Source: Mycobacterium adipatum (GTDB lineage Bacteria > Actinomycetota > Actinomycetes > Mycobacteriales > Mycobacteriaceae). Taken from it: DNA of 64,000 nucleotides. The notes under the pieces are model-generated. The model ran no database searches. It saw only the letters and a list, made by a program, of their open reading frames with translations, and was not told where the DNA came from. The DNA lies in contig NZ_CP015596.1 in the NCBI RefSeq assembly GCF_001644575.1, forward strand, positions 5,084,001-5,148,000, given 5' to 3'. Positions 1-64,000 of this stretch are shown piece by piece; the first letter of the stretch is position 1; every line of letters begins with the position of its first letter. Made by a program: the position numbers and the translations under genes.

Positions 1-609
1 GGCGATATCGGGTCCGAGCACCGGCAGCGCCGAACCGGGGTCGGTCACCACGGTCACGGATGCGACGTAACCCGAGCCCAGATAGGCGCTGACGGTGTCG
101 GCGTGCGAACGCGTCTCGGTACCGCCTTCGACAACCGTGGTGGCCACCGTGCTCATGGCGACGGTCGGCGTGTCGGCGATCGCGGGCGGTGGCACCGCGC
201 GCACGGCAGCCGTGGTGCGTCCGCCGCTCAGCGACCAGACCGCACACCCCTCGGGCACCGACGAGGTGACCCCCGGTCCCGCGACAAGGGCGTACACGAT
301 GCCCCCCGGACCGGACGCCGACCAGCCCCGGACCGGCGCGCCGGCACCAGGATCGGCCAGCACACCGCACTGCACCGGCTCTGCCGTCCAGTTCGGGGTG
401 AGCCCCCAGAACGCCGCCGGCGCAGCGTGATCGGCGAGCGCACCCACCTCGTAGCCGGGCGGCAGGTCGGTCCGCACCCGCGCGACCGCGGCGGGATTGA
501 TGTCCTCGATCGCGCCGGTGGCCGGCGGCGGGGTCGGTGTGGTGGGCCGGGGCGCACCACACCCGGCGACGACGAGCGCAGCGCCCAGACAGATCGCGTA
601 GCCACGCAT
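1..609 (-). CDS. DUF5642-like lipoprotein (3' part beyond window)
   Basis: The gene is open at the left edge, so only the N-terminal 203 codons are present. The start is the ATG at 609-607. The protein begins with a short hydrophobic stretch ending in the lipobox VAGC (Cys about residue 17), followed by a Pro/Thr-rich linker, so it is predicted to be a lipid-anchored envelope protein. The rest looks like a mycobacterial DUF5642-type domain: it has a PPGYEVG segment, paired cysteines (PVQCGVL and PEGCAVW), and alternating strand-forming stretches. The function is unknown. It points away from the neighbouring lipoprotein gene at 741, and the 131-bp gap between them must hold both promoters. The family assignment is from memory; the lipoprotein call is firm. 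Confidence 0.75.
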   Translation of the reverse strand, partial: MRGYAICLGAALVVAGCGAPRPTTPTPPPATGAIEDINPAAVARVRTDLPPGYEVGALADHAAPAAFWGLTPNWTAEPVQCGVLADPGAGAPVRGWSASGPGGIVYALVAGPGVTSSVPEGCAVWSLSGGRTTAAVRAVPPPAIADTPTVAMSTVATTVVEGGTETRSHADTVSAYLGSGYVASVTVVTDPGSALPVLGPDIA

Positions 610-740
610 GAAGCTGTGGTATCACATCGACACCCGCGTACGGCCGTTCTCCGATATTGACGCGCTCGCCCGCGTGGCCTGACCGCGCCAGGTAACGTCC
701 CGCACAAGATCGCCCTCGGGTGCCCACGACAGGAGACGCA

Positions 741-1451
741 ATGAAGAAACAGACGACCGTCCGCGGTATGGCAGCGGCGGCCGCAGTTCTCAGCTTGGCC
801 CTGGCCGGCTGCGGATCGGACGGCAAGAGCGAGTCCACCAGCAGCGCCGAGGAGAGCACCAGCACCACCTCCGCGGAGGCCACCGAGACCAGTGCCGCGA
901 CGTCCAGCGCGGCGGCCGCACCCGCCGGCGAGAACTACACCATTGCCGAGTACATCAAGGACAACGGCATCACCGAGGCCCAGATCAGGCGCGGCGCGGA
1001 CGGGGCGCCCACCGTGAATCTGCCGACGCCGCCGGGATGGATCGATGCCGGGCCGGGCACCCCGGACTGGGCCTACAGCCAGATCGTGTACACCGATCCG
1101 TCGATGCCGCCGCCGCCGCCCACCATCACCGCGATCATGTCGAAGCTGACCGGCGATGTCGACGGGGCGAAGGTCCTGGAGTTCGCCGCGGGCGAGCTCA
1201 AGAACCTGCCCGAGTTCGACGGGCCCGCCGAGGGCCAACCCGGCAAGCTCGGAGGGTTCGACGCCGTCCAGGTCGGTGGCACCTACGTCAAGGACGGCAA
1301 GAATCTGCTCGTGGCGCAGAAGACGACGGTCATCCCCGCCGATGACGGCGTGTTCGTCCTGCAGATCAACGCCGAGGGCACCGAAGAGCAGATGGGCCCG
1401 CTGATGGACGCCACGTCGGCCATCGACGAGGAAACGACCATCACCCCCTGA
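741..1451 (+). CDS. lpqN: LpqN-family lipoprotein
   Basis: The ATG at 741 follows an AGGAG ribosome site (730-734). The 236-aa product has a signal peptide ending in LALAGC (lipobox), then a Ser/Thr/Glu-rich linker of about 45 residues. The soluble domain opens with NYTIAEYIKDNGI and ends with IDEETTITP, which closely matches the ends of M. tuberculosis LpqN as I remember it. LpqN/LpqT proteins are secreted or membrane-anchored, with a fold related to PsbP/Mog1; M. tuberculosis LpqN has been linked to host interaction and to transport of mycolate-type lipids. The gene is monocistronic and converges on the CDF transporter gene. Family assignment is strong; the exact paralogue (LpqN rather than LpqT) is less certain. 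Confidence 0.85.
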   Translation: MKKQTTVRGMAAAAAVLSLALAGCGSDGKSESTSSAEESTSTTSAEATETSAATSSAAAAPAGENYTIAEYIKDNGITEAQIRRGADGAPTVNLPTPPGWIDAGPGTPDWAYSQIVYTDPSMPPPPPTITAIMSKLTGDVDGAKVLEFAAGELKNLPEFDGPAEGQPGKLGGFDAVQVGGTYVKDGKNLLVAQKTTVIPADDGVFVLQINAEGTEEQMGPLMDATSAIDEETTITP

Positions 1452-1484
1452 GCGCGGCTGCCGGGCGACCGGCCGGTGGACAGT

Positions 1485-2468
1485 TCACAGGCTGGGTACC
1501 GCGTGAATGGGCAGATCGCTGAAAACCAATGTGAGTCGCAGAGGTCCGATCCGATCGCGGAGCTCGGCGTAGGTATGCGCGCGTAGGTTGTCCTGCTCCG
1601 CGACGGACATCACGCCGCCGTAGGAGACCCGCAGATCGATCTCGGCGGTCTTGCCTCGGCTGATCGCCAGTGCGTCGACAAGGACGAGGTGGTGGTCGAG
1701 TTCGTCGGCGTGCTCGGCATTCACGGCGGCGATGGCGTTCTCGACGGCGGCGTCGAGAGCCGGGTCGGCACGCTGCCCGGACAGCCGTGCGAACTCGCGG
1801 CGGATCTGGCGGATGGGCTCACCGACGAGTAGCAGACAGAGGACGATCACGATGATGCTGTCAGCGATGTCCTTGATATCGAAGTCCGGCGAGGTGATGA
1901 CGGTGCCGTCCGGGATCACAATCACCAGAACCAGCGACGCGCAGATCCCGCCACTGATGATGGCTTCCATTTTTGCCGCGGTGGCTTCGACCCGCAGGAG
2001 AGCTGACGCCCCACCGACCGAACGATTGTTGCGTTCGTGATTCCACTTGAGGGCCAGGCAGACCAGCACACATACCGCGGTGTACACGGCAGCCAAGCCG
2101 AACTCCGGTTCGGTGCCCACTCCGGTGAGGAGGTAGTCCACCACCTTGATCCCGTTGATCACCAGACCGACGAGCACCACTCCGAGGATCATCAGCGAAC
2201 GAAACAGGGCGTACAGGTTCTCCAAAGCCAGGCGGCCGTACGGGTTGTCGGCGTCGGCGGGCTGCGACGCAGTCACCGCCAGGCGTGCCGCAATGAAGGC
2301 TGCTGCCGCATTGATCAGCGAGATCACGCCATCGAGCTGAGTAGCCGACACCCGCGTTATCGCGTAGATGGCGAACCCGAGTACTGCCAGGCCGAGCATG
2401 GTGAACATGTAGGCCCGTAGGCTGCGACGCTCGGCTACCAGCACCATCGACTCCGTCGGCACCGCCAT
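1485..2468 (-). CDS. cation diffusion facilitator (CDF) family transporter
   Basis: The 327-aa membrane protein has about six hydrophobic helices in residues 18-215 and a cytosolic C-terminal domain (about 220-327). The order matches CDF metal-cation/proton antiporters. Helix 2 contains QLDGVISLINAAAAF and the next loop NPYGRLALENLYAL. Helix 5 has SPDFDIKDIADSIIVIVL, where the paired Asp residues sit where CDF proteins bind metal. The usual HxxxD of helices II and V is not obvious, so the substrate is open. The ATG start is preceded by AGGAGG (2474-2479). It is convergent with lpqN and monocistronic. Confidence 0.78.
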   Translation of the reverse strand: MAVPTESMVLVAERRSLRAYMFTMLGLAVLGFAIYAITRVSATQLDGVISLINAAAAFIAARLAVTASQPADADNPYGRLALENLYALFRSLMILGVVLVGLVINGIKVVDYLLTGVGTEPEFGLAAVYTAVCVLVCLALKWNHERNNRSVGGASALLRVEATAAKMEAIISGGICASLVLVIVIPDGTVITSPDFDIKDIADSIIVIVLCLLLVGEPIRQIRREFARLSGQRADPALDAAVENAIAAVNAEHADELDHHLVLVDALAISRGKTAEIDLRVSYGGVMSVAEQDNLRAHTYAELRDRIGPLRLTLVFSDLPIHAVPSL

Positions 2469-2604
2469 GGGTCCTCCTGTTGACGAGCATTTCCGGAAGT
2501 CAGGCGCAGGGGATAATTGCCGTGACCGTTAATTTAACCGGCCGGGACGGCAATCGCGGCTCGGACCCGGCCGTGTCGGTGACGTGCCCGCGCCGTATCA
2601 CCCC

Positions 2605-3423
2605 CTAGGCGCGCGATATCGCCGACGCGGCGGCGATCTGCTCGGCGGTCGGCCGCACCCCGGTGTAGCGCTCGAACTGTTCGGCCGCCTGCCGGGCGAT
2701 GACCTCCGCGCCGGTAATCACCGTCGTGCCCGCGGCGCGCGCGGCGGTGATCAGTGGCGTCTCCGACGGCAGCGCCACCACATCGAAAACCGTTGCGGCC
2801 GCAGCGATCACGTCGTCGTCGAAGGCCTGCTGGTTTTCCCCGGCGGCGCCGGCCATCCCGATCGGTGTGACGTTGACGACGATCGGGGCGCGCAGCGACC
2901 CGACCTCCGGCGCGTACCGGTAGCCCACCCGCTGCGCCAGCGCACGCCCGGCATCGCCGTTGCGCGCCACGATGACGCCGCTGCCGAAGCCGGCGCCGGT
3001 GAAGGCCGCCGCCACGGCGTTGGCCATGCCGCCGCTGCCCCGGATGATGACGGCATCGTCGGTGTTGAGCCCGTGCTCGGCGATCAGGCTTTGCACCGCA
3101 AGGTAATCGGTGTTGCAGGCCCGCAGATACCCGTCGTCGTTGACGATGGTGTTGACCGATTCGATGACCTGCGCCGAGGGTTCGATCTCGTCGACCAGCG
3201 CCATGACCGCGGATTTGAACGGCATGGACACCGAGCAGCCGCGGATGCCCAGCGCCCGGACCCCGCCGATGGCGGCGGCGATATCGGTGGTGGTGAAGGC
3301 CTTGTAGAGGAAATCGAGGCCGAGTTCGTCATACAAATAGTTGTGAAACCGGGTGCCGATATTGCTGGGCCGCGAGGCCAGCGAGATGCACAGCGTGGTG
3401 TCCTTGGACAGCGGCGGTCTCAC
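2605..3423 (-). CDS. shikimate dehydrogenase-like oxidoreductase (AroE fold)
   Basis: The 272-aa protein has the two-domain AroE layout. The N-terminal half carries SVSMPFKSAV (catalytic Lys of the MPxK motif), ESVNTIV, and ACNTDY (catalytic Asp). The C-terminal half carries the dinucleotide loop GSGGMANA. The AroE substrate loop near the N-terminus is altered: SLASRPSNIGTRFHNYLY replaces the usual SxSP…H segment, so it may act on a shikimate/quinate-like compound other than shikimate. The GTG start at 3423 overlaps the stop of the upstream pat gene by 4 bp (GTGA), implying translational coupling. Members of this clade are commonly annotated shikimate 5-dehydrogenase in mycobacteria; a main biosynthetic AroE is expected elsewhere. 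Confidence 0.75.
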   Translation of the reverse strand: MRPPLSKDTTLCISLASRPSNIGTRFHNYLYDELGLDFLYKAFTTTDIAAAIGGVRALGIRGCSVSMPFKSAVMALVDEIEPSAQVIESVNTIVNDDGYLRACNTDYLAVQSLIAEHGLNTDDAVIIRGSGGMANAVAAAFTGAGFGSGVIVARNGDAGRALAQRVGYRYAPEVGSLRAPIVVNVTPIGMAGAAGENQQAFDDDVIAAAATVFDVVALPSETPLITAARAAGTTVITGAEVIARQAAEQFERYTGVRPTAEQIAAASAISRA

Positions 3424-4421
3424 CAGCTCACCGATCGCATGGTGCGGCGCGCCATCTCGGCGATCTCCTGGTAGATCTCCGGACGCAGCGACAGCGACTC
3501 GGCCGCGGGCACGTCCACCTCGGTGATGACCACATTGAGATCATCGCGCACCCAGTGCGCGCCGGCACGGTCCATGATGGCCCGCATGGCGTAGTTGTCC
3601 GAGAGCACCCGTGCGGTGAACCGGGTGACGCCGCCCACGTGGGCGGCGACCGCCAACGCATCCATCAGAAAGGTGCCGATGCCGTGGCCCTGGTAGATGT
3701 CGGCCACGATGAACGCCACCTCGGCGGTGCCGGCCCCGTGGCCCTCCCGCACGAATCGGGCGTCGGCCACCACGGGCCCGTCCGCGCCGGCGGTCATCAC
3801 CCAGACGAAGTGGTCGACGTAGTCGACCTCGAACAGGTAGGCCATCAGCGCCGGGGTGGGCACGCGGGTGCTCTGGAACCGCCGGTAGAGCGTCTCCGAG
3901 GAGAACTCGATGGGCCCGCTCACGGTGCGCACGTTGTCACCGGGCAGCACCGGGCGCAGGTGCAGCACCAGATGATCGCGCAACGCGATCTCGATCGGGG
4001 TGATGTAGGCGGCCAGCCGCTGCCGGGCGGTGCGCACCATACGGTTCATCGCCTCGGGGAGTTCCAGCAGCGCAGCGAAGGCCTCCCGGTTGCCGGCCCA
4101 GCCCTTCAGTTCGGTGGTCGCCACCACGGTGGCGTTGCGCGGCTTGTCACGCAGCAGGGCGATCTCGCCGACGACGACACCGGGCCCGAGGTCCGAGACG
4201 GTCACCGAGCCGTCGTCGCCGACGTGCGTCACCTGGGCCTGCCCGGAGCCGATGAGCAGGAAGGTCAGCGCCGTTTCCCCCTGCCGCATCAGCACCTGCC
4301 CGGGCTCGGCGACCAGCGGTTGCAGCTGGGCGGCCAACGGCCGCAGGGTCTGCGCGGGACAACCGCCGAAAAACTCCAGCGCGGCCAGTTCGTCGGCACG
4401 GACAGCGGTCACTCCGGACAC
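3420..4421 (-). CDS. pat: cAMP-dependent protein lysine acetyltransferase
   Basis: The 333-aa protein fuses a cyclic-nucleotide-binding domain (about 10-145) to a GNAT acetyltransferase (about 150-320), the layout and length of mycobacterial Pat (Rv0998; MSMEG_5458 in M. smegmatis, from memory). The phosphate-binding cassette GEIALLRDKPRNATV is intact, with the Glu and Arg that bind cAMP. The GNAT part has AEVAFIVADIYQGHGIGTFL, containing the acetyl-CoA loop QGHGIG and the acidic residue used for catalysis. In M. tuberculosis and M. smegmatis Pat acetylates acyl-CoA synthetases and other lysines when cAMP is bound, linking cAMP to carbon metabolism. Here it is translationally coupled to the AroE-like gene. 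The upstream 131-bp gap is shared with a divergent TetR gene. Confidence 0.9.
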   Translation of the reverse strand: MSGVTAVRADELAALEFFGGCPAQTLRPLAAQLQPLVAEPGQVLMRQGETALTFLLIGSGQAQVTHVGDDGSVTVSDLGPGVVVGEIALLRDKPRNATVVATTELKGWAGNREAFAALLELPEAMNRMVRTARQRLAAYITPIEIALRDHLVLHLRPVLPGDNVRTVSGPIEFSSETLYRRFQSTRVPTPALMAYLFEVDYVDHFVWVMTAGADGPVVADARFVREGHGAGTAEVAFIVADIYQGHGIGTFLMDALAVAAHVGGVTRFTARVLSDNYAMRAIMDRAGAHWVRDDLNVVITEVDVPAAESLSLRPEIYQEIAEMARRTMRSVSW

Positions 4422-4552
4422 CTCACGAGGCTACGGCGGCACCGACGGGGTCGGCAACAACAGCCGTCAACTCATTTGCTATGAGCGCGCACAAACCAGC
4501 AGTTCGGGACGGTTTCTACGCATGAGTCAGATAACTGTGGCAAACTCCGCGT

Positions 4553-5200
4553 ATGACACAAGCGCTGCGCCGTACTCGCGGCCGTCCCCGAGCAGCTAAT
4601 GGTGCCGAAACCCGTGAGCGGATCATCCATGCGGCCCGGCAGGTTTTCAGCGAACTTGGCTATGACGCGTCCACCTTCCAGGCGATCGCCGAGCGCGCCA
4701 ATCTGACCCGCCCGGCGATCAACCACTACTTCGCCAACAAGAAGGATCTGTACGGACAGGTACTGGCGAGCACCAACTCCGCGCTGTTCGACGCCGGCGT
4801 GCAGGCCGCGGACGGCGAGTCGACGCTGGCCGGCAAGTTGTCGGCATTCATGACCGGGATGATGGCCGCGCACCGCGAGTTCGACTCGGCGGCGGCCTTC
4901 CTGGTCACCTCGATGCTGGAGGCCTACCGGCACCCCGAGCTCAAGAATGACGATTACGCGCCGCGCGATGATGTCCGCGCGTTCTTGAGCAGTGCCGTCA
5001 GCGACGCCGCCGAGAGCGGCCAGCTGGCCGAGGACGCCGACGCCGCCGCCCTGGTGGAAATGTTGCTGGTGTTGATGTTCGGGATGGGCTTCTACGCCGG
5101 GTTCGTGGGGACCGACACCGAGGTGGCCGCGGTCATGGACAAGTTGCAGAAGTTGTTGTCCAACCACCTGTGGACGTTGCGGGAGCCCGCCGCGAGCTGA
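4553..5200 (+). CDS. TetR family transcriptional regulator
   Basis: The 215-aa regulator has an N-terminal helix-turn-helix with RERIIHAARQVFSELGYD, TFQAIAERANLTRPAINHYF and NKKDLYGQVL, the classic TetR DNA-binding signature (residues about 18-65). The C-terminal ligand domain is helical and lacks a recognisable ligand motif. It is divergent from pat and followed by a strong Rho-independent terminator (5221-5261), so it is a single-gene unit. The target is not evident. The gene starts at the ATG at 4553. Confidence 0.85.
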   Translation: MTQALRRTRGRPRAANGAETRERIIHAARQVFSELGYDASTFQAIAERANLTRPAINHYFANKKDLYGQVLASTNSALFDAGVQAADGESTLAGKLSAFMTGMMAAHREFDSAAAFLVTSMLEAYRHPELKNDDYAPRDDVRAFLSSAVSDAAESGQLAEDADAAALVEMLLVLMFGMGFYAGFVGTDTEVAAVMDKLQKLLSNHLWTLREPAAS

Positions 5201-5220
5201 CGGCTTGCCGGCTTCCCGTT

Positions 5221-5261
5221 CGGATGCGACGCTTCCCCGAAGCGTCGCATTCGGCATTTTT
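5221..5261 (+). terminator. Rho-independent terminator after TetR gene
   Basis: Perfect 12-bp inverted repeat (5224-5235 / 5239-5250) with a CCC loop; G-U and G-C pairs extend it to about 15 bp (5221-5253). A TTTTT run follows at 5257-5261. It lies 20 bp after the TetR stop and separates it from the next gene. Confidence 0.85.
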
Positions 5262-5339
5262 GGGATCGTCGTGCAATCTTTGGAGAACGCCATTACCGGT
5301 CGTGGACGCGACCGGCAGCGACGAGAGGATCCGCCGACG

Positions 5340-5924
5340 ATGACCCGCGTTGACCCGCTGCACCCCAAACAGTGGCCGCCACAGATGCGCGACGCCTTGA
5401 CGGCCATGAATCCCCCGGTCCGCCGGCACCCCCCGTTGCCGACCGAGGGGCGACCGAAGGGGATCAACGTGTTGGGGGCGCTGGCCTACCACCCGGAGCT
5501 GGCCAAGGCGTTCTTCACGTTCAACGGCCACCTGCTCTCGGCGACGTCGCTGACGCCACGGCAGCGCGAGCTGCTCATCCTGCGCACCGCGGTGCTGCGC
5601 CAGTCCGAGTACGAATGGGCTCAGCACGTGGTGATCGCCGGCGACGTCGGCATCTCCCGCGCCGAGGTGGCCCAGATCGCCTGGGGGCCGGATTCCACGC
5701 TGTGGTCCGACGCCGATGCCGCGCTGCTGCGCACCGCCGACGAACTGGTCACCCAGGGGGTCATCGGTGACGCCACCTGGGCCACCCTGAATGCACACCT
5801 GAGCACACCACAGATCCTGGACGCCATCTTCACCGTCGGTGCCTACGAGACGCTGGGCTGGATGTTGCGTTCCTTCGGTGTCGCACTCGACGACGATGTG
5901 CGGGCACACCTGAGCGGCAGTTGA
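5340..5924 (+). CDS. carboxymuconolactone decarboxylase-family protein
   Basis: The 194-aa all-alpha protein is of the AhpD/CMD superfamily. The core motif LTPRQRELLILRTAVLRQSEYEWAQH (residues about 70-95, split here for reading) has the Glu…His pattern of the family but no CxxC, so it is not an AhpD-type peroxidase. Such proteins are decarboxylase- or isomerase-like, and the substrate cannot be told. The start is ATG 5340; an upstream open frame reaches further but the GAGAGGA ribosome site (5324-5330) supports this ATG. Codon use is ordinary. It stands alone between a TetR gene and a small unknown gene. Confidence 0.75.
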   Translation: MTRVDPLHPKQWPPQMRDALTAMNPPVRRHPPLPTEGRPKGINVLGALAYHPELAKAFFTFNGHLLSATSLTPRQRELLILRTAVLRQSEYEWAQHVVIAGDVGISRAEVAQIAWGPDSTLWSDADAALLRTADELVTQGVIGDATWATLNAHLSTPQILDAIFTVGAYETLGWMLRSFGVALDDDVRAHLSGS

Positions 5925-6051
5925 GGACCGCGGCCGCACGGGTGTGACCCGGCTCTCATGCCGCGGGCGGGTTCGCCTCCTACCACGGTCGCACATCAAG
6001 ATCGACCCCGGGCACGATGCCGGGTGGGCGCCGTATTCGTAGCGTCGAATC

Positions 6052-6252
6052 ATGACACAAGCCCATCCCCTGACGGGGTCGCCGGCGGCGGCGATACCTC
6101 TGCCGCACATCAGTTTTCGACAGTGGGGAGACCGAGTCGCAGCTTTCCTTGCTGCGGCGCGGCCGACCCGCAAGAAGCCGCGCCACCGGGCGGTCCAGCG
6201 GGAGGCATTCATCGAAGACGCCGCGATGGCCCGCGAGATGTTCCGGCTCTAG
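6052..6252 (+). CDS. small hypothetical protein (66 aa)
   Basis: The ATG-started 66-aa frame encodes a protein with a central RQWGDRVAAFLAAARPTRKKPRHR segment (split across residues about 23-46) and an acidic/amphipathic C-terminus (REAFIEDAAMAREMF). I do not recognise a family. There is no signal peptide and no membrane segment. Its stop codon overlaps that of the convergent DUF4239 gene by 3 bp (CTAG shared), which fits a real gene packed against its neighbour. No clear ribosome site precedes the ATG, so leaderless translation is possible. Confidence 0.5.
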   Translation: MTQAHPLTGSPAAAIPLPHISFRQWGDRVAAFLAAARPTRKKPRHRAVQREAFIEDAAMAREMFRL

Positions 6253-7040
6253 CCGCCGGGCCGCGCCAGTACCGCCACGAATTCCCGCAGCGGGTCGGCG
6301 GAGGTGGCCACGTCACCGACGAAGGGGTGCGCCAGCTGCAACACCAGGAAGAGGTTGGTGGCCACCAGCACGCCGACGATCGCCACCATCGGGTAGTGCA
6401 TCGACGGTTTCTCGACGCCGTAGATGATGGCGGTACCCAGCACCATGGCGCTGGTCAGGAAGATGACCGCCCACAGCGGCCACGGGATCCCGTCATCACC
6501 GCGGGCCTGCAGCACCCGGACGGTGCGCGCCTGGCTCACCTTGTCGAGATTTCCGAAAGACGTTGCCAGGAAGGTCTTCTGAGTGTCATTGACCGGCCGG
6601 ATCTGCTCGTAGGCCCGGTACACGTCGGCCAGCGCCGCATCGGCATCCGCCGTCGAGTGACCGCCCACGATCGGCCACTCCGCCAGCGACGCCTGCCCAT
6701 AGGCCAGCAGCCGGTCGCGCACACGTTGGCCGTCGGCCTCGTCGAAGACCACCGAATCCCTGGCCAACTGCACCGCCGCGGCACCTTCGGCCCGGATGTT
6801 GCCGTCCGCGGTGTTGATGTGGCCCCACATCGCCGAGACGACGAACCCGATGAAGAAGGCATACACGAAGCCGATCACGCCGTAGGTGAATCGGGTGACG
6901 TCGTTGTGGTCCTCCCCCGCCAGGTGCGGGTATCTGCGGCGCACCACACGTTGCAGCAGCACCGCGCCGCCGGCAATCAGGACGATCAGCGCAACGAGCA
7001 GCACCCCCGCCGGGATGTGGCCGACCAGCCAAGCACTCAT
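6249..7040 (-). CDS. DUF4239-type membrane protein
   Basis: From the ATG at 7040 the product is 263 aa. It has two N-terminal helices (about 5-30 and 50-75), a soluble middle domain, and two C-terminal helices (about 195-245), the layout of bacterial DUF4239 (bestrophin-like) proteins. Conserved features include FTYGVIGFVYAFFIGFVV and VMLG-like VLGTAIIYGVEKPS. The biochemical role is unknown; a channel-like role is only inferred from the fold family. A longer frame starts at an ATG at 7121, but that codon lies in a TetR-type operator, so 7040 is preferred. It is divergent from the TetR gene at 7157 and may share its control. Confidence 0.7.
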   Translation of the reverse strand: MSAWLVGHIPAGVLLVALIVLIAGGAVLLQRVVRRRYPHLAGEDHNDVTRFTYGVIGFVYAFFIGFVVSAMWGHINTADGNIRAEGAAAVQLARDSVVFDEADGQRVRDRLLAYGQASLAEWPIVGGHSTADADAALADVYRAYEQIRPVNDTQKTFLATSFGNLDKVSQARTVRVLQARGDDGIPWPLWAVIFLTSAMVLGTAIIYGVEKPSMHYPMVAIVGVLVATNLFLVLQLAHPFVGDVATSADPLREFVAVLARPGG

Positions 7041-7108
7041 CGCCTGACTGTAGAGCGCAGCGGGGACACCACCGCGCACGCCGCGGCGCGAGGCTGATCC
7101 AATTTCAC

Positions 7109-7133
7109 TGACGGTCGTCATTGACGATCGTCA
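7109..7133. promoter_or_regulatory. paired TetR-type operator
   Basis: Two 12-bp sites lie one base apart: 7109-7120 (TGACGGTCGTCA, one mismatch from symmetric) and 7122-7133 (TGACGATCGTCA, a perfect palindrome). They sit 24 bp before the TetR start codon and between it and the divergent DUF4239 gene, where an autorepressor would bind. Confidence 0.7.
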
Positions 7134-7156
7134 GTCATCCCTCTACGGTGAGTGCC

Positions 7157-7768
7157 ATGGCAGCCAATGCCCTCTCCGACGCCCCGCCGACAGCGCGAGA
7201 AATCCGTCGGCGCGAAACGCGGGCCCGACTGTTCGAGGCGGCCGTGGCCGAGATCGGGCGATCCGGATTGAACGGTGCCGACGTCAGCGCCATCGCCAGC
7301 GCCGCCGGCGTCGTACGCGGGACGTTCTACTTCCACTTTCCGACCAAAGAGCATGTCCTGGTCGAACTCGAACGCAACGAAGAGGTCCGCATCGTCGCCG
7401 CACTCGGCGACCCCGCCACCACGTCGCTGGAGTCGATGCTGGCCGATCTGGTGCGCGAGACGCTCACCTCCGAACGCCGCCTGGGACCCGTCGTGTTCCG
7501 GGACATGCTCGGCCTGCACTTTTCGTCGACCCGCCCCGCCGAGGACGAACTGGCCGAACACCCGCTGGCCGAGTTCGTGGTCACCGCAGTCTCCGCCGCC
7601 CAGGCATCCGGTCAGGTCGCACCCGATGTCGACCCGGCGGAGATCGCGCTGTTCTTCTTGACCGGGCTCTTCGCGCTGCTGGCCACCGGCGCCCACGACT
7701 CACACCACGCCGACGCGCTGTTGCGCCGGTACGCCACGACCATCGTCAAAGGAGTGCAAACACGATGA
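7157..7768 (+). CDS. TetR family regulator of the adjacent ferritin-like gene
   Basis: The 203-aa regulator begins at ATG 7157 (an upstream ATG at 7121 lies inside the operator). The N-terminal HTH reads TREIRRRETRARLFEAAVAE… then VSAIASAAGVVRGTFYFHFPTKEHVLVELE, the TetR signature with the YFHF recognition turn. The C-terminal domain is helical. It overlaps the following ferritin-like gene by 4 bp (ATGA), so both are one transcript, and the double palindrome just upstream suggests autoregulation. The inducer is unknown. Confidence 0.85.
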   Translation: MAANALSDAPPTAREIRRRETRARLFEAAVAEIGRSGLNGADVSAIASAAGVVRGTFYFHFPTKEHVLVELERNEEVRIVAALGDPATTSLESMLADLVRETLTSERRLGPVVFRDMLGLHFSSTRPAEDELAEHPLAEFVVTAVSAAQASGQVAPDVDPAEIALFFLTGLFALLATGAHDSHHADALLRRYATTIVKGVQTR

Positions 7769-8589
7769 ACGACAACGGAATCGAAGGCTACCGCGAGTTC
7801 CTGCTGCGACGCGACGGCGAGGCCGACCTGCTCAACCGCAGGCTGGCCAATCGCGAGGACTTCTTCGCCGAGCTGCAAGCCAACCCGGTGCGGTCCGCTC
7901 GTCCTGCCGATCGGGATCAGTTCCTGCGCAATCTGCGTCACCGACGCCCCGAACCCGGGCTGGATCCCAAGATGCTGTTCCTGTTGGCGACCGCAAAGCT
8001 CAACCAGGCCGAGCGGTTCGGGGTCGGACTCGGGGAAACCTACGGCCGCAACAGCGCTGCCGACCTCCCGCCGGAGCGGGTCTATCTGGAGCTGGAGGAG
8101 CACTACCACACGCGGCTGCTGGCCTACGTGCTCGACATCTTCGACCTGACCTTCGAAGTGGTGCCGCCGCCAGTTGTGCTGCGGCAGTTCGTCAAGGCCG
8201 GAGTGTTCATGCCCGAGCGACTCGGATTCCTGTTCGTCGGTGCGGCGGAGATGGCCGGCTGCGTGATGTTCGACGAACTGCGGCGCACGGGCATCGAACT
8301 GTTCGCCGACGAGCCCGACGTCAGCGAGCGCATCGAGCGGCTCTACGCCGAGATCCTGATCGATGAGATCGGCCACGTCGGTTACTGCGCGTCGCGCTGC
8401 ACGCGGGCCGAGCGGGCCGTGATGCGCCGCCTCTACCCTCTGATCGTCCGGTTCTTTGCCTACCAGACCGCCGAGATCGGTCTGCTGGTCGATCCGGCGC
8501 GGCTGCGTGCCCGGTTGGCTCGCCCGTTCGATGTCGCGGAGCTCACCGCCGGACTGCGCAACGAGACCTACCTCGTCGCGCACCCCTGA
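7765..8589 (+). CDS. ferritin-like diiron carboxylate protein of unknown function
   Basis: The 274-aa mostly helical protein carries two ExxH motifs spaced as in ferritin-like diiron enzymes: E112-H-Y-H115 and E201-I-G-H204. Acidic residues E83 (QAERF) and E162 (AAEMAG) sit on the intervening helices. This gives the full (E, ExxH)x2 ligand set of diiron oxygenases/oxidases. I do not recognise a characterised family. It has no signal peptide or membrane helix, so it is cytosolic. It is translationally coupled to the upstream TetR gene, suggesting an inducible oxidase, oxygenase or hydroxylase, but the substrate is unknown. The stop abuts the stop of the convergent DUF202 gene. Confidence 0.65.
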   Translation: MNDNGIEGYREFLLRRDGEADLLNRRLANREDFFAELQANPVRSARPADRDQFLRNLRHRRPEPGLDPKMLFLLATAKLNQAERFGVGLGETYGRNSAADLPPERVYLELEEHYHTRLLAYVLDIFDLTFEVVPPPVVLRQFVKAGVFMPERLGFLFVGAAEMAGCVMFDELRRTGIELFADEPDVSERIERLYAEILIDEIGHVGYCASRCTRAERAVMRRLYPLIVRFFAYQTAEIGLLVDPARLRARLARPFDVAELTAGLRNETYLVAHP

Positions 8590-8967
8590 TCACATCCGCA
8601 GCGTGATGGCCAGCAGGGCCAGCACACCCAGTCCGGCGATCAGCGCCGCGACAACCGAGGCGATGGAGTAGCGCATCGGCCCGAACTCCGCACGCAGCGC
8701 CGCCAGCTCCTGGCGATGCTGCACCCAGGCCAGCGCCAGCGCGCAGATGCCGATGACGACCATGACGGCGCCGACCAGCTGCGGGCTGACGTAGGGTTCG
8801 CGCAGGCGTTCACTCTCGGAGAGCACCCGGAAAATCTGGTAGATGGTGAACCCGAAGGCGATCAGCGAGGTCGCCGTCCTCGTCCAGGCCATCAGGGTGC
8901 GTTCCAGCGCCAAGCGGTTGCGTTCGGCAGCCAGACGGGTGTTCGCATCGACCGGCGGATCGCTCAT
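8590..8967 (-). CDS. DUF202 membrane protein
   Basis: The 125-aa protein starts at ATG 8967 and has the DUF202 (YidH) signature RLAAERNRLALERTLMAWTRT… followed by three hydrophobic helices (about 30-50, 62-82, 102-122). DUF202 proteins are small inner-membrane proteins of unknown role. It lies 28 bp after the stop of the XRE-family regulator gene and on the same strand, so the two may be cotranscribed. It converges with the ferritin-like gene with no spacer. Confidence 0.8.
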   Translation of the reverse strand: MSDPPVDANTRLAAERNRLALERTLMAWTRTATSLIAFGFTIYQIFRVLSESERLREPYVSPQLVGAVMVVIGICALALAWVQHRQELAALRAEFGPMRYSIASVVAALIAGLGVLALLAITLRM

Positions 8968-8995
8968 CGGCACAGCTGCAGCATGACACAGGGCG

Positions 8996-9838
8996 TCAAC
9001 CCGGTGCGCCGACCACCGACAGCAGCTGCACTTTGTCGTAACTCTCACTGCCGGGTGCCGCCGTATAAACCAGCAGCGTGTGTGATTCGTCGGGGTCCAG
9101 CAGGATCTGGCAGTGCAGTTCGAGGTCGCCGACCTCGGGGTGGATGTAGCGCTTGGTCTCACGCGGCCGGACGCCGATCTCGTGCTCGTCCCAGAGCGCG
9201 CGGAACTCGGCGCTGCCGGCGACGAGCAGCTCGGCGAACCGCGCCGCCTTCGATTCCGGGCCGCGCAGTGCCGCCACCCCGCGCAGCCCGGAAACATACA
9301 TCCGCGAATAGAACTCGTGGTCCTCGGGCGGATGAAGCGCGCGGGCCGCCGGGTCGGTGAACCACCGGTAGCCGATACTGCGCGACGGACCGGTGAACCG
9401 GCAGAGGTCACCGAAAAGTGCGACACCCAGGGGTGTCTGGCGCAGCGTCTCGCCGAGCTCGGTGACGATCTCGGCCGGGGTGTCGGTGAGCCGGTCGAGG
9501 ATCCGGAGCATCCCGGGGCCGATGTGATCGGTGCCCGCCCCCCGCACCGGCGGACGGTGCCCGGCCAGGGTGAACAGATGGTCGCGCTCAGCGCGGGACA
9601 GGTGCAGGCCCTGAGCGATCGAGGCGATCATCTGTTCGGAGGGGTGCGGGCCGCGTTCGCGCTCCAGCCGGGCGTAATAGTCCGTCGACATGTGGCACAG
9701 CGCGGCGACCTCCTCGCGGCGCAGCCCGCTGGTCCGGCGTCGCCGCCCCCGGGGCAGGCCGACATCCTCGGGCTGCAGCGCGCTGCGCCGGCGGACCAGG
9801 AACTCCGCCAACCCCGCTCGATCGATCATGGCTGCCAT
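8996..9838 (-). CDS. XRE/MmyB-family transcriptional regulator
   Basis: The 280-aa regulator has an N-terminal XRE helix-turn-helix (residues about 8-75) with TSGLRREEVAALCHMSTDYYARLERERG, a hallmark of MmyB-like regulators. The C-terminal domain (about 105-275) is the MmyB-like ligand-binding (PAS-fold) domain, ending in the SYDKVQLLSVVG strand. Homologues usually control a neighbouring divergent oxidoreductase gene. That is the arrangement here: an SDR gene starts 79 bp away on the other strand, with a 17-bp perfect inverted repeat between them. The ligand may be fatty-acid-like, by analogy with MmyB structures, but this is inference. Confidence 0.85.
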   Translation of the reverse strand: MAAMIDRAGLAEFLVRRRSALQPEDVGLPRGRRRRTSGLRREEVAALCHMSTDYYARLERERGPHPSEQMIASIAQGLHLSRAERDHLFTLAGHRPPVRGAGTDHIGPGMLRILDRLTDTPAEIVTELGETLRQTPLGVALFGDLCRFTGPSRSIGYRWFTDPAARALHPPEDHEFYSRMYVSGLRGVAALRGPESKAARFAELLVAGSAEFRALWDEHEIGVRPRETKRYIHPEVGDLELHCQILLDPDESHTLLVYTAAPGSESYDKVQLLSVVGAPG

Positions 9839-9851
9839 TGTCCCCCGGGGC

Positions 9852-9894
9852 CGGCGCCGTAACCACGGATCGTCAGACCGTGGTTACGGCGCCG
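9852..9894. promoter_or_regulatory. 17-bp perfect inverted repeat, probable operator
   Basis: Arms 9852-9868 and 9878-9894 are exact reverse complements around a 9-base spacer. The core of each arm is CCGTAACCACGG. It occupies the 78-bp gap between the divergent XRE/MmyB-type regulator and SDR genes and is the likely binding site of that regulator. There is no T-run, so it is not a terminator. Confidence 0.75.
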
Positions 9895-9916
9895 CCCGCC
9901 CGGCAGTCTCGCAGTC

Positions 9917-10849
9917 ATGCCACCCAGAACGTATGACCTTGCCCTTCCCGATCTCACCGGCCGACGCGCGGTGGTGACCGGCGCCAGCGACGGGATCGGG
10001 CTCGGCATCGCCGCCGGCTTGGCCGGCGCGGGCGCCGAGGTGATCATGCCGGTGCGCAACACCGCGAAGGGGGACGCCGCCGTCGACGCCATCCGGGCCC
10101 GGCACCCGCAGGCGAAGCTGTCGCTGGAGGCACTGGATCTGTCCTCGCTGGCGTCGGTCGGCGCGCTCGGCGCGAAGCTACGCGCCGAGGGCTCCCCGAT
10201 CCACCTGCTGGTCAACAACGCCGGGGTGATGACACCGCCGGACCTGCAGCGCACCATCGACGGGTTCGAGCTCCAGTTCGGCACAAACCATCTCGGCCAT
10301 TTCGCGCTCACCGGGCACCTGCTGCCACTGCTACGGGCGGGTCGGGCACGAGTGACCTCGCAGACCAGCGTGGCCGCCCGCAGCGGGTCGATCAACTGGG
10401 CTGACCTGAACTGGGAGCGCAGCTACGACGGGATGGCTGCCTACCGGCAATCCAAGATCGCGGTCGGGCTGTTCGGCCTGGAACTGGTGCGACGCAGCGC
10501 CGCAGGCAGCTGGGGTATCACCAGCACTATCGCGCACCCCGGTGTGGCGCCGACGAGTCTGCTCGCCGCGCGCCCGGAGGTCGGCCGGGACACCGACACC
10601 ACCGAGGTCCGGATGATCCGGTGGCTGTCGGCGCGCGGCCTGCTCGTCGGGACTCCCGAGACCGCCAGGCTACCGGCGTTGCAGGCGGCGACAGCCACCG
10701 AACCCTCGGTGTTCTACGGACCGCAGTGGCCGGGTGGCGCCGGCGGCCCGCCCGGGCCACAGAAGCTCTGGAAACCGTTGCGTGACAGCGCAAATGCACG
10801 TCAGATGTGGGACATGTCGGAGCAACTCACCGGCGTCGCATTCGGCTGA
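9917..10849 (+). CDS. short-chain dehydrogenase/reductase
   Basis: The 310-aa protein has the classical SDR motifs: TGASDGIG at the NAD(P)-binding turn (residues about 21-28), NNAGV after strand 4, a serine in [12 protein letters not shown], and the catalytic YRQSK. The extended C-terminus (about 225-300) resembles retinol-dehydrogenase-like SDRs common in mycobacteria. The substrate is unknown. It is divergent from the XRE/MmyB-type regulator across a strong inverted repeat, so it is the likely target of that regulator. The start ATG at 9917 lacks a strong ribosome site and may be near the transcript end. Confidence 0.85.
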
Positions 10850-10910
10850 CGCAGCCGGCCGCGACGTCCTAGACCTCTACATCAGGCACCAGCGATGTCC
10901 ATCGCGTGCT

Positions 10911-12110
10911 TCAGGCCGCGACCAGCCGGATGGGTAGCCGGTCGTGGCGGTGGATGATGTTGTTGATCCCCCACGTCGGCTCGGCGGCCACCTCGATGCG
11001 GTCGACGCGCTCGATCAACGCCTTGAGCATCGCCGTGGTCTCCAGCCGGGCCAGACCTTGACCGGCACAGGCGTGTGCGCCGCTACCGAACCCGACCTGG
11101 CGGCCGGCGTCGTTGCGGATATCGAAGACGTCGGGAGCGTCCCATTCGCGTTCGTCACGGTTGGCCGAGGCGTAGAGCACCAACACCCGGGCACCGGCCG
11201 GCAAGCCCACGTCGGCGATGACGCTTGCGCGCGCAGTCTTGCGGGTGAACGCCCGCAGCGGTGATTCGTAGCGAACCACTTCGTTGATGGCGTTCGGAAT
11301 GAGCGATGGGTCGCCCTTGAGCAACTCCCATTGCTCGGGGTGGGTGGCGAACAGATACACCGCACTGGAGATCGCACTGATCGTGGTGTCCAGCGACGGG
11401 GCGATGTAATCGATGAGCAGCGGCGGCACTTCCTCGACGGCGAGGCTGCCCTCGTCGACGGCGGTCAATAGTTCGTGGGCCATGCTGCCGGGCAGCACGT
11501 TGCGTTCACGCACCACGCGGCGCGCGAAGCGCAGCATGTGCAGGCTGCGTGGTAGAGCCTTGATCGACTGCAGGTTCGCGGGTCCGAGGATGTCGAATGT
11601 GGCTGCAGCCCAGTCGAGCAAGTGGGCGCGTTGATCGCTGGGCCACCCCACCAGATCGGGCACGATGGCCAACGGTAGCGACGTGGCGAGGTCGGCGACC
11701 GCATCCACCGTCTTGCGCGACACGGCCTGCTCGACGATGGAACGCGCTTGGTCATCGACGGCATCGCCGAGGGTGCGCAGAGCGCGCGGCATCATCCGGT
11801 GAGCGACGAGCTTGCGGCGTCGGTCGTGGTCGGCGCCGTCGCTGTTCAGCGTGGTGCCGCGGGAGAGTCGATTGATCAGTGGGTTGGCCGCGACCCCATG
11901 ACCGGAGAGGAACAGGTCATCATCGCGCAGCGTGGCCTTGCATTCGCTGTACCGCGGCAGGGCGTAGAGGCGATGGTGGGTCAGCCACACGACGGGCCCC
12001 AGCTCGCGCATCGCACGGTAATGCGGGTAGGGGTCGAGAATGGCTGAACGACTGTAGATGTCGGGCCGGTAGGCCGGCACAGACGAGGGGTGACGAAGCA
12101 CGCGGATCAT
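10911..12110 (-). CDS. cytochrome P450, last gene of the catabolic operon
   Basis: The 399-aa soluble P450 has the heme-binding loop FGSGAHACAG (Cys axial ligand), the ExxR helix (NEVVRYE) and an I-helix with APSLDTT in place of the usual AGxDTT. The I-helix change may affect oxygen activation. No ferredoxin or reductase lies beside it. Its ATG is 2 bp after the stop of the flavin monooxygenase gene, so it is the fifth gene of the operon that begins at 17692. It probably hydroxylates the pathway substrate or a side chain before ring cleavage; the substrate is not known. Confidence 0.9.
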   Translation of the reverse strand: MIRVLRHPSSVPAYRPDIYSRSAILDPYPHYRAMRELGPVVWLTHHRLYALPRYSECKATLRDDDLFLSGHGVAANPLINRLSRGTTLNSDGADHDRRRKLVAHRMMPRALRTLGDAVDDQARSIVEQAVSRKTVDAVADLATSLPLAIVPDLVGWPSDQRAHLLDWAAATFDILGPANLQSIKALPRSLHMLRFARRVVRERNVLPGSMAHELLTAVDEGSLAVEEVPPLLIDYIAPSLDTTISAISSAVYLFATHPEQWELLKGDPSLIPNAINEVVRYESPLRAFTRKTARASVIADVGLPAGARVLVLYASANRDEREWDAPDVFDIRNDAGRQVGFGSGAHACAGQGLARLETTAMLKALIERVDRIEVAAEPTWGINNIIHRHDRLPIRLVAA

Positions 12111-12112
12111 TC

Positions 12113-13735
12113 CTAATCGTGGTGAACGACACCGGTGGACGGCGACGTTGGCGGGCTGAGCGGTCGGGTGTGACGCTCGGGCAAGTCCGGTGGACGGCGC
12201 CCGAGTAGGAAGCGCGGGACGCCGTGGCACACTGCGGTGAGGTCACGGCCGGCGGTCATCACGGTGCCGTCCGGCCTGACCACCACGGCCTTGACGTAGT
12301 GGCGGCGCAGCCATCGATCCAGCTCCGATCCTGCGGCAGCGTGGACGATGCGAGCGCCGCGCGCGGTGACGATCTGCTGCTGCCCAGCGGTCAGGGCAGC
12401 CCGAGTGATCACACCGAACCCGACGCCGACTTGATCGTCGAGACGAATACCACTGTCCAGAAGCGCATTCGGGCACATATGGCCGGCGATACCACGTGTG
12501 GTCGCGGAACGTCGGAGCACGGTCGACGATCGAAGCGGCGGGGTTCGTGAGTCGGTGACCTTCGCGCGCAGTCCCGGCACCGCATGCAGGTGCGGCAACA
12601 CCAGGGAGCGCGCGACTGCGCCGAGCCGTCCCCCAGCGGTCATCGCACGCCCCACGTTCAGCGCCAGCGAAATCATGTGCCGTGTGTGCGGGCGCCGCTC
12701 GGCCTGGTAACTATCGAGCACGCTGGATAGAAGATCTTTGTGGTGCACGCCGGCAACCTTCCATGCCAGGTTCATCGCATCGCGCAACCCGGCGCCCAAG
12801 CCCTGCCCGACGAACGGCGGGGTGAGGTGGGCGGCATCGCCGAGCAGGAAGACATTGCCATCCCGCCAGCGGTCGGCAAGCTGGGCGCGAAAGGTGTACT
12901 CGGCCACCCGGATCACCCGAAGATCGGACTCGTCAACATCCCGCGTCCACGGTGCGATCAACGGGCGCAGGTCGGCCAGGGTGGCATAGTCGTCGACCGT
13001 TTCGCTGTCCAGCAGCCGGAATTCCCAGCGGTAGCGGGTGGACCCGATGCGCATATAGGTGCCCGCGCGGTGGGAGTCGCAGAGCTGGTGCACACCCTCC
13101 CACTGCCGCAGATCGGCGTCGGTCGCGATGTCGACCACCAGCCAACGCTGGTCGAACCTCAGATTGCGCATCGAGGCACCGATTGCGCTGCGTACCATGC
13201 TGTTCGCACCGTCGCAGCCCAACACGAAGTCGGCGGTGACGTTTGAGTGCGCCCCGGTCGAGCGATCCCGCACAGTAAGGCGCAGTGGCTGGGCACCCGA
13301 GCCCACCGCGAGGTCGAGCACCTCGATGTCACCGCGTAGGCGGGCACGCGGGTGCCGAGTCAGATTGGCGCGCAGCAGCTCTTCGAGTTGGGGTTGATCG
13401 AACATGCTGGCCGCCGGAAAACCATGGCGAGTCACCCCGGTGTCGCGGTCGAACTGGGCCAGTACCGCCATGTGGCGATCGATGAGCCGCAGGCCGTGGG
13501 CGGGACGGGAAATCTCGGCGAACTCGCCGGCGATGCCGAGCCGGGCCAGGATCCGGTAGACCTCGTCGTCGAGGTGAACCGCACGCGGCTGCGGATACAC
13601 CTGCGGCCAGCGATCCAACACAAGGCAGTCCACCCCATACTGGGCCAGCAGCGTGGCGGCGGTGATCCCGGTGGGCCCGCCACCGACGATCGCGACCGGA
13701 ACATGTTCGTTATGAGAGGTATTCGCCTCGGTCAT
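12113..13735 (-). CDS. FAD-dependent aromatic hydroxylase (MhpA-like)
   Basis: The 540-aa protein is a class A flavoprotein monooxygenase. The FAD motif VAIVGGGPTGITAATLL opens the protein, with the DG motif VLGCDGANSMVR near residue 170 and LLGDAAHLTPPFVGQG near residue 290. The C-terminal thioredoxin-like extension typical of 3-(3-hydroxyphenyl)propionate or phenol hydroxylases follows. It would convert a monohydroxylated aromatic ring to a catechol using NAD(P)H and O2, giving the substrate for the dioxygenase in the same operon. It overlaps the acyl-CoA synthetase stop by 4 bp. A frame extends to 13735 and ATG is used. Confidence 0.88.
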   Translation of the reverse strand: MTEANTSHNEHVPVAIVGGGPTGITAATLLAQYGVDCLVLDRWPQVYPQPRAVHLDDEVYRILARLGIAGEFAEISRPAHGLRLIDRHMAVLAQFDRDTGVTRHGFPAASMFDQPQLEELLRANLTRHPRARLRGDIEVLDLAVGSGAQPLRLTVRDRSTGAHSNVTADFVLGCDGANSMVRSAIGASMRNLRFDQRWLVVDIATDADLRQWEGVHQLCDSHRAGTYMRIGSTRYRWEFRLLDSETVDDYATLADLRPLIAPWTRDVDESDLRVIRVAEYTFRAQLADRWRDGNVFLLGDAAHLTPPFVGQGLGAGLRDAMNLAWKVAGVHHKDLLSSVLDSYQAERRPHTRHMISLALNVGRAMTAGGRLGAVARSLVLPHLHAVPGLRAKVTDSRTPPLRSSTVLRRSATTRGIAGHMCPNALLDSGIRLDDQVGVGFGVITRAALTAGQQQIVTARGARIVHAAAGSELDRWLRRHYVKAVVVRPDGTVMTAGRDLTAVCHGVPRFLLGRRPPDLPERHTRPLSPPTSPSTGVVHHD

Positions 13736-15618
13736 GACTGTCGAATCTCATGGTTCACCGAGAACGACTTCACCAACCGTTCCACGGCGGCGCGATCGGC
13801 GCCCGGCCCGAGGGTGAGCACGACGGTGGGCAGCCCGGCACTGACCTGGCCCACGATCTGTACCACCCCAGGCTCGTCGGCAAGGGCTTCGGTCAGCGCA
13901 TGCTCGGCGGCGGTGGCGCGCAGCGCAACCTTGTAGGGCTTGCCCACATCGGTGACCGGGATCGCGTCGATGATGGTGACTGTTTTGGGGGTCGCGGCGC
14001 GTTCGCTGATCCGCTCGCCGGCGAACGCGGTCAATTCGTCACCGCGCACGGTCGCGCCCGGTCGCAGCGTGACGAATCCGACCGGGACTTCGCCGGAATG
14101 GGCGTCGGGCCGCGCCACTGCCGCGGCCGCGGTGACGTCGGGATGAGCGAGCAACGCGTCCTCGATCACCGCGGGGTCGATGTTGTGCCCGCCACGGATG
14201 ATGAGGTCTTTGGAGCGTCCCGCCAGATAGACGAAGCCGTCGTCATCGACGCGGGCCAAGTCGCCGGTGTCGAGCCACCCGTCGCGCAAGGCACCACGAC
14301 CGTCGAGCACGTAGCCGTCATCGTCGCGCCGGGTGACGTACCCCGGGAAGACGGTCGGTCCGTTGATGACCAGCCTGCCGACCCGACTGGTCGAAACCTC
14401 CTGCCAGGAACCGTCGTCGCCGACCTCGACGACCTTGAGCCGCTGATAGGGCATGCGCTGGCCGACCGAACCGGGCCGAGGGTGATCGGGGAAACTGCGC
14501 GCGCTGGCACAGGTCGCCTCGGTGAGCCCGTACCCTTCGACCAGGTTCACCCCGGTGGCATTGCGGAAGTCCTCGCGCACGGTGTCGGGCAAGGCCGAGG
14601 CGCCCGACACCGCGGACGTGAGGGTGGAGATGTCGGCGTTGACGGGGATGTGGGCCAACACCGCGTACACCGTCGGGACGGCGCTCATCGCCGCCAGTCG
14701 GTAGTGCGCCACGATGCGCCAGAAGTTCTGGTAGAGGCCCATGTCGCGGTATCCCAGCGGCCCCGCCCACACGACGGGCTGACCGCGCAACAGGGGGGCC
14801 AGCAGGGTGACGATCAGGGCGTTGACGTGAAACAGCGGCAGCGCGGCGAAGACCACGGCGTCCTCGTCGAGGTCGGCGCTGAGCGCGACCATCCAGGCGT
14901 CGGCGACCTCGTTGCCGTGGGTGTGTGCGGCCAGCTTCGGCGTGCCGGTGGTGCCGCCGGTGTGAAACAAGGCGGCCAACTGTGCCGAATCCGCCTGCCC
15001 ACCAACGAGTGGTCGCGGGTCCTGTTCGGCGGCCAGGGCCGACAGATAGGCCACCGTGACGCCCGGCAGGGCCGGAAGCGGTTGTGGCGCATCGCCCGCA
15101 AGCGTCGGGCGGAGCAGCAGCACGGTGTCTATCAGGCCCGCGGCGGCCAGGTCCGCGGCGTGTTGCACGCCGGCGGGGTCGAGTTCGGGTGCCGCGGTGA
15201 TCAATACCCGGGCACCTGAGAGCCGGGCCAATTCGGTGACGTGCTCGCCGGACAAGGATCCGTTGATCGGCACCGCGATACCGGCGGCCTGCGCCGCCAG
15301 CGTGGCGGTGATCAACTCGTCGCAATTGGGACTGATGAGCAGGACCGCATCGCGCCGCTCGATACCGCACTGCCGTAACGCCTTTGCCGTCCGTGTCACG
15401 TCGGCGGCGAGTTCACCGAACGTCCTCCGCGCATGTCTCTCGTAGTCGGTTCCGTCCGGCAGGACGGTGATCGCGGTGCGATCCGGCCACAGTCGCGCGG
15501 CGCGCAGGACGACGCCGTAGGTGGACTCTGGAAGTCCGCGACGTTCCAGCGGAACCTGTTCGATCGCAGCGAGGTCCTGCGGCGACTGGGCGGCGGGCCA
15601 CAGCGCGTCGACGCTCAC
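13732..15618 (-). CDS. AMP-forming acyl-CoA synthetase
   Basis: The 628-aa ligase starts at GTG 15618, overlapping the FAH gene stop (GTGA). It shows the AMP-binding loop FHTGGTTGTPKLAAHTH, the GYGLTEAT motif, the hinge DGWLDTGDLARVDDDGF… GRSKDLIIRGGHNIDP, and the catalytic Lys region DVGKPYKVAL. It activates a carboxylate to a CoA thioester. In this operon it may activate the aromatic acid substrate or the product left after ring cleavage. About 50 residues precede the canonical core (for example, LPESTYGVVLRAARLWPDRTA). CoA ligases of this type are candidate Pat acetylation targets, by family knowledge. Confidence 0.88.
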   Translation of the reverse strand: MSVDALWPAAQSPQDLAAIEQVPLERRGLPESTYGVVLRAARLWPDRTAITVLPDGTDYERHARRTFGELAADVTRTAKALRQCGIERRDAVLLISPNCDELITATLAAQAAGIAVPINGSLSGEHVTELARLSGARVLITAAPELDPAGVQHAADLAAAGLIDTVLLLRPTLAGDAPQPLPALPGVTVAYLSALAAEQDPRPLVGGQADSAQLAALFHTGGTTGTPKLAAHTHGNEVADAWMVALSADLDEDAVVFAALPLFHVNALIVTLLAPLLRGQPVVWAGPLGYRDMGLYQNFWRIVAHYRLAAMSAVPTVYAVLAHIPVNADISTLTSAVSGASALPDTVREDFRNATGVNLVEGYGLTEATCASARSFPDHPRPGSVGQRMPYQRLKVVEVGDDGSWQEVSTSRVGRLVINGPTVFPGYVTRRDDDGYVLDGRGALRDGWLDTGDLARVDDDGFVYLAGRSKDLIIRGGHNIDPAVIEDALLAHPDVTAAAAVARPDAHSGEVPVGFVTLRPGATVRGDELTAFAGERISERAATPKTVTIIDAIPVTDVGKPYKVALRATAAEHALTEALADEPGVVQIVGQVSAGLPTVVLTLGPGADRAAVERLVKSFSVNHEIRQS

Positions 15619-16553
15619 GCGTGCCGCACCGTCAGCCGCTGGGTGCCCAGGTCGAGGACACCGTCGTCGGTGGCGATCGAGGCCTCGACGACGTCGCCGT
15701 GCCCCAGGTACTTCGGATTCTTGGCCTGCCGGGAGAAGAACGCCTTCCACTTGACCGCGGGTGGCAGCAGGTTGCCGATCATCTCGATCGGCTTGGGCGG
15801 GGCGGTCAATGCGGTTCCCGCCGGGGTTCCGGTGAGGATGAGATCGCCGGCCGACAGGTCCTGGAACCGGGTCAACGACTGCAGGGCCTGCAGCGGGCGG
15901 TACAGCATGTCACCCTCGACAACCGCGTTCTGGCGTTCGTCGCCGCTGACGCTCAGCCGTAGCCGCAGGTCGCCGAACCGGGCAAGTTCGGCGGCGTCCA
16001 GGAGCACCAGCGCGGGCCCCACCGGGGTGAAGGTGGGGTACGACTTGGCCTCGTAGAACTGGGTCTGCGGCAACTGGATGTCGCGGGCCGAGACGTCGTT
16101 GGTGACCGTCAGTCCGGCGATGACATCAGCGAGGTTCGCGTCGGTGATCGCGGTACCCACCGGAACATCTCGCCCGATGATCAGGCCGATCTCGATCTCG
16201 TAGTCCAGCAGGCCCACGTGTGCGGGTCGCACGATGTCATCGAACGGGCCGCTGATCGAGGCCGATGACTTTCGGAAGAAGGTCAGCGGAACGGTTTTCG
16301 GATTCATTCCGGAATCGCGGACGTGGGATTCGAAGTTGGTCATCTGTGCGATCACCCGGCACGGTGCCGTGACGGGCGAGCACAGCGCCAACTCGTCGAC
16401 GGCGACCGAACCCTCAGCGGCCGCGGCGTCCTCGATCGCTGCACGGTCAGCGAGCAGCTCGCTGGTGCTGGTGGCGGCTGTGGAGATTCTGGCAGCGCCG
16501 GTGGGCGTCTGGACCCACCAGGCGTCTTTGGTGCGCAGGACGGAAATGGTCAC
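15615..16553 (-). CDS. fumarylacetoacetate hydrolase-family protein
   Basis: The 312-aa protein has the FAH metal site LLDYEIEIGLIIGRDV (Glu-x-Glu) with the later residues of SARDIQL and TFTPVGP, and ends in DLGTQRLTVR. Members cleave C-C bonds or hydrate/decarboxylate 2-oxo acids after meta ring cleavage; here it is the only candidate for the step after the extradiol dioxygenase, since no alpha/beta-hydrolase is present. It starts at GTG 16553, overlapping the dioxygenase stop, and overlaps the next gene. The exact reaction (hydrolase, hydratase or decarboxylase) cannot be fixed from sequence. Confidence 0.85.
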   Translation of the reverse strand: MTISVLRTKDAWWVQTPTGAARISTAATSTSELLADRAAIEDAAAAEGSVAVDELALCSPVTAPCRVIAQMTNFESHVRDSGMNPKTVPLTFFRKSSASISGPFDDIVRPAHVGLLDYEIEIGLIIGRDVPVGTAITDANLADVIAGLTVTNDVSARDIQLPQTQFYEAKSYPTFTPVGPALVLLDAAELARFGDLRLRLSVSGDERQNAVVEGDMLYRPLQALQSLTRFQDLSAGDLILTGTPAGTALTAPPKPIEMIGNLLPPAVKWKAFFSRQAKNPKYLGHGDVVEASIATDDGVLDLGTQRLTVRHA

Positions 16554-17692
16554 GAGGCAGCAACTTTCAGTAGGCCGACGAGGCGGTTGAGGTCGAATTC
16601 GTTGTCGCCACGCAGGGCGGCGAGCATCGAGGTCACTTGATGTCGTGCGGCGCGCGGGCTGGCGTCGAGGAAATCCTTCGTGGCCGGCGGCCCCCACTGC
16701 GCCAGTCCCGACGCGGTGAACGGGGCCCAGCCCGGCTCGAGGGTGTTGTCGAACACGTCACCGTCGGCGAAATGCTCGACCAGAAACCCGTCGGGGTCGC
16801 GCCAGTAGTCGAACAACTGGCTGCCCTGGATGTGCCGACCGATTCCCCAGGATCGTTGGTATCCGCGTTCTTTCAGATATTCTCCGCCTGCCGCCAGTGC
16901 GTCGAGGTCGCTGACCTCGTAGGCAGAGTGGATGTAGCGGTCGGCAGGGCCGAGCGCCAGCGCAAGGGTGTGGTGGTCGGTCGGCGTGCTCCCCCGGTCA
17001 CACCGGATGAAGCTCATGGCCGGTCCGCGCTCACGCTGACCGGGAAAGAACAGAAAGTCGCTGACGATCATTCCGAAGGTGTCCAGATACCAGTTCAGCG
17101 TCTGGACGTAGATGGTGGACTGCAGCACCACGTGGCCGAGTCGTTGGACACGCGCCGGTACCCGCGGCGGCCGCACCGTGGCATTGACCCGGGCCACACC
17201 GGAGCCTGCGTTGATCACCTGCGGTTGCTGTTCTGGTTGCGCGGGAAGTTCATGCTGGCCGGCAACGACTTTGACCGGCGTACCGCTGGGGTCGGTCAGC
17301 TGAACACCGATGCCTCCGATCACTTCAGGAAGCCGGAGCACCGGAGCACCCGTCTTGTCGGCAAGGCGCAGCACGTCGACCTCGTCGGCGGCCCGCAAGG
17401 CCAGTCCGGCGAAACGCGTGCGGGGGCCGCGCCGCAGGATCACACACGGCGGACCCGCCGTTGTCCCGCGTAGGTGCAATTCCTGCGGATCCCGGAGCGC
17501 AATCCCGAATCCGAACGCGCGGGCAAACGCCTCGGCCCGCATCAGGTCGGGTTTGGTGAACTCCAGCCACGCAATATCCGCCACGCGAATCGTCGGGTTC
17601 TGCGAGCGGCCGGAATGCTCGCCGCGCTCGGCACCCCGTTCACTGTGCAGATCCTTGTGACCGTCCTGCCTCGGTGTCACTACTCGGGCCAT
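16550..17692 (-). CDS. type I extradiol ring-cleavage dioxygenase (VOC fold)
   Basis: This is the first gene of the catabolic operon. The 380-aa protein has two VOC domains: an N-terminal one lacking metal ligands (about 35-150) and a catalytic C-terminal one (about 180-320). The Fe(II) ligands look like H187 (RLGHVVLQ), H240 or H241 (TDHHTLAL) and E306 (FLVEHFADGD). The GIGRHIQGSQLFDYWRDP signature is typical of 2,3-dihydroxybiphenyl/catechol dioxygenases. An N-terminal tail of about 35 residues and a C-terminal tail are longer than in BphC, so the start may be downstream of ATG 17692. The substrate is a substituted catechol, identity unknown. Confidence 0.88.
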   Translation of the reverse strand: MARVVTPRQDGHKDLHSERGAERGEHSGRSQNPTIRVADIAWLEFTKPDLMRAEAFARAFGFGIALRDPQELHLRGTTAGPPCVILRRGPRTRFAGLALRAADEVDVLRLADKTGAPVLRLPEVIGGIGVQLTDPSGTPVKVVAGQHELPAQPEQQPQVINAGSGVARVNATVRPPRVPARVQRLGHVVLQSTIYVQTLNWYLDTFGMIVSDFLFFPGQRERGPAMSFIRCDRGSTPTDHHTLALALGPADRYIHSAYEVSDLDALAAGGEYLKERGYQRSWGIGRHIQGSQLFDYWRDPDGFLVEHFADGDVFDNTLEPGWAPFTASGLAQWGPPATKDFLDASPRAARHQVTSMLAALRGDNEFDLNRLVGLLKVAAS

Positions 17693-17713
17693 GTTCCACC
17701 CCCTTTCTCGTAT

Positions 17714-17773
17714 CTGAGGAAATCGTCACATACGCTCAAAAGATCAGTCAAGAGTATCTGACGAAATCCTCAG
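17714..17773. promoter_or_regulatory. double operator between the catabolic operon and its TetR gene
   Basis: Two arms, 17714-17737 and 17752-17773, form an imperfect inverted repeat. Each arm contains its own 14-bp pseudo-palindrome (TGAGGAAATCGTCA and TGACGAAATCCTCA). The site lies between the divergent dioxygenase start (17692) and the TetR start (17802), as expected for a repressor that controls both. Confidence 0.75.
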
Positions 17774-17801
17774 AATTGATGCGCGCTGGTATCCTCCCGC
17801 C

Positions 17802-18527
17802 ATGGATCAGCCTGAACACAGCGGCGCCGCGTCGCCGGACATGCCGATCAGCCGACTTGAGCGGCGCAAGTTGCGCACCCGTCGCGCCCTGGTGCACGCG
17901 GCCCAGGGCTTCATCGCCCAGGGCAAGCTGGGCGTGCCGATCTTGGAGATCACCCAAGCCGCCGATGTGGGCATGGGGTCCTTCTACAACCATTTCTCGA
18001 CCAAGGACGAGTTGTTCGAGGCCGCCCTGACCGACGCACTCGACGATCTCGGGGCCGTCCTCGACAGTTTCACCGGCTCCATCTCCGACCCGGCCGAGGC
18101 CTTTGCCGCCAACTATCGCCTGAGCGGGCGACTGTTCCGCCTGCGCCCGCAAGAGGCGGCATTACTGCTCGCGCATGGCGATTCACTGATCCTGTCGAAT
18201 CGCGGGTTGTCACCGCGAGCGCTGCGGGACATCACCGCGGCCGTCGACCAGGGACGGTTCAAGATCACCGACCCCGAGCTGGGACTGGCCATCGCCGGGG
18301 GCATGTTCGTCGGCCTGGCCACGCTACTGCGGGAGCGACCGGAACGTGACACCGAAGCCACGGTGGACTCGGTGACCGAACGTCTACTCACCACACTCGG
18401 CATGACACCCAAGCAGGCCAAGACACTGTGCCACAAGCCATTACCCGATATTTCGGCGCTGCGCGACTGGCCCAACGAGTGGCCGGCCCCGTTGGCACAC
18501 GGCGCACCCGCCGCGCACTCCGAGTAA
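17802..18527 (+). CDS. TetR family regulator of the catabolic operon
   Basis: The 241-aa regulator has a TetR HTH (about 22-70) with LRTRRALVHAAQGFIAQGKLG and ITQAADVGMGSFYNHFSTKDEL. The C-terminal half is the ligand domain and ends in a Pro/Ala-rich tail. It is divergent from the ring-cleavage operon with the paired operator in between, which is the standard layout for a pathway-specific repressor released by a substrate or CoA ester. The ATG at 17802 is the only plausible start after the operator. A weak 9-bp hairpin follows the gene (18541-18570). Confidence 0.88.
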   Translation: MDQPEHSGAASPDMPISRLERRKLRTRRALVHAAQGFIAQGKLGVPILEITQAADVGMGSFYNHFSTKDELFEAALTDALDDLGAVLDSFTGSISDPAEAFAANYRLSGRLFRLRPQEAALLLAHGDSLILSNRGLSPRALRDITAAVDQGRFKITDPELGLAIAGGMFVGLATLLRERPERDTEATVDSVTERLLTTLGMTPKQAKTLCHKPLPDISALRDWPNEWPAPLAHGAPAAHSE

Positions 18528-18711
18528 CACACCGCGGCCATCAGCCACCCACGGCCCGCGAGGTGGCTGAATGGTCACTACGTCGGAAATTGTCGGCCCG
18601 CGGTGCCGAGCGTAGCTAGCACGCGGCCGATGGCCCGGGCGGCGCAACAATCGAGGCAGATTCGACGCTGAGGACATCAGGTGCGCCAAGAACGGCGCGT
18701 AGAACGCGGAG

Positions 18712-18784
18712 TGGAGCTAAGGGGAATCGAACCCCTGACCTTCTCGATGCGAACGAGACGCGCTACCAACTGCGCTATAGCCCC
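18712..18784 (-). tRNA. tRNA-Ala(CGC)
   Basis: A full cloverleaf is readable on the minus strand. The acceptor stem is GGGGCTA/TAGCTCC with one G-U pair, the D-arm contains the AGTTGG loop, and the anticodon stem TCTCG/CGAGA encloses the loop TTCGCAT (anticodon CGC). The T-arm has GGTTCGATTCC and the discriminator base is A. No CCA is encoded. It decodes GCG, a very common codon in this GC-rich genome. Confidence 0.95.
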
Positions 18785-18835
18785 TTGAACGATATGCAGG
18801 CTACCAGTAACCCTGGCGGCAGCCGAAACCGGTGG

Positions 18836-19894
18836 CTACTGCCCCGCCGCCCGCGGCAGGTCGTAGCCCCGGGCGAACCGGGCGTACTCCAGATGCTCGA
18901 ACACCGGGTCCTCATCGTCGATGTCCAGCACGGCCGCACCCGGGCGGCGCAACCGCGACGGCACGACGTCGAACTCTCCATCCTCGGTGTTCTCCACCCC
19001 CAGCCGGGACCGCATCATCCGCTGCGCGCGCCGGCGCCGCACCTGCTCCTCGATGCGGGTCTGGCGCCGCAGGTAGCCCAGGTAGAGCACGGTCACCGTG
19101 GTGACCGTGCCGACCGCCCACCACAGCGTCGGCGACAACACGGCGGCGAGCACCGCGGAGAGCACCAGCGTCACCGCCATCGACATCAACACGCGCTTGC
19201 GGAAGGTGTACTTGCGTGCGCTCACCGCCTGCGCGGTCTTGGACTCGTAGCGGTTGCGCCGCGCCGAGGCCATCGACGCGGCCAACTCGGGCTCAGTGTC
19301 GGCCTCGGCTTCCAGACCCGATGAGTCCTCGACGTATTCGTAATCGTCGTCGGTGAGGTCGTCCTCGGTGAGATCTGCTTCGGCGGCCGGCTCCTCGGCG
19401 GCGATGTCCTCTGCGGCTACGTCCTCGGCGTCCTCTTCGGCCGCCGCCGCTTCGGCCGCGCCGAAGTCCAGCGTCAGCTCCTCGGTCTGCGGGTCGGCCT
19501 GCCGCTGGAACGACTCGCCGATGGGCAGCGCGCCGGAGTCCTCGTCGACGACGTCGACATCGAGGTAGGGAGACTCCGCCGACTCCTCGACGGCGGCGGC
19601 CAGCACCACCGCACGGCGGCGCGCGGGTTCTTCGCCGCGTTCGTCGTCGAGATCGTCGGCGAACTCGCCTTCGTATTCGGCGGACGGCTGCCAGTGCGGG
19701 TCACTGTTGTGCCCGGCAGCCGCGCGCGGACGCCGCAACCGAGCATTGCGCCCCGAGTTGAGCACGCGGGTCGCCAACGCGATATCGCTGGTGCGCCGGA
19801 CATTGTCCCGTTTGCTCACCAACATCGGCACCAGCACAAAGAGCCAGAGCACGACGAGGGAGATCCACAACAGAGATTGGGGGATGCTTGGCAT
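18836..19894 (-). CDS. glpR: GlpR-like divisome membrane protein (Rv0996 homologue)
   Basis: The 352-aa protein has an N-terminal membrane helix (about 6-24), a long acidic Ala/Glu-rich disordered region (about 80-210), and a hairpin of two further helices (about 240-285). The C-terminus ends in EHLEYARFARGYDLPR. Length, layout and neighbourhood match the actinobacterial membrane receptor GlpR that recruits the gephyrin-like protein Glp to the divisome in Corynebacterium glutamicum (established there); the moeA/glp gene lies 866 bp away with rimJ between. The role here is inferred from synteny. The ATG follows AGGAAAGG (19902-19909). Confidence 0.8.
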   Translation of the reverse strand: MPSIPQSLLWISLVVLWLFVLVPMLVSKRDNVRRTSDIALATRVLNSGRNARLRRPRAAAGHNSDPHWQPSAEYEGEFADDLDDERGEEPARRRAVVLAAAVEESAESPYLDVDVVDEDSGALPIGESFQRQADPQTEELTLDFGAAEAAAAEEDAEDVAAEDIAAEEPAAEADLTEDDLTDDDYEYVEDSSGLEAEADTEPELAASMASARRNRYESKTAQAVSARKYTFRKRVLMSMAVTLVLSAVLAAVLSPTLWWAVGTVTTVTVLYLGYLRRQTRIEEQVRRRRAQRMMRSRLGVENTEDGEFDVVPSRLRRPGAAVLDIDDEDPVFEHLEYARFARGYDLPRAAGQ

Positions 19895-20000
19895 GACGCC
19901 TTTCCTTTCCCCTTCAGGCTAGGTCCGTGACCAGCGCATCCATGGGCGGCGCGCCGATGTCAATTACACACCTGTAATTCACCGGATACAAGCACCATGA

Positions 20001-20027
20001 GTCACATAAGTCACACGAGTAACAATT
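20001..20027. promoter_or_regulatory. three tandem 9-bp repeats GTmACAnnn, MtrA-box-like
   Basis: GTCACATAA, GTCACACGA and GTAACAATT lie head to tail at 20001-20009, 20010-20018 and 20019-20027. Direct GTCACA repeats with 9-bp spacing resemble sites bound by the cell-cycle response regulator MtrA. The repeats lie 107 bp upstream of glpR. Confidence 0.45.
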
Positions 20028-20102
20028 GCCGACGCCGATTCGCGCGTTTCCGGCGTATTCGCGGCTACGCGAGGCGCGGGTACGCGAGTTTCGCCGCAGA
20101 AC

Positions 20103-20756
20103 TCAGGTCCAGCTGGCCCGCCCCGACCGCACCAACTTCGCGGCCACCGAACCGTCCGTCTCCTCGACGGTCATCGCGACCAACAGGTGGTCGCGCCACC
20201 CGCCGTCGACGTCCAGGTACCGCTTGAGCAGGCCTTCCTCGCGCAGACCCGCTCTGGCCAGCACCGCCCGGCTGGCCAGGTTCTCGGGCCGCACCGTGGC
20301 CTCAACCCGATGCAGCATCACCGGCCCGAACGCGTGGTCGAGGCCCAGTGCCAGCGCCCCGGTCGCCACCCCGCCGCCGGTGTACTGCCGGGCCACCCAG
20401 TAGCCGATCCAGGCCGAACGCAACGCGCCGTGGGTGACATTGCCGATGGTGATCTGGCCGGCGAACTGCCCGTCCAGTTCGATGACGAAGGGCAGCATCC
20501 GGCCCCGGCGCGCCTCCCCCCGCAGACCCGAACACACCGCGGGCCATGACGAAAGCGCATGGCGCATTTCCCAACTCACCTCCGAGCTGGGCTCCCACGG
20601 CTCCAGATGTTCGCGGTCGGCCAGCCGCAATCTGCTCCACTGCGCGCCGTCGCGCAGCCGCACCGGTCGTAGCCCGACGACGCCCGCAGGCACCCGGATC
20701 GGCCCGACCGGCACCGGCCACCCCGGATGCGCGGGGTTGGTACGCCAGCGGTTCAC
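20103..20756 (-). CDS. rimJ: GNAT acetyltransferase, RimJ family
   Basis: The 217-aa protein has the RimJ/RimL GNAT layout: LRPVRLRDGAQWSRLR strand-helix start, the acetyl-CoA loop RQYTGGGVATGALALGLDHAF, and the C-terminal RPENLASRAVLARAGLREEGLLKRYLDV block of ribosomal-protein N-acetyltransferases. Its acceptor protein is not known in mycobacteria. The gene follows moeA/glp by 3 bp and precedes glpR, the same order as Rv0994-Rv0995-Rv0996, so it belongs to the galU-moeA-rimJ operon. The start at 20756 is ATG. Confidence 0.85.
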   Translation of the reverse strand: MNRWRTNPAHPGWPVPVGPIRVPAGVVGLRPVRLRDGAQWSRLRLADREHLEPWEPSSEVSWEMRHALSSWPAVCSGLRGEARRGRMLPFVIELDGQFAGQITIGNVTHGALRSAWIGYWVARQYTGGGVATGALALGLDHAFGPVMLHRVEATVRPENLASRAVLARAGLREEGLLKRYLDVDGGWRDHLLVAMTVEETDGSVAAKLVRSGRASWT

Positions 20757-20759
20757 GTC

Positions 20760-22013
20760 TCAGCCGCGTTGCGCGAGGAAGGCGACGTCCACGACCTCGC
20801 CGGTACGGATCTGCTCGGCCTCGCTGGGCACGATGACGAGGCAGTTCGCCTCGGCCAGGGTGGCCAACAAATGCGAGGACGCCCCGGGCGCGCCGCCGAG
20901 CGCCTGCACCAGATACTCCCCGGTGTCCTGGTCGCGCATGAGCTGCCCGCGCAGATAACCCTTGCGGCCCGCCACCGAGGTGATCGGGGCCAGCGTGCGC
21001 GCCTGGATCACCCGCCGCATCGGCTGACGCTTCCCCAGCGACATCCGGATGAGCGGACGAACCATCACCTCGAACACCACCAGCGCGCTGACCGGGTTGG
21101 CCGGCAGCAGAAACACCGGGACACCGTCGCGACCGAGTTGCCCGAAACCCTGCACCGATCCGGGGTGCATGGCGATCCGCACCACTTCCATCTCACCGAG
21201 TTCGGAAAGCACCGCGCGCACGGCTTCGGCCGCCGCACCCCCGACCGCACCGGCGATCACCACCACTTCCGAGCGGCTGATCTGCCCCTCGACGACTTCG
21301 CGGAGTTTCGCGGGATCGGTATCGACGATGCCGACGCGGTTCACCTCGGCACCCGCATCGCGTCCGGCCGCGGCCAGCGCGTAGGAGTTCACGTCATAGA
21401 CCTGGCCGTTGCCCGGGGTGCGCGACACGTCGACGAGTTCGCCGCCCACCGAGAGCACCGTCATCCGCGGCCGCGGGTGCACCATCACCTTGTCGCGGCC
21501 CACCGCCGCGAGCAGACCCACCTGCGCGGCGCCGATGATCGTGCCGGCCCGCACGGCCACGTCGCCGGGCTGCACATCGTCGCCGGTGCGCCGCACATAG
21601 GCACCGGAGCGCACACCGCGCAGCACCCGGACACGGGACTGACCGCCGTCGGTCCAGCGCAGCGGCAGGACGGCATCGGCGAGGGTCGGCATCGGCGCAC
21701 CGGTCTGCACCCGGGCCGCCTGGCGCGGCTGCAAGCGGCTGGGTGTCCGCGCGCCCGCCTCGATCTCGCCGACAACCGGCAGGCTCACCTCACGGTTGAG
21801 ACCATCGTCATCGGTGCCGCCCACCGAGAGCACGTCCACGCTGCGCACCGCGTAGCCGTCGATCGCCGCCTGGTCGAACCCGGGCAGCGGCCGTTCGGTC
21901 ACCACCTCTTCGGCGCACATCAGACCCTGGGATTCGGCGATCGCCACCCGCACCGGCCGGGGAGCCACCGCGGCGGCCGCTACTCGAGCCTGCTGCTCCT
22001 CAACCGACCGCAC
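20760..22013 (-). CDS. moeA1: gephyrin-like MoeA protein (Glp)
   Basis: The 417-aa protein has the MoeA domain order: an N-terminal segment with FDQAAIDGYAVRS (the D-G-Y-A motif), the MoCF domain with VVIAGAVGGAAAEAVR, and a C-terminal beta domain. In the MoCF site the usual GGTSVG loop is replaced by GAVGGAA, so molybdenum-insertion activity may be lost. In C. glutamicum the homologue Glp works in cell division with FtsZ and GlpR rather than in cofactor synthesis; the nearby glpR makes that role likely here. It follows galU by 39 bp. Confidence 0.85.
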   Translation of the reverse strand: MRSVEEQQARVAAAAVAPRPVRVAIAESQGLMCAEEVVTERPLPGFDQAAIDGYAVRSVDVLSVGGTDDDGLNREVSLPVVGEIEAGARTPSRLQPRQAARVQTGAPMPTLADAVLPLRWTDGGQSRVRVLRGVRSGAYVRRTGDDVQPGDVAVRAGTIIGAAQVGLLAAVGRDKVMVHPRPRMTVLSVGGELVDVSRTPGNGQVYDVNSYALAAAGRDAGAEVNRVGIVDTDPAKLREVVEGQISRSEVVVIAGAVGGAAAEAVRAVLSELGEMEVVRIAMHPGSVQGFGQLGRDGVPVFLLPANPVSALVVFEVMVRPLIRMSLGKRQPMRRVIQARTLAPITSVAGRKGYLRGQLMRDQDTGEYLVQALGGAPGASSHLLATLAEANCLVIVPSEAEQIRTGEVVDVAFLAQRG

Positions 22014-22052
22014 CGCACGCCTTTCTCCTGTCCGAGACCCGCCGTGCTGTCG

Positions 22053-22964
22053 TCAACCTTCGGCAAGGCCCAATCGCTCGACCAACCAGCGCCGTAGTTC
22101 CGGTCCGTAGTCGTCGCGTTCTAGCGCAAAGTCAACCGCAGCCTTGAGGTAGCCGCCGGGATTTCCCAAGTCGTGTCGGGAGCCGCGGTGCACCACCACG
22201 TGCACGGGATGGCCCTCGTCGATCAGCAGAGCAATGGCATCGGTGAGCTGGATCTCGCCACCGACGCCCTTGTCGACCCGGCGCAGGGCATCGAAGATGG
22301 CCCGGTCGAGCACATAGCGCCCGGCCGCGGCGAAGTGCGACGGCGCATCCTCGGCCTTGGGCTTTTCCACCATGCCCTTGACCTTGAGCACGTTCGGGTT
22401 CGCCGCATCCGGCACGACTTCGACATCGAAGACGCCGTAGGCGCTGATCTCGTCGCCGGGAACCTCGATGGCGCACAGCACCGAGCCACCGCGCTTGGCA
22501 CGCACCTTGGACATGGTCTCCAGCACGCCGGTCGGCAGCACCAGATCGTCGGGCAGCAGCACCGCGATGGCATCTTCGTCGGGCAGCAGCCTGGACTCCA
22601 CGCACCCCACCGCATGCCCGAGCCCGAGCGGCTCGGCCTGCACCACCGATTCGACCTTGATCAGGGCGGGCGCACGGCGCACCTTCTCCAACATGACGTG
22701 CTTGCCGCGAGCTTCCAGGGTGCCTTCGAGCAGCAGATCCTCGACGAAGTGGGCGACGACGCCGTCCTTGCCCTCCGAGGTCACGATGATCAGCCGCTCG
22801 CCGCCGGCCTCCGCCGCCTCGGCGGCCACCAACTCGATTCCCGGCGTATCCACCACGGGCAGCAGTTCCTTCGGGACCGTCTTGGTCGCCGGGAGAAAAC
22901 GCGTTCCCAGACCCGCCGCGGGAACCACCGCGGTCCGCGGGATGGGTACCTGTGCCTGTGCCAT
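22053..22964 (-). CDS. galU: UTP--glucose-1-phosphate uridylyltransferase
   Basis: The 303-aa enzyme forms UDP-glucose from glucose-1-phosphate and UTP for polysaccharide and trehalose synthesis. The nucleotidyltransferase motif AAGLGTRFLPATKTVPKELLP starts at residue about 17, and VEKPKAEDAPSHFAAAGRYVL is the sugar-binding region. The ATG at 22964 fits the homologous start; an earlier in-frame ATG adds 20 residues without a matching motif. It is the first gene of the galU-moeA-rimJ operon and is divergent from the 5-FTHF cyclo-ligase gene, as in M. tuberculosis (Rv0993/Rv0992c). Confidence 0.93.
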   Translation of the reverse strand: MAQAQVPIPRTAVVPAAGLGTRFLPATKTVPKELLPVVDTPGIELVAAEAAEAGGERLIIVTSEGKDGVVAHFVEDLLLEGTLEARGKHVMLEKVRRAPALIKVESVVQAEPLGLGHAVGCVESRLLPDEDAIAVLLPDDLVLPTGVLETMSKVRAKRGGSVLCAIEVPGDEISAYGVFDVEVVPDAANPNVLKVKGMVEKPKAEDAPSHFAAAGRYVLDRAIFDALRRVDKGVGGEIQLTDAIALLIDEGHPVHVVVHRGSRHDLGNPGGYLKAAVDFALERDDYGPELRRWLVERLGLAEG

Positions 22965-23026
22965 CGTTGACACACTAATGCCCGTTGATGGTTCAGGCGA
23001 AGGGTGTCGGCGCAAACGTGGCAATC

Positions 23027-23608
23027 ATGACGAAACCCGCGCTCAGAACGCGAATTCTCGCGGCTCGGCGCGCACTCACCGAGCCCCGCCGAGCTGCCGA
23101 AACACGGTCCCTGCAAACGCAAGTAACCGCGCTCGCCGCCGGCGTGGGCACCCTGGGCGCCTACATTCCGGCAGGCTCGGAACCCGGGGCGGCGCCGGAC
23201 GCGGTACCGCTGCTCGACGGCCTGCTCGGAGTACGGATTCTGGTGCCGATCGCCCGGACCGGGCAGCCGATGCAGTGGGCCGAGTATCGGCCCGGCGAGC
23301 TGATCGCGGCACCGTTCGGGCTGCGCGAACCACCGCCGCCCTGGCTGGCCCCGGAATCCATCGCCGAGGCCACGGTGCTGCTGGTGCCCGCGCTGGCCGT
23401 CGACCGCAGTGGCAACCGACTCGGCCGCGGCGCCGGCTTCTACGACCGGGCGCTGCCCCTGGCCGCCGCCGGTGCACTGTTGGTGGCCGTCATCCGCGAC
23501 GACGAACTGCTCGACGAGATTCCCGCCGAACCGCACGATGTGCCGATGACCCACGCGCTCACCCCCGGGCGGGGCCTGGTCGTGCTGGGAATGACCCAAC
23601 CCACATAG
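23027..23608 (+). CDS. 5-formyltetrahydrofolate cyclo-ligase
   Basis: The 193-aa enzyme converts 5-formyl-THF to 5,10-methenyl-THF with ATP. It has the N-terminal basic helix (LRTRILAARRALTEPRR), the substrate loop YIPAGSEPG, and the phosphate-binding C-terminal motif LGRGAGFYDRAL, diagnostic for the family. Start ATG 23027 is preferred over a GTG at 23018 and an ATG at 22985; none has a strong ribosome site. A CIRCE operator begins 5 bp after its stop and belongs to the next gene. Rv0992c is the likely counterpart. Confidence 0.9.
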   Translation: MTKPALRTRILAARRALTEPRRAAETRSLQTQVTALAAGVGTLGAYIPAGSEPGAAPDAVPLLDGLLGVRILVPIARTGQPMQWAEYRPGELIAAPFGLREPPPPWLAPESIAEATVLLVPALAVDRSGNRLGRGAGFYDRALPLAAAGALLVAVIRDDELLDEIPAEPHDVPMTHALTPGRGLVVLGMTQPT

Positions 23609-23613
23609 CGGTT

Positions 23614-23640
23614 CTAGCACTTGAGCAGCTAGAGTGCTAG
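23614..23640. promoter_or_regulatory. CIRCE element (HrcA operator)
   Basis: CTAGCACTT, nine bases, GAGTGCTAG reproduces the CIRCE architecture (consensus TTAGCACTC-N9-GAGTGCTAA) with one mismatch between arms. It lies 26 bp before the ruc start codon. HrcA control of the M. tuberculosis Rv0991c operon fits this site. Confidence 0.9.
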
Positions 23641-23666
23641 AAGGTTTGACTGTCTCGGAGGATTTC

Positions 23667-24008
23667 GTGCCTACCTATTCCTACGCGTGTACCGAGTGTG
23701 ACAATCGGTTCGATCAGGTCCAGGCGTTCAGCGACGATGCGCTGACCGTCTGCCCGCAGTGCAACGGACGGCTGCGCAAGTTGTTCGGCAAGGTCGGCGT
23801 GGTGTTCAAGGGCAGCGGTTTCTACCGCAATGACAGCCGCGACTCGTCGAAGTCGAGCAGCACCGCGAGCTCGTCCAAGAGCAGTGAGAGTTCGACGTCG
23901 ACGGCGAGCAGCTCCTCGGACTCCACGAGCAGCGCATCAGCCGCGTCGAGCTCGTCATCGACATCGTCGAGTTCGACCAGCGCGACGCCGGCCGCCGCCT
24001 CCAGCTAG
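23667..24008 (+). CDS. ruc: FmdB-type zinc-ribbon chaperone (Ruc homologue)
   Basis: The 113-aa protein begins at GTG 23667 behind CGGAGG (23656-23661). The N-terminal FmdB zinc ribbon has CTEC (about 8-11) and CPQC (about 29-32), followed by GVVFKGSGFYRNDSR. The last 60 residues are almost only Ser, Thr, Ala and Asp/Lys and are predicted to be disordered. In M. tuberculosis Rv0991c is a redox-regulated chaperone (Ruc) whose cysteines switch its activity, and it is heat-shock controlled. The upstream CIRCE element supports the same control here. The low-complexity tail length varies between species. Confidence 0.88.
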   Translation: MPTYSYACTECDNRFDQVQAFSDDALTVCPQCNGRLRKLFGKVGVVFKGSGFYRNDSRDSSKSSSTASSSKSSESSTSTASSSSDSTSSASAASSSSSTSSSSTSATPAAASS

Positions 24009-24075
24009 CACGTTATCCACAGGCAGCCCGCTGGTCGGCTGCCGTCTTCGGCCGCACCGGCCTAGCGTTGCCCCG

Positions 24076-24735
24076 GTGGGGGAATCACTGGATCCATCGG
24101 CGCTGACCCGGCTGCGCCGAGCGCTGCGCCCGGACTGGACGCGCACCGTGGCGGCCCGCCGGATCGCCGCCGGGCTGCTGGTGACGCTGGCCGCCGTCGC
24201 CGCGTTCCGACCGGACCCGGCCGGGGTGCGCACCGATGTCGTCATCGCCCTGCGCGACCTCCCGCCGGGGACCGCACTGACGGCCGGCGATGTCGGCGTC
24301 GAAACACGCTTGGCGACAACCGTCCCCGACGGTGCGACTGGCGATATCGCCATCGTGCTCGGCGCCACCCTCTCCGGACCGGCCCGGCGCGGTGAAGTGC
24401 TGACCGATGTCCGGCTGCTCGGTTCGCGGCTGACCGAGGCCAGCGTCGGGCCCGACGCCCGCATCGTGCCGCTGCACCTCGCCGACGAGGCACTGGTCGC
24501 GCTGATCCGGCCCGGCGACATCGTCGATGTGCTGGCGGCAGGGAGCACCGACGCCGGGCCGGACACCGCGCCGGAAGTGGTCGCGACCGAAGCCGTCGTG
24601 ACCCTGGTCTCCGCCGAACCCACGGGCCCAGCAGGTTCCCCCGGCCGGGTGGTGCTGGTGGCGTTGCCCCGTCATGCCGCCAACGCGGTGGCCGGCGCCG
24701 CGCTGACCCGGCAGATCACCGTCACCTTTCACTGA
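24076..24735 (+). CDS. SAF-domain membrane protein (Rv0990c-like, CpaB/RcpC-like)
   Basis: The 219-aa protein has one N-terminal membrane helix (RRIAAGLLVTLAAVAAF, about 29-45) and an extracytoplasmic SAF domain with TDVVIALRDLPPGTALTAGDV and VLGATLSGPARRGEVLTDVRL. This resembles the pilus/flagellar assembly proteins CpaB and FlgA. No pilus genes are nearby, so the role is unclear. It follows ruc by 67 bp, as Rv0990c follows Rv0991c, and is probably in the same HrcA-controlled unit. Start GTG 24076 is the best in-frame candidate. Confidence 0.75.
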   Translation: MGESLDPSALTRLRRALRPDWTRTVAARRIAAGLLVTLAAVAAFRPDPAGVRTDVVIALRDLPPGTALTAGDVGVETRLATTVPDGATGDIAIVLGATLSGPARRGEVLTDVRLLGSRLTEASVGPDARIVPLHLADEALVALIRPGDIVDVLAAGSTDAGPDTAPEVVATEAVVTLVSAEPTGPAGSPGRVVLVALPRHAANAVAGAALTRQITVTFH

Positions 24736-24807
24736 CATCGGCCGGCACCTGCTCGGTTAGTGTTTGCGTGTCGCCTGTACACCATCATCTGCTGGAAGGG
24801 TCCCCGC

Positions 24808-25215
24808 ATGATCAAGGGTTTCAAGGAATTCCTCTTGCGCGGCAACATCGTCGATCTCTCGATCGCCGTGGTCATCGGCACCGCGTTCACCGCGCTCGTC
24901 ACCAAGTTCACCGAGAGCATCATCCAGCCGCTGATCGACCGGATCGGCGCCGGCGGCGAGTCCGACTACGGCATCCTGCGCATCCCGATCGGCGGCGATC
25001 AGACCATCGACCTGAACGTGTTGCTGTCGGCAACGATCAATTTCGTTCTCGTGGCGGCCGTCGTGTACTTCCTGGTCGTGTTGCCGTACAGCAAGTTCCG
25101 CAAGAAGGAAGAGGAGACCGTCGAGGCCGAGGTGGTGCTGCTCACCGAGATTCGCGACCTGCTCGCCAACAGCCCGGGCCGCTCGGCGACCGAACGGGTC
25201 GATCCCGACGCCTGA
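24808..25215 (+). CDS. mscL: large-conductance mechanosensitive channel
   Basis: The 135-aa channel begins at ATG 24808 after GGAAGGG (24794-24800). It has the MscL start [21 protein letters not shown] (first 21 residues split here from the gate region), TM1 with the constriction Leu/Val region [11 protein letters not shown], a periplasmic loop, TM2 [14 protein letters not shown], and a charged C-terminal helix ([11 protein letters not shown]). It opens as a homopentamer under membrane tension to release osmolytes. It is followed by a palindromic terminator and corresponds to Rv0985c. Confidence 0.95.
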
Positions 25216-25222
25216 ACCGTGA

Positions 25223-25262
25223 CACACGAACGCCCGGCTGAGCTCAGCCGGGCGTTCGTGTG
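25223..25262. terminator. palindromic bidirectional terminator
   Basis: A 40-bp perfect palindrome (arms 25223-25242 and 25243-25262) lies between convergent mscL and the first small secreted-protein gene. It can fold as a long hairpin on either strand. No clear T-run follows on either side. Confidence 0.75.
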
Positions 25263-25284
25263 GGTGATGTCTGGTGAACGACGG

Positions 25285-25635
25285 TCACCAGTCCCCGATG
25301 GGCGGGCTGAAGATGAACGCGCCGTTGGCGGCCAGGTTGAACGGTGCCGCCTTGGTGCCCGGCACCGCCTTGACGGTGTCCTTGTTGCCCGCGCCCTGGG
25401 CGTGCACGATGCCGGACTCGGCGTTGCGGGTGTCCAGGAACCCGCGGGCCTCGCCGTAATCGGCCACCCGCAGCGCATTGTCGTCGATCAGGATCGCCTG
25501 CCGACTGGTGACGAACGGGGCGGGCGCCGATTCCTCGACCTCCGCCGCAGCGGTGCCAGCACCCAGACCGGCCAACACCGTCGCTCCCGCGAACGAACCG
25601 AACCCCAGCACAGCCAGCTTCATCGATAGCGCCAT
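25285..25635 (-). CDS. small secreted protein, porin-locus family, copy 1
   Basis: The 116-aa product starts at ATG 25635. It has a signal peptide of about 35 residues (MALSMKLAVLGFGSFAG… ending AAA) and a mature part of about 80 residues with EVEESAPAPFVTSRQ, LIDDNALRVADYGEARGFLD, and the fixed C-terminus FIFSPPIGDW. There are no cysteines. I do not recognise a family. Two closely similar copies lie upstream, each next to an MspA-type porin. Copy 1 differs in a central loop (AGNKDTVK versus GVHVDTVK), lacks its own porin, and has a separate promoter region after the terminator at 25738-25768. Export is firm, role unknown. Confidence 0.75.
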   Translation of the reverse strand: MALSMKLAVLGFGSFAGATVLAGLGAGTAAAEVEESAPAPFVTSRQAILIDDNALRVADYGEARGFLDTRNAESGIVHAQGAGNKDTVKAVPGTKAAPFNLAANGAFIFSPPIGDW

Positions 25636-25737
25636 GACCACCACTTCCCACATAAGTTGACCAGCGTTAACCTCTGGTTTCCCAATAGTAGCCTGGGCAA
25701 CACCTGTGAGTTGCGGGTTCGGGGCCGAGCAGGCAAA

Positions 25738-25768
25738 ACGCCCGGCCGGGGAAGCCCCGGCCGGGCGT
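25738..25768 (-). terminator. Rho-independent terminator after small secreted protein copy 2
   Basis: A 14-bp GC stem (25738-25751 / 25755-25768) with a 3-base loop, followed on the minus strand by TTTT. It ends the porin-1 / copy-2 transcript, 25 bp past the gene stop. Confidence 0.85.
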
Positions 25769-25793
25769 CTGCGTCGAGCTCACGAAACGTCGG

Positions 25794-26147
25794 TCACCAG
25801 TCGCCGATCGGCGGGCTGAAGACGAACGCGCCGTTGGACTCCAGGTTGAACGGGGCCGCCGTGGTGCCCGGCACCGCCTTGATGGTGTCCACGTGCACAC
25901 CCTCACCCTGCGCGTGCACGATGCCGGCATCCGCCGACCGGGTGTCCAGGAACCCACGCGCCTGGCCGTAATCGGCCACCCGCAGCGCGTTGTCGTCGAC
26001 CAGCAGAGCCTGCCGGCTGGTCACATAGGGTGCCGGTGCCGATTCCTCGACCTCGGCACTCGCGGTCGCACTACCCAGACCGGCCAACACCGTCGCACCC
26101 GCGAACGTACCGAACCCGAGAACGGCCAACTTCTTCGAATGGGCCAT
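25794..26147 (-). CDS. small secreted protein, porin-locus family, copy 2
   Basis: The 117-aa product (ATG 26147) is near-identical in plan to copies 1 and 3: signal peptide ending in ASA, then EVEESAPAPYVTSRQ, VADYGQARGFLDTR, HAQGEGVHVDTIKAVPG, and FVFSPPIGDW. The gene lies 25 bp downstream of porin 1, so the two are one transcript ended by the hairpin at 25738-25768. The conserved pairing with an outer-membrane porin suggests an envelope function, perhaps in porin folding, assembly or gating, but this is only inference. By eye, about 13 residues differ from copy 3. Confidence 0.78.
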   Translation of the reverse strand: MAHSKKLAVLGFGTFAGATVLAGLGSATASAEVEESAPAPYVTSRQALLVDDNALRVADYGQARGFLDTRSADAGIVHAQGEGVHVDTIKAVPGTTAAPFNLESNGAFVFSPPIGDW

Positions 26148-26172
26148 GAGATTCGCCTTCCTCACCCCGTCG

Positions 26173-26826
26173 TCAGTTCATGTTCCAGGGCTCGCCGTAG
26201 GTGGTGACACTGTCACCCTCCGAGGCGATGAGGCGGGCGTAGGGGCGCAGCAGCACGCCACCGGCAGCACCGGTCACGGTGCCGTGCGCGTTGGAGACCG
26301 CAACCGCACCACTGGCGCCGGCGACGTCAGCGGAGAAGGTCGCAACTTCCTGGATGCCCGGGCCGTTGCCGAGGTCAGCGCTGATCGAGGCGCCGGGGAA
26401 CAGCGGCGGGGTCACGATGGCGGGGATCAGGTCGAAGTCGATCCCGGCCGGCCCCAGAGTTCCGTAGTCCTGGCCGTCGAACGCGATGTTCGGGGTGGTG
26501 TAGCTGAAGTTGATACCCACACCCAGCGACCACGGGAAGCCGACCTGGTAACCCAGCTCCAGCACACCCTCGAAGTCCTCAGCGCCCGGACCCGACACGA
26601 TGTACTTCGCCTTGCCCGAGTGGAACCACTCACGCGTCAGGCGGTTGCGATCCAGCGGAAACACACCATTGAGGAAGGTGTCCCACTGCTGAATGGTCAG
26701 GGTCCGGTCCTTGCCATCCACGAGGCTCAGCTCGTTGTCCAGACCCGCGTTGGAGGTGCCCGTGCTCACGAACAGCGACGCAATGGCCGCGATCATCGCG
26801 ATCAGCACCCGACTGAATACCTTCAT
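26173..26826 (-). CDS. MspA-type porin 1
   Basis: The 217-aa precursor has a 27-residue signal peptide (ending TSNA) and a 190-aa mature porin beginning GLDNELSLVDG, clearly MspA-like (MspA mature is 184 aa). The family forms octameric outer-membrane channels for small hydrophilic nutrients. Conserved blocks include QQWDTFLNGVFPLDRN, WSLGVGINFSYTTPN and the C-terminal SVTTYGEPWNMN. In the constriction loop D90 and D93 remain, but D91 is Gly and G92 is Gln, and the loop is about six residues longer. The locus position matches mspC of M. smegmatis (from memory). It is cotranscribed with small protein copy 2 from the promoter at 26895-26923. Confidence 0.93.
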   Translation of the reverse strand: MKVFSRVLIAMIAAIASLFVSTGTSNAGLDNELSLVDGKDRTLTIQQWDTFLNGVFPLDRNRLTREWFHSGKAKYIVSGPGAEDFEGVLELGYQVGFPWSLGVGINFSYTTPNIAFDGQDYGTLGPAGIDFDLIPAIVTPPLFPGASISADLGNGPGIQEVATFSADVAGASGAVAVSNAHGTVTGAAGGVLLRPYARLIASEGDSVTTYGEPWNMN

Positions 26827-27305
26827 CTTCTCCCTTAGTGGTCCTGCACTCGATGGACTGGTCGATGCGCATTCCGCTCACCGTTGACACGAGGAAATTA
26901 GCGGCGATCCGCCGTTTCAGCAACGCGAGCGGATCCGAATTCGACACCTAGGTGAGGGCCGGGATGAAGTTAGCTGGATACGTTGCGTGCACAGTCCCGG
27001 CCGAACCCGGTCGCCGGCATCGCAGCACGTCATCAGGGATCTACCGGCACGGTGCGCCGCACCACCCGCCCACACGGATCACGGACCGGCCGCAAGCTGG
27101 AGAACAGGTCGGTTAACCATGCGGTTGCGGCGAGGCCCCTCAAACGCCGATTCGGCGCGTCACCGATGGCGCAGATCACACTCGAAAACCCGAGAATTTA
27201 CCGGCCGTTCACGCTATGTGCCCAGCGTGCCCTGCGCCGCGATCGGCGTTTGCCGTCGGCGCGTCCGCAGCGCGCTCGTCGACCACCGGACGACCGGAGA
27301 CAGCA
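26827..27305. other. 479-bp gap upstream of porin 1
   Basis: Apart from the porin 1 promoter and leader (26827-26923), I see no convincing gene, RNA or repeat here. Between 26924 and 27305 frames are short and show no family match. It may hold distant porin control sequence, since MspA-type genes are known for long upstream regions. Confidence 0.4.
26895..26923 (-). promoter_or_regulatory. porin 1 promoter
   Basis: On the minus strand, -35 TTGCTG (26923-26918), a 17-bp spacer, and -10 TAATTT (26900-26895). It is followed by CCTCGTGTCAACG, which is identical after the porin 2 promoter. The transcript leader would be about 60 nt. Confidence 0.65.
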
Positions 27306-27342
27306 AAACACCCGGCCGAGAGGAACCCCGGGCCGGGTGTTT
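27306..27342 (-). terminator. Rho-independent terminator after small secreted protein copy 3
   Basis: A 12-bp stem (27306-27317 / 27331-27342) with a 13-base loop, followed on the minus strand by a T-rich stretch. It ends the porin-2 / copy-3 transcript 23 bp after the gene stop. Confidence 0.8.
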
Positions 27343-27365
27343 GCGTCGAACTCACGAAATGTCGG

Positions 27366-27719
27366 TCACCAGTCGCCGATGGGCGGGCTGAAGACGAACG
27401 CGCCGTTGGCTTCCAGGTTGAACGGTGCCGCCTTGGTGCCCGGCACCGCCTTGACGGTGTCCACGTGCACACCCTCGCCCTGGGCGTGCACGATGCCGGC
27501 CTCGGCATTGCGCGTGTCCAGGAACCCGCGGGCCTCGCCGTAATCGGCCACCCGCAGCGCGTTGTCGTCGATCAGCAGAGCCTGCCGACTGGTCACGTAC
27601 GGGGCTGGCGCCGATTCCTCGACCTCGGCACCTGCGGTCGCACTACCCAGACCGGCCAGCAGCGTCGCACCGGCGAACGAACCGAACCCGAGAACCACAA
27701 ACTTTTTCGATAGGGCCAT
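27366..27719 (-). CDS. small secreted protein, porin-locus family, copy 3
   Basis: The 117-aa product (ATG 27719) has a signal peptide (MALSKKFVVLGFGSFAG… ending AGA) and the same mature body as copies 1 and 2: EVEESAPAPYVTSRQ, LIDDNALRVADYGEARGF, HAQGEGVHVDTVKAVPG, FVFSPPIGDW. It lies 100 bp after porin 2 and is probably on the same transcript. Conserved negative patches (EVEES, DD) and a fixed C-terminal Trp suggest a binding surface. Three intact copies argue against random drift. Function unknown. Confidence 0.78.
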   Translation of the reverse strand: MALSKKFVVLGFGSFAGATLLAGLGSATAGAEVEESAPAPYVTSRQALLIDDNALRVADYGEARGFLDTRNAEAGIVHAQGEGVHVDTVKAVPGTKAAPFNLEANGAFVFSPPIGDW

Positions 27720-27819
27720 GAACCCTTTCCTTCCCTGCTTTTTAGGGCCCTGTCGCCGCCATGCGGCCCGCCTGTCGGAGCACGGACCACACGGCGACGT
27801 CGGGGTCAGGAGTGAACCG

Positions 27820-28473
27820 TCAGTTCATGTTCCAGGGCTCGCCGTAGGTGGTGACGCTGTCACCCTCTGCGGCGATGAGGCGGGCGTAGGGGCGCAGCAG
27901 CACGCCACCGGCAGCACCGGTCACGGTGCCGTGCGCGTTGGAGACCGCAACCGCGCCGCTCTCGCCGGCGACGTCAGCGGAGAAGGTCGCAACTTCCTGG
28001 ATGCCCGGGCCGTTGCCGAGGTCAGCGCTGATCGAGGCGCCGGGGAACAGCGGCGGGGTCACGATGGCGGGGATCAGGTCGAAGTCAACGCCGCCGGGGC
28101 CCACGTAGCCGTAGTCCTGGCCGTCGAACGCGATGTTCGGGGTGGTGTAGCTGAAGTTGATACCCACACCCAGCGACCACGGGAAGCCGACCTGGTAACC
28201 CAGCTCCAGCACACCCTCGAAGTCCTCAGCGCCCGGACCCGACACGATGTACTTCGCCTTGCCCGAGTGGAACCACTCACGCGTCAGGCGGTTGCGATCC
28301 AGCGGAAACACACCATTGAGGAAAGTGTCCCACTGCTGAATGGTCAGGGTCCGGTCCTTGCCATCCACGAGGCTCAGCTCGTTGTCCAGACCCGCGTTGG
28401 AGGTGCCCGTGCTCACGAACAGCGACGCAATGGCCGCGATCATCGCGATCAGCACCCGACTGATTGTCTTCAT
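27820..28473 (-). CDS. MspA-type porin 2
   Basis: The 217-aa precursor is almost the same as porin 1. By eye the differences are in the signal peptide (KTI for KVF), the constriction loop (GYVGPGGVDF for GTLGPAGIDF), and two single residues (GESG for GASG; IAAEG for IASEG). It retains D90/D93 with G91/Q92. The changes cluster in the channel loop, which hints at tuned selectivity. The ATG follows AGGGAGAAC (28474-28482). The transcript likely starts near 28620 and continues through copy 3 of the small protein. Confidence 0.93.
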   Translation of the reverse strand: MKTISRVLIAMIAAIASLFVSTGTSNAGLDNELSLVDGKDRTLTIQQWDTFLNGVFPLDRNRLTREWFHSGKAKYIVSGPGAEDFEGVLELGYQVGFPWSLGVGINFSYTTPNIAFDGQDYGYVGPGGVDFDLIPAIVTPPLFPGASISADLGNGPGIQEVATFSADVAGESGAVAVSNAHGTVTGAAGGVLLRPYARLIAAEGDSVTTYGEPWNMN

Positions 28474-28631
28474 GTTCTCCCTAAGCTGCCGACGGTTGGT
28501 GTGCTGTCAACCGTGTTTGTCGATGCGGATCCCGGCCCTAACCGAGACTTCACACCTTGCAAGACCTCCATGTGATGCGAATTAGAAACTCCACATGTTG
28601 CTCTTACGATTTGCTCATCGTTGACACGAGG

Positions 28632-28660
28632 AACATAACGGTGCTCCATCAACCCGGCAA
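28632..28660 (-). promoter_or_regulatory. porin 2 promoter
   Basis: On the minus strand, -35 TTGCCG (28660-28655), a 17-bp spacer, and -10 TATGTT (28637-28632). The following CCTCGTGTCAACG is identical to porin 1. The leader to the ATG is about 150 nt. Confidence 0.65.
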
Positions 28661-28801
28661 CGCGTAGGTCCCATCGCCAGAACCCGCCCATCACGGGCCC
28701 CCAGGTTTGCTGGGATGGCCATACAGCAGTATTCGCGGTGTCGTGACCAGCGCACCGACGGGGCACGCCGCGGTTTGCCTCACAGGTCGGACAAAAAGCA
28801 G

Positions 28802-28836
28802 TGATCGGCTGGAATCGGGACGATTCCAGCCGATCA
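28802..28836 (-). terminator. Rho-independent terminator of the 52-aa gene
   Basis: Perfect 16-bp stem (28802-28817 / 28821-28836) with a 3-base loop. On the minus strand it is followed by a TTTTT run (28794-28798). It begins 15 bp after the stop of the small gene. Confidence 0.85.
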
Positions 28837-28851
28837 GGGGGAAATTACTGG

Positions 28852-29010
28852 TCAGCCGTGGTGCGGCGGGACGTTGTCCCGGAGCCACCTTTCCCGGTCG
28901 TAACCCTCATCCGGGGCGTTGCCCTCGCGCTCGTCCTTGGTGGTACGCGGCATTTCCTCGCCGAAGATCGCGTTAACTGCATCCTTCGACGGCCGTGTCG
29001 CCCCGGTCAC
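28852..29010 (-). CDS. small hypothetical protein (52 aa)
   Basis: A 52-codon frame starts at GTG 29010, behind AGAGG, and stops at 28852-28854. The product is soluble, acidic and charged, with SKDAVNAIFGEE, TTKDEREG, and the C-terminus RERWLRDNVPPHHG. It has no signal peptide or cysteine. I believe similar short proteins occur beside moaB2 in other mycobacteria, but cannot name a family. Support for a real gene is the ribosome site, the strong terminator just after it, and a Crp-type palindrome 15 bp upstream. Confidence 0.6.
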   Translation of the reverse strand: MTGATRPSKDAVNAIFGEEMPRTTKDEREGNAPDEGYDRERWLRDNVPPHHG

Positions 29011-29024
29011 GAGGCGGTACCTCT

Positions 29025-29040
29025 TGTGACCAACGTCACA
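29025..29040. promoter_or_regulatory. Crp/GlxR-type cAMP-receptor site
   Basis: TGTGACCAACGTCACA matches TGTGA-N6-TCACA exactly, with TGTGAC/GTCACA arms. It lies 15 bp upstream of the 52-aa gene, next to the ribosome site, so bound Crp would more likely repress than activate. Confidence 0.7.
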
Positions 29041-29140
29041 TTCAGGGTGGGATGACCGTTCATCTGCTTGTAACCTGTCGCGCTTGAAAAGGGTGCGTGG
29101 ACCTGCATGATTGCCGCCTGCATACCCATTCTCGGCAGCC

Positions 29141-29635
29141 TCAGATGTCGAGGCTCGACAGCTGCCCGATGACCTGAACGGCCAATGGGTTCAATGTGGC
29201 CATGCCGTCGCGGACCGCGGCGCGTGACCCGGCGATGTTCACCACCAGGGTGCTGCCGGAGATGCCGGCCAGCCCGCGCGATACGCCCGCATCCACGATG
29301 CCCGCGGACAGCCCGGAGGCGCGCAGCGCCTCGGAGATGCCCAGCAGCTCGCGGTCGAGCAGGTCGACGGTCGCTTCCGGGGTCACATCGCGAGGGCTCA
29401 CGCCGGTGCCGCCGACCGAGATCACCAGATCGACACCACCGATGACCGCGGTGTTGAGTGCATTACGGATCTCCACCTCGTCGGCGGACACCACCACCAC
29501 CCCGTCCACCAGGAAACCGCTCTCACCGAGCAACTCGGTGACCAACGGTCCGCTGTGATCCTCTTCGCCGTGTGCCGTCCGGTCGTCGACGACGACGACG
29601 AGCGCCCGCCCGACCAATTCCCCAGGTTGTTCCAT
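29141..29635 (-). CDS. moaB2: molybdopterin-binding MoaB/Mog-family protein
   Basis: The 164-aa MoCF-domain protein (ATG 29635) has the family core SVGGTGVSPRDVTPEAT and the C-terminal GSTLVVNIAGSRAAVRDGM. MoaB/Mog proteins bind molybdopterin and adenylylate it before molybdenum insertion. It corresponds to Rv0984, which in M. tuberculosis sits directly after pepD. The 62-bp gap from pepD allows cotranscription with the mprAB-pepD set. Confidence 0.9.
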   Translation of the reverse strand: MEQPGELVGRALVVVVDDRTAHGEEDHSGPLVTELLGESGFLVDGVVVVSADEVEIRNALNTAVIGGVDLVISVGGTGVSPRDVTPEATVDLLDRELLGISEALRASGLSAGIVDAGVSRGLAGISGSTLVVNIAGSRAAVRDGMATLNPLAVQVIGQLSSLDI

Positions 29636-29697
29636 GCCTGTCACCGTATATCCGGCCGACGACAGTGACCCAGGCAAGGTCGCCTCCACTCCCCGGG

Positions 29698-30990
29698 TCA
29701 CTGCTGCGCCTTTCCGAGCGTCACGTCCAGGGTCTCGGGTCCGCCGGACCCTTGGTAGGTCAAGGTCACCTTGGTGCCCGGCGCCTTCGAGCGCACCGCC
29801 GCCACGAGAGCGTCGGCGCTGTTGATTACGCGTCCGTCCACCTTGGTCACCACCACACCGCTGGGCAGTCCGGCCGCCGCCGCCGCGCCACCCTCGGTGA
29901 CCTCGACGATCTTCGCGCCGTCCACCGATGCGTCGTTGCCCACCTGCACCCCGAGCGAGGCGTGCGATGCGGTGCCGTTCTGCACCAGTTCGTCGGCGAT
30001 CCGTTTGGCCTGGTCCACCGGGATGGCGAACCCGAGGCCGATCGAACCGCTCTGGGATTCCGCGGAAGCACCGCCCAGGGTGGCGATCGCGGAGTTCACG
30101 CCGACCAACTCACCGTTCATATTGACCAGCGCGCCACCGGAGTTGCCTGGGTTGATCGCGGCGTCGGTCTGGATGGCATCCAGCACGGTGTTCTGGTCGC
30201 GGCTGTTCCCGCCGGCGGCCACCGGACGGTTCAGTGCACTGACGATGCCGACGGTCACGGTGCCCTCCAGGCCCAGCGGGGAGCCGATCGCGACGACGTC
30301 CTGGCCGACCCGCAAGTCCCCGGAAGATCCGAGGGCGATCGGTGTCAGACCCGACACCCCCTCGGCACGGACCACCGCGATATCGCTGCTGGGATCGGTT
30401 CCGACCACCGTGAACGGCGCGGTCCGGCCGTCGGCGAAGGTGACCTTGGTCTGCGGACGCCCGCCGGGCGCACCCTCGGTGGCGACGACGTGGTTGTTGG
30501 TGAGGATCAGACCGTCGGTGGACAGGATGATGCCCGATCCCTCTTCGGAGGCCCGGCCGAGATTCGTCTCGAGCTTGACGACGCTGGGCACAACCTTGGC
30601 CGCGACCTGTTCCACGGAACCCACCGGCAGGCTGGCCGCCGGAACACCGGGTGTGGCGCCGCCGGCGCTGGAGAAGCTGGTGGACGGCCGGTCGGGCTGA
30701 GCCAGCACAGCCACCCCGCCACCGATACCCGCGGAGACGACTGCGATCGCGGCGGCACCGGCCACCAAAGCGCCTGCGCGCGAACGTTTCTGGGGCCGAA
30801 CCTGAGTGGCTCCGGTGGGGCGGTACGGATCGTACTGCGGCCGCGGCTGCTGGCCCTGCTGGGCGTAGCGCCAGTCATAGGGTTGCTGGTAGCCCTGTTG
30901 ATACGTGCTGCGCTGGGTGGAATAGCTGGTGGGATTGCTCTCATAGCCGGGCTGGGCCGGAGGCGGCGTGTACCTCGGGTCGTTCGTCAT
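29698..30990 (-). CDS. pepD: HtrA-like membrane serine protease PepD
   Basis: The 430-aa protein has a cytosolic Pro/Gln/Tyr-rich N-terminus (about 1-95), one membrane helix (about 102-122), a trypsin-fold protease domain, and a C-terminal PDZ domain. The catalytic triad is visible as His in LTNNHVVATEG, Asp in PSSDIAVVRAEG, and Ser in NPGNSGGALV. PepD handles misfolded envelope proteins and is part of the MprAB-SigE stress circuit in M. tuberculosis (Rv0983). Upstream of the gene a direct repeat of GAGAAT (31070-31088) might be an MprA-type box. Start ATG 30990. Confidence 0.93.
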   Translation of the reverse strand: MTNDPRYTPPPAQPGYESNPTSYSTQRSTYQQGYQQPYDWRYAQQGQQPRPQYDPYRPTGATQVRPQKRSRAGALVAGAAAIAVVSAGIGGGVAVLAQPDRPSTSFSSAGGATPGVPAASLPVGSVEQVAAKVVPSVVKLETNLGRASEEGSGIILSTDGLILTNNHVVATEGAPGGRPQTKVTFADGRTAPFTVVGTDPSSDIAVVRAEGVSGLTPIALGSSGDLRVGQDVVAIGSPLGLEGTVTVGIVSALNRPVAAGGNSRDQNTVLDAIQTDAAINPGNSGGALVNMNGELVGVNSAIATLGGASAESQSGSIGLGFAIPVDQAKRIADELVQNGTASHASLGVQVGNDASVDGAKIVEVTEGGAAAAAGLPSGVVVTKVDGRVINSADALVAAVRSKAPGTKVTLTYQGSGGPETLDVTLGKAQQ

Positions 30991-31147
30991 ATCGCTCGGC
31001 GCTCTTTCTTTTCAGCGGTTCAGTTATCTGTTCAACGCATCGGACAGCCATACAGTGCCGCGTCGGGCTGAGAATCCACTTAGAGAATGGCGCACAGGGG
31101 CCCAATCAGTTTCTGAAGATTCCCCACATCACCCCCCCGGGCGAACC

Positions 31148-32677
31148 TTATCTATTGTCGGCGCCCGAGGACGTCGCGTCCATCGATGTGTCCCCGCGTG
31201 TCGGCAGCGTGCCGGTGGCCACCTGGAACGGAGCGGTCGCGGTGGCGCTCTCCGCCAGCACCCGCCGGCCCGGCAGCACGATGCGCACCGAGGTGCCCGA
31301 CGGCTCCCCTCCGGGCACGGTGTCCTCAACGTGAAGCGTGCCACCGTGTTTGAGCACCACCTGCTTGACGATCGCCAGCCCGAGACCGGAACCGGGCATC
31401 GCGCGCGCCGATGTCGAGCGGTAGAACCGTTCGAACACGAGCTCGCGTTCCTGCGGCGGGATACCCGGACCCATATCGGCGATCATGAGCTCCGCATGCA
31501 GCGCATCCCGTTGCCACAACCGCACCAGCACCGTGGCATCGGGCGGGCTCCACTTCGCGGCGTTGTCGAGCACGTTGAGCACCGCTCGGGACAGCCCCGC
31601 GAGATCACCGTCGACCTGCCAGTCGATCATGTCCACGTCGAACTCGATATCGTTGCGGCGGCGGCGAACTCGCTCCAGGGCGCGATCCACGACATCGGAC
31701 AGGTCGACCTTCTCCCGGATCACCACCCCGGCTTCATCTCGGGTGAGATCCACCAGATCGCCCACCAGGGTGGACAATTCCTCGATCTGGGCGATCACGT
31801 CGGCCTGCAATTCGGCCATCTCCCCCTCCGGCAACGGCGGGGCCCCCGGGGCCTGGGCGGCCATCAGCAGCTCGACATTGGTGCGCAGGGAGGTCAGCGG
31901 GGTACGCAGTTCGTGCCCGGCGTCGGTCACCAGCCGGGACTGACGCTCGCGGGATTCGGCCAGCGCCCGCAACATCATGTTGAAGGCATCGGTGAGGCGG
32001 GCCAACTCGTCGGTGCCGACGACCGGGATGGGCCGCAGATCGTCGGTGCGGGCGACCCGCTCGGCGGCCTGGGTCAGTCGCGCCACCGGGCGCAGACCGG
32101 CGCGGGCGACCATGCCGCCGGATATCGCGGCCACCGCCATGCCGGAGGCGCCGACGATCGCCAGCACCGTGCCCAGCCGGTTCAGCAGCGCCAGGGTGGG
32201 CGCCAGACTCTTGGAGATCAGCAGGGAATTGCCGTCGGCCAGGTGCACCGCCAGTACCCGCTGGTTGTTCACGGTGCGCAGCGACATCAGCAGCTCACCC
32301 TGCACGACGGCCTTTTCCGGCGCACCGAGCGGCAGCGTCTGGCCCTGCTGATTCGCGGTGTAGATATAGCGTCCCGGGCTGACCAGCATGGCGTTGACGT
32401 CGGAGTAGGCGGTGCCCTCGATGGCCTTGCCGGGGTCCGCGGCCAGCGACCCGCTCTCGATGAGCAGTTGTGCGCGGCTGTGCAGCTGGGTGTCGATGTC
32501 GTCGTAGACGGAACGGGACACGACGGCATACACGGCGACGGCCATCAGCACCACGACCATCGCGACCATCGACATCGCCAGCAACATCACCCGCCAGCGC
32601 AGCGAGACCGCGCTGACGTTTCTGGTGTACCGGCGCTGGCTGTCGGATCGGAACACCGGCTTCTTGAACAGCCGCAT
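31148..32677 (-). CDS. mprB: sensor histidine kinase MprB
   Basis: The 509-aa kinase has an N-terminal membrane helix (about 28-48), an extracytoplasmic sensor domain (about 50-165), a second helix, HAMP, the phospho-acceptor His in DAGHELRTPLTSLRTN, and the ATPase boxes NAAKWSPP, DMGPGIPP and GSGLGLAIVKQVV. It phosphorylates MprA in response to envelope stress and interacts with DnaK in M. tuberculosis. The start overlaps the mprA stop by one base, so the pair is translationally coupled. PepD follows downstream. Confidence 0.94.
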   Translation of the reverse strand: MRLFKKPVFRSDSQRRYTRNVSAVSLRWRVMLLAMSMVAMVVVLMAVAVYAVVSRSVYDDIDTQLHSRAQLLIESGSLAADPGKAIEGTAYSDVNAMLVSPGRYIYTANQQGQTLPLGAPEKAVVQGELLMSLRTVNNQRVLAVHLADGNSLLISKSLAPTLALLNRLGTVLAIVGASGMAVAAISGGMVARAGLRPVARLTQAAERVARTDDLRPIPVVGTDELARLTDAFNMMLRALAESRERQSRLVTDAGHELRTPLTSLRTNVELLMAAQAPGAPPLPEGEMAELQADVIAQIEELSTLVGDLVDLTRDEAGVVIREKVDLSDVVDRALERVRRRRNDIEFDVDMIDWQVDGDLAGLSRAVLNVLDNAAKWSPPDATVLVRLWQRDALHAELMIADMGPGIPPQERELVFERFYRSTSARAMPGSGLGLAIVKQVVLKHGGTLHVEDTVPGGEPSGTSVRIVLPGRRVLAESATATAPFQVATGTLPTRGDTSMDATSSGADNR

Positions 32678-33372
32678 CAGGGCGGGGTTTCCCGCAGCAC
32701 ATAACCCACCCCGCGCACGGTGTGGATGAGCCGCGGTTCACCCTCGGCCTCCGTCTTACGACGCAGGTAACCGACGTACACCTCCAGCGCATTTCCCGAG
32801 GTCGGGAAGTCGAATCCCCAGACTTCCTCCAGGATGCGGCTGCGGGTCAGGACCCGCCGGGGGTTGGCGATCAGCATTTCCAGCAGCGAGAACTCGGTGC
32901 GGGTCAGGCTGATCTGCCGTTCGCCGCGGGACACCTCACGGGTCACCGGGTCCAGGCTCAGATCGGAGAAGGTCAGCGCCCGGGAATCGGCGTTCTCCTC
33001 CGGCAGGGCGCGGCGGCGCAGCAGGGCGCGCATCCGGGCCAGCAGTTCCTCCAAGGCGAAGGGTTTGGGCAGGTAGTCATCGGCTCCCGCATCCAGCCCG
33101 GCCACCCGCTCGGAGACCGAATCCCGCGCGGTGAGCACCAGGATCGGCAGATCATCACCGGTACTGCGGAGATGCCGACACACTTCGAGGCCGTCCAGCC
33201 TCGGCATCATCACGTCCAGGACAAGGGCGTCCGGTCGATCACTGGAGATCGCCTCGAGGGCCTCGACACCATCTTGGGCGAGCTCGACGGAGTATCCATT
33301 GAACGAAAGCGACCGGCGCAGAGATTCGCGCACCGCGCGATCGTCATCAACGACAAGAATGCGCACAGCCAC
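32677..33372 (-). CDS. mprA: response regulator MprA
   Basis: The 231-aa OmpR/PhoB-family regulator has a receiver domain (phospho-acceptor Asp in [16 protein letters not shown], Lys in [12 protein letters not shown]) and a winged-helix C-terminus ([25 protein letters not shown]). It controls its own operon, pepD, sigB and sigE in M. tuberculosis under envelope stress. The start is GTG 33372, after AGAGGG (33386-33381). A direct repeat that fits an MprA box lies 17 bp upstream. Confidence 0.94.
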
Positions 33373-33388
33373 AGTGTCATCCCTCTGT

Positions 33389-33407
33389 CTGAGAGCGACC
33401 TGAGAGG
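33389..33407 (-). promoter_or_regulatory. MprA-box-like direct repeat
   Basis: CTGAGAGC (33389-33396) and CTGAGAGG (33400-33407), 11 bp apart centre to centre, match the known plan of MprA boxes (two 8-bp direct repeats) and lie directly upstream of mprA, which is autoregulated in M. tuberculosis. Confidence 0.5.
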
Positions 33408-33423
33408 CGCGCCGCTGGAGCGG

Positions 33424-33597
33424 TTACTTGCGGTCGAGGTCGACCAGGCCGAGGCGAGCGGCCTTGAGCAGGCGACGCGGCACCTTGCGCTGCTGGCCGC
33501 CCACGGCGACGTTGACCAGGCCGACGGCCTCGGTCTTCCACTGCGACCGGCGGCTACGGGTGTTCGAGCGCGACATCCGGCGCTTGGGCACAGCCAT
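33424..33597 (-). CDS. rpmF: 50S ribosomal protein bL32
   Basis: The 57-aa protein (ATG 33597, AGGAGA at 33603-33608) begins [20 protein letters not shown] and ends [17 protein letters not shown], diagnostic for L32. It has no cysteines, so it is the zinc-free form used when zinc is short in some bacteria; whether a zinc-binding paralogue exists elsewhere cannot be seen here. It lies upstream of mprA on the same strand. Confidence 0.95.
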
Positions 33598-33782
33598 GTT
33601 GGAGATCTCCTCTTGCGGGGTTTCCGCCGCGCAGCGAACAGCGACGGCACTTTGCACCACAGGATAGCCCGCACCGACGGATGCCTCCAAACCGCGAAGG
33701 AACGTGCGCGGTTTCCCTCTGCCGACGTTGCCGCTGCGCGAGACTGGTGACGGCGAACGGATCGGGGCCTACCCCTTGACGC

Positions 33783-33820
33783 GGTACCGTCGGTACCGAC
33801 TAACCTACCTACCGGTTGGT
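33783..33820. promoter_or_regulatory. operator-like palindromes before the AtuA operon
   Basis: GGTACCGTCGGTACC (33783-33797) and ACCTACCGGTTGGT (33807-33820) are two inverted repeats. They end 10 bp before the atuA-like start codon. A 15-bp relative of the first, AGTACCATCGGTACC, abuts the esterase start at 46399-46413. Confidence 0.5.
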
Positions 33821-33829
33821 GGAAACGCG

Positions 33830-35542
33830 ATGGGAGTTCGGGTGCAGTCTGCGGCGGTGCGAATCGGCAACTGCTCGGGGTTCTACGGTGACCGCATCGC
33901 CGCCATGCGCGAGATGCTCGAAGGTGGCGAGCTCGACTACCTCACCGGCGACTACCTGGCCGAACTCACGATGCTGATCCTCGCCCGGGACCGGGCCAGG
34001 GATCCCGGGCTCGGCTACGCCAAGACCTTCCTGCGCCAACTGGAGGACACCCTCGGGCTCGCCGTCGACAAAGGCGTCAAGATCGTGGCGAACGCCGGCG
34101 GCCTCAACCCGGGTGCACTGGCCACCGCGGTGCGCGATCTCGCCGACCGCCTCGGAGTCAGTGTCGACGTCGCCCATGTCGAGGGCGACGACCTCGTCGC
34201 GCGGGCTGCCGAGCTGGGCTTGGGCGCGGCACCCCTGGCCGCCAACGCCTACCTGGGCGCCTGGGGCATCGCCGAGTGCCTGGACTCCGGCGCCGACATC
34301 GTCGTCACCGGCCGCGTCACCGACGCCTCGGTGATCGTCGGCCCGGCCGCCGCCCACTTCGGCTGGGCACGCACCGACTACGACGCGCTCGCCGGCGCTG
34401 TCGCGGCCGGCCACATCATCGAGTGCGGCACGCAGGCCACCGGCGGCAACTTCTCCTTCTTCACCGAGATAGCCGACCTGCGACACCCCGGCTTCCCGAT
34501 CGCCGAGATCGCCTCCGACGGCTCCTCGGTCATCACCAAGCAACCCGGCACCGGCGGACTTGTCAGCGTCGACACCGTCACCGCCCAACTGCTCTATGAG
34601 ATCGCCGGCGCCCGCTACCCCAATCCGGACGTCACCCTGCGACTGGACTCCGTCGCGCTCTCCGCCGCCGGTCCCGACCGGGTCCGGGTCAGCGGCGTGC
34701 GCGGCGAGCCGCCTCCCCAGACCCTGAAGGTCTCCCTGAACAGCATCGGCGGTTTCCGCAACGCCACGTCCTTCGTGCTGACCGGCCTGGACATCGACGC
34801 CAAGGCCGAGCTGATCAGATCCCAGTTGGAAAGCCACCTCACGGTCCGGCCCGCCGAGCTGCAGTGGACGCTGGCCCGCACCGACCATCCCGATGCCGAT
34901 ACCGAGGAGACCGCCAGCGCGCTGCTGCACTGCGTGGTCCGCGACCCCGACCCGAAGATCGTGGGGCGCCAGTTCTCCTCGGCCGCAGTGGAACTGGCGC
35001 TGGCCAGCTATCCCGGATTCACCTCCACCGCCCCGCCCGGGGACGGCCAGGTCTACGGGGTGTTCACCCCGGGGTACGTGGACGCCACCGAGGTGCCCCA
35101 TATCGCGGTGCACGCCGACGGCACCCGCGTCGATATCGCGCCCGCCACCGAAACCCGGGTACTGGCACCCCTCGACGATCCCGCGCCACCGGAACCCCTG
35201 GACCCCGGCCGCACCGTGCGGGCTCCGCTGGGCCGCATCGCCGGTGCCCGCAGCGGCGACAAGGGCGGCTCGGCCAACGTCGGGGTGTGGGTGCGTACTC
35301 AGTCCGAATGGCACTGGCTGGCACACACTCTCACCGTGCAGAAGTTGCGCGAACTGCTCCCCGAAACCGCCGATCTGCCGGTCACCCGGCATCTGCTGCC
35401 CAACCTGCGGGCGGTGAACTTCGTCATCGAGGACATCCTCGGCCGCGGCGTCGCCTACCAGGCACGGTTCGACCCGCAGGCCAAGGGGCTCGGCGAATGG
35501 CTGCGATCCCGATACGTCGACATCCCGGAAAGGCTGTTGTGA
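33830..35542 (+). CDS. AtuA-like acyclic-terpene-utilisation protein (Rv0976c-like)
   Basis: The 570-aa protein begins at ATG 33830 (GTG 33842 is an alternative). The N-terminal 440 residues match the AtuA/DUF1446 family: VRIGNCSGFYGDR near the start, GDYLAELTMLI, NAGGLNP, DIVVTGRVTDAS, and ECGTQATGGNF. The C-terminal part (about 460-565), with RIAGARSGDKGGSANVGVWV, is the second AtuA domain that is a separate gene in some species, so this is the fused form. AtuA is needed for geraniol/citronellol breakdown in Pseudomonas, but its reaction is undefined. It leads the operon with fadE13, accD2, accA2, fadE12 and echA7. Confidence 0.8.
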   Translation: MGVRVQSAAVRIGNCSGFYGDRIAAMREMLEGGELDYLTGDYLAELTMLILARDRARDPGLGYAKTFLRQLEDTLGLAVDKGVKIVANAGGLNPGALATAVRDLADRLGVSVDVAHVEGDDLVARAAELGLGAAPLAANAYLGAWGIAECLDSGADIVVTGRVTDASVIVGPAAAHFGWARTDYDALAGAVAAGHIIECGTQATGGNFSFFTEIADLRHPGFPIAEIASDGSSVITKQPGTGGLVSVDTVTAQLLYEIAGARYPNPDVTLRLDSVALSAAGPDRVRVSGVRGEPPPQTLKVSLNSIGGFRNATSFVLTGLDIDAKAELIRSQLESHLTVRPAELQWTLARTDHPDADTEETASALLHCVVRDPDPKIVGRQFSSAAVELALASYPGFTSTAPPGDGQVYGVFTPGYVDATEVPHIAVHADGTRVDIAPATETRVLAPLDDPAPPEPLDPGRTVRAPLGRIAGARSGDKGGSANVGVWVRTQSEWHWLAHTLTVQKLRELLPETADLPVTRHLLPNLRAVNFVIEDILGRGVAYQARFDPQAKGLGEWLRSRYVDIPERLL

Positions 35543-35626
35543 TGCGAAGGCGAACCCGCGTGAGGATCGCAGCGAGGCACGAGCGAGGACCGGAGCAAGG
35601 GAGAGCCGAGCGATGAGGACAAGCTT

Positions 35627-36775
35627 GTGACCGATATCTGGCATTCCCCCGAACGCGACGATCTACGAAAGACGGTGCGGGCGTTCGCCGAACGCGAGAT
35701 CCTGCCCCACGCACAGGACTGGGAACGCAGCGGTGAAATCCCCCGCGAACTGCATCTGTTGGCGGGTGCGGCCGGGCTACTCGGTGCGCCCTACCCCGAA
35801 TCCGTCGGCGGGGGTGGCGGTGACAGTGCCGACGCGGTGATCATCTGCGAGGAACTGCACCAGGCCGGGGTCCCCGGCGGAACGTTCGCTTCCCTGTTCA
35901 CCTGCGGTATCGCGGTGCCACACATGATCGCCTCCGGCGACCGGCGACTGATCGACACCTACGTGCGCCCCACCCTGCGCGGCGAGCTGATCGGATCGCT
36001 GGCGATCACCGAACCCGGCGGCGGCTCGGACGTCGGGCACCTGACCACGAAAGCGGTCCGCGAGGGTGACGAGTTCGTCGTCAACGGCGCCAAGACCTAC
36101 ATCACCTCCGGGGTGCGCGCCGACTACGTGGTGACCGCGGTGCGCACCGGCGGCCCGGGGGCGGCCGGCGTCTCCCTGCTCGTGGTCGACAAGAACACCC
36201 CCGGCTTCGCGGTGAGCCGCAAGCTCGACAAGATGGGCTGGCGCTCCAGCGATACCGCCGAGCTGTCCTACACCGACGTCCGGGTGCCGGCCGCGAACCT
36301 GGTCGGCGCCGAGAACACCGGCTTCCTGCAGATCGCCGGCGCGTTCGTCAGCGAGCGGGTGGGCCTGGCCGCTCAGGCCTACGCCGGCGCGCAACGGTGC
36401 CTGGACCTGACCGTGCAGTGGTGCCGCGACCGGGAGACCTTCGGCCGGCCGCTGATCACCCGGCAGGCCGTGCAGAACACGTTGGCCGACATGGCGCGGC
36501 GGATCGATGTGGCCCGGGTGTACACCCACCGCCTGGTGGAGCGCGAGATGGCCGGCGAGACGAACCTGATCACCGAGGTCTGCTTCGCCAAGAACACCGC
36601 CGTGGAGGCCGGTGAGTGGGTGGCCAACCAAGCCGTCCAATTGTTCGGCGGGATGGGCTACATGGCCGAATCCGAAGTGGAGCGCCAGTACCGCGATATG
36701 CGCATCCTCGGCATCGGCGGCGGCACCACCGAGATCCTCACCTCGCTGGCGGCCAAGACGATGGGCTTGCAATGA
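35627..36775 (+). CDS. fadE13: acyl-CoA dehydrogenase
   Basis: The 382-aa flavoenzyme starts at GTG 35627 behind GAGGA (35615-35619). It has the FAD-binding block SLAITEPGGGSDVGHLTT, the KTYITSGVRADYVV strand, and the C-terminal VQLFGGMGYMAESEVERQYRDMRILGIGGGTTEI, which carries the base-region residues of the family. It introduces a trans-2,3 double bond into an acyl-CoA, here probably branched or terpenoid-derived. Overlap with accD2 is 4 bp. The order matches Rv0975c in M. tuberculosis. Confidence 0.9.
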   Translation: MTDIWHSPERDDLRKTVRAFAEREILPHAQDWERSGEIPRELHLLAGAAGLLGAPYPESVGGGGGDSADAVIICEELHQAGVPGGTFASLFTCGIAVPHMIASGDRRLIDTYVRPTLRGELIGSLAITEPGGGSDVGHLTTKAVREGDEFVVNGAKTYITSGVRADYVVTAVRTGGPGAAGVSLLVVDKNTPGFAVSRKLDKMGWRSSDTAELSYTDVRVPAANLVGAENTGFLQIAGAFVSERVGLAAQAYAGAQRCLDLTVQWCRDRETFGRPLITRQAVQNTLADMARRIDVARVYTHRLVEREMAGETNLITEVCFAKNTAVEAGEWVANQAVQLFGGMGYMAESEVERQYRDMRILGIGGGTTEILTSLAAKTMGLQ

Positions 36776-38367
36776 CCCGACTGAGATCCACCCTGGACCC
36801 GCGTTCGTCGGCCTACGCCGAAGCCGCCGACGCGATGGCGGTCAAGCTCACCGAGCTGGCCGCCGAACACGACCGCAGCCTCGCCGGCGGCGGCGCGAAA
36901 TACGTCGACCGCCACCACGCCCGGGGCAAGCTGACCGCGCGTGAACGCGTCGAACTGCTGCTGGATCCGGACTCCCCGTTCCTGGAGCTCAGCCCGCTGG
37001 CCGCCTGGGGCACCGACTTCAGCGTCGGCGCCAGCGTGGTCACCGGGATCGGCGCGGTCGAAGGCGTCGAGTGTCTGATCGTCGCGAACGACCCCACCGT
37101 CAAGGGCGGCACCAGCAACCCGTGGACGTTGAAGAAAATCCTGCGCGCCAACCAGATCGCACGGGAGAACCGGCTCCCGGTGGTCTCCCTGGTGGAATCC
37201 GGCGGCGCGGACCTGCCCACTCAGAAGGAGATCTTCATCCCAGGCGGGCAGATGTTCCGCGACCTGACCAGATTGTCCGCCGCCGGGATCCCCACCATCG
37301 CACTGGTCTTCGGTAACTCCACCGCCGGCGGCGCCTACGTGCCCGGCATGTCGGACCACGTGGTGATGATCCGGGAACGCTCGAAGGTGTTCCTCGCCGG
37401 ACCGCCGCTGGTGAAGATGGCCACCGGCGAGGAATCCGACGACGAATCCCTGGGCGGCGCCGAGATGCACGCCCGCACATCCGGACTGGGCGACTGCCTG
37501 GCCAACGACGAGCTCGACGCCATCCGGATCGGACGGCGCATCGTGGCGCGGCTGAACTGGCACAAACAGGGTCCGGCGCCGGTGCCGGTCGTCGAACCCG
37601 AGTACGACGCCGAGGAACTGCTCGGCATCGTCGGCGCCGATCTGCGCATCCCGTTCGACCCGCGCGACGTGATCGCCCGCATCGTCGACGGATCGGACTT
37701 CGACGAGTTCAAACCGCTCTACGGGTCGTCGTTGGTCACCGGCTGGGCCACCCTCTACGGCTATCCGATCGGCATCCTGGCCAATGCCCGCGGCGTGCTG
37801 TTCTCCGAGGAGTCACAGAAGGCCACCCAGTTCATCCAGCTGGCCAACCGGGCGAACACACCATTGCTGTTCCTGCACAACACCACCGGCTACATGGTCG
37901 GCAAGGCGTATGAGGAGGGCGGGATGATCAAACACGGATCGATGATGATCAACGCCGTCTCCAACTCGACGGTGCCGCACATCTCGCTGCTGATCGGCGC
38001 CTCCTACGGCGCCGGGCACTACGGGATGTGCGGGCGCGCCTATGACCCACGCTTCCTGTTCGCCTGGCCGAGTGCGAAATCCGCGGTGATGGGCGGCACC
38101 CAGTTGGCCGGTGTGCTCTCGATTGTCAGCCGCGCCGCCGCGCAGGCCCGCGGCCAGCAGGTCGACGAGGCCGCCGACGCCGCGCTGCGCGCCGCCGTGG
38201 AGGCCCAGATCGAGGCCGAGTCGCTGCCGATGTTCCTGTCCGGCCGGCTCTACGACGACGGTGTGATCGATCCACGGGACACCCGCACCGTGCTCGGAAT
38301 GTGCCTGTCCGCCATCGCGAGTGGACCTGTCGAGGGGACGTCGAACTTCGGCGTCTTCCGGATGTAG
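36772..38367 (+). CDS. accD2: acyl-CoA carboxylase beta subunit (carboxyltransferase)
   Basis: The 531-aa subunit has two crotonase-fold lobes with the biotin-carboxyltransferase signatures KGGTSNPWTLKKI, STAGGAYVPGMSDHVVM and YGAGHYGMCGRAYDPRF. It transfers CO2 from carboxybiotin to an acyl-CoA; the size and sequence type are near methylcrotonyl-/geranyl-CoA carboxylase rather than acetyl/propionyl-type. ATG 36772 overlaps the fadE13 stop. It works with accA2, which begins 12 bp after its stop. Its substrate in mycobacteria is not established. Confidence 0.92.
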   Translation: MTRLRSTLDPRSSAYAEAADAMAVKLTELAAEHDRSLAGGGAKYVDRHHARGKLTARERVELLLDPDSPFLELSPLAAWGTDFSVGASVVTGIGAVEGVECLIVANDPTVKGGTSNPWTLKKILRANQIARENRLPVVSLVESGGADLPTQKEIFIPGGQMFRDLTRLSAAGIPTIALVFGNSTAGGAYVPGMSDHVVMIRERSKVFLAGPPLVKMATGEESDDESLGGAEMHARTSGLGDCLANDELDAIRIGRRIVARLNWHKQGPAPVPVVEPEYDAEELLGIVGADLRIPFDPRDVIARIVDGSDFDEFKPLYGSSLVTGWATLYGYPIGILANARGVLFSEESQKATQFIQLANRANTPLLFLHNTTGYMVGKAYEEGGMIKHGSMMINAVSNSTVPHISLLIGASYGAGHYGMCGRAYDPRFLFAWPSAKSAVMGGTQLAGVLSIVSRAAAQARGQQVDEAADAALRAAVEAQIEAESLPMFLSGRLYDDGVIDPRDTRTVLGMCLSAIASGPVEGTSNFGVFRM

Positions 38368-38379
38368 GGGTTGCCGACG

Positions 38380-40335
38380 ATGATCACCAGAGTCCTGGTC
38401 GCCAACCGAGGCGAGATCGCCCGCCGGGTGTTCACCACCTGCCGACGCCTGGGCATCGGCACCGTGGCGGTGTACACCGACCCCGATGCCGCGTCGCCGC
38501 ATGTCGCCGAGGCCGATGCCCGGGTGCGGCTGCAGGGCCGCAACGGCTATCTGGATGCCGACCAGTTGATCGCCGCGGCGGCCACGGCCGGCGCGGACGC
38601 CATCCATCCCGGCTACGGATTCCTCTCCGAGAACGCGGCTTTCGCCGACGCCGTGCAGCGGGCCGGGCTGGTCTGGATCGGCCCGCCGGTGGCCGCGGTG
38701 CAGTCCATGGGCTCCAAGATCGAGGCCAAGAAGTTGATGGCCGCCGCCGGCGTCCCGGTACTGGCCGAACTCGACCCCGACACGGTGACCGCCGCCGATC
38801 TCCCGGTGCTGATCAAGGCGTCCGCCGGTGGCGGCGGCCGGGGGATGCGCGTGGTGCGCGACCTGGCCGCGCTGCCCGCCGAGGTCGAGGCCGCGCAACG
38901 GGAAAGCCAGTCCGCGTTCGGTGATCCGACGGTGTTCTGCGAACGCTACCTGGCCGCCGGCCACCACATCGAGGTGCAGGTGATGGCCGACCGGCACGGC
39001 ACCGTGTGGGCGATCGGCGAGCGCGAATGCTCCATTCAGCGCCGGCATCAGAAGGTCATCGAGGAGGCGCCGTCGCCCCTGGTGGAGCGCACACCGGGGA
39101 TGCGCGACCGGCTTATGGAGGCCGCGCGGCTGGCCGCCGGCGCCATCGGCTACACCGGTGCGGGCACCGTCGAGTTCATGGCCGATTCGGCCGGCGAGTT
39201 CTTCTTCCTGGAGATGAACACCCGGCTGCAGGTCGAACACCCGGTCACCGAGGAGACCACCGGCCTGGACCTCGTCGAATTGCAGATCGAGGTGGCCGAC
39301 GGGATGGCGTTGCCCGCGCAACCACCTGCCGCGCAGGGGTATTCGATCGAGGCGCGGCTCTACGCCGAGGACCCGGCGAAGGACTGGCAGCCGCAGGCCG
39401 GTACCGTGCACCACTTCGAGATTCCCGGCGCACGCACCGAGTTCGGCACGCTCGGGCAGACCGGGGTCCGCCTCGACTCCGGCATCGTGGACGGTTCCGC
39501 AGTGTCGGTCTTCTACGACCCGATGCTGGCCAAGGTGATCTCGTTCGCGCCGACCCGGCGGCGGGCCGCGGCGATCCTGGCGGACGCACTGGCCCGCGCC
39601 CGCATCCACGGGGTCGGCACCAACCGTCATCTGCTGGTCAACGTGTTGCGGCACCAGGCCTTCCTGGCCGGTGACACCGACACCGCCTTCTTCGACACCC
39701 ACGGGCTGGCCGACCTGGCCGCCGCACCTGCGGGCACCGCAGCCCTGTCGGCGTTGGCCGCCGCCCTGGCCGACGCCGCGCACAACCGCAGCACGGCAAG
39801 GGCTTTCGGCCCGGCACCGAGCGGATGGCGCAACCTCGCCTCCGGGTACCAGACTCGGGTGTTCGCCGACGCCGCCGGCGACGAGCAGCTCATCCGGTAC
39901 CGCGTCGGCCGGGGCGGGATCGAATTGCCCGACTTCGAGGGTGTCGCCGTGCTGGCCAGCAGCCCCACCCGGGTGATGCTGTCGGTCGACGGTGCCGAGC
40001 TGGCATTCGCGGTGGCCCGCTACGGAACCGACGTCTTCGTGGACTCGCCGATCGGGCCGGCCCGGCTGAGCAGTCTGCCGCGTTTCCCGGACCCGGACTC
40101 CGCGGTGGCGCACGGATCACTGCTGGCACCCATGCCGGGCTCGGTGGTCCGGGTGGGCGCTGCCGAGGGTGACGCCGTCACCGCGGGCCAGCCGCTGATC
40201 TGGCTGGAAGCGATGAAGATGGAGCATACGATCGCCGCCCCCGGCGACGGTGTGCTCGCCGAACTCAATGTGCAGGCCGGCCAACAGGTCGAGGTCGGCA
40301 CCGTCCTGGCCCGAATAGAAGGAGATCAACAATGA
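38380..40335 (+). CDS. accA2: acyl-CoA carboxylase alpha subunit (biotin carboxylase + BCCP)
   Basis: The 651-aa protein begins at ATG 38380. It has the biotin-carboxylase domain (VLVANRGEIARRVF; ATP-grasp loop KASAGGGGRGMRVV; EMNTRLQVEHPVTEE), a middle BT domain, and the C-terminal biotinyl domain with EAMKMEHTI (biotin Lys near residue 618). It carboxylates biotin using ATP and bicarbonate for AccD2. It overlaps the fadE12 start by 4 bp. The pairing with AtuA suggests a branched-acyl-CoA substrate such as methylcrotonyl- or geranyl-CoA, unproven. Confidence 0.93.
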   Translation: MITRVLVANRGEIARRVFTTCRRLGIGTVAVYTDPDAASPHVAEADARVRLQGRNGYLDADQLIAAAATAGADAIHPGYGFLSENAAFADAVQRAGLVWIGPPVAAVQSMGSKIEAKKLMAAAGVPVLAELDPDTVTAADLPVLIKASAGGGGRGMRVVRDLAALPAEVEAAQRESQSAFGDPTVFCERYLAAGHHIEVQVMADRHGTVWAIGERECSIQRRHQKVIEEAPSPLVERTPGMRDRLMEAARLAAGAIGYTGAGTVEFMADSAGEFFFLEMNTRLQVEHPVTEETTGLDLVELQIEVADGMALPAQPPAAQGYSIEARLYAEDPAKDWQPQAGTVHHFEIPGARTEFGTLGQTGVRLDSGIVDGSAVSVFYDPMLAKVISFAPTRRRAAAILADALARARIHGVGTNRHLLVNVLRHQAFLAGDTDTAFFDTHGLADLAAAPAGTAALSALAAALADAAHNRSTARAFGPAPSGWRNLASGYQTRVFADAAGDEQLIRYRVGRGGIELPDFEGVAVLASSPTRVMLSVDGAELAFAVARYGTDVFVDSPIGPARLSSLPRFPDPDSAVAHGSLLAPMPGSVVRVGAAEGDAVTAGQPLIWLEAMKMEHTIAAPGDGVLAELNVQAGQQVEVGTVLARIEGDQQ

Positions 40336-41492
40336 CCGGCTTCATCGAAACCGAAGAGCAGCAGGCGCTGCGCAAGGCCGTCGCCGCGATGGCCGCCAAC
40401 TACGGCCAGGACTACTACCTGGAGAAGGCACGCGCCGGCGCACACACCGACGAACTGTGGTCGGAGGCGGGAAAGCTCGGCTTCATCGGGGTCAACCTTC
40501 CCGAGCAGTACGGCGGCGGTGGTGCCGGCATGTACGAGCTGTCCATGGTGATGGAGGAGATGTCGGCGGGCGGGTGCCCGTTGCTGATGATGGTGGTCTC
40601 CCCCGCCATCAACGGCACCATCATCTCCAAGTTCGGCACCGACGAGCAGAAGAAGCGCTGGATCCCGGGGATCGCCGACGGCTCGATCACGATGGCCTTC
40701 GCGATCACCGAGCCCGATGCCGGCTCCAACTCGCACCGCATCACCACCACCGCGCGCCGGGACGGCAGCGACTGGATCCTGTCGGGCCAGAAGGTGTACA
40801 TCTCCGGCGTCGACCAGGCCCAGGCGATCTTGGTCGTCGGGCGCACCGAGGACCACAAGACCGGCAACCTCAAGCCGGCGCTGTTCGTGGTGCCGACCGA
40901 CACCCCGGGTCTGAGCTGGACCAAGATCGAGATGGAGATCCTGAGCCCGGAGTACCAGTTCCAGGTCTTCCTCGACGACGTGCGCCTGCCCGCCGACGCG
41001 TTGGTCGGGTCGGAGGACGCGGCGATCGCGCAGCTGTTCGCCGGGCTGAACCCCGAACGCATCATGGGGGCGGCCAGTGCGGTGGGCATGGGCCGGTTCG
41101 CGATCGGCAAGGCCACCGATTACGTCAAGACCCGCCAGGTGTGGAAGACGCCTATCGGGGCGCACCAAGGCATCGCACACCCCTTGGCGCAGAACCACAT
41201 CGAGATCGAACTCGCGAAGCTGATGATGCAGAAGGCGGCGGCGCTCTATGACAGCGGCGACGACTTCGGCGCTGCCGAGTCGGCGAACATGGCCAAGTAT
41301 GCCGCCGGTGAGGCCTCGGTGCGGGCGGTGGACCAGGCCGTGCAGTCCCTCGGCGGCAACGGGCTCACCAAGGAGTACGGCATCGCCTCGGTGCTGACGG
41401 CGTCGCGGTTGGCGCGCATCGCACCGGTGAGCCGGGAGATGATCCTGAACTTCGTCGCGCAGACCTCGCTGGGCCTGCCCCGGTCCTACTGA
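40332..41492 (+). CDS. fadE12: acyl-CoA dehydrogenase
   Basis: The 386-aa enzyme has the FAD motif MAFAITEPDAGSNSHRITTTA, the substrate region QNHIEIELAKLMMQKAA, and the C-terminal QSLGGNGLTKEYGIASVLTASRLARIAPVS segment. It resembles the FadE12 type. It overlaps accA2 and its stop shares TGATG with echA7. Two acyl-CoA dehydrogenases in one operon point to two oxidation rounds or to two chain-length classes. RBS AGAAGGAG is at 40318-40325. Confidence 0.9.
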   Translation: MTGFIETEEQQALRKAVAAMAANYGQDYYLEKARAGAHTDELWSEAGKLGFIGVNLPEQYGGGGAGMYELSMVMEEMSAGGCPLLMMVVSPAINGTIISKFGTDEQKKRWIPGIADGSITMAFAITEPDAGSNSHRITTTARRDGSDWILSGQKVYISGVDQAQAILVVGRTEDHKTGNLKPALFVVPTDTPGLSWTKIEMEILSPEYQFQVFLDDVRLPADALVGSEDAAIAQLFAGLNPERIMGAASAVGMGRFAIGKATDYVKTRQVWKTPIGAHQGIAHPLAQNHIEIELAKLMMQKAAALYDSGDDFGAAESANMAKYAAGEASVRAVDQAVQSLGGNGLTKEYGIASVLTASRLARIAPVSREMILNFVAQTSLGLPRSY

Positions 41493-42247
41493 TGCTCGTC
41501 GGATACGACCTGCAGGGTCGGGTGGCGCGGCTCACGCTGGACTCCCCGCACAACCACAACGCGCTGTCCACCGCGCTGGTGGAGCAGCTGCACCGCGGTG
41601 TCGAGGACGCGGTCGCGGCCGGGGCACGGGTGGTGGTGCTCGGCCATACCGGCCGGACGTTCTGTGCGGGGGCCGACCTGAGCGAGGCGGCCGGGGGCAC
41701 ACCCGGGGACATCGCTCTGGACCGTGCCCGCGAGATGACCCGGCTGCTGCGCGCCATCCTGGAGGCGCCGGTGCCGGTGATCGCCGCCGTCGACGGTCAC
41801 GTGCGGGCGGGCGGTATGGGGCTGGTCGGCGCCTGCGATATCGCGGTGGCCGGGCCGCAGAGCACGTTCGCGCTCACCGAGGCACGCATCGGTGTCGCCC
41901 CGTCGATCATCTCGCTGACACTGCTGCCGAAGCTGACCGCGCGCGCGGCCGGACGCTACTTCCTCACCGGGGAGAAGTTCGGCCCGCAGGAGGCGGCCGC
42001 CATCGGGCTGGTCACCATCGCCGCCGACGACGTCGGCGTGACGGTCGCCGGGCTGACCGCCGATATCGCCAAGGCCTCCCCGCAGGGGCTGGCGGTGTCC
42101 AAGGCGCTGACGACGGCCGGCATCCTGGCCGGGTTCGATGACCGCGCCGAGGCGCTGACCGCACAGTCCGCCGATCTGTTCGCCTCCGAGCAGGCCCGCG
42201 AGGGCATGCTGGCCTTCCTGCAGAAACGCAGTCCCGACTGGGCGTGA
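41492..42247 (+). CDS. echA7: enoyl-CoA hydratase/isomerase family protein
   Basis: The 251-aa crotonase-family protein has the oxyanion-hole segments HTGRTFCAGADLSEAAGG and HVRAGGMGLVGACDIAVAG. The usual catalytic Glu pair is only partly evident (TEARIGVAPSIIS), so it may act as hydratase or as another crotonase-type enzyme such as a hydroxymethyl- or isohexenyl-glutaryl-CoA lyase partner. It is the last gene of the AtuA operon and starts at ATG 41492 within the fadE12 stop. Confidence 0.87.
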   Translation: MLVGYDLQGRVARLTLDSPHNHNALSTALVEQLHRGVEDAVAAGARVVVLGHTGRTFCAGADLSEAAGGTPGDIALDRAREMTRLLRAILEAPVPVIAAVDGHVRAGGMGLVGACDIAVAGPQSTFALTEARIGVAPSIISLTLLPKLTARAAGRYFLTGEKFGPQEAAAIGLVTIAADDVGVTVAGLTADIAKASPQGLAVSKALTTAGILAGFDDRAEALTAQSADLFASEQAREGMLAFLQKRSPDWA

Positions 42248-42319
42248 GCGAACGCTCTGGGTTTGCCGGTTTCGTCGACGAGCTTGCGTTTACCGGCATG
42301 AGTCGTAGGCTCAGTAACG

Positions 42320-42898
42320 ATGAGCACTTCGTCCAGGCAGAACGGCTCGACCCGCGCCGGCGACGCCGAGCGCATACAGGTAGCCCAGTTGCTGACCGAT
42401 GCCGCGTCGCAGGGCAGGTTGTCGATGGACGAATACGAGCAGCGGTTGGCCAAGGCCTACGCCGCCACCACCCAAGGTGAGCTGTCCCGGCTGTCGGCCG
42501 ACCTGCCGGACTTCGCCACCACGGCCAACTGCGGTGGCATCCGCAAACCCGCTCCCTCGACGTTGCTGCTGGCCATCCTGAGCGGATTCGAGCGGCGCGG
42601 CCGCTGGAACGTCCCGAAACGGCTCACGTCGTTCGCGCTGTTCGGCGGTGGCGTGATCGATCTGCGGTACGCCGATTTCACCTCCCCCGAGGTGGACATC
42701 CACTCGATCTCGATCTTCGGTGGGCAGACCATCCTGCTGCCACCGGAGGTGAACGTCGCCATCCGCGGGCACGGCGTGATGGGCTCGTTCGACCATGTCG
42801 GCGAGCAGGGCACGCCCGGCGCACCATGCATCACCATCCGCGGTTTCTCGCTGTGGGGCAGCGTCGGGATCAAGCGCAAGAAGCGCAAGAACAGCTGA
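42320..42898 (+). CDS. DUF1707 SHOCT-like/LiaF-like protein (Rv0966c homologue)
   Basis: The 192-aa protein opens with the DUF1707 block RAGDAERIQVAQLLTDAASQGRLSMDEYEQRLAKAYAATT, a helix pair found at the N-terminus of many actinobacterial proteins. The C-terminal half has LiaF-like strands (FGGGVIDLRYADFTSPEVDI, SIFGGQTILLPPEV) that bind membrane or partner proteins in envelope-stress systems. There is no membrane helix. The gene starts at ATG 42320 and ends in a basic KRKKRKNS tail. Rv0966c is the likely homologue; role unknown. Confidence 0.8.
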   Translation: MSTSSRQNGSTRAGDAERIQVAQLLTDAASQGRLSMDEYEQRLAKAYAATTQGELSRLSADLPDFATTANCGGIRKPAPSTLLLAILSGFERRGRWNVPKRLTSFALFGGGVIDLRYADFTSPEVDIHSISIFGGQTILLPPEVNVAIRGHGVMGSFDHVGEQGTPGAPCITIRGFSLWGSVGIKRKKRKNS

Positions 42899-42943
42899 CC
42901 GCGGCCTTTGCTGGATCTGCTCAGCGGGTCGCGGCGAACCCGG

Positions 42944-44935
42944 TCAGCGGCGGCGGGCCCGCAGGTAGTCTCCGACCACCGCGGCGCCCAGCCCGTCCAG
43001 ATCCGGCACCACCACCCGCCCCCCGACCCGGCGCGCCACCTGGTCGATGAACCGGGCCAGTCCGGGGTCGCTGCCCAAGCGGAAGATGGTCAGCTGCGCA
43101 CCGATCGCGGCCAGCTCGTCGAACCCCTTCACCGTCAGCGCGATGGTGCGCGGATGCGGCGGGTAGTAGAAGAACGGCTCGGCGCCGTCGCCGAAGTCCT
43201 CCAGGTGCGCGGTCGGCTCACCGTCGGTCACGATCATCACCACCGGCTGCGCATTGGGATGCCTGCGCAGATGCCTGGCCGCCAGCGCCAGCGCGTGGTG
43301 CAGGTTGGTGCCCTGGTCCCGGACGCCCTCCATGGCGGTCAGCTCGGCGGCGCTGACGGTCCGCGCGTGCCGCCCGAACGCGATGATCTCCAGGTCGTCG
43401 GAGCGGAACCGGGTGCTCACCAGATGGTTGAGCGCCAGCGCGGTCCGCTTCATCGGCAGCCACCGGTTCTCCATCACCATGGAGAAGCTGGTGTCGACCA
43501 GCAGCGCGACCGCCGACTGGGTGCGGGTCTCGGTCTCGGAGATCTCGACGTCCTCGACGCCGAACCGCACCGGGCCGTCGACGGTGCCGGTTCCGGCTTG
43601 GCGCAGCACCGCATTGGTAGCCGCCGTGCGGAGCACGGCATTGGTGATCGTGCGGGTGACGTTCCACGGTTCGGTGTCCCCGAACGCCCACGGCCGGGTC
43701 GCCCCGGTCAGCTCGCCCGCCGCACCGGCCCGGCGGGTCTCCCGCTCACCGTGCCGCCCGGAAAGTTGTTGGGCCACATCCCGTAACGCGGTCTGGCCGA
43801 GCTGGCGCATCGCCTTGGGGGAGAGTCGGAACTGGCCGTCGGACCCGCGGTCCAGGAATCCCTGTTCGGTCAGTGCGCGCTCCAGATCGGCAAGGGTGCG
43901 CGCGTTGATCGCGGCCTCGTCGCCGAGCTGACGGGCCAGCATGTCCAGGTCGACGTCCTCCATGGTGGCGCCGGCGTAGCTCTGCGACAACTGTTCGGCC
44001 AGCTGCTCCAGTTCGCTGATATCGGCCAGCGCCTGGGTGCCCTGGCCCATCCCCATCGGGTCGTCGCCGCTGAACTCCTCCGAGCCGCCCCAGTCCTCGC
44101 CCGGCCGGGCGGCCTCCAGGTTGGCATCGAGCCGATTCAGCGCGTTCATCAGCGACGGCGACCCGAAGGCCTGCTGCGCCAACGCATCCAGTTCGGCCCG
44201 TTGGGATTCCGACAGGCTGTTGCGGAACCGCTGAGCGGCCGCGGCCCGCTTGGCCAGCGAGTCCATCAACTCGTCGACATTGCGCGGGTTCTCCGGGAAG
44301 TGCTGACCGTGCTCGGCCATGAACTTCTCGAAATCCTCGTCGGTGTCCGTACCGGCGGCGTGCTTCTCCAGCAGATCGTTGAGGTCATCGAGCATCTTGT
44401 TGATGGCTTGACGGTCCTCGTCGGTGGCGTTCTGCAGCGCTTCCTTCATCCCGGCGAAGCGTTGGTCGAGCATCTCCCGGCCCAGCAGATCCTTGATCTG
44501 TTCGTACTTCTGGCGGGCTTCCGTTGAGCGCCAGTCATATTCGGCGAGTTCCTGCACAGCCTTGGCCGGGGACGGGGACAGTGCGTCGATCTGCATCTCA
44601 CCGAAGCGCGCGTCGTCGTCCAGTGCCCGTGCGAGTTCCTTGCGCTCGGCCAGCACGGCCTCGTCGAGCAACTTCTTGACCTCGGCAAGGGTGCCGTCGA
44701 GATTGTTGCGCTGCAACAGTTCCCGGCGCCGACGGTTCACCTCGGCGGCCAGCCGGTCGGCCCCCGGCATGTTCTCGGTGCCGCGGCGCATCAGCTCCTG
44801 CAGGGCGCGGCGCGGCGAGGCCCCGGACATGACGTCCTCACCGATCGCGTCGAGCGCCTCGCGCAGATCGACGGGGGGCGCCAACGGGTCCGGCCCGCCG
44901 GTGTATCGCGAGTACCGCGAGAGATGTTTAGCCAT
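42944..44935 (-). CDS. VWA-domain protein paired with a MoxR ATPase (Rv0959 homologue)
   Basis: The 663-aa protein (ATG 44935) has a long helical N-terminus rich in Glu/Leu/Arg (about 1-430) and a C-terminal von Willebrand A domain with the MIDAS motif DTSFS in VALLVDTSFSMVMENRW and IVTDGEPT. It overlaps the ATPase gene by 8 bp, so the two are expressed together. MoxR/VWA pairs act as metal-chelatase-like or chaperone complexes that assemble or activate other proteins; the client here is unknown. Neighbours purH and Rv0966c match Rv0957-Rv0966c order loosely. Confidence 0.85.
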   Translation of the reverse strand: MAKHLSRYSRYTGGPDPLAPPVDLREALDAIGEDVMSGASPRRALQELMRRGTENMPGADRLAAEVNRRRRELLQRNNLDGTLAEVKKLLDEAVLAERKELARALDDDARFGEMQIDALSPSPAKAVQELAEYDWRSTEARQKYEQIKDLLGREMLDQRFAGMKEALQNATDEDRQAINKMLDDLNDLLEKHAAGTDTDEDFEKFMAEHGQHFPENPRNVDELMDSLAKRAAAAQRFRNSLSESQRAELDALAQQAFGSPSLMNALNRLDANLEAARPGEDWGGSEEFSGDDPMGMGQGTQALADISELEQLAEQLSQSYAGATMEDVDLDMLARQLGDEAAINARTLADLERALTEQGFLDRGSDGQFRLSPKAMRQLGQTALRDVAQQLSGRHGERETRRAGAAGELTGATRPWAFGDTEPWNVTRTITNAVLRTAATNAVLRQAGTGTVDGPVRFGVEDVEISETETRTQSAVALLVDTSFSMVMENRWLPMKRTALALNHLVSTRFRSDDLEIIAFGRHARTVSAAELTAMEGVRDQGTNLHHALALAARHLRRHPNAQPVVMIVTDGEPTAHLEDFGDGAEPFFYYPPHPRTIALTVKGFDELAAIGAQLTIFRLGSDPGLARFIDQVARRVGGRVVVPDLDGLGAAVVGDYLRARRR

Positions 44936-46319
44936 AGACGGTTTCACCCTCATCGGATTGCTTGTCGATGCGCTTGGCCAGGTACAGGCCCTCCAGCGCC
45001 AGCTCGATCGCTCCCGCCCGCTGTCCCTCGGTGTGCGCATCGAGGCGCTCGGCGATCTCGTCGAGCACCGGCAGTTCCGGAAGGGCGGCCAGGACGTCCT
45101 TGGCCGATACCCGCTCCCCCGTGGTGACCGGCGAGCCGGCCTCCACGGCGGCCACCAACGGGCCGACGTCGATACCGCCGAGCGCGCGGGAGGCGGTCTC
45201 GGCGGTGGCGCGGCGCAGCAGGTGCTCCATGACGGCCTGCTCGCGGCCCTCCTCGCCGGACTCGAACTCCAGCTTGCCGCGCAGCACGTCGATCACCGTG
45301 CCGAGGTCCACCACCCGGGCCACCGGATCCTGCTCGCCGAGGATGGCCCCGCGGTGCCGGGCCGAGGCGGCGACGGTCTCCGCCGCGGCGATGGCGAACC
45401 GCGCCGACACCCCTGAGCGCTGGTCGACGGCCGTGGACTCCCTCAGGGCGCGGGCAAACCGCGCGATGACGGCCAGCAGGTACTCGGGCACCTCGGCGCT
45501 CAGATGGGCTTCCTGGGCGATGACACCGACTTCGGCGTCGAGTTCCAGCGGATAGTGCGTGCGGATCTCGGCGCCGAAGCGGTCCTTGAGCGGGGTGATG
45601 ATGCGGCCGCGGTTGGTGTAGTCCTCGGGGTTGGCGCTGGCCACCACGAGCACGTCGAGCGGTAGCCGCAGCGTGTACCCGCGCACCTGGATGTCACGCT
45701 CCTCCATCACGTTGAGCATGGCCACCTGGATGCGCTCGGCGAGGTCCGGCAACTCGTTGACGGCCACGATGCCGCGGTGCGAACGCGGGATCAGGCCGTA
45801 GGCGATGGTCTCCGGGTCTCCGAGGCTGCGGCCCTCGGCGACCTTGATGGGGTCGATGTCGCCGACCAGGTCGGCGACGCTGGTGTCCGGGGTGGCCAGC
45901 TTCTCGGTGTAGCGCTCGCTGCGGTGGATCCAGCTGATCGGCAGGTCCTCGCCCGAGGTGGCCACCCGGCGGATCGACTCGGGAGTGATCGGGGAGTACG
46001 GGTGCTCGCGCAGTTCGGAGCCTTCGATCGCCGGTGTCCACTCGTCGAGCAGCCCGATCAGCGAGCGCAACAACCGCGTCTTGCCCTGGCCGCGCTCGCC
46101 GAGCAGCACGAAGTCGTGGCCGGCGATCAACGCCCGCTCCACCTGGGGCAGCACGGTGTCCTCGAAGCCGAACAGGCCGGTCCAGATCGCGGTCTCGTCC
46201 TCGCCGTTCGACAGCCGGGCCAGCAGGTTCTCCCGGATCTCGGCCTTGATGCCGCGCTCCTGGTGGCCGGCGGCGCGCAGCTCGCCGAGGGTGCGGGGCA
46301 GATCATTGGGTGACGTCAC
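44928..46319 (-). CDS. MoxR/magnesium-chelatase-like AAA+ ATPase (Rv0958 homologue)
   Basis: The 463-aa ATPase has Walker A LLGERGQGKTRLLRSL (about residue 70), Walker B-like GIVAVNELPDL, sensor ASANPEDYTNRGRIITPLKDRFGAEI, and a helical lid. GTG 46319 gives VTSPNDLPRTLGELRA, matching the remembered Rv0958 start; GTG 46328 is three codons earlier. It forms a unit with the VWA gene. The ATPase remodels or loads metal into partners in other bacteria; which protein it serves here is not known. Confidence 0.88.
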   Translation of the reverse strand: MTSPNDLPRTLGELRAAGHQERGIKAEIRENLLARLSNGEDETAIWTGLFGFEDTVLPQVERALIAGHDFVLLGERGQGKTRLLRSLIGLLDEWTPAIEGSELREHPYSPITPESIRRVATSGEDLPISWIHRSERYTEKLATPDTSVADLVGDIDPIKVAEGRSLGDPETIAYGLIPRSHRGIVAVNELPDLAERIQVAMLNVMEERDIQVRGYTLRLPLDVLVVASANPEDYTNRGRIITPLKDRFGAEIRTHYPLELDAEVGVIAQEAHLSAEVPEYLLAVIARFARALRESTAVDQRSGVSARFAIAAAETVAASARHRGAILGEQDPVARVVDLGTVIDVLRGKLEFESGEEGREQAVMEHLLRRATAETASRALGGIDVGPLVAAVEAGSPVTTGERVSAKDVLAALPELPVLDEIAERLDAHTEGQRAGAIELALEGLYLAKRIDKQSDEGETVYG

Positions 46320-46398
46320 GATGTCCACGCTACGACTGCTTGCGAGTGTGGGCTTGCCCACCTGACCGATCGGGGGCTTCGCGGCGCGAAAACTAACC

Positions 46399-46413
46399 AG
46401 TACCATCGGTACC
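46399..46413. promoter_or_regulatory. operator-like palindrome at the esterase start
   Basis: AGTACCATCGGTACC is an inverted repeat (GTACC/GGTAC) that ends directly at the GTG start codon, where a bound repressor would block expression. It shares its design with 33783-33797. Confidence 0.45.
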
Positions 46414-47424
46414 GTGAACTTGCATGAGTGGCGTGATCGGCCCAGCACGGTGAGCTTCGGACCCGCGTCGTGGCAGTCCCGCGCGCTGGGTGTGCTGACC
46501 GCGCTCACCCTGCGTCCGGTGCTCGGCCTGCTGACCGTACTGGGGTTGCTCATCAACCGGATCTGGCCGGCCGGACTGCAGCGCGCGCACCTCGACCTGA
46601 TCGACCGCCCGCTGCGCCTCATCCGGCCGTTGCCCGGCACCGTCGTCACCGAGCAGCGGCTACCGCACTGCCCGGCCGAGTGGGTGGTGGCGCCCGCCGC
46701 GCAGGGTTCGGATCGCGTCATCATCTATTTCCACGGATCGGCGTTGGTGACGCTCGGACTGAACTCGCATCGGCGGTTCGTCTCCAAACTGTCCGAGGCC
46801 ACCGCCGCGCAGGTGCTCAATGTCGGCTATCGGCTGGCACCGCAGGCCAGCATCGACGAGGCCGTCGAGGACGGACTGGATGCCTACCGGCACGCGCTGG
46901 CGCTCGGCTTCGAGCCCGGTCGCATCGTGCTGGCCGGCGACTCGGCGGGCGGACTCATCGCCGCCGACACCGCGCTGGCGGTACGCGACGCCGGCCTGAC
47001 GGTGCCGGCCGGGCAGGTGTTGTTGTCGGCGCTGACATCTGCCGACATGGACCTGAAGTATCGGGCCTTGAGGGATCACAAGGATGTGCTCTTCCCCTTC
47101 ATGACGGTGAAGTTCATCTACGACGTGTTCGCCACCGTCAACGGCACGCGTGAAGTGCCGACCATGCCCGCCGAGTCCAACTCGGCCGGACTCGGCCCGT
47201 TCCTGTTGCAGGTCGGCACGAACGAAATGCTGCGCAACGACACCTTCGTGCTGGCCGACCAGCTCGCCGCCGCCGGCGTCCCGGTGTGGGTTCAGGTGTG
47301 GGACAAGGCGATGCACATGTTCCAGCTGAGCTTCGACGTCAACCCCGATGCCCGGCGTGCGGTAGCCGAGATCGCCTCGTTCGTCGAGCACGTGACGTCG
47401 GCGGCACACGACGAGGCCGCCTGA
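46414..47424 (+). CDS. alpha/beta hydrolase, hormone-sensitive-lipase-like esterase
   Basis: The 336-aa protein starts at GTG 46414. It has an N-terminal amphipathic/hydrophobic region (about 30-50) and an HSL-type fold. The oxyanion loop is FHGSALVTLG where HSL enzymes have HGGG, and the nucleophile elbow is GDSAGG. The acid and His are likely in VGTNEMLRNDT and KAMHMFQLSFD. Substrate may be a short- or medium-chain ester. It is absent from the corresponding place in M. tuberculosis (from memory), so it is an accessory gene. The promoter region is short and contains the 15-bp palindrome. Confidence 0.82.
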   Translation: MNLHEWRDRPSTVSFGPASWQSRALGVLTALTLRPVLGLLTVLGLLINRIWPAGLQRAHLDLIDRPLRLIRPLPGTVVTEQRLPHCPAEWVVAPAAQGSDRVIIYFHGSALVTLGLNSHRRFVSKLSEATAAQVLNVGYRLAPQASIDEAVEDGLDAYRHALALGFEPGRIVLAGDSAGGLIAADTALAVRDAGLTVPAGQVLLSALTSADMDLKYRALRDHKDVLFPFMTVKFIYDVFATVNGTREVPTMPAESNSAGLGPFLLQVGTNEMLRNDTFVLADQLAAAGVPVWVQVWDKAMHMFQLSFDVNPDARRAVAEIASFVEHVTSAAHDEAA

Positions 47425-47436
47425 CCCGGTCCGCCG

Positions 47437-47489
47437 AGTGGCCACTTATCACACGCTTTTCGCCGATCCGCGTGTGATAACTGGCCACT
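47437..47489. repeat. 53-bp hairpin element, left copy
   Basis: Arms 47437-47456 and 47470-47489 pair over 20 bp with one mismatch and a 13-base loop. The outer sequence AGTGGCCA…TGGCCACT is repeated at 48421-48473. It follows the esterase stop by 12 bp, so it may also terminate that transcript. Confidence 0.8.
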
Positions 47490-47591
47490 GAGCCAGGTGG
47501 GGTTGTCCACAATGGCCGATCCGTCCCCAGGATGAAGGCCGTGCCGCCGTGCTGGCGCTGACCCGTCGTACATCTGCGCGACCCTCCACGC

Positions 47592-48464
47592 ATGACCATC
47601 CCGTTCGTGGGCACCGAGGCCCTGTGCGCCGGCACCGTCAGCCGCCGATCCCTGGAAAGACATCGGCGTCTGCACCGCAACGTCTATCTCCGCCCCGACG
47701 TCGAGCTGACGCCGGTGGTCCGGGCCCAGGCGGCCTGGCTCTGGTCGGACCGCATGGCAGTTGCAGGAGGCCTGTCCGCTTCGGCATTGTTCGGCACCCG
47801 TTGGATCGACACCGACGCTCCGGCCGAGTTGTTCCTGGTCAACGGCAAACACGCACCCGGTATCTTGATTCACCGGGACACACTTTGTACCGACGAGATC
47901 TGCGACATCGCCGGCATCGCCTCGACGACACCCGCACGCACGGCCTTCGATCTGGGCCGTCGCAAGGGGCTCCCGCGCGCCGTCATCCGGGTTGACGCGC
48001 TGGCGCACCAGACAGGGGTGACGGCCCGCGACATCGACCCGTTGATCGCCCGTCATCGCGGCGTCCGCGGGCTCGTCCAGCTTCGCACGGTACTCGAGCT
48101 GATGGACTGCGGCGCCGAATCCCCACAGGAAACCAGGACTCGACTGGTGCTCATCAAGGCCGGTTTACCGAAGCCACGCACTCAGATCCGGGTGCATCCC
48201 TACCGCCTCGATATGGGTTACGACGAATTCAAGGTCGGCGTGGAGTATGACGGCGAACAGCATTGGACCGATCCCGTGCAACGGGCGAAAGACATCGACC
48301 GGTTGGCGGATCTGGCCGCGCTGGGGTGGCGGATCATTCGCGTGAGCGCCGAGATCTTGCGCAATCGCCCGCAGGTGATGGTCTCCCGAACATGCCAAGC
48401 TCTACGCGCCGCGGGCGCCGAGTGGCCAGTTGTGACACGGATTTTGGGAGATCTCGTGCAATAA
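47592..48464 (+). CDS. DUF559 nuclease-fold protein with AbiEi-like N-terminus
   Basis: The 290-aa protein has an N-terminal winged-helix/AbiEi-like part (VSRRSLERHRRLHRNVYLRPD; TTPARTAFDLGRRKGL) and a C-terminal Vsr-related DUF559 domain. In the latter, ESPQETRTRL, VGVEYDGEQHW, and DIDRLADLAALGWRIIRVS line up with PD-(D/E)XK endonuclease strands. No partner toxin is encoded. Its stop codon sits inside the right hairpin arm, and a matching hairpin precedes it by about 100 bp. Functions could be DNA repair, restriction or antitoxin; none is shown. Confidence 0.7.
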   Translation: MTIPFVGTEALCAGTVSRRSLERHRRLHRNVYLRPDVELTPVVRAQAAWLWSDRMAVAGGLSASALFGTRWIDTDAPAELFLVNGKHAPGILIHRDTLCTDEICDIAGIASTTPARTAFDLGRRKGLPRAVIRVDALAHQTGVTARDIDPLIARHRGVRGLVQLRTVLELMDCGAESPQETRTRLVLIKAGLPKPRTQIRVHPYRLDMGYDEFKVGVEYDGEQHWTDPVQRAKDIDRLADLAALGWRIIRVSAEILRNRPQVMVSRTCQALRAAGAEWPVVTRILGDLVQ

Positions 48465-48473
48465 CTGGCCACT
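48421..48473. repeat. 53-bp hairpin element, right copy
   Basis: Arms 48421-48439 and 48455-48473 pair with three mismatches around a 15-base loop. Ends AGTGGCCAGTT and AACTGGCCACT match the left copy at 47437-47489. It overlaps the end of the DUF559 gene and precedes the convergent purH stop by 11 bp. Confidence 0.8.
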
Positions 48474-48484
48474 CGGGTCAAGTA

Positions 48485-50044
48485 CTAGTGCGCGAAGTGC
48501 CGTGCGCCGGTGAGGTAGAGCGTGATACCGGCGGCGGCCGCGGCGGCGGTCACCTCGTCGTCGCGCACCGATCCGCCCGGGTGCACGATCGCCTTCACCC
48601 CGGCCGCGGTCAACGTCTGCAGGCCGTCGGGGAACGGGAAGAACGCGTCGGAGGACGCCACCGCGCCCTGCGTACGCTCACCGGCGCGCTCCACCGCCAG
48701 CCGCGCGGCGTCGACCCGGTTGACCTGTCCCATACCGACGCCGACGGTGGCGCCGTCCTTGGCGATCACGATGGCGTTGGATTTCACCGCGCGGCCGGCC
48801 CGCCAGGCGAACACCAGGTCGGCCAGCGTCGCCGGGTCGGCGGCCTCGCCGGTGGCCAGCGTCCAGTTGTTCGGATCATCGCCATCGGCGTCGAGAGCGT
48901 CGCGCTGCTGCACCAGCAGGCCGCCGCTGATCGGGCGGAACTCCGCGCCGGCCTCCTGCGGCTGGGCGGCGACCAGGATCCGGATGTTCTTCTTCTTGCT
49001 CAACGCCTCCACCGCGCCCGGCTCGTACGCCGGCGCGATGATCACCTCGGTGAAGATATCGGCGACCGTCTCGGCCATGTCGACGCTGACGGTGGAGTTG
49101 GTGGCGATCACACCGCCGAAGGCCGACAACGGATCACAGGCGTGCGCCTTGGCATGCGCATCGGCCACCGAGACCGAGGACACTGCGATACCGCACGGGT
49201 TGGCGTGCTTGATGATCGCCACGCAGGTCTGCTCGTGGTCGAATGCTGCCCGCCACGCCGCATCGGCGTCGGTGTAGTTGTTGTAGGACATCTCCTTGCC
49301 GTGCAACTGCTCGGCCTGCGCCAGGCCCGGCCAGCCGGAGTCATCGCGGTACAGCGCGGCCGACTGGTGCGGGTTCTCGCCGTAGCGCAGCACGGCGGTG
49401 CGCCGCGATGTCGAGCCGACCCACCGCGGCAGCACGGCATCCTGCTCCGGGGCCAGTACCGAGACCATCCAGCCGGCCACCGCGACGTCATATTCGGCGG
49501 TGTGTTGGAAGGCCAACGCCGCCAGCTTCTTCCGCTCGGCAAGGGAGAACCCGCCGTTGCGCACCGCGGCCAGCACGCCGTCATAGCCGAGCGGGTCGAC
49601 CACCACGGCAACGCTGGGATGGTTCTTGGCGGCAGCGCGCACCATCGACGGTCCGCCGATGTCGATCTGCTCGACGCACTCGTCGGGGCCCGCGCCGGAG
49701 GCCACCGTCTCGCTGAACGGGTACAGGTTGACCACGACGAGTTCGAAAGGCGCGATCCCCAATTCGGTCAGCGCCGCCTCGTGTTCGGGCTTGCGCAGGT
49801 CCGCCAGCACCCCGGCGTGCACCTTCGGGTGCAGGGTTTTCACCCGCCCGTCGAGCACCTCCGGGAAGCCGGTGACATCTTCCACCGGGGTCACCGGGAC
49901 ACCGGCGCCGGCAATGGTTTTCGCGGTGGATCCGGTCGAGACGATGCTCACGCCCGCCTCATGCAGCCCGCGAGCCAGATCCACCAGCCCGGTCTTGTCG
50001 TACACGCTGATCAACGCACGCCGGATCGGCCGCTTGTCGCTCAT
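48485..50044 (-). CDS. purH: bifunctional AICAR transformylase/IMP cyclohydrolase
   Basis: The 519-aa enzyme does the last two steps of IMP synthesis. The N-terminal IMP cyclohydrolase domain has [21 protein letters not shown] and [21 protein letters not shown]. The AICAR transformylase domain has [11 protein letters not shown] and AFGGVIATN with the catalytic Lys-His, and ends [16 protein letters not shown]. It starts at ATG 50044, overlapping the purN stop by 4 bp. Order purN-purH matches Rv0956-Rv0957. Confidence 0.95.
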
Positions 50045-50673
50045 CCCAGAATCGCCTTTCGTCCGGTCCAGGTCACACCGCGCGTCGCCAGCGCGGCCAG
50101 CACGTCCACCAGCAGACGTCGTTCGACGCCCTTGATGCGTTCGTGCAAAGTCTCTGCCGTGTCATCCTCGTGCACCGCCACGGCCTGTTGCGCCAGAATC
50201 GGCCCGGTGTCCACCCCGCTGTCGACCAGATGCACGGTGCACCCGGTGATCCGCACGCCGTAATCGATGGCATCGGATACCGCGTGCGCTCCAGGGAAGG
50301 CCGGCAACAGTGCCGGATGGGTGTTCACGACCCGGCCCTCGAAGCGCGAAAGAAACTCGTTGCCAAGTATTTTCATGAAACCCGCGCTGACCACCAGGTC
50401 CGGCTCGTGCTGGGCGACCGCCTCGGTGAGCGCAGCATCCCAGGCGGCGCGGTCTCGATGGTCGCGCAGGCACACCTGGAAGGTCGGGATGGCGGCCCGG
50501 GCGGCCACGTCCAGCGCGGGGCAGACCCGGTCGGCGCCGACGGCCACCACCCGGGCCGGATAGTCCCCGGTGGCGGCTTCCACCATCGATGCCAGCAGCG
50601 AACCGGTGCCGGACGCCAAGACCACCAGCCGGGCCGGCGCGGTCGCCGGGATGCGGAGTGGTCGCTGCTGCAC
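50041..50673 (-). CDS. purN: phosphoribosylglycinamide formyltransferase
   Basis: The 210-aa enzyme transfers a formyl group to GAR in purine synthesis. Visible motifs are the phosphate loop [13 protein letters not shown], the folate/catalytic block [16 protein letters not shown] with Asn and His, and [10 protein letters not shown] with the catalytic Asp. It starts at GTG 50673. It is 10 bp after perM and overlaps purH, so all three may be one transcript. Confidence 0.94.
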
Positions 50674-50683
50674 CCGCAGCAGC

Positions 50684-52072
50684 CTAGTCGCCCTGTTCGG
50701 GTGGCTTCTCAGCGGTCACGTCCGGATGATCGCCGTCGGCGATGAAGTGCTCTTCGGGATCCAGCAGCGGATCGTCGGGATGCTCGATCGGCGGCGCGCC
50801 GAGTTCGAAGGACTCGGCATGCTCCGGCAATTCGGGTTGCGCGTCCAGCAGGACGACATCGGTGATCGCGTCCTCATCGTCGACCACGGCGGCATCCTCG
50901 AACACGGCGGCGGGTTCCGGCGCGGGCGCCGCGACTGGTTTCACCTTCTTGGGCCGACGCACCACGCCGCCGGCCATCGCGACGGTCAGCCCACCGATGG
51001 ACAGGAACCACAGGAACACCGCGGGCCCGAAGGTCACCTGGTCGACGCCGACATCACCGAAGTTGCCGAGCCGCCCTCCCCCGGCGTAGCCGAGCAGCGC
51101 CATGGTCAGCGCGGCCACCAGGGCGGCCACCGCGACCTTCGCGGCGGCGATCGGCCAGGGCGCGGCCCGGCGCGCGCACTGCTGGCCAAGAGCCACCGCC
51201 GAGACAGCGGCCACGATCAGCAGCGCCACCCAGATCGGTCCCAGCGGTGGCGTCGGGACGGCGGCGAGCACCGGCACGGCCGGGATGTCGCCGCCCAGCA
51301 CGGTGAACGAACTGAAGTTGGCCAGCCCGATATGGGCGCTGGAGCCGACGGCGACCGCCGCGGTGCCGACGAGCACGTTGGGGATGTAGAGAATCGACAG
51401 CAGGGTCAGGCTGAACTGACCGAACACCGAATCGGTGATGCCGAACAGGTCGTGCATGGTGCCCCAGTGCACGATGATCGAACCGGCGGCCACCACACCG
51501 GAGAGACCGAGCAGCGCGAGCACTCCGGCCGCGGCGCCGCGCACCGCCTCGGGCAGCCAGCGCGGCACCCGCGGCAGGGTCAGCAGGCGGCCCGTCATGG
51601 CCACGCCGATCAGCGCACCGATCGCGTGCACCGCCAGCACACCCGCGAAGGCCCGCGAGGCGTCCGGTGTTTGCAGCTCGGTGATCACCGAGGCCGCGTC
51701 GTGAATGACGGCCAGCGAGAAGGCCGCGATCAACAGCGGCCCGCCGAGTGCCGAGGCCACCACCCAGCGGACGACGAACCAGGACGACCGGCCGGCGGCC
51801 GCGGCGGTGGTGCGTGCGGTGCCCCACACCATCAGCAACACCGGCAGCAACGGCATCACACCGAGCTCGCGGCCGCCGATCGACACCGGCACCTGGTGCA
51901 CGCCGAGCCACATGCTGGCGATGGCGCCGAACGCGCCGGTCATATCGCTGTTGGCGATGAGCAGCTGGATCAGCGTCACCGCAGCGATCACACCGAGCGC
52001 GACGACCGATGGCCCGAACGCGACCCTGAGCAGGTCGCGAGCCTGTCGGGTGCCGACTGACCGGTTATCCAC
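50684..52072 (-). CDS. perM: PerM divisome membrane protein (Rv0955 homologue)
   Basis: The 462-aa protein starts at GTG 52072 ([20 protein letters not shown] matches the remembered Rv0955 start). It has about eight to ten membrane helices (residues 10-380) and an acidic cytosolic C-terminus. Conserved segments include [21 protein letters not shown] and [16 protein letters not shown]. In M. tuberculosis PerM stabilises FtsB and is needed for division during chronic infection and low magnesium. Its gene sits directly between purN and Rv0954, another divisome-linked gene. Confidence 0.9.
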
Positions 52073-52135
52073 CACTGGCTGGGTCGCTCCTCGCGCGGGT
52101 CTGCGCAACCGAGGTCCGGGTGCGCGACGCCCAGA

Positions 52136-53002
52136 CTACGACGAGGGGGTGCCGGACTGCGGTGAGGACTCCGGGTGTCCTTGCGGTGTCGCGGACGGCT
52201 GGGACGGCACCGCGGCGGTCGGCGCCGAGGAGCCCTGTTGCTCGTAGCCCGTCGTGTCGCCCGCCCTGGACGGCTGACCGAAGGCGGGGAACCCGGTGGG
52301 CGGCGTCGGCGGCCCGTTGTGGGCGCCGGACTGGAAACCACCGGTGTTCGGGGCGCCCTCGTAGCCGTACTGCGACGGATAACCCGGCCGCTGCTGCTGC
52401 GGTTGCTGGGCCGGTGCGCCGTACTGCTGGCCCGGCTGACCCGGCTGACCGTAGTACGGCGCGCCGTACTGGCCGTAGGGCTGCTGCTCGTAGCGCGGCT
52501 TGGGCACCGGCGGTGTGAGCACGCCCGCGTCGAACAGCAGGGCGGCGATGGCGGCGCCGGTCTGCAACAACGTCGCCGCGATGACCAGGTAGAGCCCCCA
52601 GCCGATGGACAACCCGGCCGGGGCGTTGATGACCTCGGCCAGCACCAGCAGGAACGACAGCGTGGCCGCCACGGCCACCAGCCCGGTGCGGGCCTTTTGC
52701 TTGGGCAGCAGCCCCACACCGGCGAGCAGCGCGGCGAGCACCGAGGCCGCGACGGCCAGGCCGAGACCGGGCGTGCTGCCGCTGGCGCTGCCGAACTGGG
52801 GGAAATCCGAGTTGCTGATGGTCAGCAACGGGCCGAAATTGAACGCGTAGGTCGCCAGGCCGAACACGGCGACGGCAGCGCTCAGGTAGCCAGGCAGCTT
52901 GCTGGGTCCCACCTCTGCGGGCTCGCCGTACTGCTGGGTGGGCGCGTACTGGTTGCCCTGCTGGACAGGCGGATATCCGGGGTTACCGGGCGGGTAAGTC
53001 AT
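52136..53002 (-). CDS. DUF5336 proline/glutamine-rich membrane protein (Rv0954 homologue)
   Basis: The 288-aa protein has a cytosolic Pro/Gln/Tyr-rich start (YPPGNPGYPPVQQGNQYAP), four membrane helices (about 38-165), and a long Gln/Gly/Tyr/Pro-rich tail (about 168-288). This matches the 34-kDa antigen family; Rv0954 has been placed in the mycobacterial divisome. It lies 63 bp before perM on the same strand. Low-complexity tails of this type often mediate protein clustering. Confidence 0.85.
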   Translation of the reverse strand: MTYPPGNPGYPPVQQGNQYAPTQQYGEPAEVGPSKLPGYLSAAVAVFGLATYAFNFGPLLTISNSDFPQFGSASGSTPGLGLAVAASVLAALLAGVGLLPKQKARTGLVAVAATLSFLLVLAEVINAPAGLSIGWGLYLVIAATLLQTGAAIAALLFDAGVLTPPVPKPRYEQQPYGQYGAPYYGQPGQPGQQYGAPAQQPQQQRPGYPSQYGYEGAPNTGGFQSGAHNGPPTPPTGFPAFGQPSRAGDTTGYEQQGSSAPTAAVPSQPSATPQGHPESSPQSGTPSS

Positions 53003-53059
53003 GACTCTCCTGTGTGAGCGATTTCGAACCCACGCTAGCGCACCCCGCTGGGCGGCGGC

Positions 53060-54190
53060 TCAGACCGATACGAGCACCGGGGCATCCGGGGCGGTCTGAT
53101 CGGCGGCCTCGATTTCACGAACCAGCGGCAACACTTTTTCGCCGAAGTACTCGATTTCCTCCTGGAAGTGGAGGAAGCCGCCCAGGATGAGGTCCACACC
53201 GCGTTTGCGGTAGGACGCGATCCGTTCGGCGATCTGCTCCGGGGTACCGATGAGTTGGGTGCGGAATCCGTCGTTGTACTGGACGAGGTCCTCGAAACTC
53301 GAATCGGCCCACATGCCCTTGTTGTCCGCAGTGGAACGACCGGCCTGCTGCACGGCCCCGCGGAAGCCCTCGACGGCGGGCTTGTTGGCCTTGGCGATGA
53401 TCTCGCGCAGGACGTCCTTGGCTTCCCGTTCGGAGTCCCTGGCGATGATGAACCCGTTGAGGCCGACCTTGACCTCCCGCGCGACGGAGCGCGCATGCTC
53501 GCGCACCTCCACCACCTGTTCGGTGATGCCGGCGAAATCCTTGCCGTTGGAGAAGTACCAATCGGCATGCAGGCCCCCGTTGCGGCGCGCGGCGGTGGAG
53601 TTGCCGCCCTGGAAGAGTTCGGGGTTGGGTCGCTCGGGGGTGTTCAGCGGTTTGGGCTTCAGCGTGAAGTCGTGGATCCGGTAGAAGTCGCCGCGGAAAT
53701 CCACGTCGTCCTCGGTCCAGATCTTGCGCAGCACCTGCAGGAACTCCGCGCTGCGCCGGTAGCGTTCGTCGTGTTCGAGCCACGGCTCGCCCAGATGGGT
53801 GAACTCGTCCTTGAACCAGCCGGACACCACGTTCACGGCGAACCGGCCTCCGGAGAGGTGATCGGCGGTCGCGCCCAGCTTGGCCAATACCGCGGGCTGC
53901 CACAGGCCCGGATGCACCGCGGCGATCACCTTGAGTCGCTCGGTGGCCAGCAGCAGCGCCAGGCTGAAGCTGGTGGACTCGTGCTGGTACTCCGCGCCGT
54001 AACTGGCTTCGTAGCGCACCTGGGACAGCGCGTACTCGAAGCCGTTGTTCTCCGCGGTCTGCGCCAGCTTCTTGTTGTACTCGTAGTTCCAGTCGGTGCG
54101 CTGTTCGATATCGCTGGTCACCAGGCCACCGCTGACATTGGGCACCCAGTACGCGAACTTGATCTCATCGGCGATGCGTTCGGTCGTCAT
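53060..54190 (-). CDS. sfnG: dimethylsulfone monooxygenase-type flavin enzyme (SfnG-like)
   Basis: The 376-aa enzyme is a luciferase-like FMNH2-dependent monooxygenase. The segments KFAYWVPNVSGGLV, YALSQVRYEASYGAEYQHES, GRFAVNVVSGWF, and FEDLVQYNDGFRTQLIGTPEQIAERI closely follow SfnG of Pseudomonas as I remember it. SfnG converts dimethylsulfone to methanesulfinate for sulfur supply. ATG 54190 is chosen; ATG 54199 is possible. It is divergent from the F420-type gene at 54306, with a KstR-consensus palindrome nearer the latter. A flavin reductase is not adjacent. Confidence 0.82.
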   Translation of the reverse strand: MTTERIADEIKFAYWVPNVSGGLVTSDIEQRTDWNYEYNKKLAQTAENNGFEYALSQVRYEASYGAEYQHESTSFSLALLLATERLKVIAAVHPGLWQPAVLAKLGATADHLSGGRFAVNVVSGWFKDEFTHLGEPWLEHDERYRRSAEFLQVLRKIWTEDDVDFRGDFYRIHDFTLKPKPLNTPERPNPELFQGGNSTAARRNGGLHADWYFSNGKDFAGITEQVVEVREHARSVAREVKVGLNGFIIARDSEREAKDVLREIIAKANKPAVEGFRGAVQQAGRSTADNKGMWADSSFEDLVQYNDGFRTQLIGTPEQIAERIASYRKRGVDLILGGFLHFQEEIEYFGEKVLPLVREIEAADQTAPDAPVLVSV

Positions 54191-54282
54191 GGCTGCCATG
54201 GCATCAGCCCGCACACCCGGTGTCACCGGTATTGATCGGGCTGAACCGAACGCCTCGACCACCCGGCCTTGCGCTGGTTGAC

Positions 54283-54296
54283 TAGAACACGTTCTA
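54283..54296. promoter_or_regulatory. KstR-consensus palindrome
   Basis: TAGAACACGTTCTA fits TnnAACnnGTTnnA, the operator of the sterol-responsive repressor KstR, in all fixed positions. It ends 9 bp before the ATG of the F420-type gene and 93 bp before sfnG. Confidence 0.75.
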
Positions 54297-54305
54297 ATTC
54301 TGGGC

Positions 54306-55154
54306 ATGGACTACGGGCTCGTACTTTTCACCAGTGACCGCGGCATCGCTCCGGCACCGGCGGCCAAGCTGGCCGATGACCACGGCTTCACCACCTTCTA
54401 CGTGCCCGAGCACACCCACATCCCAATCAAACGGCAGGCCGCCCATCCGACCACGGGTGACGAGACCCTGCCCGACGATCGCTACATGCGCACCCTGGAT
54501 CCGTGGGTGTCGCTGGGCACGGCCGCGGCGGTGACCTCCCGAGTCCGGCTGTCCACCGCGGTGGCGCTGCCCGTCGAGCACGACCCGATCACACTGGCCA
54601 AATCGATCGCGACACTGGATCACCTCTCCGGCGGCCGGGTCAGCCTGGGTGTCGGATTCGGCTGGAACACCGACGAACTGGCCGACCACAAGGTCCCGCC
54701 CGGGCGGCGGCGCACCATGCTGCGCGAGTACCTGGAGGCCATGCGCGCGCTGTGGACCGACGAAGAAGCCTCCTACGACGGCGAATTCGTGAACTTCGGG
54801 CCGTCGTGGGCCTGGCCGAAGCCGGTGCAGTCGCACATCCCGGTGCTGGTCGGGGCCGCGGGCACCGAGAAGAACTTCAAGTGGATCGCCAGATCCGCGG
54901 ACGGCTGGATCACCACGCCCCGCGATTTCGACATCGACGAGCCGGTGAAGCTGCTGCAGGACACCTGGGCCGCGGCCGGCCGCGACGGCGCTCCGCAGAT
55001 CGTGGCACTGGACTTCAAGCCGGATCCGGAAAAGCTGGCCCGCTGGCGCGATCTCGGCGTCACCGAGGTGCTCTTCGGCCTCCCGGACAAGCCCGAGGCC
55101 GAGGTCGGCGCGTACGTGGAGCGGCTGGCGGGCAAGCTCGCCCAGCTGGTCTGA
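54306..55154 (+). CDS. LLM-class F420-dependent oxidoreductase (Rv0953c homologue)
   Basis: The 282-aa protein has the luciferase-like fold with GFTTFYVPEHTHIP, LATLDHLSGGRVSLGVGFGWN (seen as SIATLDHLSGGRVSLGVG), and IPVLVGAAGTEKNF. It belongs to the F420-dependent group common in mycobacteria (typically 280-300 aa). Reaction unknown. The KstR-type palindrome directly before its start suggests induction during sterol use. It is single and convergent with nothing nearby; the next gene lies 64 bp further on the same strand. Confidence 0.85.
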   Translation: MDYGLVLFTSDRGIAPAPAAKLADDHGFTTFYVPEHTHIPIKRQAAHPTTGDETLPDDRYMRTLDPWVSLGTAAAVTSRVRLSTAVALPVEHDPITLAKSIATLDHLSGGRVSLGVGFGWNTDELADHKVPPGRRRTMLREYLEAMRALWTDEEASYDGEFVNFGPSWAWPKPVQSHIPVLVGAAGTEKNFKWIARSADGWITTPRDFDIDEPVKLLQDTWAAAGRDGAPQIVALDFKPDPEKLARWRDLGVTEVLFGLPDKPEAEVGAYVERLAGKLAQLV

Positions 55155-55218
55155 AACTCATAGCTGGTCCTCATCCGGCGCCCACGGTGGCACGAACTTG
55201 CCGGCACACAATGGGGAC

Positions 55219-56076
55219 ATGATCGAAGAACACGACCGCGGATTCGGCTATGACATCTCGGTGATGTCGCGGCGCAGGATCCTGCTCGGACTGGGCGCGG
55301 CCGCGGGGAGCGCGGCCATCGCCGCCTGCGGCACGACCGGTACCGCACCGAGCGACACGCGTACTGACACATCGGCCGCCGCGGCGGCGCCGCAGGAAAC
55401 GATGGGGCCTTACCCGGGTGACGGTTCCAACGGTCCCAACGTGCTCATCGAGTCCGGTGTGGTGCGCAGCGACATCACATCCAGCTTCGGTCCGTATACC
55501 GGTGTCGCACAGGGCGTGCCGGCGACGTTGACGATGAACCTGCGCAACCTGGCCGACAACGGTAACCCCGGCGCCGCGATGGCCGTCTACATCTGGCACT
55601 GCGACCGCGAGGGCAGGTACTCGCTCTACAGCGAGGGTGTGACCGAACAAAACTATCTCCGCGGTGTGCAGGTCGCCGACGCCGCCGGTGCGGTCACATT
55701 CCGCACCATCTTCCCGGCCACCTACCCCGGTCGCTGGCCGCATATCCACTTCGAGGTCTTCGACTCCCTGGAATCGGCGGTCGCCGGGTCGGCGGCCCGG
55801 CTGACATCCCAGATCGCCCTGCCGGAAGCGACCTCGTCGGCCGTGTACAACTTCGACGACGGTTACGCAGCGAGCATCCCAAATCTCGGCGCCCTCAGCC
55901 TGGACTCCGACATGGTCTTCGGAGACGGCTGGACCGCCCAGATGGCATCGACCGGCGGCACACCCGCGACCGGGATCGATGTGGCCATCACCATCGGAGT
56001 GGCCGAGAAGTCGAAGAACGTCGACACCAACCCGCCGCCGTCGGGCGGTCCGGGTGGTCCGCCACCGGGCCGTTAG
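55219..56076 (+). CDS. exported intradiol-dioxygenase-like lipoprotein
   Basis: The 285-aa protein starts at ATG 55219 (TTG 55198 adds seven codons). The N-terminus has a Tat-type SRRRILLG motif followed by a lipobox (AIAACG), so it is predicted to be folded in the cytosol, exported and lipid-anchored. The catalytic body has WHCDREGRYSLY, YLRGVQ, and RWPHIHFEVF: two Tyr and two His as in intradiol Fe(III) dioxygenases. A Pro/Gly tail ends the protein. Its substrate, probably a catechol or lignin fragment outside the cell, is not known. It converges with the thiolase-like gene by 4 bp. Confidence 0.82.
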   Translation: MIEEHDRGFGYDISVMSRRRILLGLGAAAGSAAIAACGTTGTAPSDTRTDTSAAAAAPQETMGPYPGDGSNGPNVLIESGVVRSDITSSFGPYTGVAQGVPATLTMNLRNLADNGNPGAAMAVYIWHCDREGRYSLYSEGVTEQNYLRGVQVADAAGAVTFRTIFPATYPGRWPHIHFEVFDSLESAVAGSAARLTSQIALPEATSSAVYNFDDGYAASIPNLGALSLDSDMVFGDGWTAQMASTGGTPATGIDVAITIGVAEKSKNVDTNPPPSGGPGGPPPGR

Positions 56077-57605
56077 GCCAAGCCGGCCAGGTTGATGCCG
56101 TCCTCGGTGGACTTCACCTCGATGCGCGCGCCCAGTGGATCACCCTCGGTCATCAGGGCCAGCAGCGCTTCGTCGGTGCTCAGCGCCATGAACCGGGAGT
56201 TGTCGACGTCGAGGCGCCCGATGACGACGCCGGTGGTCTCGGGCCAGTCGTAGCGCACCGAGTACGTCTCGATGGTGCCCGCGCCGTCGGCGTCGCGGGT
56301 GACCGGCACGGTGGGCAGCGCGGCGATCTCTGCCTGTAAGGCCGCGCTGTCGTCGGCTTTCCACGCGGCGGGCGTCGTCGAGTACACCCCGACCGAATAC
56401 TTGCTCATCACCCCGCCGTTGGCGCCCACCAGACCGAACGATCCTGGCCGGGAACGCATTTCGTTCACCGTCTCGGCGATGCCGTGCAGGGAGTAGCTGT
56501 TGCCGGGCCCGCCGAAGTAGGGCAGCCCGCCGGTCAGCGTGAGCCCGCGCGGGTCGTCGGTCGCCAGCGCGCTCGAGTCACACACGGAGAACACCGGGAA
56601 CGGGAAGCAGCTGTAGAGGTCGAAGGTGGACACCTCGGCCAGCCCGATGCCGGCCACCCGAAGCGCCTCCGCCACAGCCTTTTCCGCGGAGAGACTGGCG
56701 CTCAGGTCTTCCCGGTCGAGCAGTTGTTGCTCCACCATGTCGGCGTGGCCGTGCAGGTAGACCCACTTCTCCTCGGGCACCGACAGCCTTCGGGCCGCGG
56801 CCACCGACATGATCAGCACCGCGGCGCCCTGGTTCACCTGATCACGCGCCACCATCAGCCGCGGATAGGGATCACAGATCATCCGGTTCTCGGCGGTGAC
56901 GGTGATCAGCTCCTCGACCGAGCGCGGCACCGGCGACGAGGACAGCGGGTTTCGGGCGGCGACCTCGGAGAACGGGGCGAACAACTCGGCCATGTCTCGG
57001 CGGTAGTCGGCCACCGTCGCGCCGAGACGGGCCCGCCGGGCGTTGTCCAGCAGGCCGTATTGCACCGGCGCACCGGTCAATCCGTGCTTGGCGGTGTACT
57101 CGTTCATGTACTGGTCGAAGCCGTACCCGCGGTCCTCGAGTTGCCCACCGACGTGTTCGCTGTGGTCGGGTTTGTCGTCCCGTCCGGCGAAATAGCGCAA
57201 CGTCGACCCGTTCTCGGAGCCGAGCACCAGCACCACCTCGGCGTCGCCGGCCGCGATGGCGCCGGAGAACTCGGTCACCACCTTCTGCGATCCGTGCCCG
57301 CCCAGCGGTTCGAGCACCGCGCGGGCCGGGTCGGCACCGATGCGCGCGGCGACCGATCGCGGATAGTTGTCCGAGCAACCCAGGGGCGCCTCGGAGAAGG
57401 GTGTGCAGATCTCGAACTGCCGCAGCGCCACGAAGACCTCGATCGCCGCGGCGACCGAGGCCGCGTCCACGCCGGTGTCGGCCAGTGCGGCCAGTACGGC
57501 CTCGGTGGCCAGTTCCACCGAGGACATACCCCGATAGTCCGGCGCGTCGACGCGCTCGGTGAACTGTCCGACACCGACGATCACCGGCGTACGCGGATCC
57601 ACCAT
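56073..57605 (-). CDS. thiolase-superfamily protein lacking the usual nucleophile motif
   Basis: The 510-aa protein has the SCP-x/thiolase fold: an N-terminal VIVGVGQFTERV, a middle DQVNQGAAVLIMSVAAARRL, and EVSTFDLYSCFPFPVF. At the place of the catalytic Cys (CxSG motif) it has LEPLGGHGSQKV, so the nucleophile seems absent. Similar mycobacterial proteins (Rv1867 type) and the Ltp aldolases share this trait. The C-terminal extra domain (about 410-510) resembles an OB-like TEBC domain. It may bind or cleave acyl-CoA without thiolase chemistry. A KstR-consensus palindrome lies 47 bp upstream of the start, suggesting a sterol or fatty-acid pathway role. Confidence 0.78.
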   Translation of the reverse strand: MVDPRTPVIVGVGQFTERVDAPDYRGMSSVELATEAVLAALADTGVDAASVAAAIEVFVALRQFEICTPFSEAPLGCSDNYPRSVAARIGADPARAVLEPLGGHGSQKVVTEFSGAIAAGDAEVVLVLGSENGSTLRYFAGRDDKPDHSEHVGGQLEDRGYGFDQYMNEYTAKHGLTGAPVQYGLLDNARRARLGATVADYRRDMAELFAPFSEVAARNPLSSSPVPRSVEELITVTAENRMICDPYPRLMVARDQVNQGAAVLIMSVAAARRLSVPEEKWVYLHGHADMVEQQLLDREDLSASLSAEKAVAEALRVAGIGLAEVSTFDLYSCFPFPVFSVCDSSALATDDPRGLTLTGGLPYFGGPGNSYSLHGIAETVNEMRSRPGSFGLVGANGGVMSKYSVGVYSTTPAAWKADDSAALQAEIAALPTVPVTRDADGAGTIETYSVRYDWPETTGVVIGRLDVDNSRFMALSTDEALLALMTEGDPLGARIEVKSTEDGINLAGLA

Positions 57606-57651
57606 TACAGGCCTCCTGACACGTGTTAGTTCGTCAGGCTAACGGACAGCC

Positions 57652-57665
57652 TGGAACAGGTTCCA
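57652..57665. promoter_or_regulatory. KstR-consensus palindrome
   Basis: TGGAACAGGTTCCA fits TnnAACnnGTTnnA. It lies upstream of the thiolase-like gene (start 57605) and is the second such site in 3.4 kb. Confidence 0.65.
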
Positions 57666-57712
57666 ATCCGGGCGCTCACCGGGTCGGTCGACCCGGTCAC
57701 ACTTGACGCATC

Positions 57713-57751
57713 TGTCACTAAGTGACACGGTGGGACTGTCACTAAGTGACA
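57713..57751. promoter_or_regulatory. two identical 15-bp palindromes upstream of the S9 peptidase
   Basis: TGTCACTAAGTGACA occurs at 57713-57727 and again at 57737-57751, 24 bp centre to centre, symmetric around the middle base. They end 20 bp before the peptidase start. This is a typical tandem operator; the matching regulator is not in the neighbourhood. Confidence 0.7.
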
Positions 57752-57771
57752 AAACGCCGAGAAAGGACCCC

Positions 57772-59649
57772 GTGACCGACACGACGCACACCCGGAAGCG
57801 ATCCCCGACCCTCTCCGTCGAAGACTTCTTCAGCCCGCCCGAGCGGGCCGGGGCGACGATCTCCCCCGACGGCACCCGCATCGCCTACCTCGCCCCGTGG
57901 CGCAACCGCCTCAACGTCTGGGTCCAGGACGTCGAGGGCACCGGAGAGCCGCGCTGTGTCACCGCCGACGAGACCCGCAGTGTCTACATCTACAGCTGGA
58001 CCCACGACTCGCGGTGGCTGCTGTACCTGCAGGACAATGGCGGTGACGAACATTGGCATGTGCACCGGGTGGACCCCGACGACCCGGCCGGCACCGCCGT
58101 GGACCTCACGCCGTTTCCCCGGGTGCGCGCCTCCTACGAACTCCTCAAGGCCCAGCCGGGCAAGGCGCTCGTCCAGCACAATGCGCGCAACGCCGAACTC
58201 ATGGACGCCTTCGAACTCGACATCGCCACCGGCGAGCTCACCCTGCTCGCCGAGAATCCCGGCACGGTGGTCGGCTGGATCAGCGGGCCGGGCGGTGAGC
58301 TGTTCACCAACACACTCACCGCCGGAGGCGATGTCGAGATCTCGCAATGGGATTCGGCCACCCGGTCACTGCGGACGATCACGGTCTACGAGGGTCGCGA
58401 CTATCCACTGGGCATCCACCCGATCGCGGTCTCCCCAGACGGAACCGGCATCTGGCTGGGCTCCTATCGGGGTAGCGACCGGCTCCGGCTGGCCCGGCTC
58501 GACGTGGCCACCGGCGAGGAAACCGTCATCGACAGCCATCCCCACTACGACCTCGGGGCGCAGATCATGCTGCCGTCGCCGTTCATCATCAGTGAGCGCA
58601 CCGGGGAACTGATCGGTGCTCGCTACTACGGTGAACGACAGGTGATCCACGCCCTCGACGACGAATTCGCCGACGTGCTGAGCAGGCTGGCCACACTCTC
58701 CGATGGCGACCTGGCCGGCATCTCCTGTGACGACAGCGGGCAGCGCTGGGTGGTCAGCTTCACCCATGACCGCGACCCGCACGCCACCTATTTCTACGAC
58801 CATGCCACCGGCGAGAGCCGACTGTTGTTCCGGCCCTACCCACACCTGGATCCCGCGGCGCTGGCCGAGATGACACCGGTCACCGTCACCGCACGCGATG
58901 GGCTGGACCTGCACGCCTATCTGACGCTGCCGGTGGGCAGGCCGCCGGAGAACCTCCCGCTGGTACTGCTGGTGCACGGCGGTCCGTGGGCACGGGACTG
59001 CTGGGGCTACCAGCCCGACGTGCAGCTGCTGGCCAACCGCGGATACGCGGTGCTGCAGGTCAACTTCCGCGGATCGACCGGATACGGCAAAGCGTTCACC
59101 CAAGCCGCCATCGGCGAGTTCGCCGGCAAGATGCACGACGATCTGATCGATGCGGTTGACTGGGCGGTCAAGCAGGGCTTCGCCGACCGGGACCGGGTGG
59201 CCATCTTCGGCGGCTCCTATGGCGGCTACGCCACGCTGGTCGGTGTCACATTCACCCCGGACGTTTTCGCCGCGGCCATCGACTACGTGGGGATCTCAAG
59301 CCTGCCCAACTTCATGCGCACGCTGCCCGATGTGGGCCGTAGATTCCTGGCCAACAACTGGAATCTCTACGTCGGGGACCCGTCGGATCCGCAGCAGGAG
59401 GCCGATATGCTGGCCCGCTCACCGATCACCCGGGTGGACCGGATCCGCACCCCACTGCTGGTGGTGCAGGGCGCCAACGATTCTCGGGTGGTGCAGGCCG
59501 AGTCCGACAACATGGTCGCGGCGCTGCGCGCCCGGGGCGTCGAGGTCGAGTACATGGTCAAACAGGACGAGGGGCACGGATTCGTCAACCCGGACAACAA
59601 CATCGACCTGTACCACGCCGTGGAGAGGTTCCTGGCCGCGCACCTTTGA
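57772..59649 (+). CDS. S9 family peptidase (prolyl oligopeptidase-like)
   Basis: The 625-aa enzyme starts at GTG 57772 behind GAAAGGA (57761-57767), downstream of two operator palindromes. An N-terminal beta-propeller (about 20-340; TISPDGTRIAYLAPW, SWTHDSRWLLYLQD) precedes the alpha/beta-hydrolase domain (about 370-625). The catalytic residues are Ser in FGGSYGGY, Asp in QGANDSRV, and His in DEGHGFVNP. There is no signal peptide, so it likely acts on short peptides in the cytosol. An upstream ATG at 57703 would put translation across the operator and is not used. Confidence 0.88.
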   Translation: MTDTTHTRKRSPTLSVEDFFSPPERAGATISPDGTRIAYLAPWRNRLNVWVQDVEGTGEPRCVTADETRSVYIYSWTHDSRWLLYLQDNGGDEHWHVHRVDPDDPAGTAVDLTPFPRVRASYELLKAQPGKALVQHNARNAELMDAFELDIATGELTLLAENPGTVVGWISGPGGELFTNTLTAGGDVEISQWDSATRSLRTITVYEGRDYPLGIHPIAVSPDGTGIWLGSYRGSDRLRLARLDVATGEETVIDSHPHYDLGAQIMLPSPFIISERTGELIGARYYGERQVIHALDDEFADVLSRLATLSDGDLAGISCDDSGQRWVVSFTHDRDPHATYFYDHATGESRLLFRPYPHLDPAALAEMTPVTVTARDGLDLHAYLTLPVGRPPENLPLVLLVHGGPWARDCWGYQPDVQLLANRGYAVLQVNFRGSTGYGKAFTQAAIGEFAGKMHDDLIDAVDWAVKQGFADRDRVAIFGGSYGGYATLVGVTFTPDVFAAAIDYVGISSLPNFMRTLPDVGRRFLANNWNLYVGDPSDPQQEADMLARSPITRVDRIRTPLLVVQGANDSRVVQAESDNMVAALRARGVEVEYMVKQDEGHGFVNPDNNIDLYHAVERFLAAHL

Positions 59650-59658
59650 GCTGGCGCA

Positions 59659-59699
59659 CGAAAAGCCCCTGGGATCGCAATGATCCCAGGGGCTTTTCG
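59659..59699. terminator. bidirectional terminator between S9 peptidase and sucD
   Basis: An 18-bp perfect stem (59659-59676 / 59682-59699) with GCAAT loop, flanked by AAAA on one side and TTTT on the other, so it works for both convergent genes. Confidence 0.88.
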
Positions 59700-59715
59700 C
59701 GTGCCTCTTGTGCAG

Positions 59716-60618
<903 letters not shown>

Positions 60619-60631
60619 TGTTCGTCGGCCC

Positions 60632-61795
<1,164 letters not shown>

Positions 61796-61950
61796 GAGCT
61801 TCCTAAATCGCGTCGGTGCGAACTGACTTCTGAAGGTGGGCCGCCGGACCGGCCGGAAGGCCGCGACAGGCTCGCTGGCACTGTATCCATCCCGGTGTCG
61901 GGCGCCGTCATCGCCCACCGCTCATGTGGTACATCTCACCGGGTGCCGTT

Positions 61951-61966
61951 GGTGATACAAGTCACA
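61951..61966. promoter_or_regulatory. Crp/GlxR-like site between sucC and the M23 gene
   Basis: GGTGATACAAGTCACA fits TGTGA-N6-TCACA with one mismatch. It could serve either divergent gene. The rest of the 276-bp gap (61796-62071) shows no other clear signal; GTTAACG and GATAACG occur at 62016-62042. Confidence 0.4.
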
Positions 61967-62071
61967 TTCGGTGTGGGAATGGCCGCTTAAGTTGCCACCA
62001 ACATTGGGATTTCGTTAACGTGCCTCTTGGTCTTGATAACGGTCAGGTCACGGCACGAAGGATATTCCAGG

Positions 62072-63160
62072 TTGGCTGAGCACAGTTCGTCCCGAACCCT
62101 CCGGGGGGTAGCGACGAAAGGGCTCGCCACCCAAAGCCGCGCCGAAGTCACCGACATCATCCCGTTCAACGAGTTCGGCGACCTTCATGACCTGGACTTT
62201 CGCGATAGTTCCGCGTTCGACAAGGAACAGCGGGTGATCGCCGCGCCCGAACTCGACGACCTCCACGACACCGACGACCTGGTGCCGCTGCGGCTGGTCG
62301 TACCGAGCGAGTTCCGGTCACAGACCTCGCCGCACGGCGACGCCGGCAACGAGCCCGGCTCCTCGCACGCCTATCGCGATTCTCACACCGACCTGAGCGA
62401 CGGAAACGCCCTCACCGACGTGATCGACCTGCGCGGCCCCCAGCAGCGCAGCGGCGGCGCGCATCGCAAGCAGACCGTCGGCGCGGTCAAGAGCCGGCTG
62501 ATGATCGCCGCGATGGCCGCCGGCGCGACCGCGTCCGGCGCCTACTCGCTGAGCACCGCCGACGACACCACATCGACCGACACCGTGCTGGCCGCCGACA
62601 ACACCCTCATCAACGGCGCCGCCATCAGCGGCTCGCCCGACGGCATGCAGATCGTCGCCGTCCAGCCGGTCGCCTCGTCGGCGATCCACGCCGAGGAGAT
62701 CACCAAGGCCGCCGCGTTCGCCCAAGAGCGCGCCGAGCGCGAGGCCCGGCTGGCGCGCCCGCTGTTCGCGATGCCCACCAAGGGTGTGTGGACGTCCGGG
62801 TTCGGTTATCGCTGGGGCGTGCTGCACGGCGGCATCGATATCGCCGGCCCCATCGGCACGCCCATTCTGGCCGCCAGCGACGGCGTCGTCGTCGAGGTCG
62901 GTCCGACGGCCGGGTACGGCGCGCTGGTGAAGCTGCGGCACTCGGACGGCACCGTGACCCTGTACGGGCACATCAACACCTGGCTGGTCAGCAAGGGCCA
63001 GCGGGTGATGGCCGGCGACCAGATCGCCACCATGGGCAACCGCGGTAACTCGACCGGGCCGCACCTGCACTTCGAGGTGCTGGTGAACGGCTCCAACCGG
63101 ATCGATCCGGTGCCGTGGCTGGCACAGCGGGGCCTCAGCCCCGGCAATTACGTTGGATAG
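62072..63160 (+). CDS. M23 (LytM-type) peptidoglycan metallopeptidase
   Basis: The 362-aa protein is read from TTG 62072, behind GAAGGA (62057-62062); a longer frame exists but lacks a ribosome site. After a charged disordered N-terminus (about 1-125) comes one membrane segment (MIAAMAAGATASGAYSLS), then an extracytoplasmic M23 domain at about 215-350. The Zn ligands are in LHGGIDIAGPIGTP (His and Asp) and HLHFEV (HxH). It cuts peptide bonds in peptidoglycan or activates other hydrolases during division. Homologue of Rv0950c. Confidence 0.87.
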   Translation: MAEHSSSRTLRGVATKGLATQSRAEVTDIIPFNEFGDLHDLDFRDSSAFDKEQRVIAAPELDDLHDTDDLVPLRLVVPSEFRSQTSPHGDAGNEPGSSHAYRDSHTDLSDGNALTDVIDLRGPQQRSGGAHRKQTVGAVKSRLMIAAMAAGATASGAYSLSTADDTTSTDTVLAADNTLINGAAISGSPDGMQIVAVQPVASSAIHAEEITKAAAFAQERAEREARLARPLFAMPTKGVWTSGFGYRWGVLHGGIDIAGPIGTPILAASDGVVVEVGPTAGYGALVKLRHSDGTVTLYGHINTWLVSKGQRVMAGDQIATMGNRGNSTGPHLHFEVLVNGSNRIDPVPWLAQRGLSPGNYVG

Positions 63161-63161
63161 G

Positions 63162-63716
63162 GTGACGAACCCGGATCCCCTCGCAGGGCCGCCGTCTCCC
63201 GGTCAGCCCCGCATCATCCGCCGCACCCCGACCGGCTCGTTCCCGGTTGTCGTTCCGCCGTCGACTCCCGAGGACCCGACGTCCTATGTGCGCGGACAGA
63301 CCGCCTACATTCCGCGTCCGGTTCCGGTCGCGGTGCCCTCGCGTCGACCTCCGGGTCCGGGTACCGCCATCGCGGCCGCCACAGCGAGCATCCTGTCCGG
63401 CTGGGCCACCGCCGTGATCGCCACCGACCTGATCGCCGGATGGTGGAGCACCGATCTACTGTTCTGCATCGCGATCGGCTTCCTCACCGCCATCTCGGCC
63501 GCCGCAGGGATCGGCGGGTTGATCGCGCTGCTGTTACGGCGCCGGATGGGTCGGCTGTTGATCGCGGTCGGTGCCGCCATCGGGCTGCTCATCTTCGGCA
63601 GCCTGTTCCTGGCCGGCGCCAAACTGCATCCAGTGGTCTACGCCATGCCGCTGCTGCCGGTCTCGGCGATCGTGCTCGCCGCATTGCCGAGCACCCGGGA
63701 CTGGGCGCGCAGCTGA
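63162..63716 (+). CDS. small membrane protein of unknown function
   Basis: From GTG 63162 the product is 184 aa. The N-terminal 65 residues are Pro/Arg-rich and soluble (GPPSPGQPRIIRRTPTGSFPVV). Four hydrophobic helices follow (about 68-90, 93-115, 125-145, 150-172). I do not recognise a family. It is 1 bp after the M23 gene, so it is probably coupled to it and may help in the same envelope process. An alternative TTG start lies at 63153. Converges with the helicase gene. Confidence 0.65.
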   Translation: MTNPDPLAGPPSPGQPRIIRRTPTGSFPVVVPPSTPEDPTSYVRGQTAYIPRPVPVAVPSRRPPGPGTAIAAATASILSGWATAVIATDLIAGWWSTDLLFCIAIGFLTAISAAAGIGGLIALLLRRRMGRLLIAVGAAIGLLIFGSLFLAGAKLHPVVYAMPLLPVSAIVLAALPSTRDWARS

Positions 63717-63733
63717 TCCCCGACCCTGCCGAT

Positions 63734-64000
63734 CTAGAGCTTCTGCACCGGCGCGTGGTTGTGCATCAACTTCACCCGTCCGGCGCTGCCGAAGTCGATG
63801 AGCGACATCGCCGACTCCCCCGCCCCGGAGACCTCTTCCACGCGGCCGAGACCGTACTTGTCGTGGGTGACCCGGTCCCCCGGTTCCAGCGTGATCATCG
63901 CGCGGTTGCGCGCCTTGGCCGGCGCCGGTCGCGCGTTGTCGGCGAAGCGCCCGACGCTGCGCGGCGCGCTGAGCACCGAGGCCGGGGTCTCGACGCGGCG
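63734..64000 (-). CDS. pcrA: ATP-dependent DNA helicase PcrA/UvrD1, C-terminal end
   Basis: Only the last 88 residues are in the window; the gene continues past 64000. The segment holds the linker (ASVLSAPRSVGRFADN) and the C-terminal Tudor-like domain LEPGDRVTHDKYGLGRVEEVSG, which in PcrA/UvrD helicases contacts RNA polymerase. The position after the M23 gene matches Rv0949 (uvrD1). Helicase motifs themselves are outside the window, so the assignment rests on this domain and synteny. Confidence 0.85.
   Translation of the reverse strand, partial: RRVETPASVLSAPRSVGRFADNARPAPAKARNRAMITLEPGDRVTHDKYGLGRVEEVSGAGESAMSLIDFGSAGRVKLMHNHAPVQKL

Follow-up and report, generated by a model that had tools for sequence, protein, structure and literature searches.

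A family of small exported proteins that tracks MspA-type porins with one type of constriction loop

How porins reach the mycobacterial outer membrane and how they are controlled there is described as an open question, and the transport and assembly of mycomembrane proteins as a major gap, in the available part of PMC12632848. The locus studied here lies in a 64,000-nucleotide stretch of the Mycobacterium adipatum genome (the window), where porin genes are accompanied by genes for a small exported protein (S), and it raises the question of whether S belongs to these porins and, if so, to which kind of porin.

The porin locus and its small exported proteins

The minus-strand genes follow the order P2-S1-P1-S2-S3 and are bounded on one side by a molybdopterin-binding protein gene, which we take to be moaB2, and on the other by the convergent mscL (Table 1). 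The initial annotation had proposed a tandem pair of MspA-type porins co-duplicated with a small exported protein that follows each porin on the same strand, and this is borne out by the profile matches and by the positions of S1 after P2 and S2 after P1. P1 and P2 differ at 22 of 651 nucleotides and S1 and S2 at 37 of 351; porin and S, with a 25-nt gap between P1 and S2, are supported as a duplicated gene unit. The near-identity ascribed to the three proteins of about 116 residues does not hold, S2 and S3 being 89% and 87% identical to S1 in protein sequence. The hairpins, described as the same, are so only in part: strong stem-loops do follow all three S genes, but the P2-S1 gap contains an additional stem and the P1-S2 gap has none. 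The starts of S2 and S3 were set at an inner ATG by homologue alignment rather than at the first start of the list of open reading frames. Many long chance frames overlap in this region.

Table 1. Features of the porin/S locus and its flanks, in window coordinates
Feature	Position	Strand	Basis and remarks
SAF-domain protein	24085..24735	+	PF08666; conserved flank
mscL	24805..25215	+	PF01741; convergent neighbour, locus boundary
Stem-loop between convergent S3 and mscL	25223..25262	.	-42 kcal/mol in 65 nt, z -9.1
S3, exported small protein	25285..25635	-	116 aa; clusters with the final S of two further genomes in a tree that left out 22 of 113 S genes, chiefly the most divergent ones
Stem-loop after S2	25733..25772	-	RNA folding; -41.7 kcal/mol in 64 nt, z -5.0
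S2, exported small protein	25794..26147	-	117 aa; starts 25 nt past the P1 stop codon
P1, MspA-type porin	26173..26826	-	217 aa; NF053716 376.5 bits; aligned to 1uun; loop NIAFDGQDYGTLGPAGIDFDLIPAIVTPP
52-nt repeat upstream of P1	26876..26927	-	Repeat search, 75% identity
Stem-loop after S1, terminator-like	27303..27344	-	RNA folding; -30.2 kcal/mol in 66 nt, z -2.7; absent from T-run terminator list
S1, exported small protein	27366..27719	-	117 aa; open reading frame and homologue alignment
Stem-loop of 18 bp between P2 and S1 (gap of 100 nt)	27754..27799	-	Present in six other genomes too
P2, MspA-type porin	27820..28473	-	217 aa, 190 aa from GLDNE; NF053716 373.9 bits, PF09203; loop NIAFDGQDYGYVGPGGVDFDLIPAIVTPP
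52-nt repeat, other copy, upstream of P2	28613..28664	-	Repeat search; same repeat as 26876..26927
Molybdopterin-binding protein (presumably moaB2)	29141..29701	-	PF00994; synteny; conserved flank opposite the mscL side
Trypsin-like protein with PDZ domain (presumably HtrA-like)	29698-30990		Domain search; 1.2 kb from P2

Both porins exceed the cut-offs of NF053716 (280 bits) and PF09203 (scores of 130.9 for P1 and 130.5 for P2, cut-off 22.9). P1, with which the structural comparison was run and from which P2 differs by the few nucleotides given above, matches MspA (1uun) over its full length (338 bits, residues 28-217 on 1-184). By these matches P1 and P2 are members of the MspA-type porins, which would be expected to form an octameric outer-membrane pore. 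Their mature form exceeds 1uun by six residues. The constriction loop, which in MspA reads L88...N108, reads A88...P108 in P1 and P2 (MspA numbering), with a glycine at position 91 in place of D91; the available text of PMC3377714 names D90/D91 as the MspA constriction. Unlike that of the MspA-type porin reference, the locus also carries S genes.

Tandem porins at this locus are already published. The accessible portions of PMC3989263 and PMC8317493 report nearly identical Msp porin genes in tandem in M. chelonae (three) and M. abscessus (mmpA/mmpB), with a primer, MscL-Fw, just outside the latter pair. Those portions mention no small exported gene between the porins or behind them, whereas here one follows each porin. 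The neighbourhood of porM1 of M. fortuitum, with a molybdopterin gene and mscL, is likewise common to the P1/P2 locus (PMC2651896, seen in part).

The small protein had been described as belonging to no known family, and indeed membership in one was rejected, as no credible relative appeared in Pfam, NCBIfam, PHROGs or the PDB; a literature search found no description of it. The overlap of many long chance frames could suggest that the S genes are spurious small ORFs or duplication debris, a reading that is refuted in practice and retains almost no probability: there are 148 homologues at E up to 0.001, occurring in many genomes, the signal peptide and both ends are conserved across 41-92% identity, and the median dN/dS of 0.15 (91 pairs of 14 S genes) indicates purifying selection. 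The alignment predicts a Sec-type exported protein of about 86 mature residues, with a basic n-region, a hydrophobic core and an AxA-type cleavage site whose alanines A29 and A31 are found in 99% and 100% of the 91 rows. The three copies of the window share, as first noted, the absence of cysteine and a common C-terminus. AlphaFold2, run with 91 sequences, did not yield a confident compact fold of the kind expected for a folded periplasmic chaperone (mean pLDDT 55.5, pTM 0.15); S may nevertheless take on a fold when bound to a partner.

Association of S with the constriction-loop type

S follows the porin genes in many environmental mycobacteria. Its distribution was studied in a sample of 396 genomes of the genus, in which the count of S genomes depends on the profile (63 with A1, 71 with A2). 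A strong MspA porin is present in 62 of the 71, but S is absent from 150 of the 212 genomes with such a porin. The general co-occurrence of both proteins expected in the initial annotation therefore fails as worded, and S as a general MspA porin factor was rejected. What stands of it is a link with a single porin subtype: S tracks the porins marked by the A88...P108 loop. Over the genus, it was found in 60 of 63 genomes with this loop and is absent in 322 of 333 without it, that is, 60 genomes have both, 3 the loop only, 11 S only and 322 neither; the 212 genomes with a strong porin divide into 59, 3, 3 and 147 in the same order. The L88 type was read directly in the porins of the examined stretches, and elsewhere stands for a porin in which the A88 pattern is absent. 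The later stretches were chosen mainly from the best-scoring porin matches, which supplied the L88-type ones, and from the A88 loop matches, and five were added for their weak S matches. An S or S-like match of at least 24 bits occurs in 18 of the 25 A88-type stretches among them and in 0 of the 35 L88-type ones; porin, mscL and SAF are visible in 30 of these 35.

Among the eleven S-only genomes, six have E above 1e-5 (G020, G118, G148, G299, G336, G374), two are 87-88% complete (G051, G355), two are split into about 50 and about 370 contigs (G253, G385) and one has a short match (G161). As to the three loop-only genomes, one is 81% complete (G368), in another the porin reaches the contig end (G369), and in the third an S-like gene of 16 bits separates the porin from mscL (G384). 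Eight positions separate the A88- from the L88-type porins by a cut that we set ourselves, and five of them fall within 88-108, position 88 being the sorting criterion itself.

The 113 S genes gathered from 100 flanking stretches and the window exclude the S of G139 in L107, which has no start and also lies downstream of a porin; 31 listed A1-profile matches, including four strong ones (G307:C234, G028:C82, G027:C13, G385:C146), fall outside this set. For 39 of the 113 the examined flank contains a porin, no more than 2.5 kb away in 36 cases; this porin invariably precedes S on the same strand, and the locus is a single syntenic one. For the other 74 the examined flank holds no porin, which comes near to the wide occurrence without porins that had been named beforehand as evidence against a porin role. 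In another clade, five genomes have distant S-like genes (29-33 bits) flanked by the porin and mscL. A search of 251 genomes of the family, some from the same genus, returned four matches, three in the same genus and one borderline match outside it (G527, E 5.7e-4).

Possible roles of S and the species tree

The co-occurrence of S and loop type suggests that the two proteins work together, and the reading that we prefer, tentatively and at somewhat below an even chance, is that S serves one subfamily of MspA-type porins as their dedicated partner in the periplasm. S would be made with the porin on one P1-S2 transcript, reach the periplasm and meet the porin at the 88-108 loop. The contact would be made by the conserved segments of S, VTSRQA close to the start of the mature protein and the GPPIGDW-like end. 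Help in assembly or stability seems a little more probable than the action of a removable plug or gate on the constriction. A family present or absent with one constriction-marked subtype is in any case a concrete candidate porin partner, and since MspA (1uun) has the other loop type, work on MspA may have missed it. By the available text of PMC12632848, the corynebacterial PorH, PorA and ProtX are, like S, small proteins linked to outer-membrane transport, but they are alpha-helical pore proteins with no identifiable Sec signals, whereas S has a Sec-type signal and adjoins an MspA-type porin. A further comparison is with small periplasmic accessory proteins of mycobacteria such as Rv0455c, on which an envelope transport process depends according to the accessible part of PMC9042941.

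Yet co-segregation can also arise when genes at a single locus are inherited together or recombine as a block. S, whether located in the envelope or secreted, could then act independently of the porin and adjoin it by descent, the subtype and S marking the same lineages or moving as one block. This is the main competitor, quite possible though also short of even, as in most cases the examined flank of S lacks a porin and the porin-linked copies all occupy one syntenic locus. In an rpoB tree of 53 genomes, whose tips we picked ourselves, five changes of porin type are required, and the presence or absence of S fits that type at 51 tips, the exceptions being G384 and the borderline G148; a Pagel-type test on these chosen tips gives a likelihood ratio of 37.6, or 32.7 if G148 is scored as having S. 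Most close relatives are alike in both states, and only one switch of porin type is well supported: G277 and G169 have an A88 porin and S, yet are sister to the S-less G080 and G038 (99.9/100), whereas the other changes fall on weak deep forks. Several observations speak against a porin-independent S. Neither state forms a single clade in the rpoB tree or in that of moaB2, mscL and SAF. G277 and G169 have S at two places, including an unlinked or separately placed copy. Of the 150 porin genomes that lack the A88 pattern, just 3 have any S, linked or not, and in all three the E value exceeds 1e-5. The discriminating porin sites are concentrated in one loop.

A more specific but unlikely version of the partnership would make S a detachable plug or gate: a disordered periplasmic peptide whose fixed aromatic, GPPIGDW-like C-terminus would enter the constriction from the periplasmic side. 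Porins with such a peptide would have a loop adapted to it, with A88 and P108, an insertion after 97 and no D91. If so, a swappable peptide family would gate outer-membrane permeability, unseen in MspA work. Simple charge pairing is not favoured, because D91 is also absent from 22 of 57 L88-type porins (Q there), the A88 loops are the more acidic (on average 3.7 acidic residues against 2.3) and S is itself acidic. These counts, together with the single well-supported switch, lower the odds of both the partner and the plug and raise those of a porin-independent S.

Transcription signals and the P2-S1 stem-loop

The pairing could also be only regulatory, S being made with the porin and acting elsewhere, for example as the C-terminal ligand of the PDZ protease encoded near P2. 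The short P1-S2 gap, the stem-loop after each S and the proximity of the protease are consistent with this, as is the W or F ending of 104 of the 113 S, found in only 19 of 869 long frames, a rough yardstick as these are mostly not genes. Nonetheless, several S-like types end in neither residue and the tie to the porin loop would be left unexplained, making this improbable. A scan for sigma-70 promoters and T-run terminators gave nothing useful for the porin or S genes, and a known RNA element among them was rejected, as the five Rfam matches are all far below gathering scores. In the alignment of the P2-S1 stem-loop (7 sequences), 2 of 28 pairs have changes on both sides and several pairs are broken in one or two sequences.

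Association of S with the porin constriction loop

The fetched porins were sorted by residue 88 alone (MspA numbering) into 89 of the A88 type (constriction loop A88...P108) and 57 of the L88 type (L88...N108, as in MspA). The porin of every locus that bears the small exported protein S and has a readable loop carries N-I/V-A after TTP, and N-I/V-L is found in every S-less stretch of two fetched sets. Position 108 separates both types fully (TPP in 88/88 readable A88 loops, TPN in 57/57 L88 loops). The separation is nearly complete at positions 91 and 105 and at an insertion after 97, and less clean at 13, 53 and 141. PMC3377714 places the constriction of MspA at D90/D91. Position 91 is G in 67/89 A88-type porins, versus D in 34/57 and Q in 22/57 L88-type porins; the loss of D91 is thus not peculiar to the A88 type. 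The A88 loops are slightly longer (26.8 vs. 24.5) and richer in acidic residues (3.7 vs. 2.3).

The motif YTTPN[I/V/M]A was searched as a degenerate DNA pattern in the 396 genomes of the genus sample, with the reversed pattern as control. It matches 63/396 genomes, and one match of the control was seen (G086). Ignoring kinship, the loop pattern and S (broader profile) occur together in 60 genomes, the loop alone in three, S alone in 11 and neither in 322; among the 212 genomes with a high-scoring MspA porin the respective counts, also blind to kinship, are 59, three, three and 147. The exceptions mostly correspond to weak matches or to incomplete or fragmented assemblies. The simplest account of this joint pattern would be that S acts together with the A88-type porins, probably at the constriction loop or nearby. 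Assembly help, octamer stabilisation and plugging of the pore are candidate roles.

Distribution and phylogeny of S

S was found in 63/396 genomes with a first profile and in 71/396 with the broader one; beyond the genus a single borderline match was seen. Named relatives include M. aurum, M. bacteremicum, M. frederiksbergense and M. iranicum. A porin lies in the fetched flank of 39/113 S genes, always upstream and on the same strand, and the flanks of the other 74/113 contain none. Most porin-linked S genes (35/39) are located between the porin and the SAF-domain gene (SAF), either before mscL or, in another group, in the mscL-SAF interval; the remaining 4/39 lie beyond SAF. In two further genomes, G174 and G394, S is just past SAF and two porins are some kilobases upstream. 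The window's genome has five S genes, three at the locus and two elsewhere, and three PF09203 genes, with neither distant S gene near any of them. One unlinked S gene (stretch L093) is directly upstream of another gene on the same strand, which we take to be trigger-factor-like. In G139 (stretch L107), a 353-aa frame, presumably transposase-like, sits between porin and S, and the S match has one in-frame stop.

Trees were reconstructed from moaB2 (a molybdopterin-binding gene), mscL and SAF (80 loci) and from rpoB (53 genomes, 3486 nt). The A88 type with S is scattered in both. In the rpoB tree, porin type requires five parsimony changes, and S (broader profile) and porin type agree at 51/53 tips, the exceptions being G384 and G148 (a borderline match). 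G277 and G169 are sister to G080 and G038 (99.9/100) and are nested in a 13-genome group (89.7/97) where all others are L88-type without S. An L88 group made up of G330, G251, G148 and G323 (99.5/97) branches among A88 genomes, although the forks placing it are weak. A dependent model of both traits is better than an independent one (LR = 37.6, or 32.7 with G148 as S-bearing), a comparison that involves chosen tips and one well-supported switch.

Adjacency by itself can move porin type and S together in one transfer. Porin genomes that lack the A88 pattern are almost devoid of any S, linked or not, which argues against adjacency being the only cause. G277 has S at the porin locus, a second S at an unlinked site beside a presumably trigger-factor-like gene, and a third weak match. 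The unlinked copy clusters with those of G169, G303 and G310 (100/99). The mscL of G277 is closer to that of G080 than to that of G303 (87.5% vs. 75%), whereas its S matches the G303 copy over two segments (81% and 89%) and gives no alignment to the G080 stretch. Its porin can be aligned to either genome, at 83% for G303 and, outside the loop, at 82-86% for G080, which argues against reading this as a clean transfer.

Gene order, transcripts and duplication

Both porins, P1 and P2, are assigned to the MspA porins by two curated family libraries, and the 1uun alignment of P1 runs end to end. They differ at 22/651 nt, and S1 and S2 at 37/351 nt. Since the 25 nt between the P1 stop codon and the S2 start contain no stem and a strong stem-loop lies 3' of every S copy, P1 and S2 very probably form a single transcript. 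S3 lies behind the stem-loop of S2 and begins 158 nt past the end of that gene. The P2-S1 gap is 100 nt long and contains an 18-bp stem, and P2 may be partially uncoupled from S1. This stem is present in seven genomes (the window's and six others), with both-sided changes at 2/28 pairs, and may attenuate or stabilise the RNA between porin and S.

Features of the porin-S locus and related sites (window coordinates unless a handle is given)
Feature	Coordinates	Strand	Remark
P2-S1-P1-S2-S3 gene order	25285-28473	-	moaB2 and mscL at the ends
P1	26173-26826		
P2-S1 gap	27720-27819		18-bp stem
P2	27820-28473		
84-aa frame without family	28801-29055		between P2 upstream region and moaB2
Terminator-like stem, 16 pairs	28802-28836		under the 84-aa frame
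Trypsin-like protease with PDZ domain	29698-30990		neighbour of the locus
Third MspA-family gene of the window's genome	G000:C1:2287758-2288288		best PF09203 score; no S adjoining
Unlinked S gene	L093 5998-6387		

Two porins, each followed by S, occur in four genomes (the window's, G120, G197 and G388). Within each genome, the nucleotide identity of the two mature porins is 97-98%; between genomes it is 86-96% (12 porins). In the S tree, the two porin-following copies of G197 form a pair, as do those of G120, but this is not general, since S1 of the window clusters with the G120 copies whereas S2 falls outside them. A separate group is made up of the S3-type copies from the window, from G120 and from G197. 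P1 and P2 of the window are nearly identical save near the constriction loop (TLGPA vs. YVGPG). A similar split (TLGPA vs. Y.GPG or Y.GPA) is seen again in G197 and in G388 but not in G120, and could possibly reflect a division of labour in pore selectivity. The pattern would fit an old duplication in which gene conversion has kept the copies similar, with the weakest effect at the constriction loop.

Tandem porins as such are already known: the relevant sections of PMC3989263 and PMC8317493 report clustered Msp porins, three in M. chelonae and two in M. abscessus. The neighbourhood of porM1 in M. fortuitum includes mscL and a molybdopterin gene, and the corresponding section of PMC2651896 names no small gene. 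S-less tandem porins are present in 15/20 stretches of one fetched set.

The S protein and its possible relatives

S1, S2 and S3 have a Sec-type signal with AxA preceding the likely cut, leaving 85-86 mature residues. Strongly conserved mature positions among 91 relatives include P38, P40, V42, S44, R45, Q46, A47, R56, G61, A63, R64, G65, G81, D87, A91, G94, F100 and G115. Of 113 S proteins, 104 end in W or F, and this fixed aromatic C-terminus would suit a candidate PDZ ligand; a trypsin-like protease with a PDZ domain is encoded next to the locus. The median dN/dS is 0.15 (91 pairs from 14 genes). S had no credible match in family libraries or the PDB, AlphaFold2 with 91 sequences gave a pLDDT of 55.5 and a pTM of 0.15, and no description was found in the open full-text literature, where most subscription papers are missing. 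A 111-aa metagenome protein (P0057) that matches half of S bears a precomputed MscL domain label and may be a reading-frame artefact from where S meets mscL.

Among 25 later A88-type stretches searched with the broader profile, two contain strong S matches (135-146 bits), 16 have matches of 24-43 bits, three of 12-16 bits and four have none; 35 L88-type stretches gave zero. Of the four genomes whose stretch has no match, three have S elsewhere (G002, G279 and G306), the fourth being G369. The weak matches look like small exported proteins; some contain Cys and several an SRQ motif, and they may belong with S to a wider superfamily. S-like exported proteins of other types, several of them with Cys, occupy the same locus in L203, L204, L207-L212, L218 and L219.
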